Below the pieces are notes generated by a model. The model had not been told where the DNA came from. It saw nothing but the letters and a program-made list of their open reading frames with translations, and searched no databases. This document shows, piece by piece, positions 1 through 47,482 of a stretch of DNA of 47,482 bases. Both the position numbers and the translations under genes were made by a program. Numbering within the stretch: the stretch's first letter is position 1; each line of letters opens with the position of its first letter. The stretch lies in contig JAGDXS010000006.1 of the NCBI GenBank assembly GCA_023261755.1, positions 1 through 47,482 of the forward strand, read 5' to 3'. The stretch is from Thermoplasmata archaeon. Its GTDB lineage: Archaea > Thermoplasmatota > Thermoplasmata > Thermoplasmatales > ARK-15.

Positions 1-199
1 ACAATGCAGGCGGCATTTCATAATTCTTTTCCTGAACAACTGTCCTTACAAGATGAAGAACAACCATGCTATCCTTTCCTGCTGACCAAACAACAAACGG
101 CCTCTTATACCTGGTCAGAGCATCGTTTATCACTATCTTTGCAATTTCAATCTTCGCATTTAATGATAATCCACCTTCAATTCTAGTTTCTGTTATCAT
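1..199 (-). CDS. PP-loop ATPase, PAPS reductase / CysD-like (N-terminal part, runs off the window)
   Basis: Only the first 66 codons lie in the window; the gene continues leftward past position 1. The reading begins MITETRIEGG and contains WSAGKDSMVVLHL at about residues 38-50, the SGGKDS-type PP-loop that binds ATP pyrophosphate in the PAPS reductase / ATP sulfurylase small-subunit superfamily. The preceding stretch (LNAKIEIAKIVINDAL) resembles the helix before the PP-loop in CysD/CysH proteins. It follows two glycosyltransferase genes on the same strand after a 25-nt gap. Membership of the superfamily is well supported. Whether the product reduces PAPS, adenylates sulfate or modifies another substrate cannot be told without the rest of the protein. 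Confidence 0.75.
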   Translation of the reverse strand, partial: MITETRIEGGLSLNAKIEIAKIVINDALTRYKRPFVVWSAGKDSMVVLHLVRTVVQEKNYEMPPAL

Positions 200-224
200 C
201 GACAATGAAAATTACATGCCTTAT

Positions 225-1439
225 TTAATCCTTTTTATAATTTAAATATATTTCATATATTTTTTCTGATAATTTTAATGATATATTCTTCCAATCATAA
301 TTTTCTTCAATGTATTTTCTCACATCTAGAACATTCTTCTTTAAATTTTCTATATTCTTAAAAGCAAATTCCATTCTTTCTGAAATAATTTTAGGGTCCA
401 ATTTAACATATTCTAATGCATTTTTCTCATTGAAATAATCAAAAATACCCTTCATTTCTTCGCTTAAAATTACGTATTCTCCAGATGCAAGTGCCTCTAT
501 AACAACAAGACCAAAATATTCATCATGCTTAATACCGTAAGTAGGAAAAACAAGGATATGGCATTCACGATATATTAAAGGCAATTCATCTTCTTTTACA
601 AACCCATAGAAATGGATGGATTCATCATTCTTTGATTCCTCTATTACATAATCTTCTAGTTCTCCGGTGCCAACAATATGCAATTCCGCATTTTCCTTAT
701 GATTGAATAGTTTCCATGCTTGAATTAATTCTTTAATGCCTTTGTATTCAACAAGCCTTCCTACGAATAGAAATTTTATTTTACCGCTAGAATTTTTTGA
801 TGGATAAAATATTGAAGTGTTTACACCACTATTAATTATAAAATCATCTTTTCTTTTAATGTTGCTTAAATTATATATTGCAATAGAAGTGTAATGCGTA
901 GCCTCTGTAATTTTTTTAAGCAATAGATTTTCAAATTTATTTATTATTCTCCTTTCAATTGGAAGATAATTATGTGTACCAAAAATAATGATAGGATATT
1001 TTTTCTTGAACAATTTGTTAATGAATAAATATATTAATTGATAATCTGATACTGCATATATTACATCACTTTCCATTAATCTTTTGTATGCATCTCTGTT
1101 AAAAATCCTTAAAAATGCGAACTTGATTAAAATTGAATAAATCAAAAATAGATCCTTGGAAATTTTTTTCTTTTGAACAGATAAACCCATTTTCTTATTT
1201 CTTAAAAGATTTGAAATAAATTCTGGATACCTGAATTTAATCGTTGTATCCAATGAATAATAAATTTTTAATTCATTATCTGATAATCTTTCCTTATCAA
1301 GGACATTGGTATCGAATATAAATGGTTCCACTTTTTCCCTGTCCAAATATTTAAAAAAATTCAAAAGTGTTTTTTCTGTACCTCCACCATATCTTATATC
1401 TGTCTCGCTTACCATTGAAAATTTTATCTTTTTTTGCAT
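225..1439 (-). CDS. Glycosyltransferase, GT4-like (GT-B fold)
   Basis: A 404-residue protein with a two-lobed GT-B layout. The N-terminal acceptor lobe starts with a short strand and a glycine-rich turn (RYGGGTEKT, about residues 16-24). The C-terminal nucleotide-sugar lobe has FVGRLVEYKG (about 225-234), typical of GT4 enzymes, and an E-x7-E-type segment, EYFGLVVIEALASGE. It probably transfers a sugar from a nucleotide donor on the cytoplasmic side of the membrane. The next glycosyltransferase lies only 16 nt upstream on the same strand, so the two are probably co-transcribed for one glycan. Thermoplasmatales carry abundant surface glycans, but the substrate is unknown. Confidence 0.85.
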   Translation of the reverse strand: MQKKIKFSMVSETDIRYGGGTEKTLLNFFKYLDREKVEPFIFDTNVLDKERLSDNELKIYYSLDTTIKFRYPEFISNLLRNKKMGLSVQKKKISKDLFLIYSILIKFAFLRIFNRDAYKRLMESDVIYAVSDYQLIYLFINKLFKKKYPIIIFGTHNYLPIERRIINKFENLLLKKITEATHYTSIAIYNLSNIKRKDDFIINSGVNTSIFYPSKNSSGKIKFLFVGRLVEYKGIKELIQAWKLFNHKENAELHIVGTGELEDYVIEESKNDESIHFYGFVKEDELPLIYRECHILVFPTYGIKHDEYFGLVVIEALASGEYVILSEEMKGIFDYFNEKNALEYVKLDPKIISERMEFAFKNIENLKKNVLDVRKYIEENYDWKNISLKLSEKIYEIYLNYKKD

Positions 1440-1455
1440 GTAAAATTAAAATTAC

Positions 1456-2568
1456 TTAACTCTTATTAAAATTATCCTTTTTTAATTTCTTTATGATAAT
1501 ATCCATAGCATTTCTATTTTCCCTTATATAAAGATTTTTTGCATAATTATAAGCTTCCCTTGACGCATTTTCAACAACTTTTCTTTTTGTTGATAATTCT
1601 AGGATCCTCTTCTCAAAATTTTCAATTTCCTCGATGAAAACAAAATTTTTAATTTCATTTTCATCAAATCCTCTTGCTCCTATTTTCGTGGAAACAACAG
1701 GAAGCCCATGGGATAAATAATCAAACATTTTTACATTTCTTCCAGATCCTATTGTAACGGGATTTAATGCCAAGAATGAATTATTTAAAATTTCATCCTT
1801 TTTATTTTCATTTACCATTCCATGGTATATTATATTTTTCAATTTCCTTTTTCCAGGATATTTGTTTATGTTCCCTATTATATGAAAATTAAAATCAACC
1901 AATTTCTCTGCCATATACTCAATTTTTTTTAATGCAATAATATTTGGTTCGTATAATGATCCTATGAAAACAAGATCTTTAGATAATGATCCTCTCCATT
2001 CATATTCCTTTATAGGTAGAACATGGGGAATTAAATATATTTTATCATAAATGTTATATAATTTCATTAGATTTTCATAATCCTCTTTTGTTACGGTAAA
2101 AATAACATCCGCTCTTTTAGCGAGTTCTCCCTCAATACTTTTAACATATTCTTCGTAAATATTATTTTTTCTTAACAAATATTCAATATTATGTGCATCA
2201 TAAACAACAAACTTGTTTTTTAAATCATCTTTAAATAAAGGATATAACCAAGGGCCTTCGAAAACTATAATGTCACTTACATTTATTAGCTCCCTTGATC
2301 TTTTAATGAATTTTTTCCTTAAAAATTTTTTTTGTGAAATAAAAATTTCAAATGATCTATTTCCCTTAATTACAGATAATGCCGTAAGGATCAATGATCT
2401 ATATTGCTCAATATATCCTATTTTTTTATCTCTAATAAAAAAGCCACCAACAGAAAGAATCTTTCTATCTTGATCATTAAATATTTGATGAACTCGCATT
2501 GAATACGCGCTAGAATATGGAGGATATATCCTTCCATGTGAAAGCTGAATTATTTTTAAATCATTCAT
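1456..2568 (-). CDS. Glycosyltransferase, GT4-like
   Basis: A 370-residue GT-B type glycosyltransferase and the first gene of the leftward set of three. The nucleotide-sugar-binding half contains FIGSLYEPN (about residues 202-210) and the segment around SGRNVKMFDYLSHGLPVV, where GT4 enzymes hold the donor ribose and diphosphate. Sequence similarity to the following glycosyltransferase is low, so it probably adds a different sugar. The start is ATG at 2568. It is divergent from the thioesterase gene with an 85-nt shared AT-rich upstream region. Donor and acceptor cannot be told from sequence alone. Confidence 0.82.
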   Translation of the reverse strand: MNDLKIIQLSHGRIYPPYSSAYSMRVHQIFNDQDRKILSVGGFFIRDKKIGYIEQYRSLILTALSVIKGNRSFEIFISQKKFLRKKFIKRSRELINVSDIIVFEGPWLYPLFKDDLKNKFVVYDAHNIEYLLRKNNIYEEYVKSIEGELAKRADVIFTVTKEDYENLMKLYNIYDKIYLIPHVLPIKEYEWRGSLSKDLVFIGSLYEPNIIALKKIEYMAEKLVDFNFHIIGNINKYPGKRKLKNIIYHGMVNENKKDEILNNSFLALNPVTIGSGRNVKMFDYLSHGLPVVSTKIGARGFDENEIKNFVFIEEIENFEKRILELSTKRKVVENASREAYNYAKNLYIRENRNAMDIIIKKLKKDNFNKS

Positions 2569-2622
2569 TCATTTTAGTAAAATTGAATTTTTACTTAATC
2601 TTTTTTCATATAAAAGAGAAAT

Positions 2623-2633
2623 TTTATTATATA
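2623..2633 (+). promoter_or_regulatory. TATA box for the acyl-CoA thioesterase, decides a leaderless start
   Basis: The A/T run TTTATTATATA is centred about 26 nt upstream of the ATG at 2654, the expected TATA-to-start distance for a leaderless archaeal transcript. An in-frame ATG at 2633 would lie inside the TATA box, so 2654 is the better start. Confidence 0.55.
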
Positions 2634-2653
2634 TGATTTTAAATTTCTATACA

Positions 2654-3133
2654 ATGGATGAAGAGAAAGCAGTGGATGAATCCATGGTAAATACGGTATT
2701 TTCTGTCCTTCCAGAAGATACAAACATTTATGGTAACCTTTTTGGTGGAAAGCTTGTGGAATGGATAGACAGAACAGCTGGAATAGTTGCGGTAAGGCAT
2801 TCAAGAAAAAATGTTGTTACTGCAAACATAGACAATTTAAGTTTTCTTGAACCAATTAAATTAGGGGATATTGTGATTCTAAGAGCATGGATAAATTATG
2901 TTGGAACTACATCTATGGAAATTCAGGTAGATGTATATAATGAAAGGAGCTCAGATGGATCTAAAGTCCTCGCATGTAGGGCCTATCTAACATACGTTGC
3001 AATAGATGAAAATGGAAAGCCAACACCTGTGCCTAAATTAAAAATTAAAAATGATGATGAAAGAAAAAGATTTGAACAGGCAAGGGAAAGAAAAGAACAG
3101 AGATTGAAAATGAAAGAAATGGTTAAGTCTTGA
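2654..3133 (+). CDS. Acyl-CoA thioesterase, hotdog fold (Acot/YciA-type)
   Basis: A 159-residue single-hotdog protein starting MDEEKAVDES. It shows the acyl-CoA hydrolase pattern around NIYGNLFGGKLVEWIDR (about residues 24-40), where Asn/Gly/Gly line the active site, then VVTANIDNLSFLEPIKLGD, typical of the YciA/BACH/Acot branch that hydrolyses medium- to long-chain acyl-CoA. The basic C-terminal tail (from about 135) looks flexible. The start was moved 21 nt inside the longest frame because of the TATA box. Its 3' end overlaps the convergent flavodiiron gene by 11 nt. It is one of three different hotdog thioesterases in the window, in keeping with active acyl-CoA metabolism. Confidence 0.85.
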   Translation: MDEEKAVDESMVNTVFSVLPEDTNIYGNLFGGKLVEWIDRTAGIVAVRHSRKNVVTANIDNLSFLEPIKLGDIVILRAWINYVGTTSMEIQVDVYNERSSDGSKVLACRAYLTYVAIDENGKPTPVPKLKIKNDDERKRFEQARERKEQRLKMKEMVKS

Positions 3134-4295
3134 TTATTGATGCAAGTTTTTTGCCTATCTCCCTTGCTTTTGCGTAGTCCTCTTCCGTTGGGATCATCTG
3201 CGCCCTGAAATATGGTTCAGGGACTTTTAATTTTAGATCCTTCAATCTGTTCTCTATCAATTTGGCTCCTTCTCCTGACCAGGCATACGTTCCGAAAGCA
3301 AAACCAATCTTATTCTTTAAGTTTAATGTAGAAAGGCTTGATAATAAGTCCCAGACAGGTTTTATTGCATCTCCATTTATTGTTGCGGATCCCACTATTA
3401 AAGCATCTGAATTTTCTATTATGTCAAGAACTGAATATATTGAAGTACCGACTAGATCAAATATTTCTGTCTTGATGCCTTCACTTGAAAGACCTTCGGC
3501 TATAGCCTGGCCTAGCTTTCCAGTGCTTCCATAGGGTGATGCGTAGAAAATAACTGCACTTTTTTCATTCTTCTGTTTTGGTGTAGACCATTCCCTATAT
3601 TTATTAATATAATACCAAGGATCCTTTCTCAATATGGGTCCATGGCTCGGTGCAATTATTTCTATTTCCTTGTTCTCTATTTTTCTAATTGCCTGCAGTG
3701 CATAATCCTTAAAAGGCCTCATTATTGTCAAAAAGTAGTGCTCGAACGCAAAAGAAAAATCAAGAGTTTCATCATTAAACAATTTTTCATCACAGTAATG
3801 GCATCCAAGGAAATCGCATGGGAATAGTATCTTATCTTCTGGAAGGTAAGTGATCATGGTATCTGGCCAGTGAAGGAAAGGCGCAGAAATGAACTCGAGT
3901 GTTTTATTGCCCAAAGAAATTTTATCATTATCTCCAACTAGTATGGGATTCACATCCTTGTGCAATATCTCCTTTAAAAACATGGATGCATTTTTTGAAG
4001 CCACTACCTTGGCGTTTGTTTTTTCAAGAAGATATGAAAGTGCACCGGAATGATCAGGCTCCGTATGATTTATTATCACATAATCTATTCTTTCTATTGG
4101 AACAATTTCTTCTATATTTTTAAAGAATTCATCCTTGAACTGTTCCTTAACTGTGTCTATCAATGCAATTTTTTCATTTCCTACTATTAAATAGCTGTTG
4201 TAGGTAGTGCCGTATTCGGCTTGCATTATGACATCAAATATTCTCAATTTTGGATCCTTCGCTCCTACCCAATATATACCATCCTTTATTTTCAT
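3123..4295 (-). CDS. fprA: Flavodiiron protein (A-type flavoprotein), O2 or NO reductase
   Basis: A 390-residue protein with the two classic modules. Residues 1-245 form a metallo-beta-lactamase-like diiron domain with H77-x-E79-x-D81-H82, H142, D161 and a later His in SHGP, the full set of diiron ligands in this family. Residues about 247-390 form a flavodoxin domain with the FMN phosphate loop ASPYGSTGK. It reduces O2 to water, or NO to N2O, in the cytoplasm with electrons usually delivered by rubredoxin; a rubredoxin gene lies about 3.4 kb upstream on the same strand. It is the last gene of the leftward series, 2 nt after endonuclease IV. Whether O2 or NO is the true substrate cannot be decided here. 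Confidence 0.93.
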   Translation of the reverse strand: MKIKDGIYWVGAKDPKLRIFDVIMQAEYGTTYNSYLIVGNEKIALIDTVKEQFKDEFFKNIEEIVPIERIDYVIINHTEPDHSGALSYLLEKTNAKVVASKNASMFLKEILHKDVNPILVGDNDKISLGNKTLEFISAPFLHWPDTMITYLPEDKILFPCDFLGCHYCDEKLFNDETLDFSFAFEHYFLTIMRPFKDYALQAIRKIENKEIEIIAPSHGPILRKDPWYYINKYREWSTPKQKNEKSAVIFYASPYGSTGKLGQAIAEGLSSEGIKTEIFDLVGTSIYSVLDIIENSDALIVGSATINGDAIKPVWDLLSSLSTLNLKNKIGFAFGTYAWSGEGAKLIENRLKDLKLKVPEPYFRAQMIPTEEDYAKAREIGKKLASIIKT

Positions 4296-4297
4296 TT

Positions 4298-5149
4298 TTA
4301 ACCACCACCTAATATTTCTTTTATCATTTTTAAGTCTTCTCCATAAAGTGCCTCTCCCCCAGGTGTTTCAAGAATTAATGGAATATCCTTAAATCTGAAA
4401 TCATTTAAAATATTCCTGAATCCCTCTTTTCCTATGTATCCGCGACCAATTTGAGCATGCCTATCCACCCTAGAACCAAGAGACTTTTCAGAATCATTCA
4501 AATGCACTACTTTTAAATTCTCAAATCCAATCATTTTTTCAAATTCTTCCATTGTTTTCTCATACCCCTCTTTGCTTCTTAATTCGTAACCTGCGGCAAA
4601 TATATGGCATGTATCCATGCATACTTTTACTTTAGATTTATCTGAAACATTGTCTAGCATGTATGCTATATGATCAAATTTATATCCAAGATTGGTTCCC
4701 TGCCCAGCAGTTGTTTCAATTGCTATTCTTGCATTTATATTTTCCATTTTATCTATGATACTGTTGAGGCCATCCACTATTCTTTTGAGGCCCTCCTTTT
4801 CACCTTTGCCCATATGTGCACCTGGATGGAATACCAAATATGGTATGTTGAGAATATCGCATCTTTGAAGTTCATGTAACATGGAATCTATAGATTTTTT
4901 AAATTTTTCATCGTCTGGGGCGGCTAAATTTACCAAATAAGACGCATGTGCAACTGTTATCTTTATGTCATATTTTTTCATATTTTCCATGTATCCATGA
5001 ACATCCTCCATGTTCAATGGTTTTGCAATCCACTGTCTCTGGTTCTTTGTGAATACTTGCATAGCGTCTAGGCCAATGTCTCTAGCCCTTGCAGGCGCAT
5101 CCCTGAATCCACCCCCAATTGACATGTGACCTCCAATTATCATATTCAC
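4298..5149 (-). CDS. nfo: Endonuclease IV (apurinic/apyrimidinic endonuclease)
   Basis: A 283-residue TIM-barrel AP endonuclease. Zn-ligand motifs of the Nfo family are present: GGHMSIGGG near the N-terminus, VFHPGAHMG, CMDTCHIFAAGY, VVHLNDS with DRHAQIGRG, and LILETPGG at the end. It cuts 5' of abasic sites and of some oxidised bases. The start used is GTG at 5149, overlapping the previous stop as GTGA, with GAGGAG five nt upstream; an ATG at 5143 is a close alternative. Its place directly after the oxidoreductase genes and before the flavodiiron gene suggests that repair of oxidative DNA damage is expressed together with O2 removal. Confidence 0.95.
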   Translation of the reverse strand: MNMIIGGHMSIGGGFRDAPARARDIGLDAMQVFTKNQRQWIAKPLNMEDVHGYMENMKKYDIKITVAHASYLVNLAAPDDEKFKKSIDSMLHELQRCDILNIPYLVFHPGAHMGKGEKEGLKRIVDGLNSIIDKMENINARIAIETTAGQGTNLGYKFDHIAYMLDNVSDKSKVKVCMDTCHIFAAGYELRSKEGYEKTMEEFEKMIGFENLKVVHLNDSEKSLGSRVDRHAQIGRGYIGKEGFRNILNDFRFKDIPLILETPGGEALYGEDLKMIKEILGGG

Positions 5150-5991
5150 AGGAACTCCTCATATATATTCTCTATAGATTTATCCACTTCAATATTCTGG
5201 AATGGGTTAGCTACAAATTTCCTAGGCAATTTTTCCTCATATATTTTTTCCTCTTTTTTGTATATCAAACCTAATGCAAGATGGTCTTCATCTGAAAGTA
5301 TCTGAAATGCTTTTGCTTTATTAGAAGGATCATGGTCCTTGAGCTGATATGAGTGCGCCTTGTACCAATCGTATGTGTTAATTTTATTCCAAGTTACGCA
5401 TGGGCTAAGTACATCTATTAAGGCAAATCCTTTGTGCCTTATTCCATCTTCAATAAGCTTTGAAAGCTGCACTATATCGCCAGAAAAGCCTCTGGCAATA
5501 TATGTGGCACCTGCGGAAAATGCAAGCAAAGGACCGTTAACTGGTTTTTCTGGTGATCCATATGGTGTTGTTATAGTTACAAAACCTTCCTCGCTCGTAG
5601 GTGAAACCTGCCCCTTTGTAAGGCCATATATTTGATTATCCATTACAATGTATGCTATGTCCAAATTCCTTCTGGCTAAATGAACAAAATGCTCTGTCCC
5701 GATTGCATATGCATCACCGTCGCCGCCAGCCACGATAACTTCAAGATCAGGATTTGCTAATTTAATACCTTCGGCCACAGCTGCTGCCCTTCCGTGGAGA
5801 GTATGAATGCCATAAGAATAAAAATAGCTATTGATCTTGCTTGAGCACCCTATACCAGTGACAACAACTGTCCTGGATGGATCCAGTTCAAGATTTGCAG
5901 CAGCCCTTTTTAATGCTGTAAGAACTCCATAATCACCACATCCAGGGCACCAGGTTGGTGTTTCTTTATCATACAATTTAACATCAATCAT
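5146..5991 (-). CDS. 2-oxoacid:ferredoxin oxidoreductase, beta subunit
   Basis: A 281-residue thiamine-diphosphate subunit. It has the four cysteines of the [4Fe-4S] cluster (C15 and C18 in WCPGCGDYG, C49 in GIGCSSK, C198 in SPCVTWN) and the TPP/Mg motif GDGDAYAIG at 90-98 followed by N119. It decarboxylates a 2-oxoacid with CoA and reduces ferredoxin. The alpha gene precedes it with a 4-nt ATGA overlap. The arrangement is the two-subunit form known from Sulfolobus-type enzymes, which often take pyruvate, 2-oxoglutarate and other 2-oxoacids. Substrate range cannot be assigned from the motifs alone. Confidence 0.93.
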   Translation of the reverse strand: MIDVKLYDKETPTWCPGCGDYGVLTALKRAAANLELDPSRTVVVTGIGCSSKINSYFYSYGIHTLHGRAAAVAEGIKLANPDLEVIVAGGDGDAYAIGTEHFVHLARRNLDIAYIVMDNQIYGLTKGQVSPTSEEGFVTITTPYGSPEKPVNGPLLAFSAGATYIARGFSGDIVQLSKLIEDGIRHKGFALIDVLSPCVTWNKINTYDWYKAHSYQLKDHDPSNKAKAFQILSDEDHLALGLIYKKEEKIYEEKLPRKFVANPFQNIEVDKSIENIYEEFL

Positions 5992-7712
5992 TTACCTAGC
6001 ACCTCCAGTATTTTTGATGATATCATTTTAGGCTTGAATGACCTACCATCATATTTCCTTATGGCATAAGTTTTATCAAAACCCGTGTACAATCTGACAA
6101 GATTTTCCAGCTGTCCAGTGTAGTTTTGTTCAACAAAGAATGCCAAGTCAACATTTTTTAAATGATCCTTTACATCATCCAGGAATGGGCTAAGAGTTCT
6201 TATTCTGATATATTTTACATTCACATTTCTTTCATTTAGCTGTTCTATTGCTTCCATAATTGGCCCTTGTGTGGATCCCAGACCAACAATTGCAATATTT
6301 CCTTCTCCCTGAACTATTGAAGGGAATAAATCCTTCTTCATGAAATCCATTCTCTTCATCCTCTTTTCCATCATTTTATTTCTATTTGGTATTTTTTCAG
6401 TTATATGTCCGTACTCATCGTGTTCATCTCCAGTTTCGAGATGAATGCCATTCTTCACACCTGGAATTGGCCTTGGAGAAATACCATCTTCAGTAAATTC
6501 ATACCTTTTGAATTCTCTATCCTGGGATTCAATTTTTAACATAATTTTTCCCCTTTCTATTTTAAGGCCATCAAGCTTGAATTTTTTTACTACCTGTTTA
6601 TTCCAGGAGATTAATTCATCGCTTAATATTATCACTGGAACCTGGTACTTTTCAGCTAGGTTGAAAGCATGGAATGAAAAATAGAATGCTTCTTCAACAT
6701 TCCCAGGTGCAATAACTATCCTTGGCTTTTCTCCATGACCACCATAAATAGCGTGAAACAGGTCTGACTGTTCAGTTTTTGTTGCCATGCCTGTGCTTGG
6801 CCCAGATCTCATAGCATCAAGCACAACAACAGGTTGTTCTATCATGCTTGCAAGACCCAGGGCCTCAGTCTTAAGATCAAAACCTGGGCCTGATGTGACT
6901 GCCATAGATCTCATGCCTGCATAACCTGCGCCTATTGCCATATTTATTGCAGCTATTTCTGATTCTGCTTGAATTGCAATGCCTCCCCTCTCAGGTAAAT
7001 GCTTTGATAAAAATTCCAGAACATCGCTTGCTGGTGTGATAGGATATGCAGCAATAAATTTACATCCTGCAGCCATGGCACCAAGTCCTATTGCCTCATT
7101 TCCCATCAAAAGTAAGGTGTCTTCCCTTACACCTAAATTTTCTATTTTATAATTTTCCATTTTCTGAAAATTCTTTGCATGTTCAAGACCAACTTCAAAT
7201 GCTTTTATATTCTCCTCTATTATTTTTTCACTTTTATTCTTATAGGAATCATGAATCGTTTCCCTCATCAATGATTCATTAAAATTAAAAAGATACGCAA
7301 GAACACCAAGAGCCATAGTATTTTTTATTAATTCAAGTCCTATTTTATCCTTAGCTATGTTTGCAAGAGGCATTTTATACATTCTTATATCTTTTCTTTC
7401 TATGTCCATGTCTTTTCTGCTATTATCATAAATTAAAAGACCACCAGATTCTATTTCATCCAGATGTAAAGAAATTGAATCTTCATCAAAGGCTAATAAA
7501 ACATCAATATTATCACCTATTGAGAAAATCTCCTTTTGAGCCCCCCTTATTGCATAACTTGTATGACCACCTCTTATCCTAGACGGAAAGTCCTTGTCTG
7601 TTGCGACAAAGAATCCATTTCTTCTGAAAAATTTTGATAGAAGCTCTCCAGTAGCTAATGAACCATCACCTGCCTGGCCGCCAATTCTAACCGCTAAATC
7701 GTTCCTTTTCAT
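5988..7712 (-). CDS. 2-oxoacid:ferredoxin oxidoreductase, fused gamma-alpha subunit
   Basis: A 574-residue protein. Residues 1 to about 185 are the gamma domain (RIGGQAGDGSLATG near the N-terminus, RIRGGHTSYAIR at about 43-54). The rest is the alpha (pyrimidine-binding) domain, with AAYPITPASDVLEF, the YPITP motif that contacts CoA and the 2-oxoacid in archaeal two-subunit enzymes. It pairs with the beta subunit encoded next with a 4-nt overlap. The rubredoxin gene ends 2 nt before its start, so ferredoxin-dependent oxidation and O2 defence share one transcript or closely adjoining ones. A role in oxidising branched 2-oxoacids for the mutase pathway further along is possible but inferred. Confidence 0.93.
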   Translation of the reverse strand: MKRNDLAVRIGGQAGDGSLATGELLSKFFRRNGFFVATDKDFPSRIRGGHTSYAIRGAQKEIFSIGDNIDVLLAFDEDSISLHLDEIESGGLLIYDNSRKDMDIERKDIRMYKMPLANIAKDKIGLELIKNTMALGVLAYLFNFNESLMRETIHDSYKNKSEKIIEENIKAFEVGLEHAKNFQKMENYKIENLGVREDTLLLMGNEAIGLGAMAAGCKFIAAYPITPASDVLEFLSKHLPERGGIAIQAESEIAAINMAIGAGYAGMRSMAVTSGPGFDLKTEALGLASMIEQPVVVLDAMRSGPSTGMATKTEQSDLFHAIYGGHGEKPRIVIAPGNVEEAFYFSFHAFNLAEKYQVPVIILSDELISWNKQVVKKFKLDGLKIERGKIMLKIESQDREFKRYEFTEDGISPRPIPGVKNGIHLETGDEHDEYGHITEKIPNRNKMMEKRMKRMDFMKKDLFPSIVQGEGNIAIVGLGSTQGPIMEAIEQLNERNVNVKYIRIRTLSPFLDDVKDHLKNVDLAFFVEQNYTGQLENLVRLYTGFDKTYAIRKYDGRSFKPKMISSKILEVLGK

Positions 7713-7714
7713 TT

Positions 7715-7876
7715 TTACACCCTCTCAAACATGTCTTTTGATGCTCCACATACAGGACAGGTCCAGTCCTCAGGCAGATCCTCAAATTCTGTTCCAGGTG
7801 GTATATTCCTCGTTGAATCACCCTGGTCAGGATCATAAATGTATCCGCAAACAGTGCATTGATACTTATTACTCAT
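7715..7876 (-). CDS. Rubredoxin (53 residues)
   Basis: A small frame that is easily missed. It translates as [20 protein letters not shown] and continues to ERV. The iron site is complete: C7-x2-C10-G-Y and C40-x2-C43-G-A, with the conserved YIYDP and the PPGT-FEDLP-DW-CPVC layout of classic rubredoxins. It is a one-electron carrier in the cytoplasm, the usual donor for flavodiiron proteins, superoxide reductase and rubrerythrin, all of which are encoded nearby. The start ATG at 7876 overlaps the peroxiredoxin stop by 4 nt (ATGA), and the stop lies 2 nt before the oxidoreductase alpha subunit, so it is embedded in the operon. Length and motifs leave little doubt. Confidence 0.96.
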
Positions 7877-8292
7877 TTTTTCACCTCCATAATTGCATTT
7901 ATAACTTCTTCAGCGTGATTATCAACCTTTACCCTTCCCCATACTTTCCTAACTTTTCTTTCAGGATCTATAATGAATGTTGTTCTCTTGGCTTTTCCCA
8001 TATTTTCTACGCCGAACCTTTTTATCAATTCTCTATTTGAATCACTCACTAAATTAAATGGTAAATTATACTTTTCCTTGAACTTTTTGTGTGATTCTTC
8101 TGCATCCACGCTAACTCCAATTAGTTCAAAGCCATTTTTCCTTATTGCATCATATTTATCCCTGAAATTGCAAGCCTCTTTAGTGCATCCTGATGTAAAA
8201 TCCTTTGGATAGAAATACAAAACTATCCATTTTCCCTTGTATTCTGGCAAAATTTCATCTAAAAAAGATACATCATCATTTTCTTTTAACAT
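7873..8292 (-). CDS. Peroxiredoxin, Bcp/PrxQ type
   Basis: A 139-residue thiol peroxidase starting [10 protein letters not shown]. The peroxidatic cysteine lies in [14 protein letters not shown] (about residues 32-45). The second Cys five residues later is the usual PrxQ/Bcp resolving cysteine, giving an atypical 2-Cys enzyme. It reduces H2O2 and organic peroxides using thioredoxin-like donors. The longest frame begins with a TTG at 8307, but ATG at 8292 forms a TAATG overlap with the stop of the nitroreductase and matches the family length, so it is preferred. Rubredoxin follows with a 4-nt overlap. Confidence 0.92.
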
Positions 8293-8828
8293 TACCAACC
8301 ACCCCAATGAACTATTTCATTCATATTTTTTCTTACCCTTGGAAATAATTCCTTTTCTCTAGTAAAGGAATCAACATTTTCAAGATTTTCCTCATAGCCA
8401 ATTATAACAAGAACAATTACCCTCAAATCATCAGGAATAGATAAATTCCTCTTAACTATTTCTTCATTAAAACCCAATATTGAATGCGCAACCAATCCTT
8501 GATGATAACTCTCCAAAAGAATATTCTCTACAGCAAGACCTGAATCGAATAAATAATATTCTCTTCCATTACTTATACAATCAGAATCCTTCTTTGCAGC
8601 AATAGCTATGATCAAGTAAGCATTCTTTGCCCAGTAATTTCCTTTATTTAGTGCATCGTGAACCTTTTCTGTTTCCTTATCCTTAAGAACTATGAAATTC
8701 CAGGGCTGGTTATTGAAACACGATGGCGCCCATCTACCGGCTTCCAATATCTCTTTAATTTTGTATTCTTCAATGGGCTTGCTTGAAAATGTCCTGGCGC
8801 TTCTTCTTATTTCAATTTCCTTTAACAT
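8292..8828 (-). CDS. Nitroreductase-family flavoprotein
   Basis: A 178-residue FMN-dependent oxidoreductase of the nitroreductase superfamily. MLKEIEIRRSARTFSSKPI at the N-terminus carries the RRSxRxF FMN-phosphate-binding pattern. AGRWAPSCFNNQPWNFIVL (about residues 31-49) is the family signature, and the tail has the HWGGW ending common in archaeal and clostridial members. The true substrate is unknown; members reduce quinones, nitro compounds or flavins with NAD(P)H. The start is ATG at 8828, two nt after the ferritin-like stop, rather than the upstream TTG. Its place between peroxiredoxin and ferritin-like genes suggests a reductase role in stress metabolism. Confidence 0.88.
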   Translation of the reverse strand: MLKEIEIRRSARTFSSKPIEEYKIKEILEAGRWAPSCFNNQPWNFIVLKDKETEKVHDALNKGNYWAKNAYLIIAIAAKKDSDCISNGREYYLFDSGLAVENILLESYHQGLVAHSILGFNEEIVKRNLSIPDDLRVIVLVIIGYEENLENVDSFTREKELFPRVRKNMNEIVHWGGW

Positions 8829-8830
8829 GA

Positions 8831-9271
8831 TCAAAATTCCTTGTAAAATAATTCATCATAGATATTTTCTAGCTTTGCTTTATGATTAAGCTCCTGCTTG
8901 GCTATGAAATTTAATGTATCCTGAATGTTTTTATTTGAAACATCCTTAATTAATTTCATATAAAAATCGTATTCACTTTTTTCTCTAGCCATAGCTACTT
9001 TTAAAACTTCCTGCAACGTTGAATTTCCATTAATTTTTTCACCATGGATTAAATGATCACTCAATTTGAGATCAATATATTCCTCATATGTTATTTCATT
9101 TCCCTTTTCAATATTTTCAAGTAGCTTTTTATGAGAAAGTTCTTCATTTGCAAGCATATTTAATAGATCTTTCACATTTGGATACTTAGCTAATTTTTCT
9201 GCATCTATGTAAAATTTATAGGATTCTTCTTCAATATTAATGGCTTTCCTGATTAATTCTTCAAATTTCAT
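8831..9271 (-). CDS. Ferritin-like / rubrerythrin-type diiron protein
   Basis: A 146-residue all-helical protein starting MKFEELIRKAINIEEESYK. It has two similar halves, each with a Glu-rich helix and an ExxH-type helix: EEESYKFYIDAEKL with NEELSHKKLLENI, then EKSEYDFYMKL with KQELNHKAKLENI. This is the ferritin-like four-helix bundle with a duplicated diiron half-site, without a rubredoxin domain. It probably oxidises ferrous iron with peroxide or O2 in the cytoplasm. The TTG at 9280 was rejected in favour of the ATG at 9271. A T-rich stretch and 27 nt separate it from superoxide reductase, while the nitroreductase follows almost without gap. Confidence 0.85.
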   Translation of the reverse strand: MKFEELIRKAINIEEESYKFYIDAEKLAKYPNVKDLLNMLANEELSHKKLLENIEKGNEITYEEYIDLKLSDHLIHGEKINGNSTLQEVLKVAMAREKSEYDFYMKLIKDVSNKNIQDTLNFIAKQELNHKAKLENIYDELFYKEF

Positions 9272-9298
9272 AAAAATCAAAAAAAATTATAAGAGGTT

Positions 9299-9664
9299 TT
9301 ATTCAACCTCAATTTCAACAGAATTCTCCCATACACCATGAAGATTGCAGTAGCCCAATGCATATATTGTAGCTTTTTTGTCTAATTTCATCTTAAATGT
9401 TACGCTTGGATCTGCGAATGTTGGCCCAAAATCAAATGTAGCCACATGGACAGGATTGTAAGCCCTGCCGTCTATCTGTGCATATACCTGGATCCATTTT
9501 ATATGGTGCTCAATCAAATTTGGATGTGGTACATCTTTGCCTACGGTCACAGTAACTGTGAACCACTGGCCTGCTTTCACCTTTTTAGGTGCCTCTATAA
9601 TGGGTACATGCTTCTCTTTACCCTCTTTCTCTCCTGTGTAAACCATATCACCAAATCTTTTCAT
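9299..9664 (-). CDS. Superoxide reductase (neelaredoxin, class II type)
   Basis: A 121-residue protein starting MKRFGDMVYTGEKEGKEKHV. It has the catalytic Fe(His)4Cys set: E17 and H19 in EKHVPII, H47 in PHPNLIEHH, H53, then C106 and H109 in YCNLHGVW. There is no N-terminal desulforedoxin domain, so it is the one-iron neelaredoxin form. It reduces superoxide to H2O2 without releasing O2, with electrons usually from rubredoxin, which this operon encodes. ATG at 9664 is preceded by GAGGTGAT five nt upstream, a strong Shine-Dalgarno that argues against the GTG at 9673. H2O2 would then be removed by the neighbouring peroxiredoxin and rubrerythrin. Confidence 0.95.
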   Translation of the reverse strand: MKRFGDMVYTGEKEGKEKHVPIIEAPKKVKAGQWFTVTVTVGKDVPHPNLIEHHIKWIQVYAQIDGRAYNPVHVATFDFGPTFADPSVTFKMKLDKKATIYALGYCNLHGVWENSVEIEVE

Positions 9665-9675
9665 TTTTATCACCT

Positions 9676-10140
9676 CTAGAGTAATGATTCCAGCTCCTCT
9701 TCCTCTTCAACTTCATCAAGCATTATGCTCTCAATCATGGAATATGTTACAAAATCTTTTCCATGTGTTTTTTTAATTATTCTATTATATACTTCAATAA
9801 GACATCTTTTAAAATTAAGTAATGTTTCCAAAGATTCATTTAAGCTATTTAAGTTAATCGAATCCGGATATCTGCAATTTCCAAGCCTTACCATTTCAGA
9901 CGTGTTGAATATGGGTGTTCCACCCAAACTCTTGATCCTGAATGCTATTTTTTCTGCATGTTCCATTCCCTTTAATGATATTCTCTCAAGTATTTCTTTT
10001 ACTTGAGACTGGCTTTTTATATTTTTTGATGCGTACCAGAACATGTATACGCCAAGCCACTGATCAGCGTAAGCCTTATTTAAATCATTGATAATTTCCC
10101 CAATGTTAATTTCAACAATTTCCCTACCTTTTTTTCCCAT
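9676..10140 (-). CDS. Ferritin/Dps-like protein (COG2406-type)
   Basis: A 154-residue helical protein of the archaeal Dps-like group distantly related to bacterioferritins. The first helix has LNKAYADQWLGVYMFWYASK (about residues 16-35), a later helix has LKGMEHAEKIAFRIKSLGG, and the acidic end LDEVEEEEELESLL supplies the carboxylates. Such proteins form small cages that store iron oxidised by H2O2. The start ATG at 10140 lies just after the rubrerythrin stop and is preceded by GGAGG about seven nt upstream. It is not similar enough to the ferritin-like protein at 8831-9271 to be a recent duplicate, so two distinct ferritin folds sit in one operon. Confidence 0.82.
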   Translation of the reverse strand: MGKKGREIVEINIGEIINDLNKAYADQWLGVYMFWYASKNIKSQSQVKEILERISLKGMEHAEKIAFRIKSLGGTPIFNTSEMVRLGNCRYPDSINLNSLNESLETLLNFKRCLIEVYNRIIKKTHGKDFVTYSMIESIMLDEVEEEEELESLL

Positions 10141-10142
10141 GC

Positions 10143-10646
10143 TTAGAACCTCCTAAAGGCAGAGGATGGCGCGCCGCACACTGGGCATTTTTCAGGTGCC
10201 TTTCCTATTGCCGTATAACCGCACACAGTACAAATATAAATATCTCCTATATCCAAGTCCTTTTTATTCTTAACACTTTCCTTGGCCTTTTTATAAAGTT
10301 CCGCATGGATCTTTTCAGCTTCCAAGGCAAAATGGGTAGACTGTTCAGCAGCTTTTTCACCCTGGAATTTTGCTACTTCATTAAAAACTGGATACATTTC
10401 TTCTACCTCGTAAGTTTCTCCATCTATTGCAATCTGTAAATTATCTTCAGTATCCTTTACCATCCCCAATGCCTTGTAGTGATTTGTAGCATGAACCTGC
10501 TCAGCAAATGATATTGCTCTGAATAACCTTGCTATATTTTTATATCCGGCCTTTTCAGCCACATCACCAAAAATTAGATATCTCATATGTGCCTGGCTTT
10601 CACCAGCAAAAGCATCATTCAAATTCTTTTCGGTCATTTTCCTCAT
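10143..10646 (-). CDS. rbr: Rubrerythrin
   Basis: A 167-residue classic rubrerythrin. Residues 1 to about 130 form the diiron four-helix domain with AGESQAHMRY, FAEQVHATNH and LEAEKIHAELY supplying Glu/His ligands. The C-terminus is a rubredoxin-like domain with YICTVCGYTAIG and KCPVCGAPSSAF (two CxxC pairs). It works as an NADH/rubredoxin-linked peroxidase. It is the first gene of the oxygen-defence series. The start ATG at 10646 has a consensus GGTGATC four nt upstream, which supports it over the internal Met4. Confidence 0.96.
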   Translation of the reverse strand: MRKMTEKNLNDAFAGESQAHMRYLIFGDVAEKAGYKNIARLFRAISFAEQVHATNHYKALGMVKDTEDNLQIAIDGETYEVEEMYPVFNEVAKFQGEKAAEQSTHFALEAEKIHAELYKKAKESVKNKKDLDIGDIYICTVCGYTAIGKAPEKCPVCGAPSSAFRRF

Positions 10647-10650
10647 AAAT

Positions 10651-10657
10651 GATCACC
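10651..10657 (-). promoter_or_regulatory. Shine-Dalgarno GGTGATC of rubrerythrin
   Basis: GGTGATC, complementary to the archaeal 16S rRNA tail, lies four nt before the ATG at 10646. It shows that this operon head has a 5' leader, unlike the leaderless genes elsewhere in the window. The AT-rich stretch 10660-10734 would hold the promoter. Confidence 0.65.
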
Positions 10658-10734
10658 TATTTATGCTATGAATAAAATAGTATTTTAATTTTTTGTAATT
10701 GAAAAATTCTTGAAGATATGTATTGTATTTATTT

Positions 10735-11307
10735 CTAATACTCAATTCCCTTTCTTGCAATTATGCCTTTCTGGTATGGGTGCTTTACCTCTTTCATTTC
10801 CGTAACAAGATCCGCAATCGATATTAAATCTTCTGAGGCATATCTTCCGGTAAGAATGATCTCCACATTTTTCGGCTTTTCATCTATTATTGATTTGATT
10901 TCATCCGTTGAAACTAATTCAAAATAATTGGCAGTGATTATCTCATCAAGAATTATGATATCATATTTTCCTGACTTTAATATATTTTTTACCTTTTCTA
11001 GGCCCTTCCTTATTAGTTCCTTGTAATCTTCAGGTGGATGCCCTGGCTCAAATACGACAACATCCTTGAATTTATCCTTAATGGAAGGATCTTTTGTGAT
11101 GAAATATGGTTTACCTATGTATATTTCCTTAATGCCTTCTATTTTTTTTAATGATCTTGATTCACCATATTTTTTTGATTTCATAAAATGAATTATGTAT
11201 ACTTTTAAGCCATATCCTGCTGCCCTTACTGCAAGACCTATAGCTGCTGTTGTCTTTCCTTTTCCATTTCCGGTGTATATTTCAACAAGACCCTTTTTTA
11301 ATTTCAT
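10735..11307 (-). CDS. cobO: Cob(I)alamin adenosyltransferase (CobA/BtuR type)
   Basis: A 190-residue P-loop protein of the CobA/CobO family. YTGNGKGKTTAAIGLAVRA at about residues 12-30 is the ATP-binding loop, DIIILDEI (about 116-123) is the Walker B-like strand, and LTGRYAS follows. It transfers the adenosyl group of ATP to Co(I) to make coenzyme B12. The start abuts the stop of the mutase large subunit directly (TGA-ATG), so it is the last gene of the mutase operon and most likely supplies or repairs that enzyme's cofactor. The P-loop is complete and the length is normal for the family. Confidence 0.92.
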   Translation of the reverse strand: MKLKKGLVEIYTGNGKGKTTAAIGLAVRAAGYGLKVYIIHFMKSKKYGESRSLKKIEGIKEIYIGKPYFITKDPSIKDKFKDVVVFEPGHPPEDYKELIRKGLEKVKNILKSGKYDIIILDEIITANYFELVSTDEIKSIIDEKPKNVEIILTGRYASEDLISIADLVTEMKEVKHPYQKGIIARKGIEY

Positions 11308-12969
11308 TCAATATATCACCGGTTCTATGTATTCACCCCAGACATCTTTCAATGCCTTTACTATTTCTCCCAGAGTAGCTTTTGCCTTGATAGAATCTAT
11401 TATGTAAGGCATAAGATTCTTTTCATCAGCATTTTTTTGCATTTCTTTTAATGCAAAATTCACTTTCTCCATATCTCTATTAGATTTATAATTCTTAAGC
11501 CTCCGTAAATGCCTATCTTCAAGTTCATCCGGAATTCTTAATATTGGTATTTCTAACTTTTCATCAATCTTGTATTTATTCACACCAACCAGAACTCTTT
11601 TATTTTCCTCAAGGTCACGCTGGAATCTGTATGCAGATTCTGCAATTTCCCTCTGGAAAAATCCCGATCTTATGCCTTTTATCACTCCACCTAAATTATC
11701 TATTTTATCAAAATACTTATAAACTTCATCTTCAATCTTATCTGTAAGCCATTCCATGTAATAGCTTCCTCCTAGCGGATCCACAACATTTGGTATTCCA
11801 GATTCTTCTGCAATGATTTGTTGTGTCCTTAATGCAATCATAACCGCCTTTTCAGTGGGCAAAGCCCATGCTTCATCCATGCTATTTGTATGTAAGCTCT
11901 GTGTACCTCCAAGGACAGCGGCCATTGCTTCTATTGCTGTCCTTATAATATTATTTTCAGGCTGCTGTGCCGTAAGACTTACACCTGCTGTTTGCGTGTG
12001 AAATCTAAGCCATAGTGATCTTTCCTTTCTAGGGCTAAATCTTCTCTTAATTTCCCTTGCCCATATACGCCTTGCCGCTCTAAATTTGGCTATTTCCTCA
12101 AAAAAGTCTATATGGGCATCGAAGAAGAAACTTAATCTGGGTGCAAAGTCATCAACATCCAGGCCTCTTTCAACAGATTTTTCCACGTATGTCAGGCCAT
12201 TTGCAAGAGTAAATGCAAGTTCCTGAATAGCTGTTGCTCCAGCCTCCCTGATATGATAACCGCTTATGCTTATAGGATTCCATAATGGAAGCTCTTTAGA
12301 ACCAAATTCTATTGTATCTATTACAAGTTTCAATGAAGGTTCTGGAGGAAATATGAAAGATTTCTGTGCCATGTATTCTTTTAAGATATCATTTTGTATT
12401 GTACCTCTTAGCCCATTTCTTCTTGCACCTTGAGATTCACCTGCTAAAATATACAGGCCCCATAAAATTGCTGCAGGTCCATTTATAGTCATAGATGTGG
12501 ATATATCTCTTAAAGGAATATCCTTAAACATGAGCTGCATATCTTCAAGTGTATTTATTGCAACACCCGCTTTACCGAACTCACCCTTTGTAAGTGGATC
12601 ATCTGAATCTAAACCTAAAAGTGTAGGATAATCAAATGCAATGCTTAGGCCTGTTTCTCCATGTTCAATGAGATACTTTAACCTTCTGTTTGTTTCAATA
12701 GCATCACCAAAGCCTGAAAATTCCCTGAATGTCCAAAGTCTTGATCTATACATTGTTGGATGTATCCCCCTTGTAAAAGGGTATTGCCCTGGGTTCCCCA
12801 AATTTTCAAAATAATCAAAATTTTTTAATTCCAATGGTGAATAAAAGATATTTAAATCTATGCCAGAGAGTGTTTTAAATTCTTGCCTTTCAGGCATGCT
12901 TTCTATTGATTTTTTATATATTTTCTTCCATTCTTCAAGCTTTTCCTTATACAATTCCTCCTTTTCCAT
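11308..12969 (-). CDS. B12-dependent acyl-CoA mutase large subunit (methylmalonyl-CoA mutase family, isobutyryl-CoA mutase-like)
   Basis: A 553-residue catalytic TIM-barrel subunit of the methylmalonyl-CoA mutase family without a B12 domain, which is a separate gene here. Family motifs include HPTMYRSRLWTFREFSGFG, TAGVSLTAQQPENN and GGTQSLHTNSMDEA. The two residues that in methylmalonyl-CoA mutase hold the substrate carboxylate (Tyr89 and Arg207, P. shermanii numbering) are Phe84 (REFSGF) and Gln202 (YMAQKSF) here. The spacing of 118 is identical to Phe80/Gln198 of isobutyryl-CoA mutase. So n-butyryl/isobutyryl-CoA isomerisation is predicted rather than methylmalonyl/succinyl-CoA. A GTG at 12978 is an alternative start; either way it overlaps meaB. 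Automatic annotation would call it methylmalonyl-CoA mutase. Confidence 0.9.
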   Translation of the reverse strand: MEKEELYKEKLEEWKKIYKKSIESMPERQEFKTLSGIDLNIFYSPLELKNFDYFENLGNPGQYPFTRGIHPTMYRSRLWTFREFSGFGDAIETNRRLKYLIEHGETGLSIAFDYPTLLGLDSDDPLTKGEFGKAGVAINTLEDMQLMFKDIPLRDISTSMTINGPAAILWGLYILAGESQGARRNGLRGTIQNDILKEYMAQKSFIFPPEPSLKLVIDTIEFGSKELPLWNPISISGYHIREAGATAIQELAFTLANGLTYVEKSVERGLDVDDFAPRLSFFFDAHIDFFEEIAKFRAARRIWAREIKRRFSPRKERSLWLRFHTQTAGVSLTAQQPENNIIRTAIEAMAAVLGGTQSLHTNSMDEAWALPTEKAVMIALRTQQIIAEESGIPNVVDPLGGSYYMEWLTDKIEDEVYKYFDKIDNLGGVIKGIRSGFFQREIAESAYRFQRDLEENKRVLVGVNKYKIDEKLEIPILRIPDELEDRHLRRLKNYKSNRDMEKVNFALKEMQKNADEKNLMPYIIDSIKAKATLGEIVKALKDVWGEYIEPVIY

Positions 12970-13870
12970 ATTCACCACCCACCTTATTTATTATTTCATT
13001 TACAATTTCATGCATATTTCTACCTTTAATTATTTGTTCAGCATAAGAATCAACAACTTCTGATTCCATAATCTTATCAAGTTTTTCAAGTGCATGTTGT
13101 TTTAACATGTATTTAATTCTTGAATTAATTTTTCTTTTAAAAAGACCTGTTTCCTTTACAAAATTCCAATGCTCATCAAGTGCATTTATTATTTCCTCTA
13201 TGCCTACGTTTTTTACCGCAACTGTTTTTATAACCAATGGTTGCCAGCCATTTTCCCTTTTTTTCAAAATTAAGTTCAATTCTTTAATTTTTTCATCTGC
13301 TGGTCCCTGATCTGCCTTGTTCACTATATATATGTCTCCAATTTCAAGCTGGCCAGCCTTTATTATCTGGACTTCATCACCCAGTGTTGGTACCTGAAGA
13401 ACAATTATTGTATGTGCAATGTTGAATACGTCCACCTCATCCTGGCCCGTGCCGACTGTTTCAATAAATATTGTATCATAACCAGCAGCGTCTAGAACAT
13501 TAACAAGATCTGCGGTATAATAACTCAATCCACCTATTTTACCCCTTGTGGAAATGCTTCTTATGAATACATTTTCAAATCTATTAAGATCTTTCATCCT
13601 CACCCTATCACCTAAAACAGCACCTCCACTAAAAGGACTGGATGGATCTACGCCTATAATTCCTATCCTGTGACCCTTTTCAAGAAGTCTTGATGATAAT
13701 TTTGTAATAAGTGTAGATTTACCGCTACCTGGAACACCTGTAACTCCTATTATTCTCGCACCCTTTATATGCTTTAGAATTTCTGATGAAAGATCTTCAT
13801 CACCATTTTCTATTCTTGTCATTATTTTTGACATTTCCTTTTTGTCCAGAAGAATCTCTTCAATGTTCAT
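12947..13870 (-). CDS. meaB: MeaB/ArgK-type GTPase, B12 mutase chaperone
   Basis: A 307-residue G3E-family GTPase. [17 protein letters not shown] at about residues 42-58 is the P-loop, [20 protein letters not shown] the switch region, [14 protein letters not shown] the G3 region, and VNKADQG the guanine-recognition motif. MeaB proteins gate cofactor loading into B12-dependent mutases and protect them from inactivation. It sits between the B12-binding and catalytic mutase genes, overlapping the first by 4 nt and the second by 23 nt, which ties it to this mutase. All nucleotide motifs are intact and the length is normal. Confidence 0.95.
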
Positions 13871-14265
13871 AATGGTCTCCTTAAATTTTTTCTTATAAAA
13901 TCTGATATTTCCTGAATGCTTGTCCCTGGATTGAATATTGCATCTACACCCATTTTAATTAGATTTTCCTTATCTTCCTCTGGAACAATACCTCCGCCTA
14001 TCAATAATACATCATTTATTCCATTTTCCTTCATTAATTCCAATACTCTTCTGAAATGGTACATATGTGCTCCTGATAAAACGCTTAAACCTATTACATC
14101 AACATCTTCTTCAATGGCTGTTCTAACAATATCTTCAGCAGTTTGATGTATTCCAGTATAAATAACCTCAAAACCTTCATCCATAAGAGATCTAGCTAGA
14201 ACCTTTGCACCCCTATCATGGCCATCAAGGCCCGGTTTTGCAATTAAAACTCTTATTTTTCTCAT
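13867..14265 (-). CDS. B12-binding small subunit of the acyl-CoA mutase
   Basis: A 132-residue Rossmann-like cobalamin-binding protein. D14-x-H16-x2-G19 in [13 protein letters not shown] is the base-off/His-on motif whose histidine becomes the lower cobalt ligand, followed by GLSVLSGAH and [11 protein letters not shown], also typical. It matches the small subunit of split mutases, both archaeal methylmalonyl-CoA mutases and bacterial isobutyryl-CoA mutase (IcmB, about 136 residues). The start ATG at 14265 has GTGATC three nt upstream; the GTG at 14274 is the longer alternative. It works as a complex with the large subunit encoded two genes downstream. Confidence 0.93.
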
Positions 14266-14270
14266 AATGA

Positions 14271-15404
14271 TCACTTTAACAGTTCCCTGGCTATAACAAG
14301 CTTCTGTATTTCAGATGTCCCCTCATAAATTTCTGTTATTTTTGCGTCCCTGTAGAACCTTTCCACATCAAAATCCTCTATGAAACCATAACCACCATGC
14401 ACTTGTACAGCAAACCTTGATGCATCCATGGCCACCTTGCTTGAATAATACTTTGCCATACTTGCCTCCTTTATCAATGGCAAATGATTGTCAGCCCTCA
14501 TGGCAGCATCGTATACAAGAAGTCTAGCTGCCTCTAACTGAGTGGCTATTTCAGAGAGTGTGAACTGAAGACCCTGAAATTCTGCAATTTTCTTACCAAA
14601 TGCCTCGCGCTGTTTCATGTATTCAATGCTCTTTTCAACCGATGCCTGCGCTATACCCAATGCCTGTGCACCTATGCCTATCCTTCCCATGTTTAGTGTA
14701 TTCATAGCGATATAAAATCCCTTACCAATTTCACCTAACATATTTTCCTCTGGAACGATAACATTTTCAAGTACAAGTTCTGCTGTACTTGAACCTCTCA
14801 CTCCCAATTTTTTATAATCCTCACCTACTTTAAATCCATCTGTGTCTCTTTCAACAACGAATGCTGTAATTCCCTCATGCCTCTTTTTTTCAATGGATGT
14901 TCGAGCGAATACAACAAAAACTTTTGCGTGGTTAGCATTTGTTATGAAGAATTTGCTTCCATTCAAAATATATTCATCCCCTTGCCTTTCTGCCTTAAGC
15001 TGAACGTTTGCAGCATCTGACCCTGCCTGTGGTTCTGTTAATGCATATCCACCTATGTATTCCCCAGAACAGAGTTTTGGCAAATACTTTTTCTTTAGAT
15101 ATTCTGAACCCCAAGTGAAAATGGGATATTCAACAAGGCCATTTTGAACATCCATTGCCACAGATACGGATGGTGAAATTCTGGCAAGTTCTTCAAGGAT
15201 AATCACATAGCTCAATGTATCAAATCCTGAACCTCCATATTCTTGAGGAATTATCACACCGGTAAAACCAATCTTTCCCAACTCATCATAAAGATTTCTT
15301 GGTATTGTTTTTTCCTCGATTGTTTTATTCATTGGCGCAATATACTTTTCTGCAAAATTCCTTGCTAGATTTCTGATGAGTTGATAATCTTCCTTTAAAA
15401 TCAC
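14271..15404 (-). CDS. Acyl-CoA dehydrogenase (mutase operon)
   Basis: A 377-residue FAD enzyme of the acyl-CoA dehydrogenase family. [14 protein letters not shown] is the FAD/substrate signature, [11 protein letters not shown] the C-terminal signature, and E361 in YEGTSEIQ the catalytic base in the position used by short- and medium-chain enzymes. It makes the 2,3-enoyl-CoA and passes electrons to an ETF-like acceptor. It is the first gene of the mutase operon, which suggests that its substrate is the mutase product or substrate, for example butyryl-CoA or isobutyryl-CoA. The start is GTG at 15404, supported by GGTGA four nt upstream; the next in-frame Met is residue 25. Confidence 0.93.
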
Positions 15405-15408
15405 TTTC

Positions 15409-15420
15409 TCACCAATTGGT
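15409..15420 (-). promoter_or_regulatory. Shine-Dalgarno GGTGA inside palindrome ACCAATTGGT
   Basis: GGTGA at 15409-15413 precedes the GTG start of the acyl-CoA dehydrogenase by four nt and decides that start. It overlaps a perfect 10-bp palindrome, ACCAATTGGT (15411-15420), which is unusually G+C containing for this AT-rich intergenic stretch. A protein bound there, or a small hairpin, could affect translation of the mutase operon; that role is only a guess. Confidence 0.5.
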
Positions 15421-15480
15421 CATAGAATAATAACTAATAAGTTTTTTCTTATTTATTTTTAATAAATTTTTTATTTAAGG

Positions 15481-15507
15481 AAAAAATTCAAAAATTTTTA
15501 AAAAAAT
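15481..15507 (-). terminator. Oligo-T terminator after the AOR gene
   Basis: On the minus strand, immediately after the stop codon of the AOR-family gene, there are three T-runs of five to seven bases within 27 nt, with no G+C hairpin. Archaeal intrinsic termination uses such T-runs. It separates this gene from the mutase operon downstream. Confidence 0.6.
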
Positions 15508-17361
15508 TTAAAAAATATATTCATCAAGGCCAAGGTCTTCTATTTTTCTTTTACTCGGCATACCTGTTTTTATATCCCATTCCATAGCATTATAGTATTC
15601 TTTTACAAGAGAATCAACATCCAATGTAATGCCTTTCAATGGACCTTCTTGGTGGGGGGGCATTCCCCTAGCTCTATCTGGAAGCTTAAATTCACCTGGC
15701 TTTAAACCTTCCCTTAAGTTAAAAAGGTTCCTTAGATTTTGAATCCTCTCTCCAATTTTTAATAAATCATCGTTTGTCATATTCCAGCCAGTTAAGGCAT
15801 TCAAAAGATCGACGTAGGGTAAGGGTGAGAATGTAGAAGAAAATATGCAAAATCCTAAAGCATTTTCAACCTGTGTTTGATTGCTTATTATGGCATGGGC
15901 CTTTCCCTTTCCAACATAGGAATATTTTTCCAACTTTGGAAATTCATAATTAATATTGAATAATGGTTTTATTTTGCTACCTTCTGAAAAACCTATTCCT
16001 CCAGCTGTATGCCTTCCTGGAGTTGGATCGGCAACATATGTTGTTGCAAGACTTGGCAAATATTTAGGATCATGGGCTGGCAATTCTTGCCCGTGTACAT
16101 GAATGGCGAATTCTTCGGCATTAAAATATTCAGATGCTCTCATTACACCCTGGTTCAATATTTTTGCAATACCTTCATTTCTGTTTAGAAATTCAATCAT
16201 TTTTATTACTGCGTCACCATCTCCCCATCGAAGTTCAAAACCTATGTCCTCTCTCTTGATTTTTCCATTTTCAAATAATTCCATGGAGAATGCTATCACT
16301 TCTCCTAGAGATATTACATCATAACCATACCTATTTGCTAACTCAAAACCATAAACTATTGAATCCAGGTCCCCATTTAATAATAAGCCTCCCAGCATAC
16401 CTCCTCCCTCGTACTCCAACCTGTGACCTTCGACAATTCCATATCTTGTTTCTCTCTTTATTATGGCACCGCAAGCTACAGGACACTGGGCACACCCATA
16501 GCTTTTAACATTATCTTTGATAACTTTTTCCCCGCTTATGGCATCTGCCTTATCCTTTCCAAAATCTATTATTCCTATTCCCTTCCAATTTTTTATCGGT
16601 GTGTCTCCAGAAAGATGAGAAAATTCATTACCTCCAATTGTGCCATATTTATGCCACCACTGGGCATTCTTATTCTTATTTGGATTCATTTTTTCAAGCA
16701 TTTCGTTTGAGATTTTTCTTAATTTATCAATATCATGAATTTTTACATTCTTTGTGCCTTTTGCAACTATTGCTTTTAACTTTTTTGATCCCATTACTGC
16801 TCCCACACCAGATCTTCCAAGGGCTCTACCTCTGTCTGTCATGATAGATGAAATTAGGGAAAGATTTTCACCAGGCTTGCCTATAGAGATTACCTGCGAG
16901 CCTATGTACTTTGATCTCAAAAAATTTTCAGTTTCAAGTGCACTTTTTCCCCATAAATTGCTTGCATCAAGTATTTCAATTTCCTTTTCAATGTGTATGT
17001 AAACGGGATCCTTTGACAATCCATGAATAAAAATACCATCATATCCAGTTCTTTTCAATTCTGGGCCTATGAATCCTCCAACATTAGAATCACCCCATGT
17101 ACCAGTAAGGGGTGATTTTGTAGATGCCATCATCCTTCCTGCCATTGGTACATTTACACCATTGAACATTCCAGGGATGAAACCAAGGATATTTTCAGCA
17201 CCCAATGGATCAATGCCAGGTTTCAAGTTTCTATAAATATACCAAACGCCTAAGCCATAACCTCCTAGAAATTTTTTATAAACTTCTTCCTCAACATCTA
17301 ATTCAGTTACACTTTGATTTGATAAATCTATTTTTAGAATTTTTCCAAATATGCCTTTCAT
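15508..17361 (-). CDS. Aldehyde:ferredoxin oxidoreductase family (tungsten-pterin) protein
   Basis: A 617-residue AOR-family enzyme. Domain 1 starts MKGIFGKILKIDLSNQ and holds pterin-binding segments such as ASTKSPLTGTWGDSN and GPELKRTGYDG. The [4Fe-4S] ligands begin with GCAQCPVACG (C-x2-C-x3-C), with a fourth Cys expected late (LGFCIFSS). It oxidises aldehydes to acids with ferredoxin as acceptor; the paralogues FOR, GOR and WOR differ in substrate and cannot be separated by eye. The start was moved 21 nt inside the longest frame because MKGxxGKxLxIDL is the family N-terminus. An MFS gene ends 24 nt upstream on the same strand, so uptake and oxidation may be linked. Confidence 0.92.
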   Translation of the reverse strand: MKGIFGKILKIDLSNQSVTELDVEEEVYKKFLGGYGLGVWYIYRNLKPGIDPLGAENILGFIPGMFNGVNVPMAGRMMASTKSPLTGTWGDSNVGGFIGPELKRTGYDGIFIHGLSKDPVYIHIEKEIEILDASNLWGKSALETENFLRSKYIGSQVISIGKPGENLSLISSIMTDRGRALGRSGVGAVMGSKKLKAIVAKGTKNVKIHDIDKLRKISNEMLEKMNPNKNKNAQWWHKYGTIGGNEFSHLSGDTPIKNWKGIGIIDFGKDKADAISGEKVIKDNVKSYGCAQCPVACGAIIKRETRYGIVEGHRLEYEGGGMLGGLLLNGDLDSIVYGFELANRYGYDVISLGEVIAFSMELFENGKIKREDIGFELRWGDGDAVIKMIEFLNRNEGIAKILNQGVMRASEYFNAEEFAIHVHGQELPAHDPKYLPSLATTYVADPTPGRHTAGGIGFSEGSKIKPLFNINYEFPKLEKYSYVGKGKAHAIISNQTQVENALGFCIFSSTFSPLPYVDLLNALTGWNMTNDDLLKIGERIQNLRNLFNLREGLKPGEFKLPDRARGMPPHQEGPLKGITLDVDSLVKEYYNAMEWDIKTGMPSKRKIEDLGLDEYIF

Positions 17362-17385
17362 AATGAAATTATTCAATATCATTAT

Positions 17386-18534
17386 TTAAACTTTCATAAA
17401 GAGCTCCTTGAAATATTTTTTCCGAAGAATTAAAAAGAATACTATTACTGGAAATACTAAGGATGCAATAAGAAGTCTGTAACCAAGGTAAGGTATTAGA
17501 AAACCAAAAATAGGTGGAACAACAATAACAATAATGTTACCAAATGCAACAAAATATGAATTGACTGCATTTCTTTCATTTATTTTGGTACCTCTTGAAA
17601 TGATAATTGTGGATATTGGATATATAGCCCCGTGGGGTATTCCAAGAAGAGCCATTGAAAATATTATAAAATAAAAATTTGATGGATATGCTAGCAATAT
17701 GACTCCTAAAGCAGTTAAAATAGCTGAGAGGGTAATGGGCTTCCTTAAATCCTTAAATGGCCTTATTACCATGAGAAACCTTGTAATAAATGATATTGTA
17801 AAAAATGGCACGTAAATTGAATATGCCAGCGTTCCAGAAACATGGTAAACATCAATTGCATAAATGGCTGCATAAACTGTTATTATGGAAAATGGTATAT
17901 TGTAAATCATTACATTAATTACTGATGCAAAAAGTGGCTTTTTATTTATTTCCTTAAAACTAAATTTTTCATTTTTCCCCTCTGGAAATTTTGTTTTAAA
18001 TGACATAATGAATAGAGGTAAGGCAATGGGAACAAATAGAAGAAATATTTCCCTGTAATTGAAATATTTTAGAAGAAATGTTTCTAATAGAGGGCCCAAT
18101 ACAAGGCTCAAGCTCAAAGATACAGAATAAATAGCGAGCAATCTTTCTGCAAGTTTCCTCTCTTCAATCAGAGATGCAGAGGTTATGATATTTGGGGTAA
18201 TTAAACCATAGGAAAAACCTGCAAGAATTGAAAAAATCCATATGGTAATATAATTAGAATAAAAGATCAAAATTAAAATTAGTATGATTAAAAAAGTTGA
18301 TAGAATGAATGAAATTTTTCTTGTTTTAAAACTCAATCTTGGATTTATAAAACTTGTAGCTAAAAATGTTGTTATAAAAGAGACTGATGTTAGAAGACCT
18401 ATTTCACCATTTGAGAAATGAAGAATATATTTTCCGAAGAGTGGCAAAGTCGTAACAATCATATTATTTACTGCCCTCATAGAGATTGTTGCAATTGCAA
18501 TAGATAATGCAACTAATATGAACTTATTTTTCAT
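17386..18534 (-). CDS. MFS transporter
   Basis: A 382-residue very hydrophobic protein with about 12 predicted membrane helices. A 6+6 arrangement is visible from the central cytoplasmic loop rich in Lys and Glu (KTKFPEGKNEKFSFKEINKK, around residue 185). MFS-like features include GEIGLLTSVSFITTF after helix 1 and GIPHGAIYPISTIIISRG in the second half. The substrate is unknown. The gene precedes the AOR-family gene by 24 nt in the same direction and probably shares its transcript, so an aldehyde precursor, sugar acid or other organic acid is a possible cargo. It has an AT-rich promoter region upstream facing the decayed transposon. Confidence 0.8.
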   Translation of the reverse strand: MKNKFILVALSIAIATISMRAVNNMIVTTLPLFGKYILHFSNGEIGLLTSVSFITTFLATSFINPRLSFKTRKISFILSTFLIILILILIFYSNYITIWIFSILAGFSYGLITPNIITSASLIEERKLAERLLAIYSVSLSLSLVLGPLLETFLLKYFNYREIFLLFVPIALPLFIMSFKTKFPEGKNEKFSFKEINKKPLFASVINVMIYNIPFSIITVYAAIYAIDVYHVSGTLAYSIYVPFFTISFITRFLMVIRPFKDLRKPITLSAILTALGVILLAYPSNFYFIIFSMALLGIPHGAIYPISTIIISRGTKINERNAVNSYFVAFGNIIVIVVPPIFGFLIPYLGYRLLIASLVFPVIVFFLILRKKYFKELFMKV

Positions 18535-18962
18535 TCCACATATTCAAGGCATTTTCTAATTTAAATTTTTTTAAAACAAGCTAAGTAGAAATCCTCAAAA
18601 AAATATTAAAAGAAGAGGGTTTTCGTCGTTATTTATTTCATATCTATTAAAGACTAAAAACCCCAATATTGGCATGAATAAAGAGATTTATAAATTTATT
18701 AATCTTACTTTTATAATTACTAGGAGATCTATGCCTGAGTATTCCAACAAGTTTTCTAAGAAAATTTATTCATGGAGCTATTGTTTTGCTTACTATTAAG
18801 ATTTATTTCAATGTATCATAACGTGAATTAATAGCTGAAGTAGAATATAATCCAACAATTATACAGCAATTATCTTTAAAATATTATATCTCATTATACA
18901 ACAATTCAGAAATTTATGAATAGAATGAAATTAAAGGGTAAGAAATGAAAAGCACAGTAAAG
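18535..18962. other. Gene-free AT-rich stretch
   Basis: These 428 bases hold the likely promoter of the leftward MFS gene (T/A-rich run near 18560-18575) and then sequence broken by stops in all frames. The longest short frame on the plus strand is 22 codons (18731-18799) and matches nothing I recognise. The right part may be the eroded 5' half of the TnpB copy that follows. No RNA gene was seen. Confidence 0.5.
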
Positions 18963-19575
18963 TTTATGATCTTACAGAAGTGGTAAAAATAAAGGAAAGA
19001 TAAAGGAAAAAAGTTTCACATTTTGAAAGGAATGATGTTAGAATAAGAAAAAAATAGTATCAAAATATGGAAAGAGATCAAAAAACAGGACAAGGCAGAT
19101 TGTGCATAAGGAAAGCAAGGAAATGGTAGATAATGCAAAGTATAAAAAAGAAGCAATAGTTTTGGAAAATATTAAAGGCATAATGGAAATAACAAAGAAG
19201 AGTGATCATAAGGGAAATGATCATAGGTTAAAGTTTCACAATGCAATCCCTTATGGTATGCTAAAATTCCAGATCAAATACAAAATTGCGTAGGAAGGCA
19301 TACAGGTAATAGAGCTATCGATGAAAGAAGAGAGAAATACAAGCAGGGAATGTTCTGTATGTAGTTTGCTGACCGAATAGAACATGGAAGAATTCTGCAC
19401 TGTGAACATTGTGGTATAACAATAGATAGACATTTCAATACAACAATAAACATAAGTAAACGGGTCAGACATGGGTGAAACGATCCCTCCAGTATGTGGA
19501 AAAAGGACCATCAGGTGAGCAATGACTCGGTTAAAAGATGATGAGCAAAAGATGGTAAGTAGAGATCCTGGATAG
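18963..19575 (+). pseudogene. Decayed IS200/IS605-family TnpB (OrfB) remnant
   Basis: Reading across frames recovers the C-terminal half of a TnpB-like RNA-guided nuclease. In order: VYDLTEVVKIKER, then RKKVSHFERNDVRIRKK, then YGKRSKNRTRQIVHKESK, the RuvC-II region IVLENIKGI (19159-19185), NAIPYGMLKFQIKYK, the zinc-finger halves TSRECSVC and HCEHCG, the RuvC-III-like IDRHFNTTINISKR, and a tail ending SRDPG. There are in-frame stops and frame changes near 19010, 19055, 19375 and 19475. A TAG at 19290 stands where Trp is usual in YKAAWEGI. The RuvC-I half is missing. It is clearly inactive, and no TnpA gene is present. Confidence 0.85.
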
Positions 19576-19584
19576 GATTTCTAC
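19559..19584 (+). repeat. Hairpin at the right end of the TnpB remnant
   Basis: The arms GTAGAGATCCT and AGGATTTCTAC pair over 11 bp with one G-T wobble and a four-base loop. The hairpin spans the remnant's stop codon, where IS605 right ends and the 3' end of the omega/reRNA scaffold usually lie. It may mark the old element boundary. Confidence 0.5.
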
Positions 19585-19590
19585 AAAGCT

Positions 19591-20688
19591 TTAAAACATT
19601 AAGATTGACTTAATTATGATTTTTAATAGAAAAGGATAAAAATATATAAATTTACCATTAAAAATAATTTTCCTTGATATTAAGGATGGCCTATCTATAT
19701 CACCATATTCATTTATTAAGTCAATAAAACCTTCTTTCTTAATTGTTAAAATCAATTTTAACAAGTCTTTATCATCCATTTTTGAAAATATTCTGTGGAT
19801 TAAATAATCCGTTTTTAGTTCTTTAAGCATGCTTTTCAAATTTTTTTCATAGGATTCATTTTCAATTATAGTTTCTGCGAGGATCTGCGATCCCCTTAAA
19901 CCATAATACAATCCACCGCCTGATGTGGCTTTAACAAAAAGTGCAGCATCACCCGTTAAATAAATATTTTCCTTTGAATGAATTGGTAAAAAACCAATAG
20001 GAATTTGTCCAGCAACTTTCATATCAGGAACAATGTCTCCCACTGTGCTTTTAATAAATAATTTTATCCTTGATATTGGCTCGTTATCATAGGTGGCAAG
20101 GCCTATTAATATGTCATCTTCTCTCGGAACTATCCAAGAAAAAAATCCATCGCTGTATTTTCTGTCCAAATAAACGTGTACATATTCACCCATAAAATTT
20201 TTATTTTTAATTACAAACTGTATTCCATTTAACAATTTAATTTCATTTTTTATTACCATGTTTCTTACAAAGCTTCTTGCCCCATCAGCGCCTATTACCA
20301 TTTTAGATTGATAAGTATTATTTGATTCAATAATATATTTATCTCCAGATCTTTTTATACTTTTAACCCTTTCATTTTTTAAAACATTATCGCTAACATT
20401 TTCATAAAAGCCTCTGTCAAATTCTTTCCTGTCTATGACATAGGCTGCTGTCCCCTTTTTTTCTATTGCCAAAGATTCATTTGAAATATGAATAATAGCA
20501 CCCTTTATTTTATTCAATATCACTCTCTTTTCAGTAAATTTTAATACATCCTCACTAACAAGGCCTGTACAGTGGACGGGATAACCAACTAAACCATGCT
20601 CCTCAAAAACTTTCAAATCATATTTATCTTTTAAAAGATTTGCCAAATAAAGACCTGATGGCCCACCACCTATTATAGCAATATCCAT
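19591..20688 (-). CDS. Geranylgeranyl reductase family FAD oxidoreductase
   Basis: A 365-residue flavoprotein of the GGR/lycopene-cyclase-like group. IAIIGGGPSGLYLA at about residues 3-16 is the ADP-binding fingerprint, VGYPVHCTGLVSE (about 34-46) carries the family's conserved Cys, IGADGARS is the second FAD motif, and GDAALFVKATSGGGLYYGL (about 245-263) is the GDA motif with the Gly-rich turn. Archaeal members saturate the isoprenoid chains of membrane lipids. At 365 residues it is a little shorter than typical archaeal digeranylgeranyl-glycerophospholipid reductases, so it may be a paralogue with another isoprenoid substrate. It starts 18 nt after the FtsZ stop and is probably co-transcribed with it. 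Confidence 0.85.
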   Translation of the reverse strand: MDIAIIGGGPSGLYLANLLKDKYDLKVFEEHGLVGYPVHCTGLVSEDVLKFTEKRVILNKIKGAIIHISNESLAIEKKGTAAYVIDRKEFDRGFYENVSDNVLKNERVKSIKRSGDKYIIESNNTYQSKMVIGADGARSFVRNMVIKNEIKLLNGIQFVIKNKNFMGEYVHVYLDRKYSDGFFSWIVPREDDILIGLATYDNEPISRIKLFIKSTVGDIVPDMKVAGQIPIGFLPIHSKENIYLTGDAALFVKATSGGGLYYGLRGSQILAETIIENESYEKNLKSMLKELKTDYLIHRIFSKMDDKDLLKLILTIKKEGFIDLINEYGDIDRPSLISRKIIFNGKFIYFYPFLLKIIIKSILMF

Positions 20689-20706
20689 TGATATATCAAA
20701 ATATTA

Positions 20707-21747
20707 TTAGAGATAAAAATTTTGGTTTTTTGAAAAATTATTTTTTTGTTCAATAATAACCGATTTTTCTTCAATTATTGGTATCATAACATTCGTTACT
20801 AAAACCAAAATTCTTACATTGTTACCTAAACTTCTATCTACAACGTAACCAGGTGTAATATTCTCATTATATGCAAGCTGGGAAGATATTCCGCCTATTA
20901 TTTTTCTCATCAATATATCTAAATCCAACTCTTCACCTGTTGTTATAAATACTATTGCCCTTGTTGAAGATGAAATGTTTATGTCTGCCAATGATGTATC
21001 TACTATATTTTTTATAATATAATCAATATTATCTATACTTCCTTCATTGTAAAATATAGTTGATAACTTACCCTGAGAAAAGAAATTTTTAACCTCTGAA
21101 TAGCTTATATGCAGGTTAGATTTGCTATATATCATTTCATGGAATGAGTATATGATCATGAATATTAGCTGATCCATCACCTTGAAAGCCCTTTCAATAG
21201 GGAGGTATCTAGGTGAGTTTTCTAAAAGCTTATTATTATCTAGAAGAATAAGAGTTTTTGCGACTTTTGTTAATTCCTTGATACCTTCCACTGCTTTTTT
21301 GTATCTGGAACCTTCAGCTTTAAATGGTAAAGTGACAATATTGATAACGAGAGCACCAGTATCTAAGGCTATTTTTGTAATTACCTGAGTGGCTCCGGTG
21401 CCTGTACCACCACCAAATCCTGAAACAATAAAAATAACTTTGAAACCTTTCAGGACATTTAATATTTCATCCCTGGCTGAAAATGCTGCTTTATATCCTA
21501 AATTTGGGTCTCCGCCAGTGCCAAGACCCTTTGGTAAATTCAGCAATATTTTTTTATCCGCATTAATATTTGATAAATGGCTAATATCTGTATTTATTGA
21601 AATAGTATAAAATTTATTTCTTGCTAGATTATATATCCTATTTATAGTATTTGTACCTGCCCCTCCTATACCAACAACGCAGAAATCATTTCTTTCAATA
21701 TAGGAATAATTTTCGCTTTTTCCATAAATAAAATCCTCAACTCTCAT
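20707..21747 (-). CDS. ftsZ: FtsZ-family cell division GTPase with altered T7 loop
   Basis: A 346-residue tubulin/FtsZ protein. GTP-binding parts are intact: VVGIGGAGTN (T1, about residues 24-33), INTD, the signature GGGTGTGA (about 112-119) and VTLPFKAEG. The T7 synergy loop, which completes the GTPase site of the neighbouring subunit and normally reads N-x-D-x-x-D, aligns to H-I-S-Y-S-E in NLHISYSEVKNFF. The first Asp is Ser and the second is Glu. It may polymerise but hydrolyse GTP slowly, or mark a divergent FtsZ clade. The start ATG at 21747 overlaps the 3' end of the RHH regulator gene by 11 nt, so the two are translated from one message. Confidence 0.9.
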   Translation of the reverse strand: MRVEDFIYGKSENYSYIERNDFCVVGIGGAGTNTINRIYNLARNKFYTISINTDISHLSNINADKKILLNLPKGLGTGGDPNLGYKAAFSARDEILNVLKGFKVIFIVSGFGGGTGTGATQVITKIALDTGALVINIVTLPFKAEGSRYKKAVEGIKELTKVAKTLILLDNNKLLENSPRYLPIERAFKVMDQLIFMIIYSFHEMIYSKSNLHISYSEVKNFFSQGKLSTIFYNEGSIDNIDYIIKNIVDTSLADINISSSTRAIVFITTGEELDLDILMRKIIGGISSQLAYNENITPGYVVDRSLGNNVRILVLVTNVMIPIIEEKSVIIEQKNNFSKNQNFYL

Positions 21748-22084
21748 TGTTTTCCTTTAACCTCTTACTAACTATCTCTTTAACTCTTCTATTTACATAC
21801 TCCCTTACTGCCATTCTAATGAGATCCTCCTTATTCACAGCATCACCATTTTCAATCAATATTTCTATATTTTCCATTACAGCTTTAGGAATATCTACAG
21901 GAATCTTTTCAATATTTTGTGGTGAAAATTTTTCTTCCAAAAATTTTTGAATTGCAGTTCTGATAATTTCTGATAAATTTTTATATTCTCCACTTTTTAA
22001 AAGTTCTTCTAATTTAGAGTATGCTTCACCAGTTATTCTAATTGTTATTCTAACTGAATTCATAAGGTTTTCATTATCTGACAT
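21737..22084 (-). CDS. Tandem ribbon-helix-helix DNA-binding protein upstream of ftsZ (CdrS-like context)
   Basis: A 115-residue protein with two CopG/MetJ-type ribbon-helix-helix units. The first is SVRITIRITGEAYSKLEELL followed by LSEIIRTAIQKFLEE (about residues 10-52). The second is KIPVDIPKAVMENIEILIEN followed by KEDLIRMAVREYVNRR (about 61-100). Two units in one chain make a pseudo-dimer. RHH genes directly before ftsZ are known in haloarchaea (CdrS), where they control cell division, so a similar role is inferred from position. The start ATG at 22084 has GGTG six nt upstream; GTG at 22093 is the longer alternative. A TATGTC/GACATA palindrome lies 22 nt upstream. Confidence 0.85.
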   Translation of the reverse strand: MSDNENLMNSVRITIRITGEAYSKLEELLKSGEYKNLSEIIRTAIQKFLEEKFSPQNIEKIPVDIPKAVMENIEILIENGDAVNKEDLIRMAVREYVNRRVKEIVSKRLKENNES

Positions 22085-22123
22085 ATTTAACACCTTATTT
22101 TATATTATGTCTGACATATTTAA
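22077..22123 (-). repeat. 14-nt direct repeat covering the RHH start codon
   Basis: TTAAATATGTCAGA (minus strand) occurs at 22077-22090, where it contains the ATG-TCA-GA start of the RHH gene, and again at 22110-22123, a 33-nt period. The upstream copy opens a six-codon mini-frame (M-S-D-I-I-stop begins ATGTCAGACATA). It could be a local duplication giving a repeated operator or a decoy start. Confidence 0.6.
22106..22118. promoter_or_regulatory. Candidate operator of the RHH-ftsZ operon, palindrome TATGTC-T-GACATA
   Basis: A perfect 6-bp inverted repeat with a one-base centre sits between the presumed promoter and the start of the RHH gene. RHH dimers usually bind short palindromes of this size and often repress their own operon. 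A second, partly matching half-site (TGACATA) lies at the start codon. Confidence 0.45.
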
Positions 22124-22295
22124 GATATAAAAAACAAATATTTATATTTTTTTACTTTATTACCATTATATTTAGAATTGGTATCAATTTTATATTCAAT
22201 ATAAATATTTTTCCTTAAAAATATTTAATTACCATCAGTAATAAAATATTACAAAAACTTTATTAAAATAATATCATTTATGAGCACATTCATAT

Positions 22296-22302
22296 GGTGA
22301 TC
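22296..22302 (+). promoter_or_regulatory. Shine-Dalgarno GGTGATC of the MAT gene
   Basis: GGTGATC lies three nt before the ATG at 22306. A TATTAAAATAA run at 22261-22271 is about 40 nt upstream, consistent with a short leader of roughly 15-20 nt. Confidence 0.6.
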
Positions 22303-22305
22303 TGA

Positions 22306-23514
22306 ATGGAAAGGAACATAGTTATAGAAGATCTAAAAAGCTTGGCTGTAATGGATAGGGAAGTAGAGATAGTTGAAAGGAAAGGGATAGGACATCCCGA
22401 TAGTGTTGCAGATGGTATAGCAGAATCTGTGAGCGAAGCACTGAGCAGATTCTACGTAAAAAAATATGGTAGAATACTCCACCATAACACGGATGAAACT
22501 CAGGTGGTAGGTGGACAGGCACAGCCTAAATTCGGTGGAGGTCTAGTACTTGAGCCCATTTATATTCTTCTAGTTGGAAGGGCAACAACAAAGGTCAATG
22601 TAAATAACGGTGAAGAAAGAATACCTTACCGTACAATAGCAATACAGGCCGCAAGGGACTACCTGAAAAGAAATTTCAGAAATCTTAATGTTGATGAAGA
22701 TGTAATAATTGATTGTAAAATTGGTCAGGGATCACAGGATCTCAGGGGATTGTATGATCCTTCAAAGCTCCTTGCAAATGATACTTCTTTTGGTGTGGGC
22801 TTTGCACCAATGTCTGAAACTGAAAAACTTACGCTTGAAACTGAAAAATTGATAAATGGTAAATTAAAGGATAAATACAAAGAGATAGGCGAAGATGTAA
22901 AGGTAATGGGTTTCAGGCAAGGAAAAACAATAAATTTAACTGTGGCAGAAGCTTTTGTTGATAAATATATACCTGATAAATCACATTATTTAAATGTTAA
23001 AGATGAAATAAAAAATGCTATTCTAGATAATGCAAGAAAATTCACTGACAAAGATGTTAAGGTTTATGTTAATACGGCGGATAATCCAGATACGGATCTC
23101 TTCTATCTTACAGTTACAGGCCTTTCATTTGAAAATGGTGATGATGGATCCGTTGGTAGGGGCAATAGGGTAAATGGATTAATTACACCTTATAGACCTA
23201 TGAGCATGGAGGCAGCAGCTGGTAAAAATCCAGTCACGCACGTTGGAAAGCTCTATAATATTCTAGCGTTCAGAATTGCAAATGAGATTTACGAATCTGC
23301 AGGCAACGATTTGAAAGAGGTACATGTTAGAATAGTAAGCCAGATAGGAAGAAGAATAGATGACCCACACGTTGCAAGTATACAGGTAATTCCTTCAGAA
23401 GGCGTAAACTTGGAAAGATACCATAAAGAATTCAAGGAAATTGCAGACAGGCACCTTGCTTCAATAACAAAATTGAAGGATGAAATAATGGAAGGTAAAG
23501 TACAGGTCTTTTAA
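22306..23514 (+). CDS. mat: S-adenosylmethionine synthetase, archaeal type
   Basis: A 402-residue archaeal methionine adenosyltransferase, a family very divergent from bacterial MetK. Recognisable segments are VERKGIGHPDSVADGIAE (about residues 23-40), HHNTDETQVVGGQAQPKFGG (about 59-78), and GNRVNGLITPYRPMSMEAAA with GKNPVTHVGKLYN near the C-terminus, all strongly conserved in archaea. It makes AdoMet from methionine and ATP in the cytoplasm, the source for methylation and for radical SAM enzymes such as the one at 41478. Length is standard. The gene is divergent from the RHH-ftsZ operon. Confidence 0.97.
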   Translation: MERNIVIEDLKSLAVMDREVEIVERKGIGHPDSVADGIAESVSEALSRFYVKKYGRILHHNTDETQVVGGQAQPKFGGGLVLEPIYILLVGRATTKVNVNNGEERIPYRTIAIQAARDYLKRNFRNLNVDEDVIIDCKIGQGSQDLRGLYDPSKLLANDTSFGVGFAPMSETEKLTLETEKLINGKLKDKYKEIGEDVKVMGFRQGKTINLTVAEAFVDKYIPDKSHYLNVKDEIKNAILDNARKFTDKDVKVYVNTADNPDTDLFYLTVTGLSFENGDDGSVGRGNRVNGLITPYRPMSMEAAAGKNPVTHVGKLYNILAFRIANEIYESAGNDLKEVHVRIVSQIGRRIDDPHVASIQVIPSEGVNLERYHKEFKEIADRHLASITKLKDEIMEGKVQVF

Positions 23515-23526
23515 ACCTTCCATTTT

Positions 23527-23994
23527 TTATTCAAGCATTTTCCACATAATATATGCAGATTCTCCATTGCTGTAATAGCTGTTAATCATATTTATTATTA
23601 CAAAACCGTTTCTTTCATAAAATTTAATTGCACTATCATTAGATATCCTTACTTCAAGCCTAATCGCCCTTATTCCTTCTTCCCTGCAAATATTTTCGAA
23701 GTGTTTCAATAACAATGATCCTATGCCCTTGCCCTGATAAGGTGTATCCACAGAAAACATTAAAATTCTTGCCTCGTAAATAGAATTCTTTGCAGAAGCT
23801 AATACACCAACTATTTTATTTCCAATTAATGATACGATAAAACCTTCCGGCCAGGCTTCGTATATACTATGGTAAATTTCAAGTGAATATCTTTCAGTCA
23901 ATGTTCTATCTATTATTCTTACCACCTGGGGAAGATCATCTAGTCTAAACCTTCTTATTATTATTTGATTTAAATCAACTTTAGGATGCCACAT
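23527..23994 (-). CDS. GNAT-family N-acetyltransferase (RimI/Ard1-like)
   Basis: A 155-residue acetyltransferase. The acetyl-CoA-binding loop is YQGKGIGSLLLKHFE (about residues 86-100, the Q/R-x-x-G-x-G/A pattern), preceded by the ARILMFSVDTPYQ strand and followed by RAIRLEVRISNDSAIKFYERNGF, typical of archaeal RimI/Naa10-like enzymes. It probably acetylates protein N-termini or a ribosomal protein. It is convergent with the MAT gene, 12 nt apart, and stands alone as a transcription unit. The target cannot be read from the sequence. Confidence 0.88.
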   Translation of the reverse strand: MWHPKVDLNQIIIRRFRLDDLPQVVRIIDRTLTERYSLEIYHSIYEAWPEGFIVSLIGNKIVGVLASAKNSIYEARILMFSVDTPYQGKGIGSLLLKHFENICREEGIRAIRLEVRISNDSAIKFYERNGFVIINMINSYYSNGESAYIMWKMLE

Positions 23995-24245
23995 ATTTTA
24001 CCACTTGGATTTTATATAAAATTATAGAATATTTTATAATAATCCATATTTTATTAAAGTATTCTAAAAAACTATTCTTAAAGTATTGATTTATAATAAA
24101 ATTTGGATTAACCTTCCGGCAATTTTTATTTAAATGCATGATTTTATAAAGAATAATTGGAATTTATAAACTTTTCCTTGAATAATTTTATAAAACTATT
24201 TAAAAGAGATTTACATAAGCCTATTAGAAAATAAGGTGTGGTACA
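23995..24245. other. Divergent promoter region between the GNAT and flippase genes
   Basis: These 251 AT-rich bases contain no frame of note. TTAAAGTATT occurs twice (24054-24063 and 24078-24087) as a 24-nt-period direct repeat. Several TATA-like runs (for example near 24012 and 24143) could serve either gene. GGTG at 24235-24238 is a possible Shine-Dalgarno for the flippase. Confidence 0.4.
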
Positions 24246-25775
24246 ATGCTCGGTAGGAAATCCCTGCTATTAGTTGCACAGAATCTCTTGACTGGCCTTA
24301 TAGGCTATCTAGGCCTTCTATATGTTTTAAGGTATGCAGGTCTTGAACCATATGGAGTTCTACAATTTTCCCTTTCCTTTCTAGGACTTTTTTCCTTCCT
24401 ACTTGATCTAGGATTTTCAACTGCAAATATTAAAAGGATTTCTGAGGGAATGGACTTCGAATATGCTATAACTACTTATTTTATAATAAAAATTATTCTT
24501 GCTATAATATTTGTAGCGGTGGTAATTTCCTCGATAGAATTCTGGGAAATATTCCTAAAAGGCCATTTCCAGACACCATATGAGGAATATGCATTTTTCA
24601 TTTTAATCCCATACTATATACTTCAGAGTTTTGTTATTTATTATCAATCAATTTTCAACGCACTTACAAAGGCTGCAATTTTAAGCGTACCCAGAATCAT
24701 TGAGGCAACATTTAGAAATGTTATGTATATAATCACGAGCTATTATATTGCAAGATCATTGGTTTATAAAAATGAGTATTCGCTTATTATGGCGTTGATA
24801 ATGGTAGTTACTTATTCAGTTTATGTTTTGATTTTCATGTATTATGGCCGTAAATGGAAATTTAAAAAGCCAAAAAGAGAGCATTTTAAAAAATATGTTG
24901 AATTTGCATTGCCCGTTTCTGTATCAGTGATCCTTGGTGCAATTTCTGGTAATATAAGCAATGTAATAATACAATATTTCTGGGGGCCATATTACGTAGG
25001 TGCATACTCAGGTATTGTAACCATAGTAGCATTTGTAAATGCTACAGCATCTTCTCTTGTTGCATTCATATATCCTACAATGTCATCTTTGCATTCAAAC
25101 AATAAGAAAATTGAATACTCTGATTTGATTTTAAATGCTGAAAAGTACATTTCAATGGTAATTTTACCAATAGTTATTTTTATGGTTGTATTTTCAAAGC
25201 AGGTAGTGAACCTCTGGACTGCGCAACTCATTGCTTTTAGCTCAATACTAATCGTTCTTTCAATCATGGCTTTGATTAATTCATTAAATTCACCATACTC
25301 TACTCACTTTAACGCTTCTGGGAACCCTAAATTTCTCATGTATATGAGCATCATATCATTTTTTGTTATTTTAATTTTTGATATTATATTGATCCCAAGA
25401 AGATTCCTTTTAATGCAATTTCTTGGTCTTTCTGCACTTGGGGCAGCAATTGCTAATTTGTTATCAAGTATTGTAACAATGTTTATTATAAGAATATACA
25501 CATACAAGGAAGAAAAAATAATTGTAAATAGAAATGTAATCTACCAAATCATTATTGGTATAATAACTGGCATTGTTTTATATTTTCTAAAAAACCTTAA
25601 ATTACCAACATACCAGTGGTGGGCACTTTTGATCTGGCTCTTTATTACTTTTGTAATATTTCTAGGCCTGTCATATATGTTTAAAATCCTAAAAAAGGAT
25701 GATATGAAATATATTCTAGATGTAATTAATCCAAAGGAAATGGTAAATTATATTAAAGAAGAAATGAAAAAATAA
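24246..25775 (+). CDS. Polysaccharide flippase (Wzx/MATE-like, MOP superfamily)
   Basis: A 509-residue membrane protein with about 12-14 hydrophobic helices. The N-terminus ARYAGLEPYG-like segment (LRYAGLEPYGVLQFSLSF, about residues 27-44), DLGFSTANIKRIS and the repeated A-x-S-x-x-x-F-x-Y-P pattern (TASSLVAFIYPTMSSL) are typical of oligosaccharide flippases such as RfbX/AglR. It would move a lipid-linked glycan outward across the membrane for N-glycosylation or surface glycolipids. Its neighbour on the opposite strand encodes a sequon-rich membrane protein, and glycosyltransferases lie at the left edge, but a direct pathway link is only suggested. Confidence 0.83.
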   Translation: MLGRKSLLLVAQNLLTGLIGYLGLLYVLRYAGLEPYGVLQFSLSFLGLFSFLLDLGFSTANIKRISEGMDFEYAITTYFIIKIILAIIFVAVVISSIEFWEIFLKGHFQTPYEEYAFFILIPYYILQSFVIYYQSIFNALTKAAILSVPRIIEATFRNVMYIITSYYIARSLVYKNEYSLIMALIMVVTYSVYVLIFMYYGRKWKFKKPKREHFKKYVEFALPVSVSVILGAISGNISNVIIQYFWGPYYVGAYSGIVTIVAFVNATASSLVAFIYPTMSSLHSNNKKIEYSDLILNAEKYISMVILPIVIFMVVFSKQVVNLWTAQLIAFSSILIVLSIMALINSLNSPYSTHFNASGNPKFLMYMSIISFFVILIFDIILIPRRFLLMQFLGLSALGAAIANLLSSIVTMFIIRIYTYKEEKIIVNRNVIYQIIIGIITGIVLYFLKNLKLPTYQWWALLIWLFITFVIFLGLSYMFKILKKDDMKYILDVINPKEMVNYIKEEMKK

Positions 25776-25776
25776 T

Positions 25777-26505
25777 TTATTGTTGCCTTGAAACTACCTG
25801 TCTGCCCTTGCGCATAGTATGGGCTCCGAAAATTATAGCTAAGAAGAGTAATTCTGACATAAGGAAGATGTATGTGAACATATAAAGTGTGTCGAATAAA
25901 GCCATTTTATCTACGACTGAATTAAATTCTTGGGGGGATAGCATTCTGGGTGCATATATATATACATATAGAGAACCATTGTTTAAAGAAACATTTGTAA
26001 CATATATGCCAAATGAAAGGTTACTTACATCTATTGAAAATTTTGTATAATACAGACCTGCCCTGAATGTTGAATTGGATGAATAATTTCTTACTGGAAT
26101 CAAATTTCCATTTGATTCATTCACTAAATTTAATGTTAAAAATGCACTAACATGCTGAGTTGTTGTTAAATTTATGTAATAAATATTTGTTGGATAAAAA
26201 TTGAATGTTACATTTTTCAAGATAGTTTGATTATTCCCCGATATTTCATATGAATTATAATATTGATGCATATTTGAATCTCCAATTGGGTAATAAATTA
26301 AAGCAAATAACGATGCAATAACTATTGCAATTGTTCCAATCTTTGCTCTCTTTTTTGTCTGCCAAATTTTCATTCTGTGAAATAGATAAAACAATATTAT
26401 AGGATATAATAATATAAGAGCACCCATCACTAGAAAAGCAACAGCTACAAATGCGATTCCTATTAGAATTGAGTATACCAAAATCCTGAGATCGTTAGAC
26501 TCCAT
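25777..26505 (-). CDS. Membrane protein with a sequon-rich outer domain, unknown function
   Basis: A 242-residue protein of no family I recognise. Hydrophobic segments at about 10-43 and 57-72 and one at 203-228 anchor it. The region between about 76 and 200 is beta-like and polar. It contains nine N-x-S/T sites, at N92, N98, N112, N129, N140, N144, N162, N171 and N176, so this part is probably outside the cell and heavily N-glycosylated. It is convergent with the flippase gene, one nt apart. A role at the cell surface is likely; transport or sensing cannot be inferred. Confidence 0.7.
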   Translation of the reverse strand: MESNDLRILVYSILIGIAFVAVAFLVMGALILLYPIILFYLFHRMKIWQTKKRAKIGTIAIVIASLFALIYYPIGDSNMHQYYNSYEISGNNQTILKNVTFNFYPTNIYYINLTTTQHVSAFLTLNLVNESNGNLIPVRNYSSNSTFRAGLYYTKFSIDVSNLSFGIYVTNVSLNNGSLYVYIYAPRMLSPQEFNSVVDKMALFDTLYMFTYIFLMSELLFLAIIFGAHTMRKGRQVVSRQQ

Positions 26506-26562
26506 TTTTATTACCTTTTCCTATGATTCCATTTCAATGGCATTAATAAATCTTTTCCATAT

Positions 26563-29500
26563 TCATTTCAAAACCCTTATCGTTATTTTTACTACCCTGT
26601 CTTGTATGTCCCATTCTTTTGAATAGCCCTCATTTAAATCTTCATTGAATATGGAAAGAGTTTCTTTTTCAATATAATCTTTATTATTTTTTAAAACAAG
26701 TTCTATATTAGGATCTATTGATTCTATTTTTAGTTCTATCCTGTCCGCATAGGCCAAATCAAGCTCTTTCCTCATGATTTGTATTCTTCTTACAAGTTCC
26801 CTTGCAAGACCTTCAAGTAAAAGATTTTTATCTATTTTTTTAGTTATAAGTACATATAAATCATTATCCTTTGCAAGTTCAAGATCATCAATTGGTTCCT
26901 CAGTAAATATTATTCCATTTGAGGGTATTTCTGCATCCAGTATTTTTAAAGTTCCGCTCTCTTTAATTCTATTTCTTAATTCAAGTGGATCTAAGCTCAT
27001 CAAATATTCTGAATATCCTTTTATTTCATTTTTAAATATAGGCCCTACCACTTTAGGATCTAGCTTAATGCTTACTTTAACAAATTTGTTTATATCATTC
27101 TCTATAAATACTTCCTTTACATTTAATTCTTCAATAATTATATCCTTATGCTCTTCCAACACATTCTTCAATTTTTCATCCTTAGTAATTACATAAATTT
27201 TTTCTATAGGTTGTCTTGTTTTTATGTTAGCAACTTGTCTAGCTCTTCTTCCAAGTTCAACTACATTTATCAAAGATTGCATGTCATTTTCTAAAGAAAG
27301 ATTAATCAATGATTCGTTCTCTTTTGGATAATCCTGTAAATGAACGCTTTTTTCTCCTGTCAGGTTTCTAAATATATATTCTGAAATGAATGGCGCGAAA
27401 GGGGCTAAAATTTTTGAAAAATCCCTGAATACAATGTACATTGTTCTGTATCCTGACATTTTTTCCTGGGTAAGCTTCTCTTCCCAAAATCTTCTCCTTG
27501 ATCTCCTTATGTACCAATTACTAAGATCATTAATGAATTTTTCGTTACACTCCATTGCTCTGTTAATCTCTAATTTTTCCATGTAATTTCTAACACATTT
27601 TATTGTGCTATTTAGCTTTGAAATTATCCACTTGTCCAGACTTTCTGTTATCTCACCTTCATCGTAATGAAAATTATCCAGTTTTGCATTATTTTTGAAA
27701 AATACGTACGAATTCCAGAGAGTTTCTATTGTTCTTGATCTGTATTCCTTTATCAATGTGCTTGAAACCCTCCTGTCCTTCCAAGGTGGTAAGCTAAAAA
27801 TGTATACTCTTAAAGCATCTGCACCTAGATTGTCCATTATTGGCATAGGATCTACAGCATCACCCTTACTTTTGCTCATTTTTTCTCCCCTTTCATTTAA
27901 TACAAAGCCTAATGTAAGGACATTTTTGTATGAATTTGAATTGTTAATTAAAGAATTTACAACATGGAGTGTATAGAACCAGCCCCTTGTTTGATCAATA
28001 GCCTCTGTAATAAATTCAACAGGATAGAATTTTTCAAATTTATCTTTATTTTCAAATGGATAATGAAATTGTGCAAATGGTGCACTACCAGAATCAAACC
28101 AACCATCAATTACAAAATTTTCCCTTTCCATTTTTTCATTACATACGGGGCATTTTACTACTAATTCATCTACCCATGGCCTATGTGGTTCAAAATCATC
28201 CGGAACTTTTTCAGAATGCTGGAATAACTCTTTGAAGCTAGACGGAACAAAAGTATGACCATTCTTGCATTTCCATACTGGTAATGGTGTTCCCCAATAA
28301 CGATCCCTGCTCAATGCCCAATCCTTTGCCTCTAAAAGAAAATTTCCAAATCTTCCATGTTTTAAATGATCAGGGATCCAGTTTATTTTTTCATTATTTT
28401 CTATGAGCTTTTCTCTTATATTGGAGACCTTAATGTACCATGTATCAAGAGGATAATAAAGTAAAGGAGTGCCACATCTCCAGCAAAATGGATAAACATG
28501 TTTTATTCTTTCACTTTTGAAAAGCTTGTTTTCCTTTTTAAGATAAGATATTATTTCTTTATCAGCTTCTTTCACAAATTTACCCTTCCATGGTCCATCA
28601 GTAAATTTGCCTTCCCTGTCAACAGGATTGAGAATTTTTACATTTAATCTCCTGGCAATTTCGAAATCATCCGAACCAAAAGCAGGAGCTATATGAACAA
28701 TTCCTGTACCTTCGTCAATTGATACAAAATCTCCTGAAACCACATAAAAAACATTTCCATCATATGGTATTGCATCAATTATCCTTTCATACCTTTTGTT
28801 TAAGAGATCTTTACCCTTAAGGATCTTAACAATCTCAGCATCGGGCATCAATTTTTTTGATACCTCATTTGATAAATAATATTTCTCGTTGTTATAATTA
28901 ACAAGAACATAATCTATATTTTCATTTACAGCCAAAAATAGATTGGATGGCAGAGTCCATGGTGTTGTTGTCCATACAAGAAAATATGCATCTTCATCCT
29001 TGACCTTAAATTTCACATATATGGATGGATCCTCTGTTTCTTTATATCCTTGCGCCACTTCATGGCTTGATAGTGGAGTTCCGCATCTGGGGCAATAGGG
29101 TACAATTTTAAAACTTTTTTCCAGTAGACCCATGTTCCATATTTTGCTTAATGCCCACCATACACTTTCTATATAACTGTTGCTCATGGTGACATAAGCA
29201 TTTTCAAGATCGATCCAGAAACCAATTCTTTTTGTCATCTCTTCCCATTCTTTTTTATATTTAAAAACACTCTCTTTGCAGAGTGCATTAAATTCTTTTA
29301 TTCCATATTTTTCAATCTCTTTTTTTGAATTTATTTTTAACATTTTTTCTACTTCTAGTTCTACTGGTAAGCCATGACAATCCCAACCGCCTATCCATGG
29401 AAATATATTCTTGCCATTCATTGCGTTGAACCTTAATACAACGTCCTTAGTGGCTCGAGTAAGAGCATGACCAAAATGTGGGTGGCCGTTGGCAGTTGGA

Positions 29501-29643
29501 GGCCCTTCTAGAAATGAAAAAATTTCATTTTTCTCGTTCTTATTTCTTAATTCCTGGAATATTTTTTCCTTTTCCCAATATTCCATTATTTCCCTTTCCA
29601 TTTTTGGAAAGTCTATTTTTGGATTGAATGTTTCTTCAGCCAT
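26563..29643 (-). CDS. ileS: Isoleucyl-tRNA synthetase
   Basis: A 1026-residue class I aminoacyl-tRNA synthetase. GPPTANGHPHFGHALTRATK carries the HIGH-type motif, GWDCHGLPVE the start of the editing-proximal region, KMSKSKGDAVDP the KMSKS loop, and IDGWFDSGSAPFAQ is typical of IleRS. Cys pairs (CPRCGTPL, CWRCGTPL, CPVC) bind zinc. The longest frame starts at 29688, but M16 (MAEETFNPKID) at 29643 agrees with family N-termini and with promoter position. It charges tRNA-Ile in the cytoplasm and is divergent from rfcL. Confidence 0.97.
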   Translation of the reverse strand: MAEETFNPKIDFPKMEREIMEYWEKEKIFQELRNKNEKNEIFSFLEGPPTANGHPHFGHALTRATKDVVLRFNAMNGKNIFPWIGGWDCHGLPVELEVEKMLKINSKKEIEKYGIKEFNALCKESVFKYKKEWEEMTKRIGFWIDLENAYVTMSNSYIESVWWALSKIWNMGLLEKSFKIVPYCPRCGTPLSSHEVAQGYKETEDPSIYVKFKVKDEDAYFLVWTTTPWTLPSNLFLAVNENIDYVLVNYNNEKYYLSNEVSKKLMPDAEIVKILKGKDLLNKRYERIIDAIPYDGNVFYVVSGDFVSIDEGTGIVHIAPAFGSDDFEIARRLNVKILNPVDREGKFTDGPWKGKFVKEADKEIISYLKKENKLFKSERIKHVYPFCWRCGTPLLYYPLDTWYIKVSNIREKLIENNEKINWIPDHLKHGRFGNFLLEAKDWALSRDRYWGTPLPVWKCKNGHTFVPSSFKELFQHSEKVPDDFEPHRPWVDELVVKCPVCNEKMERENFVIDGWFDSGSAPFAQFHYPFENKDKFEKFYPVEFITEAIDQTRGWFYTLHVVNSLINNSNSYKNVLTLGFVLNERGEKMSKSKGDAVDPMPIMDNLGADALRVYIFSLPPWKDRRVSSTLIKEYRSRTIETLWNSYVFFKNNAKLDNFHYDEGEITESLDKWIISKLNSTIKCVRNYMEKLEINRAMECNEKFINDLSNWYIRRSRRRFWEEKLTQEKMSGYRTMYIVFRDFSKILAPFAPFISEYIFRNLTGEKSVHLQDYPKENESLINLSLENDMQSLINVVELGRRARQVANIKTRQPIEKIYVITKDEKLKNVLEEHKDIIIEELNVKEVFIENDINKFVKVSIKLDPKVVGPIFKNEIKGYSEYLMSLDPLELRNRIKESGTLKILDAEIPSNGIIFTEEPIDDLELAKDNDLYVLITKKIDKNLLLEGLARELVRRIQIMRKELDLAYADRIELKIESIDPNIELVLKNNKDYIEKETLSIFNEDLNEGYSKEWDIQDRVVKITIRVLK

Positions 29644-29754
29644 AATATTCTCTAGGTATATAATATCATAAAATAAAGTTTTTATCATGCATAATAAAAA
29701 TCATGCTTTTTTGACTTAGAAATGTTTATTTATATTCTAATCTATAGAGTTATA
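29644..29754. promoter_or_regulatory. Divergent promoters of ileS and rfcL
   Basis: TTTATTTATATT at 29725-29736 is centred about 24 nt before the rfcL ATG at 29755, indicating a leaderless or nearly leaderless message. On the other strand CTTTATTTTAT (29670-29680) lies about 31 nt before the ileS ATG at 29643. Both support the shortened starts. Confidence 0.5.
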
Positions 29755-31092
29755 ATGATTGAATGGGCTGAAAAGTATAGGCCTAAATCGCTGAAAGATA
29801 TTGTTGGAAATCAAGATGCAATTCAAAAAATAAGGGAGTGGGGTGAATCTTGGAAATCCGGAAATATACCAAAGAAAAAGGCTCTTGTGTTTGAAGGAAA
29901 ACCAGGCGTGGGTAAAACAAGCACTGCACTTGCATTGGCCAATGATTTTGGATGGGGTATAATAGAATTAAATGCCTCTGATATTAGAAATGAAGAACAT
30001 ATAAAAGAAATTGCAATGCGTGGTTCTTTGTACGAAACTTTTAGTGATAATGGTGATTTTTTATCATCCAAAGAAGGTAAAAGAAAACTGATCATAATTG
30101 ATGAAGCGGATAATTTGTATGAAGGTAAAGGAGATTCAGGAGACAGAGGAGGCAGGAAGGCTATTATTGAAACAGTTAAGGTAACGATGCAACCCGTTAT
30201 CCTTATTGTGAATGATCCTTATGAATTATTTAAGGGTGAACAGGGTCAGGTTCTAAGAAACTTGGTTGAAGAAATAAAATTCAGATCACTCAATTATAAG
30301 CAAATTTCATCTTCAATTTTAAAGATGATTTGTGCAAGGGAAAATATCATTGTTGATAGGAATATCCTTGATAGAATAGCACAAAAAAGTGGTGGGGATG
30401 TAAGGGCTGCGATAAATGATTTGCAAATGCTTGCCCAAGGTAAAAAAACAATTACAGAAAAAGATCTTGAAAACCTGGGATCTAGGGATATTGTTGAAAA
30501 TATATACAGTGCAACTTTGAATATAATACTCAGCATGTCTATGAAAACTTCCAGGGAAGTGCTTAACTCAGTGGATGAAGATCCATCATTAATAATGCAG
30601 TGGATAGATGAAAATATTGCACATGAATATCTGGACACTGAAGATCTTTCGCGAGCTTTTGACTATATTTCAGATGCAAATCTTTATCTTGGGAGAATAA
30701 GGAGGCTTCAGTATTATGGTTTCCTATCCTATGTTTATGATTTTCTTGCAGCTGTTTCAATTGCAAAGAAACATAAGTATGGAATACATGGTAAATTAAA
30801 TAGCCCGGATTTCCTTAAGGCAATGGCCCAAAGAAAAAGATCAAAGGATTATAGAGACATCATATCACAAAAACTTTCGAAAATAACGCATCAATCCCAG
30901 GATTCAACAAATTTTGAATTCTTTGAAATATTTATGAGGATCTTCAGAAACGATATAAATTTCGCAGCCTGGAACACTGTAATTTTAAATTTAAGTGAGG
31001 AGGAAATTGAATTTCTTACAGGTAATGAGAACGTGGAAAAAATATTGGAAAAATCTAAAGACATAATGAAAAAGATGGGAAATAATGCTTAG
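29755..31092 (+). CDS. rfcL: Replication factor C, large subunit
   Basis: A 445-residue clamp-loader AAA+ ATPase. It begins MIEWAEKYRPKSLKDIVGNQ, the RFC box, then FEGKPGVGKTSTALALA (Walker A, about residues 43-59), LIIIDEADNLYEG (Walker B) and SGGDVRAAINDLQ (sensor 2). The C-terminal half has the collar domain and ends in a Lys-rich helix. With RfcS it opens and loads the PCNA ring. Eleven residues of the longest frame are dropped because the ATG at 29755 fits the TATA box and the family N-terminus. No PCNA-interacting tail motif is obvious. Confidence 0.97.
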   Translation: MIEWAEKYRPKSLKDIVGNQDAIQKIREWGESWKSGNIPKKKALVFEGKPGVGKTSTALALANDFGWGIIELNASDIRNEEHIKEIAMRGSLYETFSDNGDFLSSKEGKRKLIIIDEADNLYEGKGDSGDRGGRKAIIETVKVTMQPVILIVNDPYELFKGEQGQVLRNLVEEIKFRSLNYKQISSSILKMICARENIIVDRNILDRIAQKSGGDVRAAINDLQMLAQGKKTITEKDLENLGSRDIVENIYSATLNIILSMSMKTSREVLNSVDEDPSLIMQWIDENIAHEYLDTEDLSRAFDYISDANLYLGRIRRLQYYGFLSYVYDFLAAVSIAKKHKYGIHGKLNSPDFLKAMAQRKRSKDYRDIISQKLSKITHQSQDSTNFEFFEIFMRIFRNDINFAAWNTVILNLSEEEIEFLTGNENVEKILEKSKDIMKKMGNNA

Positions 31093-31130
31093 ATTGAAAT
31101 GTTTAAAAATGAGTTTACTTTTACGCAATT

Positions 31131-31535
31131 ATGGATGATAAATATGATTTCTTAAAATCAATAATTGAGATGGATCCATTCCTTAAGCACGTTGGAATCA
31201 AGGTAATTTCTCTAGAAGACGGATATGCTAAATTATCCATGGAATTTAGAGAGGAAATAACAAGGCTTGGAAACATTGCCAATGGCGGAGCTATTGCAAC
31301 CCTTGCAGATGCTGCAGGTGGAGCTTCAGTTCTTACATTACTTTCAGGAAAAAACCATGTGACAATTTCCCTAAATATGGAATATTTAGAGCCTGTAGAA
31401 AACGGACCTGTTATAGGAGAGGGAAAAATAGAAAGAAAAGGAAAGCATTTAATTTTCTCATCCATCAACATTTTTGATGGAAATGGAAAACTCTGCGCAC
31501 ATGCCCAGGGTATATATTTCCTTAAAGATTTTTAA
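31131..31535 (+). CDS. PaaI-type hotdog thioesterase
   Basis: A 134-residue protein of the PaaI thioesterase group. MDPFLKHVGIKVISLEDGYA is the usual N-terminal pattern. GNIANGGAIATLADAAGGAS (about residues 45-64) contains the Asn-Gly-Gly oxyanion loop and the catalytic Asp helix, and HVTISLNMEYLEPV the long hotdog strand. These enzymes hydrolyse aryl- or acyl-CoA that would otherwise trap CoA. A TTTAAAAAT box at 31102-31110 lies about 25 nt before the ATG, so it is probably leaderless. It is convergent with the beta-oxidation operon, ending one nt from it. Confidence 0.88.
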   Translation: MDDKYDFLKSIIEMDPFLKHVGIKVISLEDGYAKLSMEFREEITRLGNIANGGAIATLADAAGGASVLTLLSGKNHVTISLNMEYLEPVENGPVIGEGKIERKGKHLIFSSINIFDGNGKLCAHAQGIYFLKDF

Positions 31536-31536
31536 T

Positions 31537-32577
31537 TTATATCCACCCAGCCTTTGATTCAAATATAAGTTCTGCTAATTTTATCTTGTCCTTTAATGAA
31601 TGTCCTCCAACTATTGATAGAAACATGGCATCCCTATAGAATTTCTCCACACCAAAATCCATTAGATATCCATAGCCACCATGAACCTGGAGAGCAAGCT
31701 TCGACGTCCTTCTAGCAAAATCCAATGCAATCGTTTTTATCATCAATTCCTTCTTAAGATCTTTCTGGCCTTCAGCAACACTTATTAAATGTGAATTCAG
31801 GGAATCTAGCTCAGAATAAGCCTGGGACATATTAAATGCAAGGGGCTGAAAATCTTTCAGTTTATGTAGAAATGCATCTCTTTCCTTGGCATAGGAAATT
31901 GCCTTTGAAAGTGCCCCATTTGCTATACCTATTGCTATTGCTGCAACTGGAAGATGTATATCATCTATGATATCATCCAATTTTGTGCTTAGTTTTTTGA
32001 ATTTTTCTGAGTTGAATTTAATGGGTGAGAATGCTACTCCTCTAAATCCAAGTTGCTCGTGAGCTGGCAGTTTTTCAAACCCAGATTCGATTAAGTACAA
32101 AGATTCCTCTTCTTCAATATTCACTATGAATATATCACCTGATGAATTGAATACAGCGTTCATAACGCCCTCTATTCTATTTTCTTTTTTAGTAATGTGT
32201 CCAGGATCAAGTATGTTCAACCTTGTTGAATATGCAAGAGATCCTGACATTTTTCCTGATGCTATTTTTGATATTATTTCTAAATTATTATCATTCATTA
32301 GGGATTTAATTACAAGTGAATTCTGCAAAAATATGTAAAACGCAGCAGATGGGCTGGCGGATGCAATTTCTCTTAAAAGTATTGTATAACCAAGTCTATC
32401 AAGATTTGCTCCTCCGGTCTCTAATGGTGCAAGTGCTCCTAGGAAGCCCTGTGATGCAAGTTTATTCTTAAGATCAACGCTTAATCCTTCAATTTCTATA
32501 TTTTTGTTCACTGGCTCAATTTCTTTTTGTGAAAATTCTCTCAATACAGATTCTAGAACCTTATGTTCTTCATCCAT
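31537..32577 (-). CDS. Degenerate acyl-CoA dehydrogenase homologue, probable non-catalytic partner
   Basis: A 346-residue member of the acyl-CoA dehydrogenase family that lacks active-site parts. The fold is recognisable from GFLGALAPLETGGANLDRLG near the N-terminus and from the C-terminal LALQVHGGYGYLMDFGVEKF. The catalytic Glu motif (YEGTSEI in the intact paralogue at 14271) is VGGHSLK at 323-329, with Gly324 where Glu belongs. The TEP-x-AGSD signature is replaced by an unrelated stretch, LAYSTRLNILDPG. It follows an intact acyl-CoA dehydrogenase by 2 nt, so a mixed complex like the two-gene acyl-CoA dehydrogenases of steroid-degrading actinobacteria is possible. It is a full-length frame without stops, so not an obvious pseudogene. 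Confidence 0.85.
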   Translation of the reverse strand: MDEEHKVLESVLREFSQKEIEPVNKNIEIEGLSVDLKNKLASQGFLGALAPLETGGANLDRLGYTILLREIASASPSAAFYIFLQNSLVIKSLMNDNNLEIISKIASGKMSGSLAYSTRLNILDPGHITKKENRIEGVMNAVFNSSGDIFIVNIEEEESLYLIESGFEKLPAHEQLGFRGVAFSPIKFNSEKFKKLSTKLDDIIDDIHLPVAAIAIGIANGALSKAISYAKERDAFLHKLKDFQPLAFNMSQAYSELDSLNSHLISVAEGQKDLKKELMIKTIALDFARRTSKLALQVHGGYGYLMDFGVEKFYRDAMFLSIVGGHSLKDKIKLAELIFESKAGWI

Positions 32578-32579
32578 GT

Positions 32580-33701
32580 TTAATCACTCTCCAGCTTTTT
32601 CATTAACATTCTGTATATGGTCAACTCTTCTATCTCGCTTGATCCTTCCCAGATTTCGTTAATTTTAGCATCTCTAAACATCCTTTCAAGTGAAGTTAAA
32701 GCACCATCCATGCCTGTTGCAAGAAGCGCCTTTTCAGTAGCATACGTACCTGTCTCAGCAGCATAATATTTTGCCATGCTTGTTAAAACTGGATCTGGAT
32801 TGAATTGAAATAGGAAAGACGCTGCCTTATATGTGATGAGCCTAGCTGCCTCAATCCTCGTGGCTATTTCGGCTATAGTGAATTGCGTACCTTCCATAGA
32901 TGAAAATGCCTTGTCCTTTTTTGCCTTTTCAACTATTATATCAAGTGCTCCCTGTGCTATGCCTATCGCCATCGCTGCCACATAAATCCTTGAAATGTTG
33001 AAAAAGTTCATGGCATAATAGAAACCTTTTCCCTCTTCTCCTAAAAGATTTTCCTTTGGTACCTTTACATTATCGAAAATCACTTCTGCAGTATCTGATG
33101 CCCTCATTCCCATTTTGCCATATAGCTTATTTGTTGAAACTCCAGGCCACTTAGTTTCAACAATTACCATTGACATGTTATGATGCCTTTTCTGTTCCGA
33201 TGGTACAGGTCCAGATCTCGCCACAACCACAAGCTGATCCGCTATCGTACCATTTGTAATGAACATTTTGGATCCATTTAAGATGTATGACCCATCTGGT
33301 TGCTTGTCAAGCTTTGATGCTATACCAGCAACATCGCTACCTGCAACGGGCTCAGTAACAGCAAAACCCATTATCCTTTCTCCTCTAAGTACAGGCTCAA
33401 GATATTTTTTCTTCTGCTCATCATTTCCAAGCAAAAGAATATTCTCGTTACCAAAGAATGGTGCAAATATTGAAAATCCCAGGCCTGGATCGACTCTGAA
33501 CAGTTCTTCTATGGTGATGAGCAAATCCCAATAGTTGCCATAATTTAATATTCCTTCTTCCATTGCCTTCTTCCTTATTTCAAATGGGAATTTTTCATGC
33601 TCATCATAGTACCTTTTCTTTTCATCTGCAAATTCTCTCAGGGCAAATGCCCTGACAACTTTTCTTTTTTCCTCTAATTCAGGAGGTAATGAAAAATCCA
33701 T
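32580..33701 (-). CDS. Acyl-CoA dehydrogenase
   Basis: A 373-residue FAD-dependent enzyme. AVTEPVAGSDVAG is the FAD/substrate signature, NGSKMFITNG follows, and E352 in IWEGSSEIEEL is the catalytic base. It begins fatty-acyl-CoA breakdown by forming the trans-2-enoyl-CoA and gives electrons to an ETF. The end of the protein (from about 320, ALLATGMDGALTSLERMFRD) lacks the usual QVHGGYG stretch, an uncommon variation. It is the fourth gene of the beta-oxidation operon, 3 nt after thiolase, and precedes the degenerate homologue by 2 nt. Confidence 0.93.
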   Translation of the reverse strand: MDFSLPPELEEKRKVVRAFALREFADEKKRYYDEHEKFPFEIRKKAMEEGILNYGNYWDLLITIEELFRVDPGLGFSIFAPFFGNENILLLGNDEQKKKYLEPVLRGERIMGFAVTEPVAGSDVAGIASKLDKQPDGSYILNGSKMFITNGTIADQLVVVARSGPVPSEQKRHHNMSMVIVETKWPGVSTNKLYGKMGMRASDTAEVIFDNVKVPKENLLGEEGKGFYYAMNFFNISRIYVAAMAIGIAQGALDIIVEKAKKDKAFSSMEGTQFTIAEIATRIEAARLITYKAASFLFQFNPDPVLTSMAKYYAAETGTYATEKALLATGMDGALTSLERMFRDAKINEIWEGSSEIEELTIYRMLMKKLESD

Positions 33702-33704
33702 ACA

Positions 33705-34889
33705 TCACACCCTCTCAAGTATTGTGGCGTAGCCCTGGCCTCCACCAACGCATAGCGTGGCGAGACCATACCTCGCATTTTTCTCCTTTAAAATTCTTGC
33801 CAAAGTTCCTGTAATTCTTGCTCCTGAAGCTCCAAGTGGATGGCCTATTGATATGCCGCCGCCATGAATATTCACTCTATTCATATCTATTCCAAGCTTC
33901 TTTATTGCATTTAATGGTACCACAGCGAATGCTTCATTTATTTCCCAGTAATCTATGTCATCAACCTTCAACTTTGCTCTTTCTAGAGCTCTCTTTGATG
34001 CAGGTACTGGTCCTTCACCCATGATACTTGGGTCTACACCCGCCCATCCAAATGATACTATTCTGGCCATGGGTTTAAGGCCATATTCATCCATAGTTTT
34101 TTCATTCATTAACAAGGTCATTGATGCTCCTGCATTCAATGGTGATGAGTTTCCAGCAGTTATTACACCATCAGGTTTAAATGCAGGTGGTAACTTTTTA
34201 ATCTGTTCTAGAGTTGTATCTGGCCTTATACTTTGATCTTTATCAACAGTTATCATTTCACCGTTGTATTCAACTTGGACTGGCATGATTTCTCCCTTAA
34301 ACCATCCATTTTGGAGCGCTTCTCCAGCTAGTTTATGGCTTCTTAAGGAGAATTCATCCATCTCCTCCTTTGAAATGCCAGATACTTCGGCCAATTTTTC
34401 TGCTGTTAATCCCATACTGTATCCAATGTTCATTTGGTATTTCATGTACTCTGGCCTTACCAACAGTTTGTAATTCACAGCAATATGCGGATTATTGCCT
34501 AATGGTACATGTGTCATATGCTCCATACCGCCTGCCAATGCAATGTCAGAATTTCCAGTCATAATTTCCCAAGAGCCTATGGCCATTGCTACCATTGATG
34601 ATGAGCAAGCTCTGTCAACAGCCATTGCTGGAACCTCTACTGGTAAACCAGCAAGGAATATGGGATGCCTTCCACCGTAAAGCCAGTTTTCATCTGCTTG
34701 TAAAGCACAACCTGTTATTACATCACCTATCCTTAGTGGATCTATGTTATTTCTACCTATGATTTCTTTAAGTAACATGGCTACAGCATCATCCATCCTG
34801 AGGGAATTAAAAACATCCCTTTCAGGCTCATTTGGTCTAGATCTAGAAAATGGTGTCCTAACAAAATCAACTAAATATACATCCTGCAT
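33705..34889 (-). CDS. Thiolase (acetyl-CoA C-acyltransferase)
   Basis: A 394-residue thiolase with the full catalytic set: C95 in DRACSSSMV, H350 in ISIGHPLGASGAR and C380 in LCVGGGQG. It is a canonical degradative/biosynthetic thiolase and not the SCPx-like archaeal type lacking the second Cys. It splits 3-ketoacyl-CoA with CoA, including acetoacetyl-CoA. The gene is tightly packed between the HAD/ECH fusion (2 nt) and the acyl-CoA dehydrogenase (3 nt), so it makes the last step of the encoded cycle. Chain-length preference cannot be told. Confidence 0.95.
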   Translation of the reverse strand: MQDVYLVDFVRTPFSRSRPNEPERDVFNSLRMDDAVAMLLKEIIGRNNIDPLRIGDVITGCALQADENWLYGGRHPIFLAGLPVEVPAMAVDRACSSSMVAMAIGSWEIMTGNSDIALAGGMEHMTHVPLGNNPHIAVNYKLLVRPEYMKYQMNIGYSMGLTAEKLAEVSGISKEEMDEFSLRSHKLAGEALQNGWFKGEIMPVQVEYNGEMITVDKDQSIRPDTTLEQIKKLPPAFKPDGVITAGNSSPLNAGASMTLLMNEKTMDEYGLKPMARIVSFGWAGVDPSIMGEGPVPASKRALERAKLKVDDIDYWEINEAFAVVPLNAIKKLGIDMNRVNIHGGGISIGHPLGASGARITGTLARILKEKNARYGLATLCVGGGQGYATILERV

Positions 34890-34891
34890 AT

Positions 34892-36883
34892 TTATCTCCC
34901 CTTATATTCAGGTTTTTTCTTTTGAAGGAATGAGGATATGCCTTCCTTAAGATCCTCCGTGGAATATGCAACTCCTGCTGCAAATGATTCCATCTCCAAA
35001 CCTATGTCCATTGGTACTTCTGTACCTTTATTCAATAGCCTTTTTGAAAGATACATTGCTATAGGTGCCGAAGTATTTGCTATATTCTTAGCAAATTCAA
35101 TTGCTTCATTGTCAGGATCCTTGAATATTCTATTTATAATTCCCATTGAAAAGGCTTCCTTACCCGTGATCCTCTGACCTGTAACTATAAGTTCCATAGC
35201 TTTTCCAAGACCCGCAACTCTGGCTAGCTTCTGTGATCCTCCCCATGCTGGGATTAATCCCAATGTTACTTCTGGAAAACCTACCTGCACATCTTCCGTA
35301 CCAACTCTTAAATCACAAGCAAGAGATAATTCAAATCCACCTCCAAGTGCATATCCCTTCATTACAGCAATTGTCAATTTCGGCATTTCAGACAGAAGCC
35401 TGAAAATCCTCTCTCCTTTTCTTGAAAATTCAAGGAACTGGAAACTGCTAGCAAAATATTGTGATAAGTCTGCACCAGCAGAAAATGTATTTCCCTGGCC
35501 TGTAATTACTACAACATATGTTTCATTATCATTCCATAGCATCTTTATTGCTTTTTCTAAATCTTCCAAGAGTTCATCATTTATTGTATTGTGTTTAGGT
35601 CTGTTTAAAATGATCCTCGCCACCTTAAATGGATATTTTTCAATTATTACTGTGTTTAGATTTTCTGATGATGATTTTGCCTGTTCTTTAACTACCTTCT
35701 CTTCCTTCTTTTCTTCTTTCTTTTTCAATCTTCCGTCAATTGCTTCCCTCATTTTTCCATTTTTAATAGATTCCGCAGGTTCAAAAACTGAGCAGTTGAA
35801 TCTTTTTGCAAGTGTTTCTAGCTTTGCTTTTACTTCTGCATTGGTTAAACTCTTTGCAACAGATATTGGGCCGAATGCCCTATTTAGGCCATATTTTACT
35901 CCTGTCTCAATGTCCTCAGGTGAAGCAACCCCTTCTTCAATCAATTTAACTGATTCGTTTATCTCAACTGCAAATATATCCATCAGGTCTACTTTGTTAG
36001 TTGCTTTCTTAGTATCTATTACAGGTCTTCCAGATGACCAGTCATAAAAGCCTTTTCCAGTCTTTTTACCAAGATATTTTTTATTGTAAAGTTCTTCGTA
36101 TACTTTGCATTTGCCATAATCTGGATTTAAAGTTTTAGCATAATATTCCATTGAATGGTAAACAACATCTATGCCAACGTAATCTATCAATTCATATGGG
36201 CCCATTGGCATGCCTTGCATCTTTGCGAATGCATCAATTTCTTCTGGCGAGGCTACTTTATTTTCAATCAAAAGACAAAATAGTAGCATGTCTGGAGCAT
36301 TTATCCTGTTTACAATGAAACCTGGTGAATCCTTCATTACTTTTACAGGTATTTTACCTATTCTCTTTACAAGATCATACAATAATGAAATTACATCATC
36401 TGATGTTTCTTCACCTTTTATAACTTCCACGAGTTTCATCACGACAGGGGGATTAAAGAAATGCAAACCTGCTACCCTATCCCTCACTGTAATATTTTTT
36501 GCAATATCCGTAATCCTTATGTTTGATGTATTGCTCGTAAGGATTGTATCTTTTCTGGTATATTTTTCCAAATCTTGGAAAATCTTTCTCTTGAGATCTT
36601 CAATCTCCGGTACGGCTTCTATAACCAGATCAACATCCTTTACCGCAGGCTCAATTTCTGTATATACTTTAATCCTTGAAAGAACATCACTTACTGATGA
36701 TTGGCCTAGTGATCCCTTTTTTGAAAGCTTCTCAAGACTATCCCTTATTTCATTCATTGCCTTGTCTAGCATTTCTTTTGATATGTCCTCAATATTTACT
36801 TCATAGCCATTTACGGCAAAAACTTCTGCTATACCGTGACCCATCTCCCCTGAACCTATCACCGCAATCTTTCTGATTTCCAT
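34892..36883 (-). CDS. 3-hydroxyacyl-CoA dehydrogenase / enoyl-CoA hydratase fusion
   Basis: A 663-residue bifunctional protein. Residues 1 to about 385 are a 3-hydroxyacyl-CoA dehydrogenase: IAVIGSGEMGHGIAEVF is the NAD site, TSNTSNIRITDIA and GLHFFNPPVVMKLVEVIKG the catalytic region. A Lys/Glu-rich linker (about 385-402) joins it to a crotonase domain with the oxyanion segment FSAGADLSQY and the catalytic Glu pair in YALGGGFELSLACD and FPEVTLGLIP. The order is dehydrogenase first, the reverse of bacterial FadB and as in archaeal crotonyl-CoA hydratase/3-hydroxybutyryl-CoA dehydrogenases. It performs two successive beta-oxidation steps. Confidence 0.96.
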   Translation of the reverse strand: MEIRKIAVIGSGEMGHGIAEVFAVNGYEVNIEDISKEMLDKAMNEIRDSLEKLSKKGSLGQSSVSDVLSRIKVYTEIEPAVKDVDLVIEAVPEIEDLKRKIFQDLEKYTRKDTILTSNTSNIRITDIAKNITVRDRVAGLHFFNPPVVMKLVEVIKGEETSDDVISLLYDLVKRIGKIPVKVMKDSPGFIVNRINAPDMLLFCLLIENKVASPEEIDAFAKMQGMPMGPYELIDYVGIDVVYHSMEYYAKTLNPDYGKCKVYEELYNKKYLGKKTGKGFYDWSSGRPVIDTKKATNKVDLMDIFAVEINESVKLIEEGVASPEDIETGVKYGLNRAFGPISVAKSLTNAEVKAKLETLAKRFNCSVFEPAESIKNGKMREAIDGRLKKKEEKKEEKVVKEQAKSSSENLNTVIIEKYPFKVARIILNRPKHNTINDELLEDLEKAIKMLWNDNETYVVVITGQGNTFSAGADLSQYFASSFQFLEFSRKGERIFRLLSEMPKLTIAVMKGYALGGGFELSLACDLRVGTEDVQVGFPEVTLGLIPAWGGSQKLARVAGLGKAMELIVTGQRITGKEAFSMGIINRIFKDPDNEAIEFAKNIANTSAPIAMYLSKRLLNKGTEVPMDIGLEMESFAAGVAYSTEDLKEGISSFLQKKKPEYKGR

Positions 36884-36889
36884 AACACA

Positions 36890-37225
36890 TCACTTAATTT
36901 TTTTAATTACATTCACAAGCTTTTGTGCAAGAAATGGATCTCCTTTAATTTTTAATTTTCCAGAGAAAAATGCTTGAACTCCATCAAGTTTGCCTTCTAT
37001 TATAGCCTGAAGATCTTCCTCTTTTGCTGTTAAAACAACTGTTGGGGATGCATGTTCGCCCTGCGTAAGCACTGCTGACCCATCTTCCTTAAAGCTAAGG
37101 TAAAATGAATCCCCTAGGTCATTCTTAAACTGAAAAATGCTTGTTGTTCCTTTTAGTTCACTTTTCAAAGCTGAATTCGCATTCAGCTTGTTTACATAAT
37201 CATTTAAAACATCAAAAGATTTCAT
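36890..37225 (-). CDS. SCP2 sterol-carrier domain protein
   Basis: A 111-residue SCP2-fold protein: MKSFDVLNDYVNKLNANSAL at the start, then a beta-sheet pattern (SIFQFKNDLGDSFYLSFKEDGSAVL) and the C-terminal helix DGVQAFFSGKLKIKGDPFLAQKL, in which the KLKIKGD motif is typical of the family. SCP2 proteins bind acyl-CoA or lipids and may deliver them to beta-oxidation enzymes. It is the first gene of the beta-oxidation operon, 6 nt before the HAD/ECH fusion. The longest frame starts with TTG at 37231, but ATG at 37225 fits the TATA box. Confidence 0.88.
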   Translation of the reverse strand: MKSFDVLNDYVNKLNANSALKSELKGTTSIFQFKNDLGDSFYLSFKEDGSAVLTQGEHASPTVVLTAKEEDLQAIIEGKLDGVQAFFSGKLKIKGDPFLAQKLVNVIKKIK

Positions 37226-37232
37226 AAACAAC

Positions 37233-37256
37233 TTAAATGAAAATTCATTTAATAAA
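37233..37256 (-). promoter_or_regulatory. TATA box and overlapping 20-nt inverted repeat of the beta-oxidation operon
   Basis: On the minus strand TTTATTAAAT (37247-37256) is centred about 26 nt before the ATG at 37225, the spacing for a leaderless start. TTAAATGAA-TT-TTCATTTAA (37233-37252, minus strand) is a perfect inverted repeat with 9-bp arms and a two-base centre, and it overlaps the 3' half of the TATA box. A regulator bound there would block TBP or transcription start. The divergently placed thioesterase at 38613 has AAATTCATTTA at the same relative place (38594-38604). Confidence 0.55.
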
Positions 37257-37279
37257 TCTTTCTACAATGTAAATTATTT

Positions 37280-38530
37280 TTAATAATTTTTAATGTTTTT
37301 AGGAAATATTTTTAAAATGAAATAAATAAGAAAGAATAAAACTGTTGATAGTGGGGCAAGATAAAATGGAAATGTAAGGGATATAAAAATAAAATAGAAT
37401 ATTAAGAATGAGAATATTATAGCAAATAATGGAAATAAGAAATTTTTAATCAAACCTTTTCTTTCTTCATAGAATCTTTTAATTAAGGCAACATTTAAAG
37501 CATCGTGGAAAATAATCCAATTAAAAGTTGCAATCGATGTGGCAAGAAGAAAAGAATTGAGTGGGCCCATTAAATATAAGAAAAATAAAATTAAAATGGT
37601 AATAATTATAAAAGAAAAATAAACAGATTTATCGTAGGATATAGTATTTTCATATACCTTGTGTAAAGTTCTTGTTAGAGAAATTCCGTAAATTACCAAA
37701 ATTGAAAAGAAGCTATTAATAAGAAGAATTATAAAAAAAATTAAAAAATAATGGAATCTGTAAGTTATTGTAAAAACAGGTATTTCCATGTTTGTCAGAG
37801 ATAATTGGTTAATAGCAAGGTAATAGGAAATAGAAAGTGATGCTAATATGAAAACAACACCTTCCATTAAACTTGATACGAAAATTGATTTTTTAACATT
37901 TTTAAATGGATTTTCTATTTTATCACCAAAACTGATAGGAGATCCAATTCCTGCAAAAACAAGAACAGAAAAAAGTGATCCAACAAAAATCCCACCTATT
38001 TTAAATTTGAGAAATAATGTTGAATAATTTCCTTTTGAAATAAAAAAAAGAAATATACTGAAAATTAAAATAAACAGGATTTCAAGAAAAGATCCAATTG
38101 AAATATAAATTATGGATGATTTGAAATTATTCTTAATCAAAAACGTTAATGAAATAATGATCAAGAATAAGAAAATATAAAGATAAATATTAAAAATACT
38201 TAATAGTGATGGTATTAAAATGAAAATAAGAAATATTATAAGTGATGCAAATGAAAAAAAGATGTAAATGAAATATACATAAATAAAATTCTTCAACCCA
38301 TTATTTTCCTTTAAAAATAAATAATATGCTCCTTTGCCCACTCTATACCTTGATAATTGATAAATAGTATTCATAAAAAAAAGATAGAGAAAAAAGGAAA
38401 ATACGAAACTAATGAACATTAAATTACCAGCATAAAAATATGCATACGAAATTAAAATTGCAAAATTTACAAGAGGACCTGCTCCTGCTAATGATGAGAA
38501 TACACTTTCAATGAACGATATCTTTTCCAT
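37280..38530 (-). CDS. APC-superfamily permease
   Basis: A 416-residue, extremely hydrophobic protein with about 12 membrane helices. The N-terminus SFIESVFSSLAGAGPLVNFA resembles the first broken helix of amino acid/polyamine permeases, and GIFVGSLFSVLVFAGIGSPI (about residues 178-197) the sixth. Phe and Ile content is very high even for this AT-rich genome. The substrate is unknown; amino acids are the best guess. It ends 54 nt before the SCP2 gene, which has its own promoter, so it is probably not in that operon although it points the same way. Confidence 0.75.
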   Translation of the reverse strand: MEKISFIESVFSSLAGAGPLVNFAILISYAYFYAGNLMFISFVFSFFLYLFFMNTIYQLSRYRVGKGAYYLFLKENNGLKNFIYVYFIYIFFSFASLIIFLIFILIPSLLSIFNIYLYIFLFLIIISLTFLIKNNFKSSIIYISIGSFLEILFILIFSIFLFFISKGNYSTLFLKFKIGGIFVGSLFSVLVFAGIGSPISFGDKIENPFKNVKKSIFVSSLMEGVVFILASLSISYYLAINQLSLTNMEIPVFTITYRFHYFLIFFIILLINSFFSILVIYGISLTRTLHKVYENTISYDKSVYFSFIIITILILFFLYLMGPLNSFLLATSIATFNWIIFHDALNVALIKRFYEERKGLIKNFLFPLFAIIFSFLIFYFIFISLTFPFYLAPLSTVLFFLIYFILKIFPKNIKNY

Positions 38531-38582
38531 TATTCTTTAAAATTAATTAATATTATTAAAGTTTACTTTAAATCTAAAAAAA

Positions 38583-38604
38583 GATTTATTTGTAAATTCA
38601 TTTA
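38583..38604 (+). promoter_or_regulatory. TATA box and half-site upstream of the 4HBT thioesterase
   Basis: GATTTATTTG (38583-38592) lies about 25 nt before the ATG at 38613. It is followed by TAAATTCATTTA (38593-38604), which matches one arm of the inverted repeat in the beta-oxidation promoter and forms a short TAAAT/ATTTA palindrome itself. Confidence 0.4.
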
Positions 38605-38612
38605 GCATTATT

Positions 38613-39017
38613 ATGGGCAACTTTATTTATAAATACCGTGTGGCCTGGGTGGATACTGATAATCTAGGAGTGGTGCATTTTTCAAATTATTTTAGAATTT
38701 GTGAAAGAGCAGAGGAGGAATTCATGAATTCTATAAATATACCATTTGATGCAACAAACAGTATTTCAATGCCTAGGGTAAAGGCAGAATGTAATTATAA
38801 ATTTCCATTAAGATTCAATGAAATTGCAGAGGTAACTATCAACGTGAAAGAATTGGGTAAAAAGCATATCAAATATGAATACCAAATATATAATTCAACA
38901 CAGGGCAGGATTTCAGCCATTTGTGAAATAGTTGTTGTAGCTATAGATAAAAATTTTAAATCAATTTCAATACCTGAAGAAATTATAAAAATATATAAAA
39001 ATTATTTCAACCTATGA
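38613..39017 (+). CDS. 4-hydroxybenzoyl-CoA thioesterase family (YbgC-like) protein
   Basis: A 134-residue hotdog thioesterase. YRVAWVDTDNLGVVHFSNYF (about residues 8-27) is the family signature; its second Asp lies in the place of the catalytic Asp of 4HBT enzymes, and VVHFSNYF forms the central helix start. It probably hydrolyses short acyl- or aroyl-CoA esters in the cytoplasm. The promoter shares an element with that of the beta-oxidation operon, so it may be co-regulated to recycle CoA. Its 3' end overlaps a convergent MFS gene by 6 nt. The subfamily differs from the two other thioesterases in the window. Confidence 0.87.
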   Translation: MGNFIYKYRVAWVDTDNLGVVHFSNYFRICERAEEEFMNSINIPFDATNSISMPRVKAECNYKFPLRFNEIAEVTINVKELGKKHIKYEYQIYNSTQGRISAICEIVVVAIDKNFKSISIPEEIIKIYKNYFNL

Positions 39018-40178
39018 TTTTTTAATCTTATAAACAATGAAATAGAGGAATGATGAAATTAAAGCGGTTAAGAAGATCAGAAACCATCTTGTTATGTAAC
39101 TTCCAGGTATTGAAAAGATAAGACCACCAAAAAATGGTCCAGCAGATCTTCCTATGCTTGTAAAGAATCCAAATGTACCTGAATATTTGCCCCTGTCCTC
39201 TGGTTTTGCAAGATTAACTGCCGTTGCAGTGGCGCTTGATGAGTAAATTATTTCACCAGTGGTAATGACAAGCATAACGATAAAAAGCCATTCTATACTT
39301 GAATTCAAAGATAGCATAAAGTATCCAAATCCATAGATTATCATACCAAAAATTAGAAAATTAAATGAATTTTTTACATTTGTTAATCTTGCAACTGGAT
39401 ATTGCAGGACTCCTACCATAAGACCATTTAATGTCCATGTAAGCCCTATAATATATACTTCAATTAGATTGACTTGTGATTCATAAACGGAGTATGTGCT
39501 TGTCAATTGACCAAAAACTAGGAAACTAATGAATCCAGATATACTGTATATAAGAAATGCCTTGTTCATAAGAGCACTTGGAATATCAGATATCTTGAAT
39601 GTTTTCCGATTTACATTTGTTTCTGGAAGCGATAATATTATGATGGAAACCATTGAAAGTAGAATACCCATAAGAATAAAGGATTGGGAATATAAATGGA
39701 GATCATATACAAACCCACCAATAGCTGGCCCAATTCCCCAACCTAAATTTGCAAGTGCCCTCTGAATTGCATAACTACTAAAACGTTCATTTTCATCAAA
39801 TACATCAGCAATCATTGCATTGAAAGTAGAAAATACCATTCCACTGAATATGCTCTGTAGAAAAAGAGCTACAAGTACTGTAATAAGAGAAAAAAAGAAT
39901 ATGCCTATTCCAAATATTATAAATGAAAAGCCCTGCCCTGCCTGGCCTAGTATGATTAATTTTTTTCTTCCAAAAGAGTCAGAAATTGCACCGAAAACAA
40001 TTTGTAAAACTGCGCCTACGACGCCAACAACAAGTAAATATGCACCCACCAAAGTCAAAGAAAGATGCATGTAAGTGGTCAGAAACAATACTATGAAAGA
40101 CCAGAGTGTTCCATAACCAAAAGATCTGAGGAAACTTACTGTTGCAACGGTTTCAATTACCTTTTTCTTAATGTTCAT
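39012..40178 (-). CDS. MFS transporter
   Basis: A 388-residue major facilitator with about 12 helices. The loop between helices 2 and 3 carries GAISDSFGRKKLIILG (about residues 62-77), the classic MFS motif A (G-x3-D-x2-GR-x-R/K). The later segment ATAVNLAKPEDRGKYSGTFG is the symmetry-related cytoplasmic loop. The domain resembles drug or metabolite antiporters (DHA-like). The substrate is unknown. It lies 33 nt downstream of another MFS gene in the same direction; the two are dissimilar enough in the motif A loop to be separate families and not a recent duplication. Confidence 0.87.
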   Translation of the reverse strand: MNIKKKVIETVATVSFLRSFGYGTLWSFIVLFLTTYMHLSLTLVGAYLLVVGVVGAVLQIVFGAISDSFGRKKLIILGQAGQGFSFIIFGIGIFFFSLITVLVALFLQSIFSGMVFSTFNAMIADVFDENERFSSYAIQRALANLGWGIGPAIGGFVYDLHLYSQSFILMGILLSMVSIIILSLPETNVNRKTFKISDIPSALMNKAFLIYSISGFISFLVFGQLTSTYSVYESQVNLIEVYIIGLTWTLNGLMVGVLQYPVARLTNVKNSFNFLIFGMIIYGFGYFMLSLNSSIEWLFIVMLVITTGEIIYSSSATATAVNLAKPEDRGKYSGTFGFFTSIGRSAGPFFGGLIFSIPGSYITRWFLIFLTALISSFLYFIVYKIKKS

Positions 40179-40211
40179 TGTTAGAAAAGCCCAAATGCAA
40201 TTCCATTAAAA

Positions 40212-41384
40212 TTATTTTCTATTTTTTTCCAAATATTTGGAAAGATATATTGAAGCAAGAATTCCATAGATTGGGAAAATTATTATCAAAAATATTGCTG
40301 TTCCATATCCGTAAGCGTATGCAAAAGGGAGCAAGACCAAGGGTGCTATTATATGTCCTGTTGAACCTATCATGGAAAATTCCCATGTTCCTTTTGCAAC
40401 ATATCCATCTTTGTAAATTAGCCTTGGGAGTGAAAAAATGATTGAAATAACAAACCCTTCCATCATTATTAGAAAGACTGACAAATATAATAAACTACCC
40501 TTAGGGTATGATGAAAATATAATAAATCCAGGAATTGACAACGCGTATCCTACGATAGATACCAAAAAAAGTGATCTCTGTTTTAATTTCCCTCCATAAA
40601 GGAAGTATGCTATTAAACCGCCAAATATGGTAGTAATGGCACCCCAGATGCCAAAGATTGACATTGTTATTCCTATGTCCATGGGGTCATATATGCTTAA
40701 ATATGCTGGAATTATAGATGCAAGAATAAGATTAAAGCCCGCAATACTCATCCACATTATTCCCATGATCCATGTAACTGGCTTTTTTATTGTAGTTCCA
40801 GTTTTATCTTTTCTCAATTCCTCTAAATTATATTTTTTACTATTTATAAGGAAAATGAATGGGAGAGAGATTAATAAGGAAACAGTGCCTAGGATTGTAA
40901 AAACCATATATATATTCATACCTGAAAGAAATGATAGAGATGATCCTAAGGCGACACCACTTGGAACGCCTGATATTGATAATGTATTTGCAAGCACACG
41001 CGATCTATCATCGAATATATATGAATAAGATATTGAAAATATGTCATTTAATATAGTTGCCATTCCCTGAATAAGTCTAAAGGCAATTAATTCATATATG
41101 GAATTTATGTATGGCATTAAATATAAAGTTAATGATATGAGAAAAATTATTCCAAATGTTGAATAAGTAGTATTCTTATGGAATTTCAAGAATCTGCCAA
41201 GTATTTTTCCAAGTGGCATTCCAGAAAAATAGAATATAGTTCCTAGATAAATTATCTCATTTGAATTTAATTTCAGTACACGTGAAAAGAATGGTATGAA
41301 CATCATGAAGGATGATAATGATGATAACAAAACCATGGCAGTTATAAAACCTGCTATGGGTAATGATAATTCTTTTAATCTCAT
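40212..41384 (-). CDS. MFS transporter
   Basis: A 390-residue major facilitator-type membrane protein with about 12 helices. Instead of a textbook motif A it has GMPLGKILGRFLKFHKN between helices 2 and 3 (about residues 55-71), keeping the G-x3-G-R layout with no acidic residue. The middle loop is charged (INSKKYNLEELRKDKTG, around 180). It is the first of two adjacent MFS genes and is divergent from the radical SAM gene with a 93-nt AT-rich promoter region between. The substrate is unknown. Confidence 0.78.
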   Translation of the reverse strand: MRLKELSLPIAGFITAMVLLSSLSSFMMFIPFFSRVLKLNSNEIIYLGTIFYFSGMPLGKILGRFLKFHKNTTYSTFGIIFLISLTLYLMPYINSIYELIAFRLIQGMATILNDIFSISYSYIFDDRSRVLANTLSISGVPSGVALGSSLSFLSGMNIYMVFTILGTVSLLISLPFIFLINSKKYNLEELRKDKTGTTIKKPVTWIMGIMWMSIAGFNLILASIIPAYLSIYDPMDIGITMSIFGIWGAITTIFGGLIAYFLYGGKLKQRSLFLVSIVGYALSIPGFIIFSSYPKGSLLYLSVFLIMMEGFVISIIFSLPRLIYKDGYVAKGTWEFSMIGSTGHIIAPLVLLPFAYAYGYGTAIFLIIIFPIYGILASIYLSKYLEKNRK

Positions 41385-41477
41385 AATTAAGGGTATTTTT
41401 TAAGATTATTTTAAAATTGATGTTAACATGTTAAATAAGAAAAAATTTTAAATTAAGGCCTTGATTAACTTTTTTTA

Positions 41478-42542
41478 ATGTTAAAATTGGAAAAAAATTC
41501 AATTTCAAGCGGCCCTTTACCAGAAGGCTGCAACCTATGCAGGGAAGGCGCAAAGTTAGTTTTATTTGTAACTGGACTATGTAACTTTAAATGTTTTTAT
41601 TGCCCATTGAGTAAAGAGAAAAAAAATAATGATGTAATTTATGCGGATGAAATGCCTGTTCTTAAATATGAAAATATAATTGAGGAAGCGAAGCTTATAG
41701 ATGCTAAGGGGACAGGTATAACGGGAGGAGATCCAATAAAAAAGATAGATAGAACAGTCGAATTTATAGAACTATTAAAAAATGAGTTTGGAAATGCACA
41801 TCACATTCATCTATATACTGCGTCCGGAAAGAAAGAAGATCTGGAAAAGCTTTCAAATGCAGGTCTTGATGAAATAAGATTCCATGTTCCAGTAAGACTA
41901 TGGCAAAATTTACTATCATCTGATTACAAAAATAAAATAACCATATCCAAAGACTTAGGAATGAAAGTAGGTATAGAAGTGCCTGTTCTTCCCGATAAGG
42001 GAAAAGAATTATTAAAATTGATAATGGATGCTGAATCTCTTAACATAGATTTCATAAATTTAAATGAACTTGAATTTTCTGAAACAAACTATGAATCTCT
42101 CAGGCTTAAAAATTACAGAACAAAATCTTATATAAGCAGTGCTGTCTATGGTAGTGAAAAAACTGCAAGGGAAATTATTTTGAATAATGATTTTATCACG
42201 ACAGTCCATTATTGTTCTGCCAGTTTTAAAGATGCTATACAGTTAAGAAGAAGACTCCTACGCAGGGCTAAAAATGTTGCTAAAGATTATGAGGTAATAA
42301 CAAGGGATGGTACTATATTGAAAGGAATTATTGAAATTGAAAATCCAAAGGAAGTGTATGTAAAAATAATGAATGAATTTGATATACCTAGTGATCTCAT
42401 ATACTTAGACAAATATAAAAATAGAATTGAAATAGCACCTTGGATATTGGAAAAAATAAAAGAGTACTTTAAAGGAAAGGCGTATTTGGTAGAGGAATAT
42501 CCATCCTGGGATAGGACAGAGGTGGAAAGGACACCTTTGTGA
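41478..42542 (+). CDS. Radical SAM protein, COG2108-type archaeal family
   Basis: A 354-residue radical SAM protein. TGLCNFKCFYCPLS holds the cluster ligands C35-x3-C39-x2-C42, and GTGITGGDPIKKIDR (about residues 75-89) is the AdoMet-binding GGD/GGE motif. Two more cysteines precede the cluster (C18 and C21, GCNLCREGAK), a pattern of the archaeal family related to pyruvate formate-lyase activating enzymes. A C-terminal region from about 270 (LRRAKNVAKDYEVITRDGTI) looks like a separate small domain. The reaction is not known to me. It meets the lysine/saccharopine-dehydrogenase-like gene tail to tail with no gap. Confidence 0.85.
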   Translation: MLKLEKNSISSGPLPEGCNLCREGAKLVLFVTGLCNFKCFYCPLSKEKKNNDVIYADEMPVLKYENIIEEAKLIDAKGTGITGGDPIKKIDRTVEFIELLKNEFGNAHHIHLYTASGKKEDLEKLSNAGLDEIRFHVPVRLWQNLLSSDYKNKITISKDLGMKVGIEVPVLPDKGKELLKLIMDAESLNIDFINLNELEFSETNYESLRLKNYRTKSYISSAVYGSEKTAREIILNNDFITTVHYCSASFKDAIQLRRRLLRRAKNVAKDYEVITRDGTILKGIIEIENPKEVYVKIMNEFDIPSDLIYLDKYKNRIEIAPWILEKIKEYFKGKAYLVEEYPSWDRTEVERTPL

Positions 42543-43601
42543 TCAGATTGTTTCATTAAGAAAAATATCTCTTTTTTTCATTTCATTCTTTATTTTCTCA
42601 TATAATTTTTTATCAAAACCAAGCTTTTCTGGAGGCATTATTCCTTTAAATTCATTTTCCAAAGCAATTCTGGAAATTATTGCTGCTGTGTATCCTGTCA
42701 TTCTTGACATCGATGTCATATGCTTTTCTTTATCATATTTATCGTACACGAACACATCCTTTGTATTTTTCGCAAAGCCTCTAACAAGTAATATGGATAT
42801 GTCCTCAGTTTCAATTTCAAGCTTTTTAAATAATTTAATAGATAATTCTCTTGGTACACAGCCATCTATTTCATCCGTGGAAAAATAGCCCATCTCCTTA
42901 AGAAGCTTTATTTTTTCTAAATGTGAAGGATACCTTAGAGTTTTTTCAAATATATTCTTTATTTTTATTGTTTTTAGCATTGTCCTGAGGCCATCAGAAT
43001 AGAAGGATTCAAAACTCCCTATGCTAGAAATACAAAATGGCTCTATATTTTCAAGAGGGTCTATTGAAACTATTTTACCATTTTTAATGTATCTTGCTTT
43101 TCTTGTGTATTCATCTATTAAGCCTTCAACATTCCAAGTAATGGTATAATCTAGAGGGGGTATCTTTTTTAATGGTAAACCTGCAACATAGATTTCTATT
43201 TTTTCTATTTTTTTCATTGTTTTGTATAAATAACCAGAAATTATATTACTTAGACCTGGAGCGAAGCCGGCATCAGGTATAAGAAATAATTTATTATCTT
43301 CAACTATCCTTTTAAAAGCATATGGATCCTCTGGCATGTATGATACATCTACAACATTTTTTCCCATTTTTAATAGTTTAGATATTGCATCAAATGCAAT
43401 TGATCCAGGTAAAGCTGATATTATCAAATCAGATCTTTCTATAATTTCTTTGTTCTTTACAACGTCACCTAAATACTTTTTCTCAATTGGCAATTTATCT
43501 AGAGCCTTTTTTGAAACATCAACTGCGGCTACATCAAAATCTTTATACAAATCATCTATGATTGCAAATCCTATATTTCCAGCTCCTAAAACTGTAATCA
43601 T
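42543..43601 (-). CDS. Saccharopine dehydrogenase / lysine 6-dehydrogenase-like oxidoreductase
   Basis: A 352-residue NAD(P)-dependent enzyme. MITVLGAGNIGFAIIDDL is the Rossmann GxGxxG site, ISALPGSIAFDAISKLLKMG the later part of that domain, and VDVSYMPEDPYAF followed by PDAGFAPGLSNIISGYL (about residues 112-128) is typical of the lysine 6-dehydrogenase branch. The product probably oxidises an amino acid such as lysine to a semialdehyde, or reduces a related imine. It is a single-gene unit, divergent from the ubiD-like gene. The exact substrate is uncertain. Confidence 0.82.
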   Translation of the reverse strand: MITVLGAGNIGFAIIDDLYKDFDVAAVDVSKKALDKLPIEKKYLGDVVKNKEIIERSDLIISALPGSIAFDAISKLLKMGKNVVDVSYMPEDPYAFKRIVEDNKLFLIPDAGFAPGLSNIISGYLYKTMKKIEKIEIYVAGLPLKKIPPLDYTITWNVEGLIDEYTRKARYIKNGKIVSIDPLENIEPFCISSIGSFESFYSDGLRTMLKTIKIKNIFEKTLRYPSHLEKIKLLKEMGYFSTDEIDGCVPRELSIKLFKKLEIETEDISILLVRGFAKNTKDVFVYDKYDKEKHMTSMSRMTGYTAAIISRIALENEFKGIMPPEKLGFDKKLYEKIKNEMKKRDIFLNETI

Positions 43602-43685
43602 AATGTATTATCATTTTTTTAGTTAATTAAATTTACTAATCCATCATGCAAAAAATTATGAACCTTTTAGTCTTTTTCTAAATTG

Positions 43686-45107
43686 ATGAATGATCTCAGA
43701 AAATCTATTGATATACTAAGAAAAAATAATGATCTTTTAGAAATAGATGACCATTTTTCTTCCGATCTTGAAGTTTCTTCATTTACTAATATTGTTCAGA
43801 AAAAAAATGGTCCAGCTCTATTATTTAAAAATGTTGATGGTGGAAATATTCCAGTCCTTACAAACACGTTCGGAAATATGAATAGATTGGAAAATATGAT
43901 TGGAAAGAGTTTGGATGATATAATAAATTTATTTAATAAAACTATGAATATGTTATTTTCAAGACCATCATTAATTAAAGGGTATGAAATTTTTAAAGAT
44001 TTTAAAAATTTGGGTATAGATGAAAAAGGAAACGGTCCAGTAAAAGAAATGAGTAATGATATTGATCTTAATGATATACCAATTCTAAAAACTTGGCCTA
44101 AGGACGGAGGTAAATATATTACCTGGCCAGTTGTAATTACAAAGGATCCAGAAAACGGCCAATATAACGCTGGAGTTTACAGAATGCAAGTATATGATGG
44201 TGAAACAACTGGTATGCATTGGCAAAAACAGAAGACAGGGAATATGCATCTTATGAAGGCAAAAAAAATGGGAAAAACACTCGATGTTGCTGTTGCTATA
44301 GGAGTTCATCCTGCAATATTATTCAGTGCCATTTCACCTCTCCCTGAAGGATTTAACGAACTTTCATTTTCTGGTCTCCTAATGGGGGAAAATGTTGAAG
44401 TTGTTAAAGGTGAAACTGTTGACCTTTATTATCCATCGAATGCAGAATTTGTTTTAGAAGGTTATGTTGATCCCGATGAGGAAAGAGATGAGGGCCCATT
44501 TGGTGATCATACTGGATATTATACACCAATTGAAAAATATCCTGTATTTCATATAAAAAAAATTTTCCATAGAAAAAATCCAATATACCATGCGACAGTT
44601 GTAGGTAAATTTTGGAATGAGGACGTTGTAATTGGTGATGCAATTCAGAGGATTTTTTTGCCTATAATTAAATTACAAAATCCTGAGATAGTTGATCTGT
44701 TTCTACCTGAAGAAGGAATTTTTAATGATCTAGCCATTGTTTCCATAGATAAGAAATATCCTGGCCAGGGAAGGAAGGTAGGAATGTCAATATTATCTAT
44801 GGGTCAAATGATGTTTACAAAATACGTAATAATTTTAGATAAAGATATAAATATAAGGGATAGAAAGGAAGTGCTTTGGGCTATTGCAACAAGAACTGAT
44901 CCTGCAAGGGATATAGAGTTGATAAATCTTTCAGTTGCAGATTCATTGGACCACGCATCATTATATCCAAATGCTGGAGGTAAAATGATAATAGATGCAA
45001 CAAAAAAGTCAATTGAAGAAGGTTTTAATAGACCATGGCCTGAAAAAATAGTGGAAACAGAACTTGAAAAATTAAATGATAAATTGAAAAAATATGGATT
45101 TTTATGA
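43686..45107 (+). CDS. UbiD-family decarboxylase (MqnL-like?)
   Basis: A 473-residue UbiD-type prenylated-FMN decarboxylase. Recognisable are TWPVVITKDPENGQYNAGVY and RMQVYDGETTGMHWQKQKTG in the flavin-binding half, EGYVDPDEERDEGPFGDHTG with the Glu and Asp of the active site, and HRKNPIYHATVVGK. It decarboxylates an aromatic acid. The UbiA-type prenyltransferase gene overlaps it by 4 nt (ATGA), the usual pairing in quinone synthesis. Thermoplasmatales make menaquinone-type quinones, so a step after 1,4-dihydroxy-6-naphthoate prenylation (MqnL) is likely. The TTG at 43683 was passed over for ATG at 43686. Confidence 0.92.
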   Translation: MNDLRKSIDILRKNNDLLEIDDHFSSDLEVSSFTNIVQKKNGPALLFKNVDGGNIPVLTNTFGNMNRLENMIGKSLDDIINLFNKTMNMLFSRPSLIKGYEIFKDFKNLGIDEKGNGPVKEMSNDIDLNDIPILKTWPKDGGKYITWPVVITKDPENGQYNAGVYRMQVYDGETTGMHWQKQKTGNMHLMKAKKMGKTLDVAVAIGVHPAILFSAISPLPEGFNELSFSGLLMGENVEVVKGETVDLYYPSNAEFVLEGYVDPDEERDEGPFGDHTGYYTPIEKYPVFHIKKIFHRKNPIYHATVVGKFWNEDVVIGDAIQRIFLPIIKLQNPEIVDLFLPEEGIFNDLAIVSIDKKYPGQGRKVGMSILSMGQMMFTKYVIILDKDINIRDRKEVLWAIATRTDPARDIELINLSVADSLDHASLYPNAGGKMIIDATKKSIEEGFNRPWPEKIVETELEKLNDKLKKYGFL

Positions 45108-45925
45108 TTTCTTCAACAAAAATAAAGGATTTTTTGAAATTCATTAAAATAGAACATACACTTTTTGATCTGCCGTTTGGATATGCAGGAATGTTGTTAG
45201 CAAATGTCATTACATTAAAAATTTTCTTGTTAATAACAATTTCAGCAATATCTGCTAGAATAGCAGGTATGATAATTAACAGAATTGAAGACCTACCTTT
45301 AGACAAAAAAAATCCTAGAACTAAAGAAAGAGAATTGGTAACAGGCAAAATTTCACTTAAGGAAGCTTATATTATATTTTTCATTTCTTCTATTATATTT
45401 GAAATTTCCTCCATATTATTGAATTTATTGGCAGGTTTATTTGTTCCAGTAATTCTCTTGCTTTTCTATGTTTATCCAAAGACAAAAAAATTTTATGCTA
45501 TATCACATATATTTCTAGGTTTTTCAATAGGAATTATAGTTTTGGGTGGATACATAGGGGCGAAAGGCATGTTCCCTACTTCACCAGAAACGTATTATTT
45601 AATGATCTTTGTATCTTTTTGGATAGCTGGTTTTGACATAATTTATCAGAATCAGGATACAGATTTTGATAAAAGTGTAGGAATTAAATCAATACCCGTA
45701 ATTTTGGATGGAAATATACTTTGGCCGACTGCAGTATTTTATTTAGTATCTACCATATTCCTTATAATATTTTCAATAAATTCAATTTTTAAATTAATTG
45801 TTTCACTTTTAATAATAATTTTACTGTTTTTAAGATTACCATATATTTATAAATTATCAATTGACGATTTATTCAAATTTGATATACCTATTCCATTTTT
45901 ATTACTTCTATCTTTAATCATTTAA
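45104..45925 (+). CDS. UbiA-family prenyltransferase (MqnP-like?)
   Basis: A 273-residue membrane prenyltransferase with about eight helices. The first Asp-rich motif is N59-R60-IED63-LPL-D67-KKNPRT, and the second is FDIIYQNQDTDFDKSVGIKSIP, split at about D178, D185 and D189. The NRxxDxxxDxxNPRT form with YQxQDxxxD is seen in the MqnP/UbiA branch that prenylates hydroxynaphthoate or hydroxybenzoate. It would join a polyprenyl chain to the quinone head group in the membrane. It is translationally coupled to the UbiD-family gene. The ATG at 45104 lies inside the preceding stop codon context. Confidence 0.92.
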   Translation: MISSTKIKDFLKFIKIEHTLFDLPFGYAGMLLANVITLKIFLLITISAISARIAGMIINRIEDLPLDKKNPRTKERELVTGKISLKEAYIIFFISSIIFEISSILLNLLAGLFVPVILLLFYVYPKTKKFYAISHIFLGFSIGIIVLGGYIGAKGMFPTSPETYYLMIFVSFWIAGFDIIYQNQDTDFDKSVGIKSIPVILDGNILWPTAVFYLVSTIFLIIFSINSIFKLIVSLLIIILLFLRLPYIYKLSIDDLFKFDIPIPFLLLLSLII

Positions 45926-45947
45926 TATCGTAATTCGTTAAAAAAAG

Positions 45948-45955
45948 TTTATATA
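45948..45955 (+). promoter_or_regulatory. TATA box of the 45988 membrane protein
   Basis: TTTATATA is centred about 24 nt before an ATG at 45976 and 36 nt before the ATG at 45988. GGTGAT at 45978-45983 lies four nt before the second ATG. The message may be nearly leaderless with the ribosome site at its 5' end, so the start is left as a choice between the two. Confidence 0.5.
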
Positions 45956-45987
45956 CAAAATTTCTATTATCATTAATGGTGATATTA

Positions 45988-47349
45988 ATGAAAAACATAA
46001 ACATTTTCAAAAATACAGAATTTAACATCATACTTATTCTTGCATATATTGCAATAATGCTCGCAATCAGCCCTTTAATTCCAGGTGTTACATGGTTCCA
46101 GTTGGGTGATTTTACTCTGGATGTTGTTAATTATTATCACACTTTGATGATACCACTTGCTCTTCTTTTAATATTATATGCTACTTACATAATGAAACTC
46201 AATCAGAAAATTTTAACCGCAATTAACGCAAGCACAATTCCCTTGATAATTTTAAATATACTTGGGCTAATATTTTTCTATCCATCTAATACGCAATTAA
46301 TTGACTATATATTACAGGGCATGAGAGATGTATGGATGCTTCTTTTAACTCTACTCTTTTTTATTGGTCTTTTATTGTTTCCATTTAAATTCAGAGATAG
46401 TTTTAAAAAAATTTGGGGAGCATATTTCCTCATATTGTTAGCTACAATATCCGCAGGAATTGCAGCTATAATGGGCATGATATATGAATATGGAAGTCTT
46501 TATGGATATAGTTCAATTCCTATATTTAATTCAATGGTAAACTCTTGGGGTGGTTTACAGACATTCCTTGGTAACTTGGTAACTTCTCATTCACATGAAA
46601 TGCTTCCTGCAGTAATGGGTGGTATTGTTGCCTTGGCAGCATTATCATTTGGATACGGAAATTTAAATGGTTGGAAAAGAAATATTATAAATGTGGGAAT
46701 GGTAATATCGATCTTTGGTACAATAAGCATGACATATCTATACATAATCTCTTCATTTGGGACATATTCTATACCTGCCATATTTACTTCAGGTCCATAT
46801 GGCATGAATGGCCTTGCATTAGATGATTCTCAAACAGGCCTAATAGGAATAGGTGCACTGATTTCCTCTATAGGTATATATTTCACATTATCTAATAAAA
46901 AGACTGTTAGATTATTGCAAATTTCAGAACTGATAACCTGGATAGCTACCATGTTTGTAATGGTTGGAATTGGATATATAATAGAATTCAATGAATCCTA
47001 TTATGGATTTGCTACAGCTGGAACACCACCCAACGGAGGCCCAGGATACCTCTATGATATGGCATATACCAATGGACATCTAATGTTTGCATTCTTCTTT
47101 ATGCCTGTATTAGCAGCCTTATTACTTGCTTTTTTGATTTTTACAAAAGAAAATTCGAACTTTGTAAATTTCAATGCATATCTTTTCTTACTTGGAACGG
47201 CTTTAGGAGCAGAGGGAGTCCTAATCTATCTAATTACATTATCCTGGTATGTTGAAGCGATTGGTCTGGCAATCATTGCATTTTCTATGCTTTTAATGCT
47301 CTATCCTTCAATAAAAATTTACTATAAAAATTTAAAAGAAAATTCATAA
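45988..47349 (+). CDS. Polytopic membrane protein with intramembrane histidines, unassigned (possible b-haem or quinone protein)
   Basis: A 453-residue protein with about 11-12 hydrophobic helices and no family I can name. The notable part is a few histidines at helix ends or inside helices: H51 in NYYHTLMIPLALL, H201 and H203 in SHSHEMLPAVMGG, and H364 in TNGHLMFAFFFMP. HSHEM and NGHLMF resemble haem-ligand segments of the haem-copper oxidase/NorB group, but no six-His copper/haem set or motif is complete. It follows the UbiD-UbiA pair after 50-60 nt with its own TATA box. A role in the electron-transport chain is a guess from context. It is also possible that the family is a transporter. 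Confidence 0.7.
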   Translation: MKNINIFKNTEFNIILILAYIAIMLAISPLIPGVTWFQLGDFTLDVVNYYHTLMIPLALLLILYATYIMKLNQKILTAINASTIPLIILNILGLIFFYPSNTQLIDYILQGMRDVWMLLLTLLFFIGLLLFPFKFRDSFKKIWGAYFLILLATISAGIAAIMGMIYEYGSLYGYSSIPIFNSMVNSWGGLQTFLGNLVTSHSHEMLPAVMGGIVALAALSFGYGNLNGWKRNIINVGMVISIFGTISMTYLYIISSFGTYSIPAIFTSGPYGMNGLALDDSQTGLIGIGALISSIGIYFTLSNKKTVRLLQISELITWIATMFVMVGIGYIIEFNESYYGFATAGTPPNGGPGYLYDMAYTNGHLMFAFFFMPVLAALLLAFLIFTKENSNFVNFNAYLFLLGTALGAEGVLIYLITLSWYVEAIGLAIIAFSMLLMLYPSIKIYYKNLKENS

Positions 47350-47350
47350 A

Positions 47351-47364
47351 TTTTTTCCTTTTTT
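47351..47364 (+). terminator. Oligo-T terminator
   Basis: Two T6 runs separated by CC follow the stop codon of the membrane protein gene (TTTTTTCCTTTTTT), a typical archaeal T-run terminator without hairpin. Confidence 0.55.
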
Positions 47365-47399
47365 AGCTTAGTAAAAATCCTCTTAGAAAAATTAATTTT

Positions 47400-47482
47400 T
47401 TATAATTTTTGATTATTCTTACCATTCGTGATATTATATACTAGAAATTTCATTATTTCTTCTTTTCTTGAATTAATTTTAT
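47400..47482 (-). CDS. Possible 3' end of a leftward gene cut by the window edge
   Basis: A minus-strand frame of 26 codons reads SRKEEIMKFLVYNITNGKNN near its end and stops at 47400-47402. The composition looks plausible for a C-terminal helix and the position, tail to tail with the previous gene, is plausible too. Another frame (ending at 47453) gives IKLIQEKKK. Neither can be assigned and this may be non-coding. Confidence 0.2.
   Translation of the reverse strand, partial: KINSRKEEIMKFLVYNITNGKNNQKL

Follow-up and report, generated by a model that had tools for sequence, protein, structure and literature searches.

The analysed window (the whole 47,482-nucleotide stretch of contig JAGDXS010000006.1, from a Thermoplasmata archaeon) carries two adjacent genes for acyl-CoA dehydrogenase (ACAD)-like proteins, referred to here as A and B, together with further genes of beta-oxidation. 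The coordinates originally given for both genes proved correct; to these can be added that both lie on the minus strand and that B is directly upstream of A, with 2 bases between them (33701–32580, then 32577–31537). The genes in question are as follows:

31537–32577, minus strand: gene A, putative non-catalytic (beta-type) ACAD subunit of 346 aa (Pfam Acyl-CoA_dh_1 and Acyl-CoA_dh_N)
32580–33701, minus strand: gene B, putative catalytic (alpha-type) ACAD subunit of 373 aa (Pfam Acyl-CoA_dh_1, Acyl-CoA_dh_M and Acyl-CoA_dh_N)
33705–34889, minus strand: acetyl-CoA C-acyltransferase (thiolase), directly upstream of B (NCBIfam PRK06445, above cut-off)
34892–36883, minus strand: fused 3-hydroxyacyl-CoA dehydrogenase/enoyl-CoA hydratase, same operon as A and B (Pfam)
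36890–37231, minus strand: SCP-2-like protein (sterol carrier/acyl-CoA binding fold), same operon as A and B (Pfam PF02036)

The original prediction had placed the pair in a beta-oxidation operon, and the thiolase and the fused dehydrogenase/hydratase are indeed encoded in the same operon, which the SCP-2-like gene adjoins within the same family. Given this gene content (thiolase, hydroxyacyl-CoA dehydrogenase/enoyl-CoA hydratase and SCP-2-like protein), the natural substrates of an enzyme formed by A and B are probably ordinary acyl-CoAs. Such an enzyme would carry out the first step of acyl-CoA beta-oxidation, the remaining steps being encoded in the same operon. Two hotdog-fold thioesterase genes (31131–31535 and 38613–39017, both plus strand) flank the operon on the opposite strand, and the former stays close to the B-A pair in several relatives.

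A and B alike far exceeded the Pfam cut-offs for ACADs, and the Pfam middle (FAD/beta) domain gave no match in A. AlphaFold2 single-chain models built from 40-member alignments reached a mean pLDDT of 93.6 for A and 88.3 for B, with confidence lower in places in the model of B alone, and both models matched solved ACADs in Foldseek searches. Pfam, AlphaFold2 and Foldseek results taken together assign both proteins to the ACAD superfamily, characterised by N- and C-terminal helical domains and a middle beta domain. The closest sequence relatives of both are single-gene SCAD/MCAD-type ACADs (1ukw, CarC 6fah and Clostridioides difficile Bcd 5ol2), which resemble them in fold and share with B the position of the catalytic base.

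The distribution of the pair was followed in 61 genomes (its own and 60 relatives), 41 of which contained an ACAD-like match. Co-occurrence in related genomes had been set beforehand as a test of the original prediction, and an adjacent B-A pair was present in 40 of these 41, the lone exception being a genome that is 52% complete. One genome carried two pairs, bringing the total to 41 pairs in 40 genomes, and no B without A was encountered among the relatives searched. B preceded A on the same strand in every pair, with a gap ranging from -70 to +5 nt and a single outlier locus, which is accounted for by a frameshift in A. The frameshift lies near the middle of A in the complete genome G024 (locus L084, 9750–10759); both halves look conserved, and its cause may be sequencing error, a real lesion or recoding. 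The thiolase was found directly upstream of B, in the order thiolase-B-A, at all loci holding enough upstream sequence (39/39).

Searching for related loci with the sequence of A alone returned nothing, whereas an alignment-based search did find matches. With the A profile, ordinary ACADs start at ~208 bits, and scores above 220 bits were regarded as A-type; across 293 genomes of the phylum, such scores were confined to the same order. The window itself holds a complete single-gene ACAD paralogue (14271–15404, minus strand), which is among the top-scoring ordinary ACADs with this profile (~208–214 bits). Pairs of the Thermoplasmatales type were also seen in two bins from elsewhere, one assigned to Thaumarchaeota (UBA164; L109, 4784–6999) and one to Euryarchaeota (CPBay; L110, 4884–7017), which could be explained by horizontal transfer or misbinning.

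The two chains of a normal ACAD dimer share each FAD site: the isoalloxazine ring, the substrate and the catalytic Glu belong to one of them, while its neighbour binds the ADP end of FAD via Arg281, Phe284 and HGGYG. In terms of MCAD residues, the cis half of the site comprises the Thr, Glu, Gly, Ser and Asp of TExxGSD, the WIT motif, Arg256, Glu376 and Thr378, and the trans half comprises Arg281, Phe284, Gln349 and HGGYG. FAD is bound across the dimer interface of ACADs (PMC11153573). The corresponding segments of B and A, with their conservation over the 41 pairs, are listed below:

33333–33356, minus strand: B TEPVAGSD (residues 116–123), flavin/pyrophosphate contact of the cis half; T, E, G, S and D all present in each of the B sequences that cover this segment (40/40), absent from A
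33249–33263, minus strand: B FITNG (residues 147–151), equivalent of the MCAD WIT motif; F in 40/40, T or S in 40/40 and N in 40/40 B, lost in A
32988–32990, minus strand: B Arg238, equivalent of MCAD Arg256; R in 41/41 B and 0/41 A
32646–32648, minus strand: B Glu352, catalytic base at the MCAD Glu376 position; E in 41/41 B and 0/41 A
32886–32918, minus strand: B KDKAFSSMEGT (residues 262–272), counterpart of the Arg281/Phe284 segment, degenerate in B through loss of the trans ADP half; neither R nor F conserved
32691–32717, minus strand: B TGMDGALTS (residues 329–337), degenerate HGGYGY; H in 0/41, second G missing and two alignment columns deleted throughout (41/41)
31663–31683, minus strand: A HGGYGYL (residues 299–305), ADP half of the FAD site; HGGYG in 41/41 A
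31870–31881, minus strand: A Arg233–Phe236, equivalents of MCAD Arg281 and Phe284; R and F in 41/41 A
31597–31611, minus strand: A VGGHS (residues 323–327), lost catalytic Glu motif; Glu in 0/41 A, F being the commonest residue

All motif-level claims of the original prediction held at these positions: A has the ACAD fold and HGGYGYL, carries VGGHS in place of YEGTS and has YSTRLNILD where TEPxAGSD would stand, and B has Glu352 (within IWEGSS) and the TEPVAGSD signature, with TGMDGALTS replacing HGGYGY. The notion that the two proteins are complementary, each lacking what its partner keeps, was likewise found to apply residue by residue across the 41 pairs. Cis residues were retained in 40/40 or 41/41 B sequences, the equivalent of position 378 being Thr in 36 and Ser in 5, and no trans residue was conserved in B; in every pair, the boundary between kept and lost residues thus coincides with that between the halves of the FAD site. 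As expected of a split-FAD ACAD, the Glu and the flavin-ring site are on B, and the ADP-binding residues that B has lost are kept on A. Complete ACADs from the same genomes have both halves within one chain. Unlike 1ukw, 6fah and 5ol2, which are reported homo-oligomers with a whole FAD site per chain pair, A and B each have half. The possibility that A instead uses a catalytic Glu at the position of MCAD Thr255 was also considered and rejected, as no consistent Glu occurs there.

B orthologues, present in all 41 pairs, are 49–76% identical, and A evolves ~2–4 times faster than B. This faster rate, the loss of the catalytic Glu and the FAD signature from A, and the frameshift in G024 are what would be seen if A were a decaying duplicate, a pseudogene in progress. 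Nevertheless, A adjoins B in 41/41 pairs, retains 15 invariant columns among 40 sequences with identities down to 28%, and has a dN/dS well below 1 (~0.07–0.23 in comparisons with moderate synonymous change); A is under purifying selection, and on grounds of conservation and dN/dS we rejected the pseudogene reading, to which we assign a negligible probability. The exceptionless division of residues in 41 pairs, combined with the low dN/dS of A, means that the split reflects neither chance nor decay.

Very likely, B (alpha) and A (beta) are subunits of a single obligate hetero-oligomeric ACAD, most likely an alpha2beta2 complex with two FADs, its stoichiometry, FAD content and substrate all being predicted from sequence. 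In this enzyme, B would hold the isoalloxazine ring, the substrate and the catalytic Glu, and A would hold the ADP end of FAD via the equivalents of Arg281, Phe284 and HGGYG, while the mirror site, composed of the catalytic half of A and the ADP half of B, would be dead on both sides. With ring binding and catalysis assigned to B and the ADP task to A, one complete site would be formed per A-B dimer, and neither protein would be expected to function by itself. The two-gene heterotetramer with shared active sites that had been proposed for this locus is therefore a supported prediction, the support coming from co-occurrence of the genes and from reciprocal losses that map to the FAD site at the interface.

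It is also conceivable that B forms active homotetramers whose FAD site is modified, A being a distinct paralogue, regulatory or structural in role, that shares the operon by chance. Every catalytic residue is kept in B, B could bind FAD alone in some unusual way, which would speak against an obligate heteromer, and some genomes of one family (f3) encode a second alpha-like ACAD with no beta neighbour. The latter indicates that an alpha without an adjacent beta of its own can persist, and as such counts against the two-chain model. However, all trans ADP contacts have been lost in every B orthologue and exactly these are kept in A, where invariant equivalents of R281, F284 and HGGYG would be needless for a regulator, and B was never seen without A among the relatives searched. 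We consequently regard an active B homotetramer as highly improbable. Under the favoured two-chain model, B expressed alone would be expected to yield an inactive, FAD-poor protein, although annotators and biochemists would take B for the complete enzyme and A for a spare.

The solitary alpha-like ACAD of family f3 (L288, 7715–8848, and also L289–L294) is ~377 aa long and keeps TEPGAGSD and IYEGT, but not the R281/F284 and HGGYG segments. No beta-like neighbour was detected within ~7 kb, and in trees this protein branches with complete ACADs of Thermoplasma-type genomes. In f3 genomes, A might also serve this solitary protein.

A further difference between the two chains, beyond those noticed originally, concerns the region implicated in docking of the electron transfer flavoprotein (ETF). 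The MCAD pocket residues Leu102 and Leu104 presumably lie in the loop that joins helices C and D. Residues of this loop form part of the ETF pocket of MCAD (PMC11153573). B has lost about 10 residues of it:

33528–33542, minus strand: B YGNYW (residues 54–58), site of the helix C-D loop deletion; 10 alignment columns empty in 41/41 B but occupied in A
32395–32433, minus strand: A LAPLETGGANLDR (residues 49–61), helix C-D loop, retained in A and contributing to the ETF-docking pocket; occupied in all full-length A (40/40)

Since B lacks this loop, A probably also carries the ETF docking surface, and may be the ETF-facing subunit of the enzyme; ETF proteins are encoded by the same genome. Asp345 of C. 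difficile Bcd contacts ETF through an ionic interaction, and mutating this residue caused a drastic drop in activity (PMC5691135). In our numbering it follows HGGYGY; an Asp stands at the equivalent position in 40/41 A, and part of the segment bearing it has been lost from B. PMC5691135 is not uniform in how it distributes the docking site and the flavin over the Bcd chains, which makes the ETF part of the model weaker and leaves it a hypothesis.

Two-gene ACADs had been described in the original prediction as known from steroid-degrading actinobacteria, which is correct, except that they are not confined to that group and also occur as steroid-type pairs in Pseudomonadota and as PimCD-type pairs. 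ChsE4-ChsE5 (FadE26-FadE27) and ChsE1-ChsE2 (FadE28-FadE29) of Mycobacterium tuberculosis, both with solved structures, resemble the archaeal pair in being encoded by adjacent genes and in dividing into a Glu/flavin-ring chain and an ADP chain: the isoalloxazine is bound by the alpha chain, which also has the Glu and the substrate, and the ADP moiety by the beta chain (PMC11153573). The ChsE-type heterotetramer is essential and holds two FADs (PMC8399759). By analogy with the ChsE pairs and their relatives IpdE1-IpdE2, Scd1AB and ScdC1C2 in steroid degraders, two FADs per alpha2beta2 would be expected for A and B.

For comparison, we used eight Pseudomonadota regions with steroid-type pairs and two PimC-PimD pairs. 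The steroid-type pairs came from a search of 299 Pseudomonadota genomes with the IpdE2 model (NF050027), in which all matches were below its cut-off; A itself scored 25.5 bits against this cut-off of 450. PimC and PimD, the adjacently encoded large and small subunits of pimeloyl-CoA dehydrogenase (TIGR03204/TIGR03203), parallel B and A in that PimD keeps R281, F284 and HGGIG without the Glu, and PimC keeps SEPGSGSD and has lost HGGYG. A and B are far below the PimC and PimD cut-offs, and for PimD (TIGR03203) no match to A was present among the matches listed.

The same cis/trans split was observed in the steroid-type and the PimC-PimD pairs. However, the catalytic Glu is at the Thr255 (LCAD/IVD) position in 7/7 steroid-type alphas and 2/2 PimC, with Ala or Gly at 376 in all nine, whereas in archaeal B the Thr255 position is occupied by Ser or Thr, and the Glu is at 376, as in MCAD. 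The helix C-D loop is kept by both chains of the bacterial split pairs examined, PimC and PimD included, and deleted in archaeal B. Unlike the steroid-type systems, moreover, the archaeal operon is one of general beta-oxidation. The suggestion of an archaeal counterpart therefore stands as far as the split is concerned, but the different position of the catalytic base and the loss of the ETF loop mean that the pair is no simple counterpart of the bacterial ones.

The shared alpha/beta split would also fit a horizontally acquired, divergent offshoot of the bacterial steroid/PimCD split-ACAD lineage, with nothing newly evolved in the archaea, and quick trees left clades of A with bacterial beta and of B with bacterial alpha standing (p-AU 0.60–0.74, not rejected). 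In a careful tree, by contrast, B was placed among complete ACADs (support 100/98), and the clade of B with bacterial alpha had a p-AU of 0.068, short of rejection. Profile scores were also higher with complete ACADs than with the bacterial subunits, both for B (290–361 bits vs 100–142 with the alpha profile) and for A (97–190 bits vs 55–117 with the beta profile), and Glu is at 376 in B but at 255 in every bacterial alpha examined. Membership in the bacterial lineage thus appears unlikely. As B nests with complete ACADs, we consider an independent origin of the archaeal split likely, while the trees give no proof of it. Simple tandem duplication of A and B from each other was set aside; a clade of A with B was neither supported nor rejected (p-AU 0.36). 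We put forward more tentatively, as a plausible extension, that this independent split goes further than the bacterial ones, with catalysis and the flavin ring on B, and FAD anchoring and ETF docking on A. If so, oxidation and electron delivery would depend on different polypeptides.

Our literature search, which did not extend to subscription papers, turned up no description of an archaeal heteromeric ACAD, and the novelty of the archaeal pair is therefore provisional; split ACADs were known from steroid-degrading bacteria. If the model is correct, the obligate two-chain ACAD is not peculiar to steroid and dicarboxylate degradation by bacteria; it also operates, probably with a separate origin, in the general beta-oxidation of a whole archaeal order, that of acidophilic relatives of Thermoplasma. 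A and B would then illustrate cleanly how a homo-oligomer with interface-shared sites can, once duplicated, undergo reciprocal degeneration.

A different reciprocal split pair was noted in a Thaumarchaeota bin (ATL; L168, 5980–8369), with the gene order reversed (beta-like first). A search with the beta-like protein P0003 revealed no clear second case in 300 genomes of the phylum of L168, and a plasmid search with the same protein gave only ordinary ACADs among the matches listed. P0003 has HGGYG without the Glu or the TEP motif, and the catalytic chain P0004 has TEPGAGSD and EGT without HGGYG and keeps the C-D loop. The L168 pair would thus be an apparent repeat of such reciprocal degeneration in archaea.
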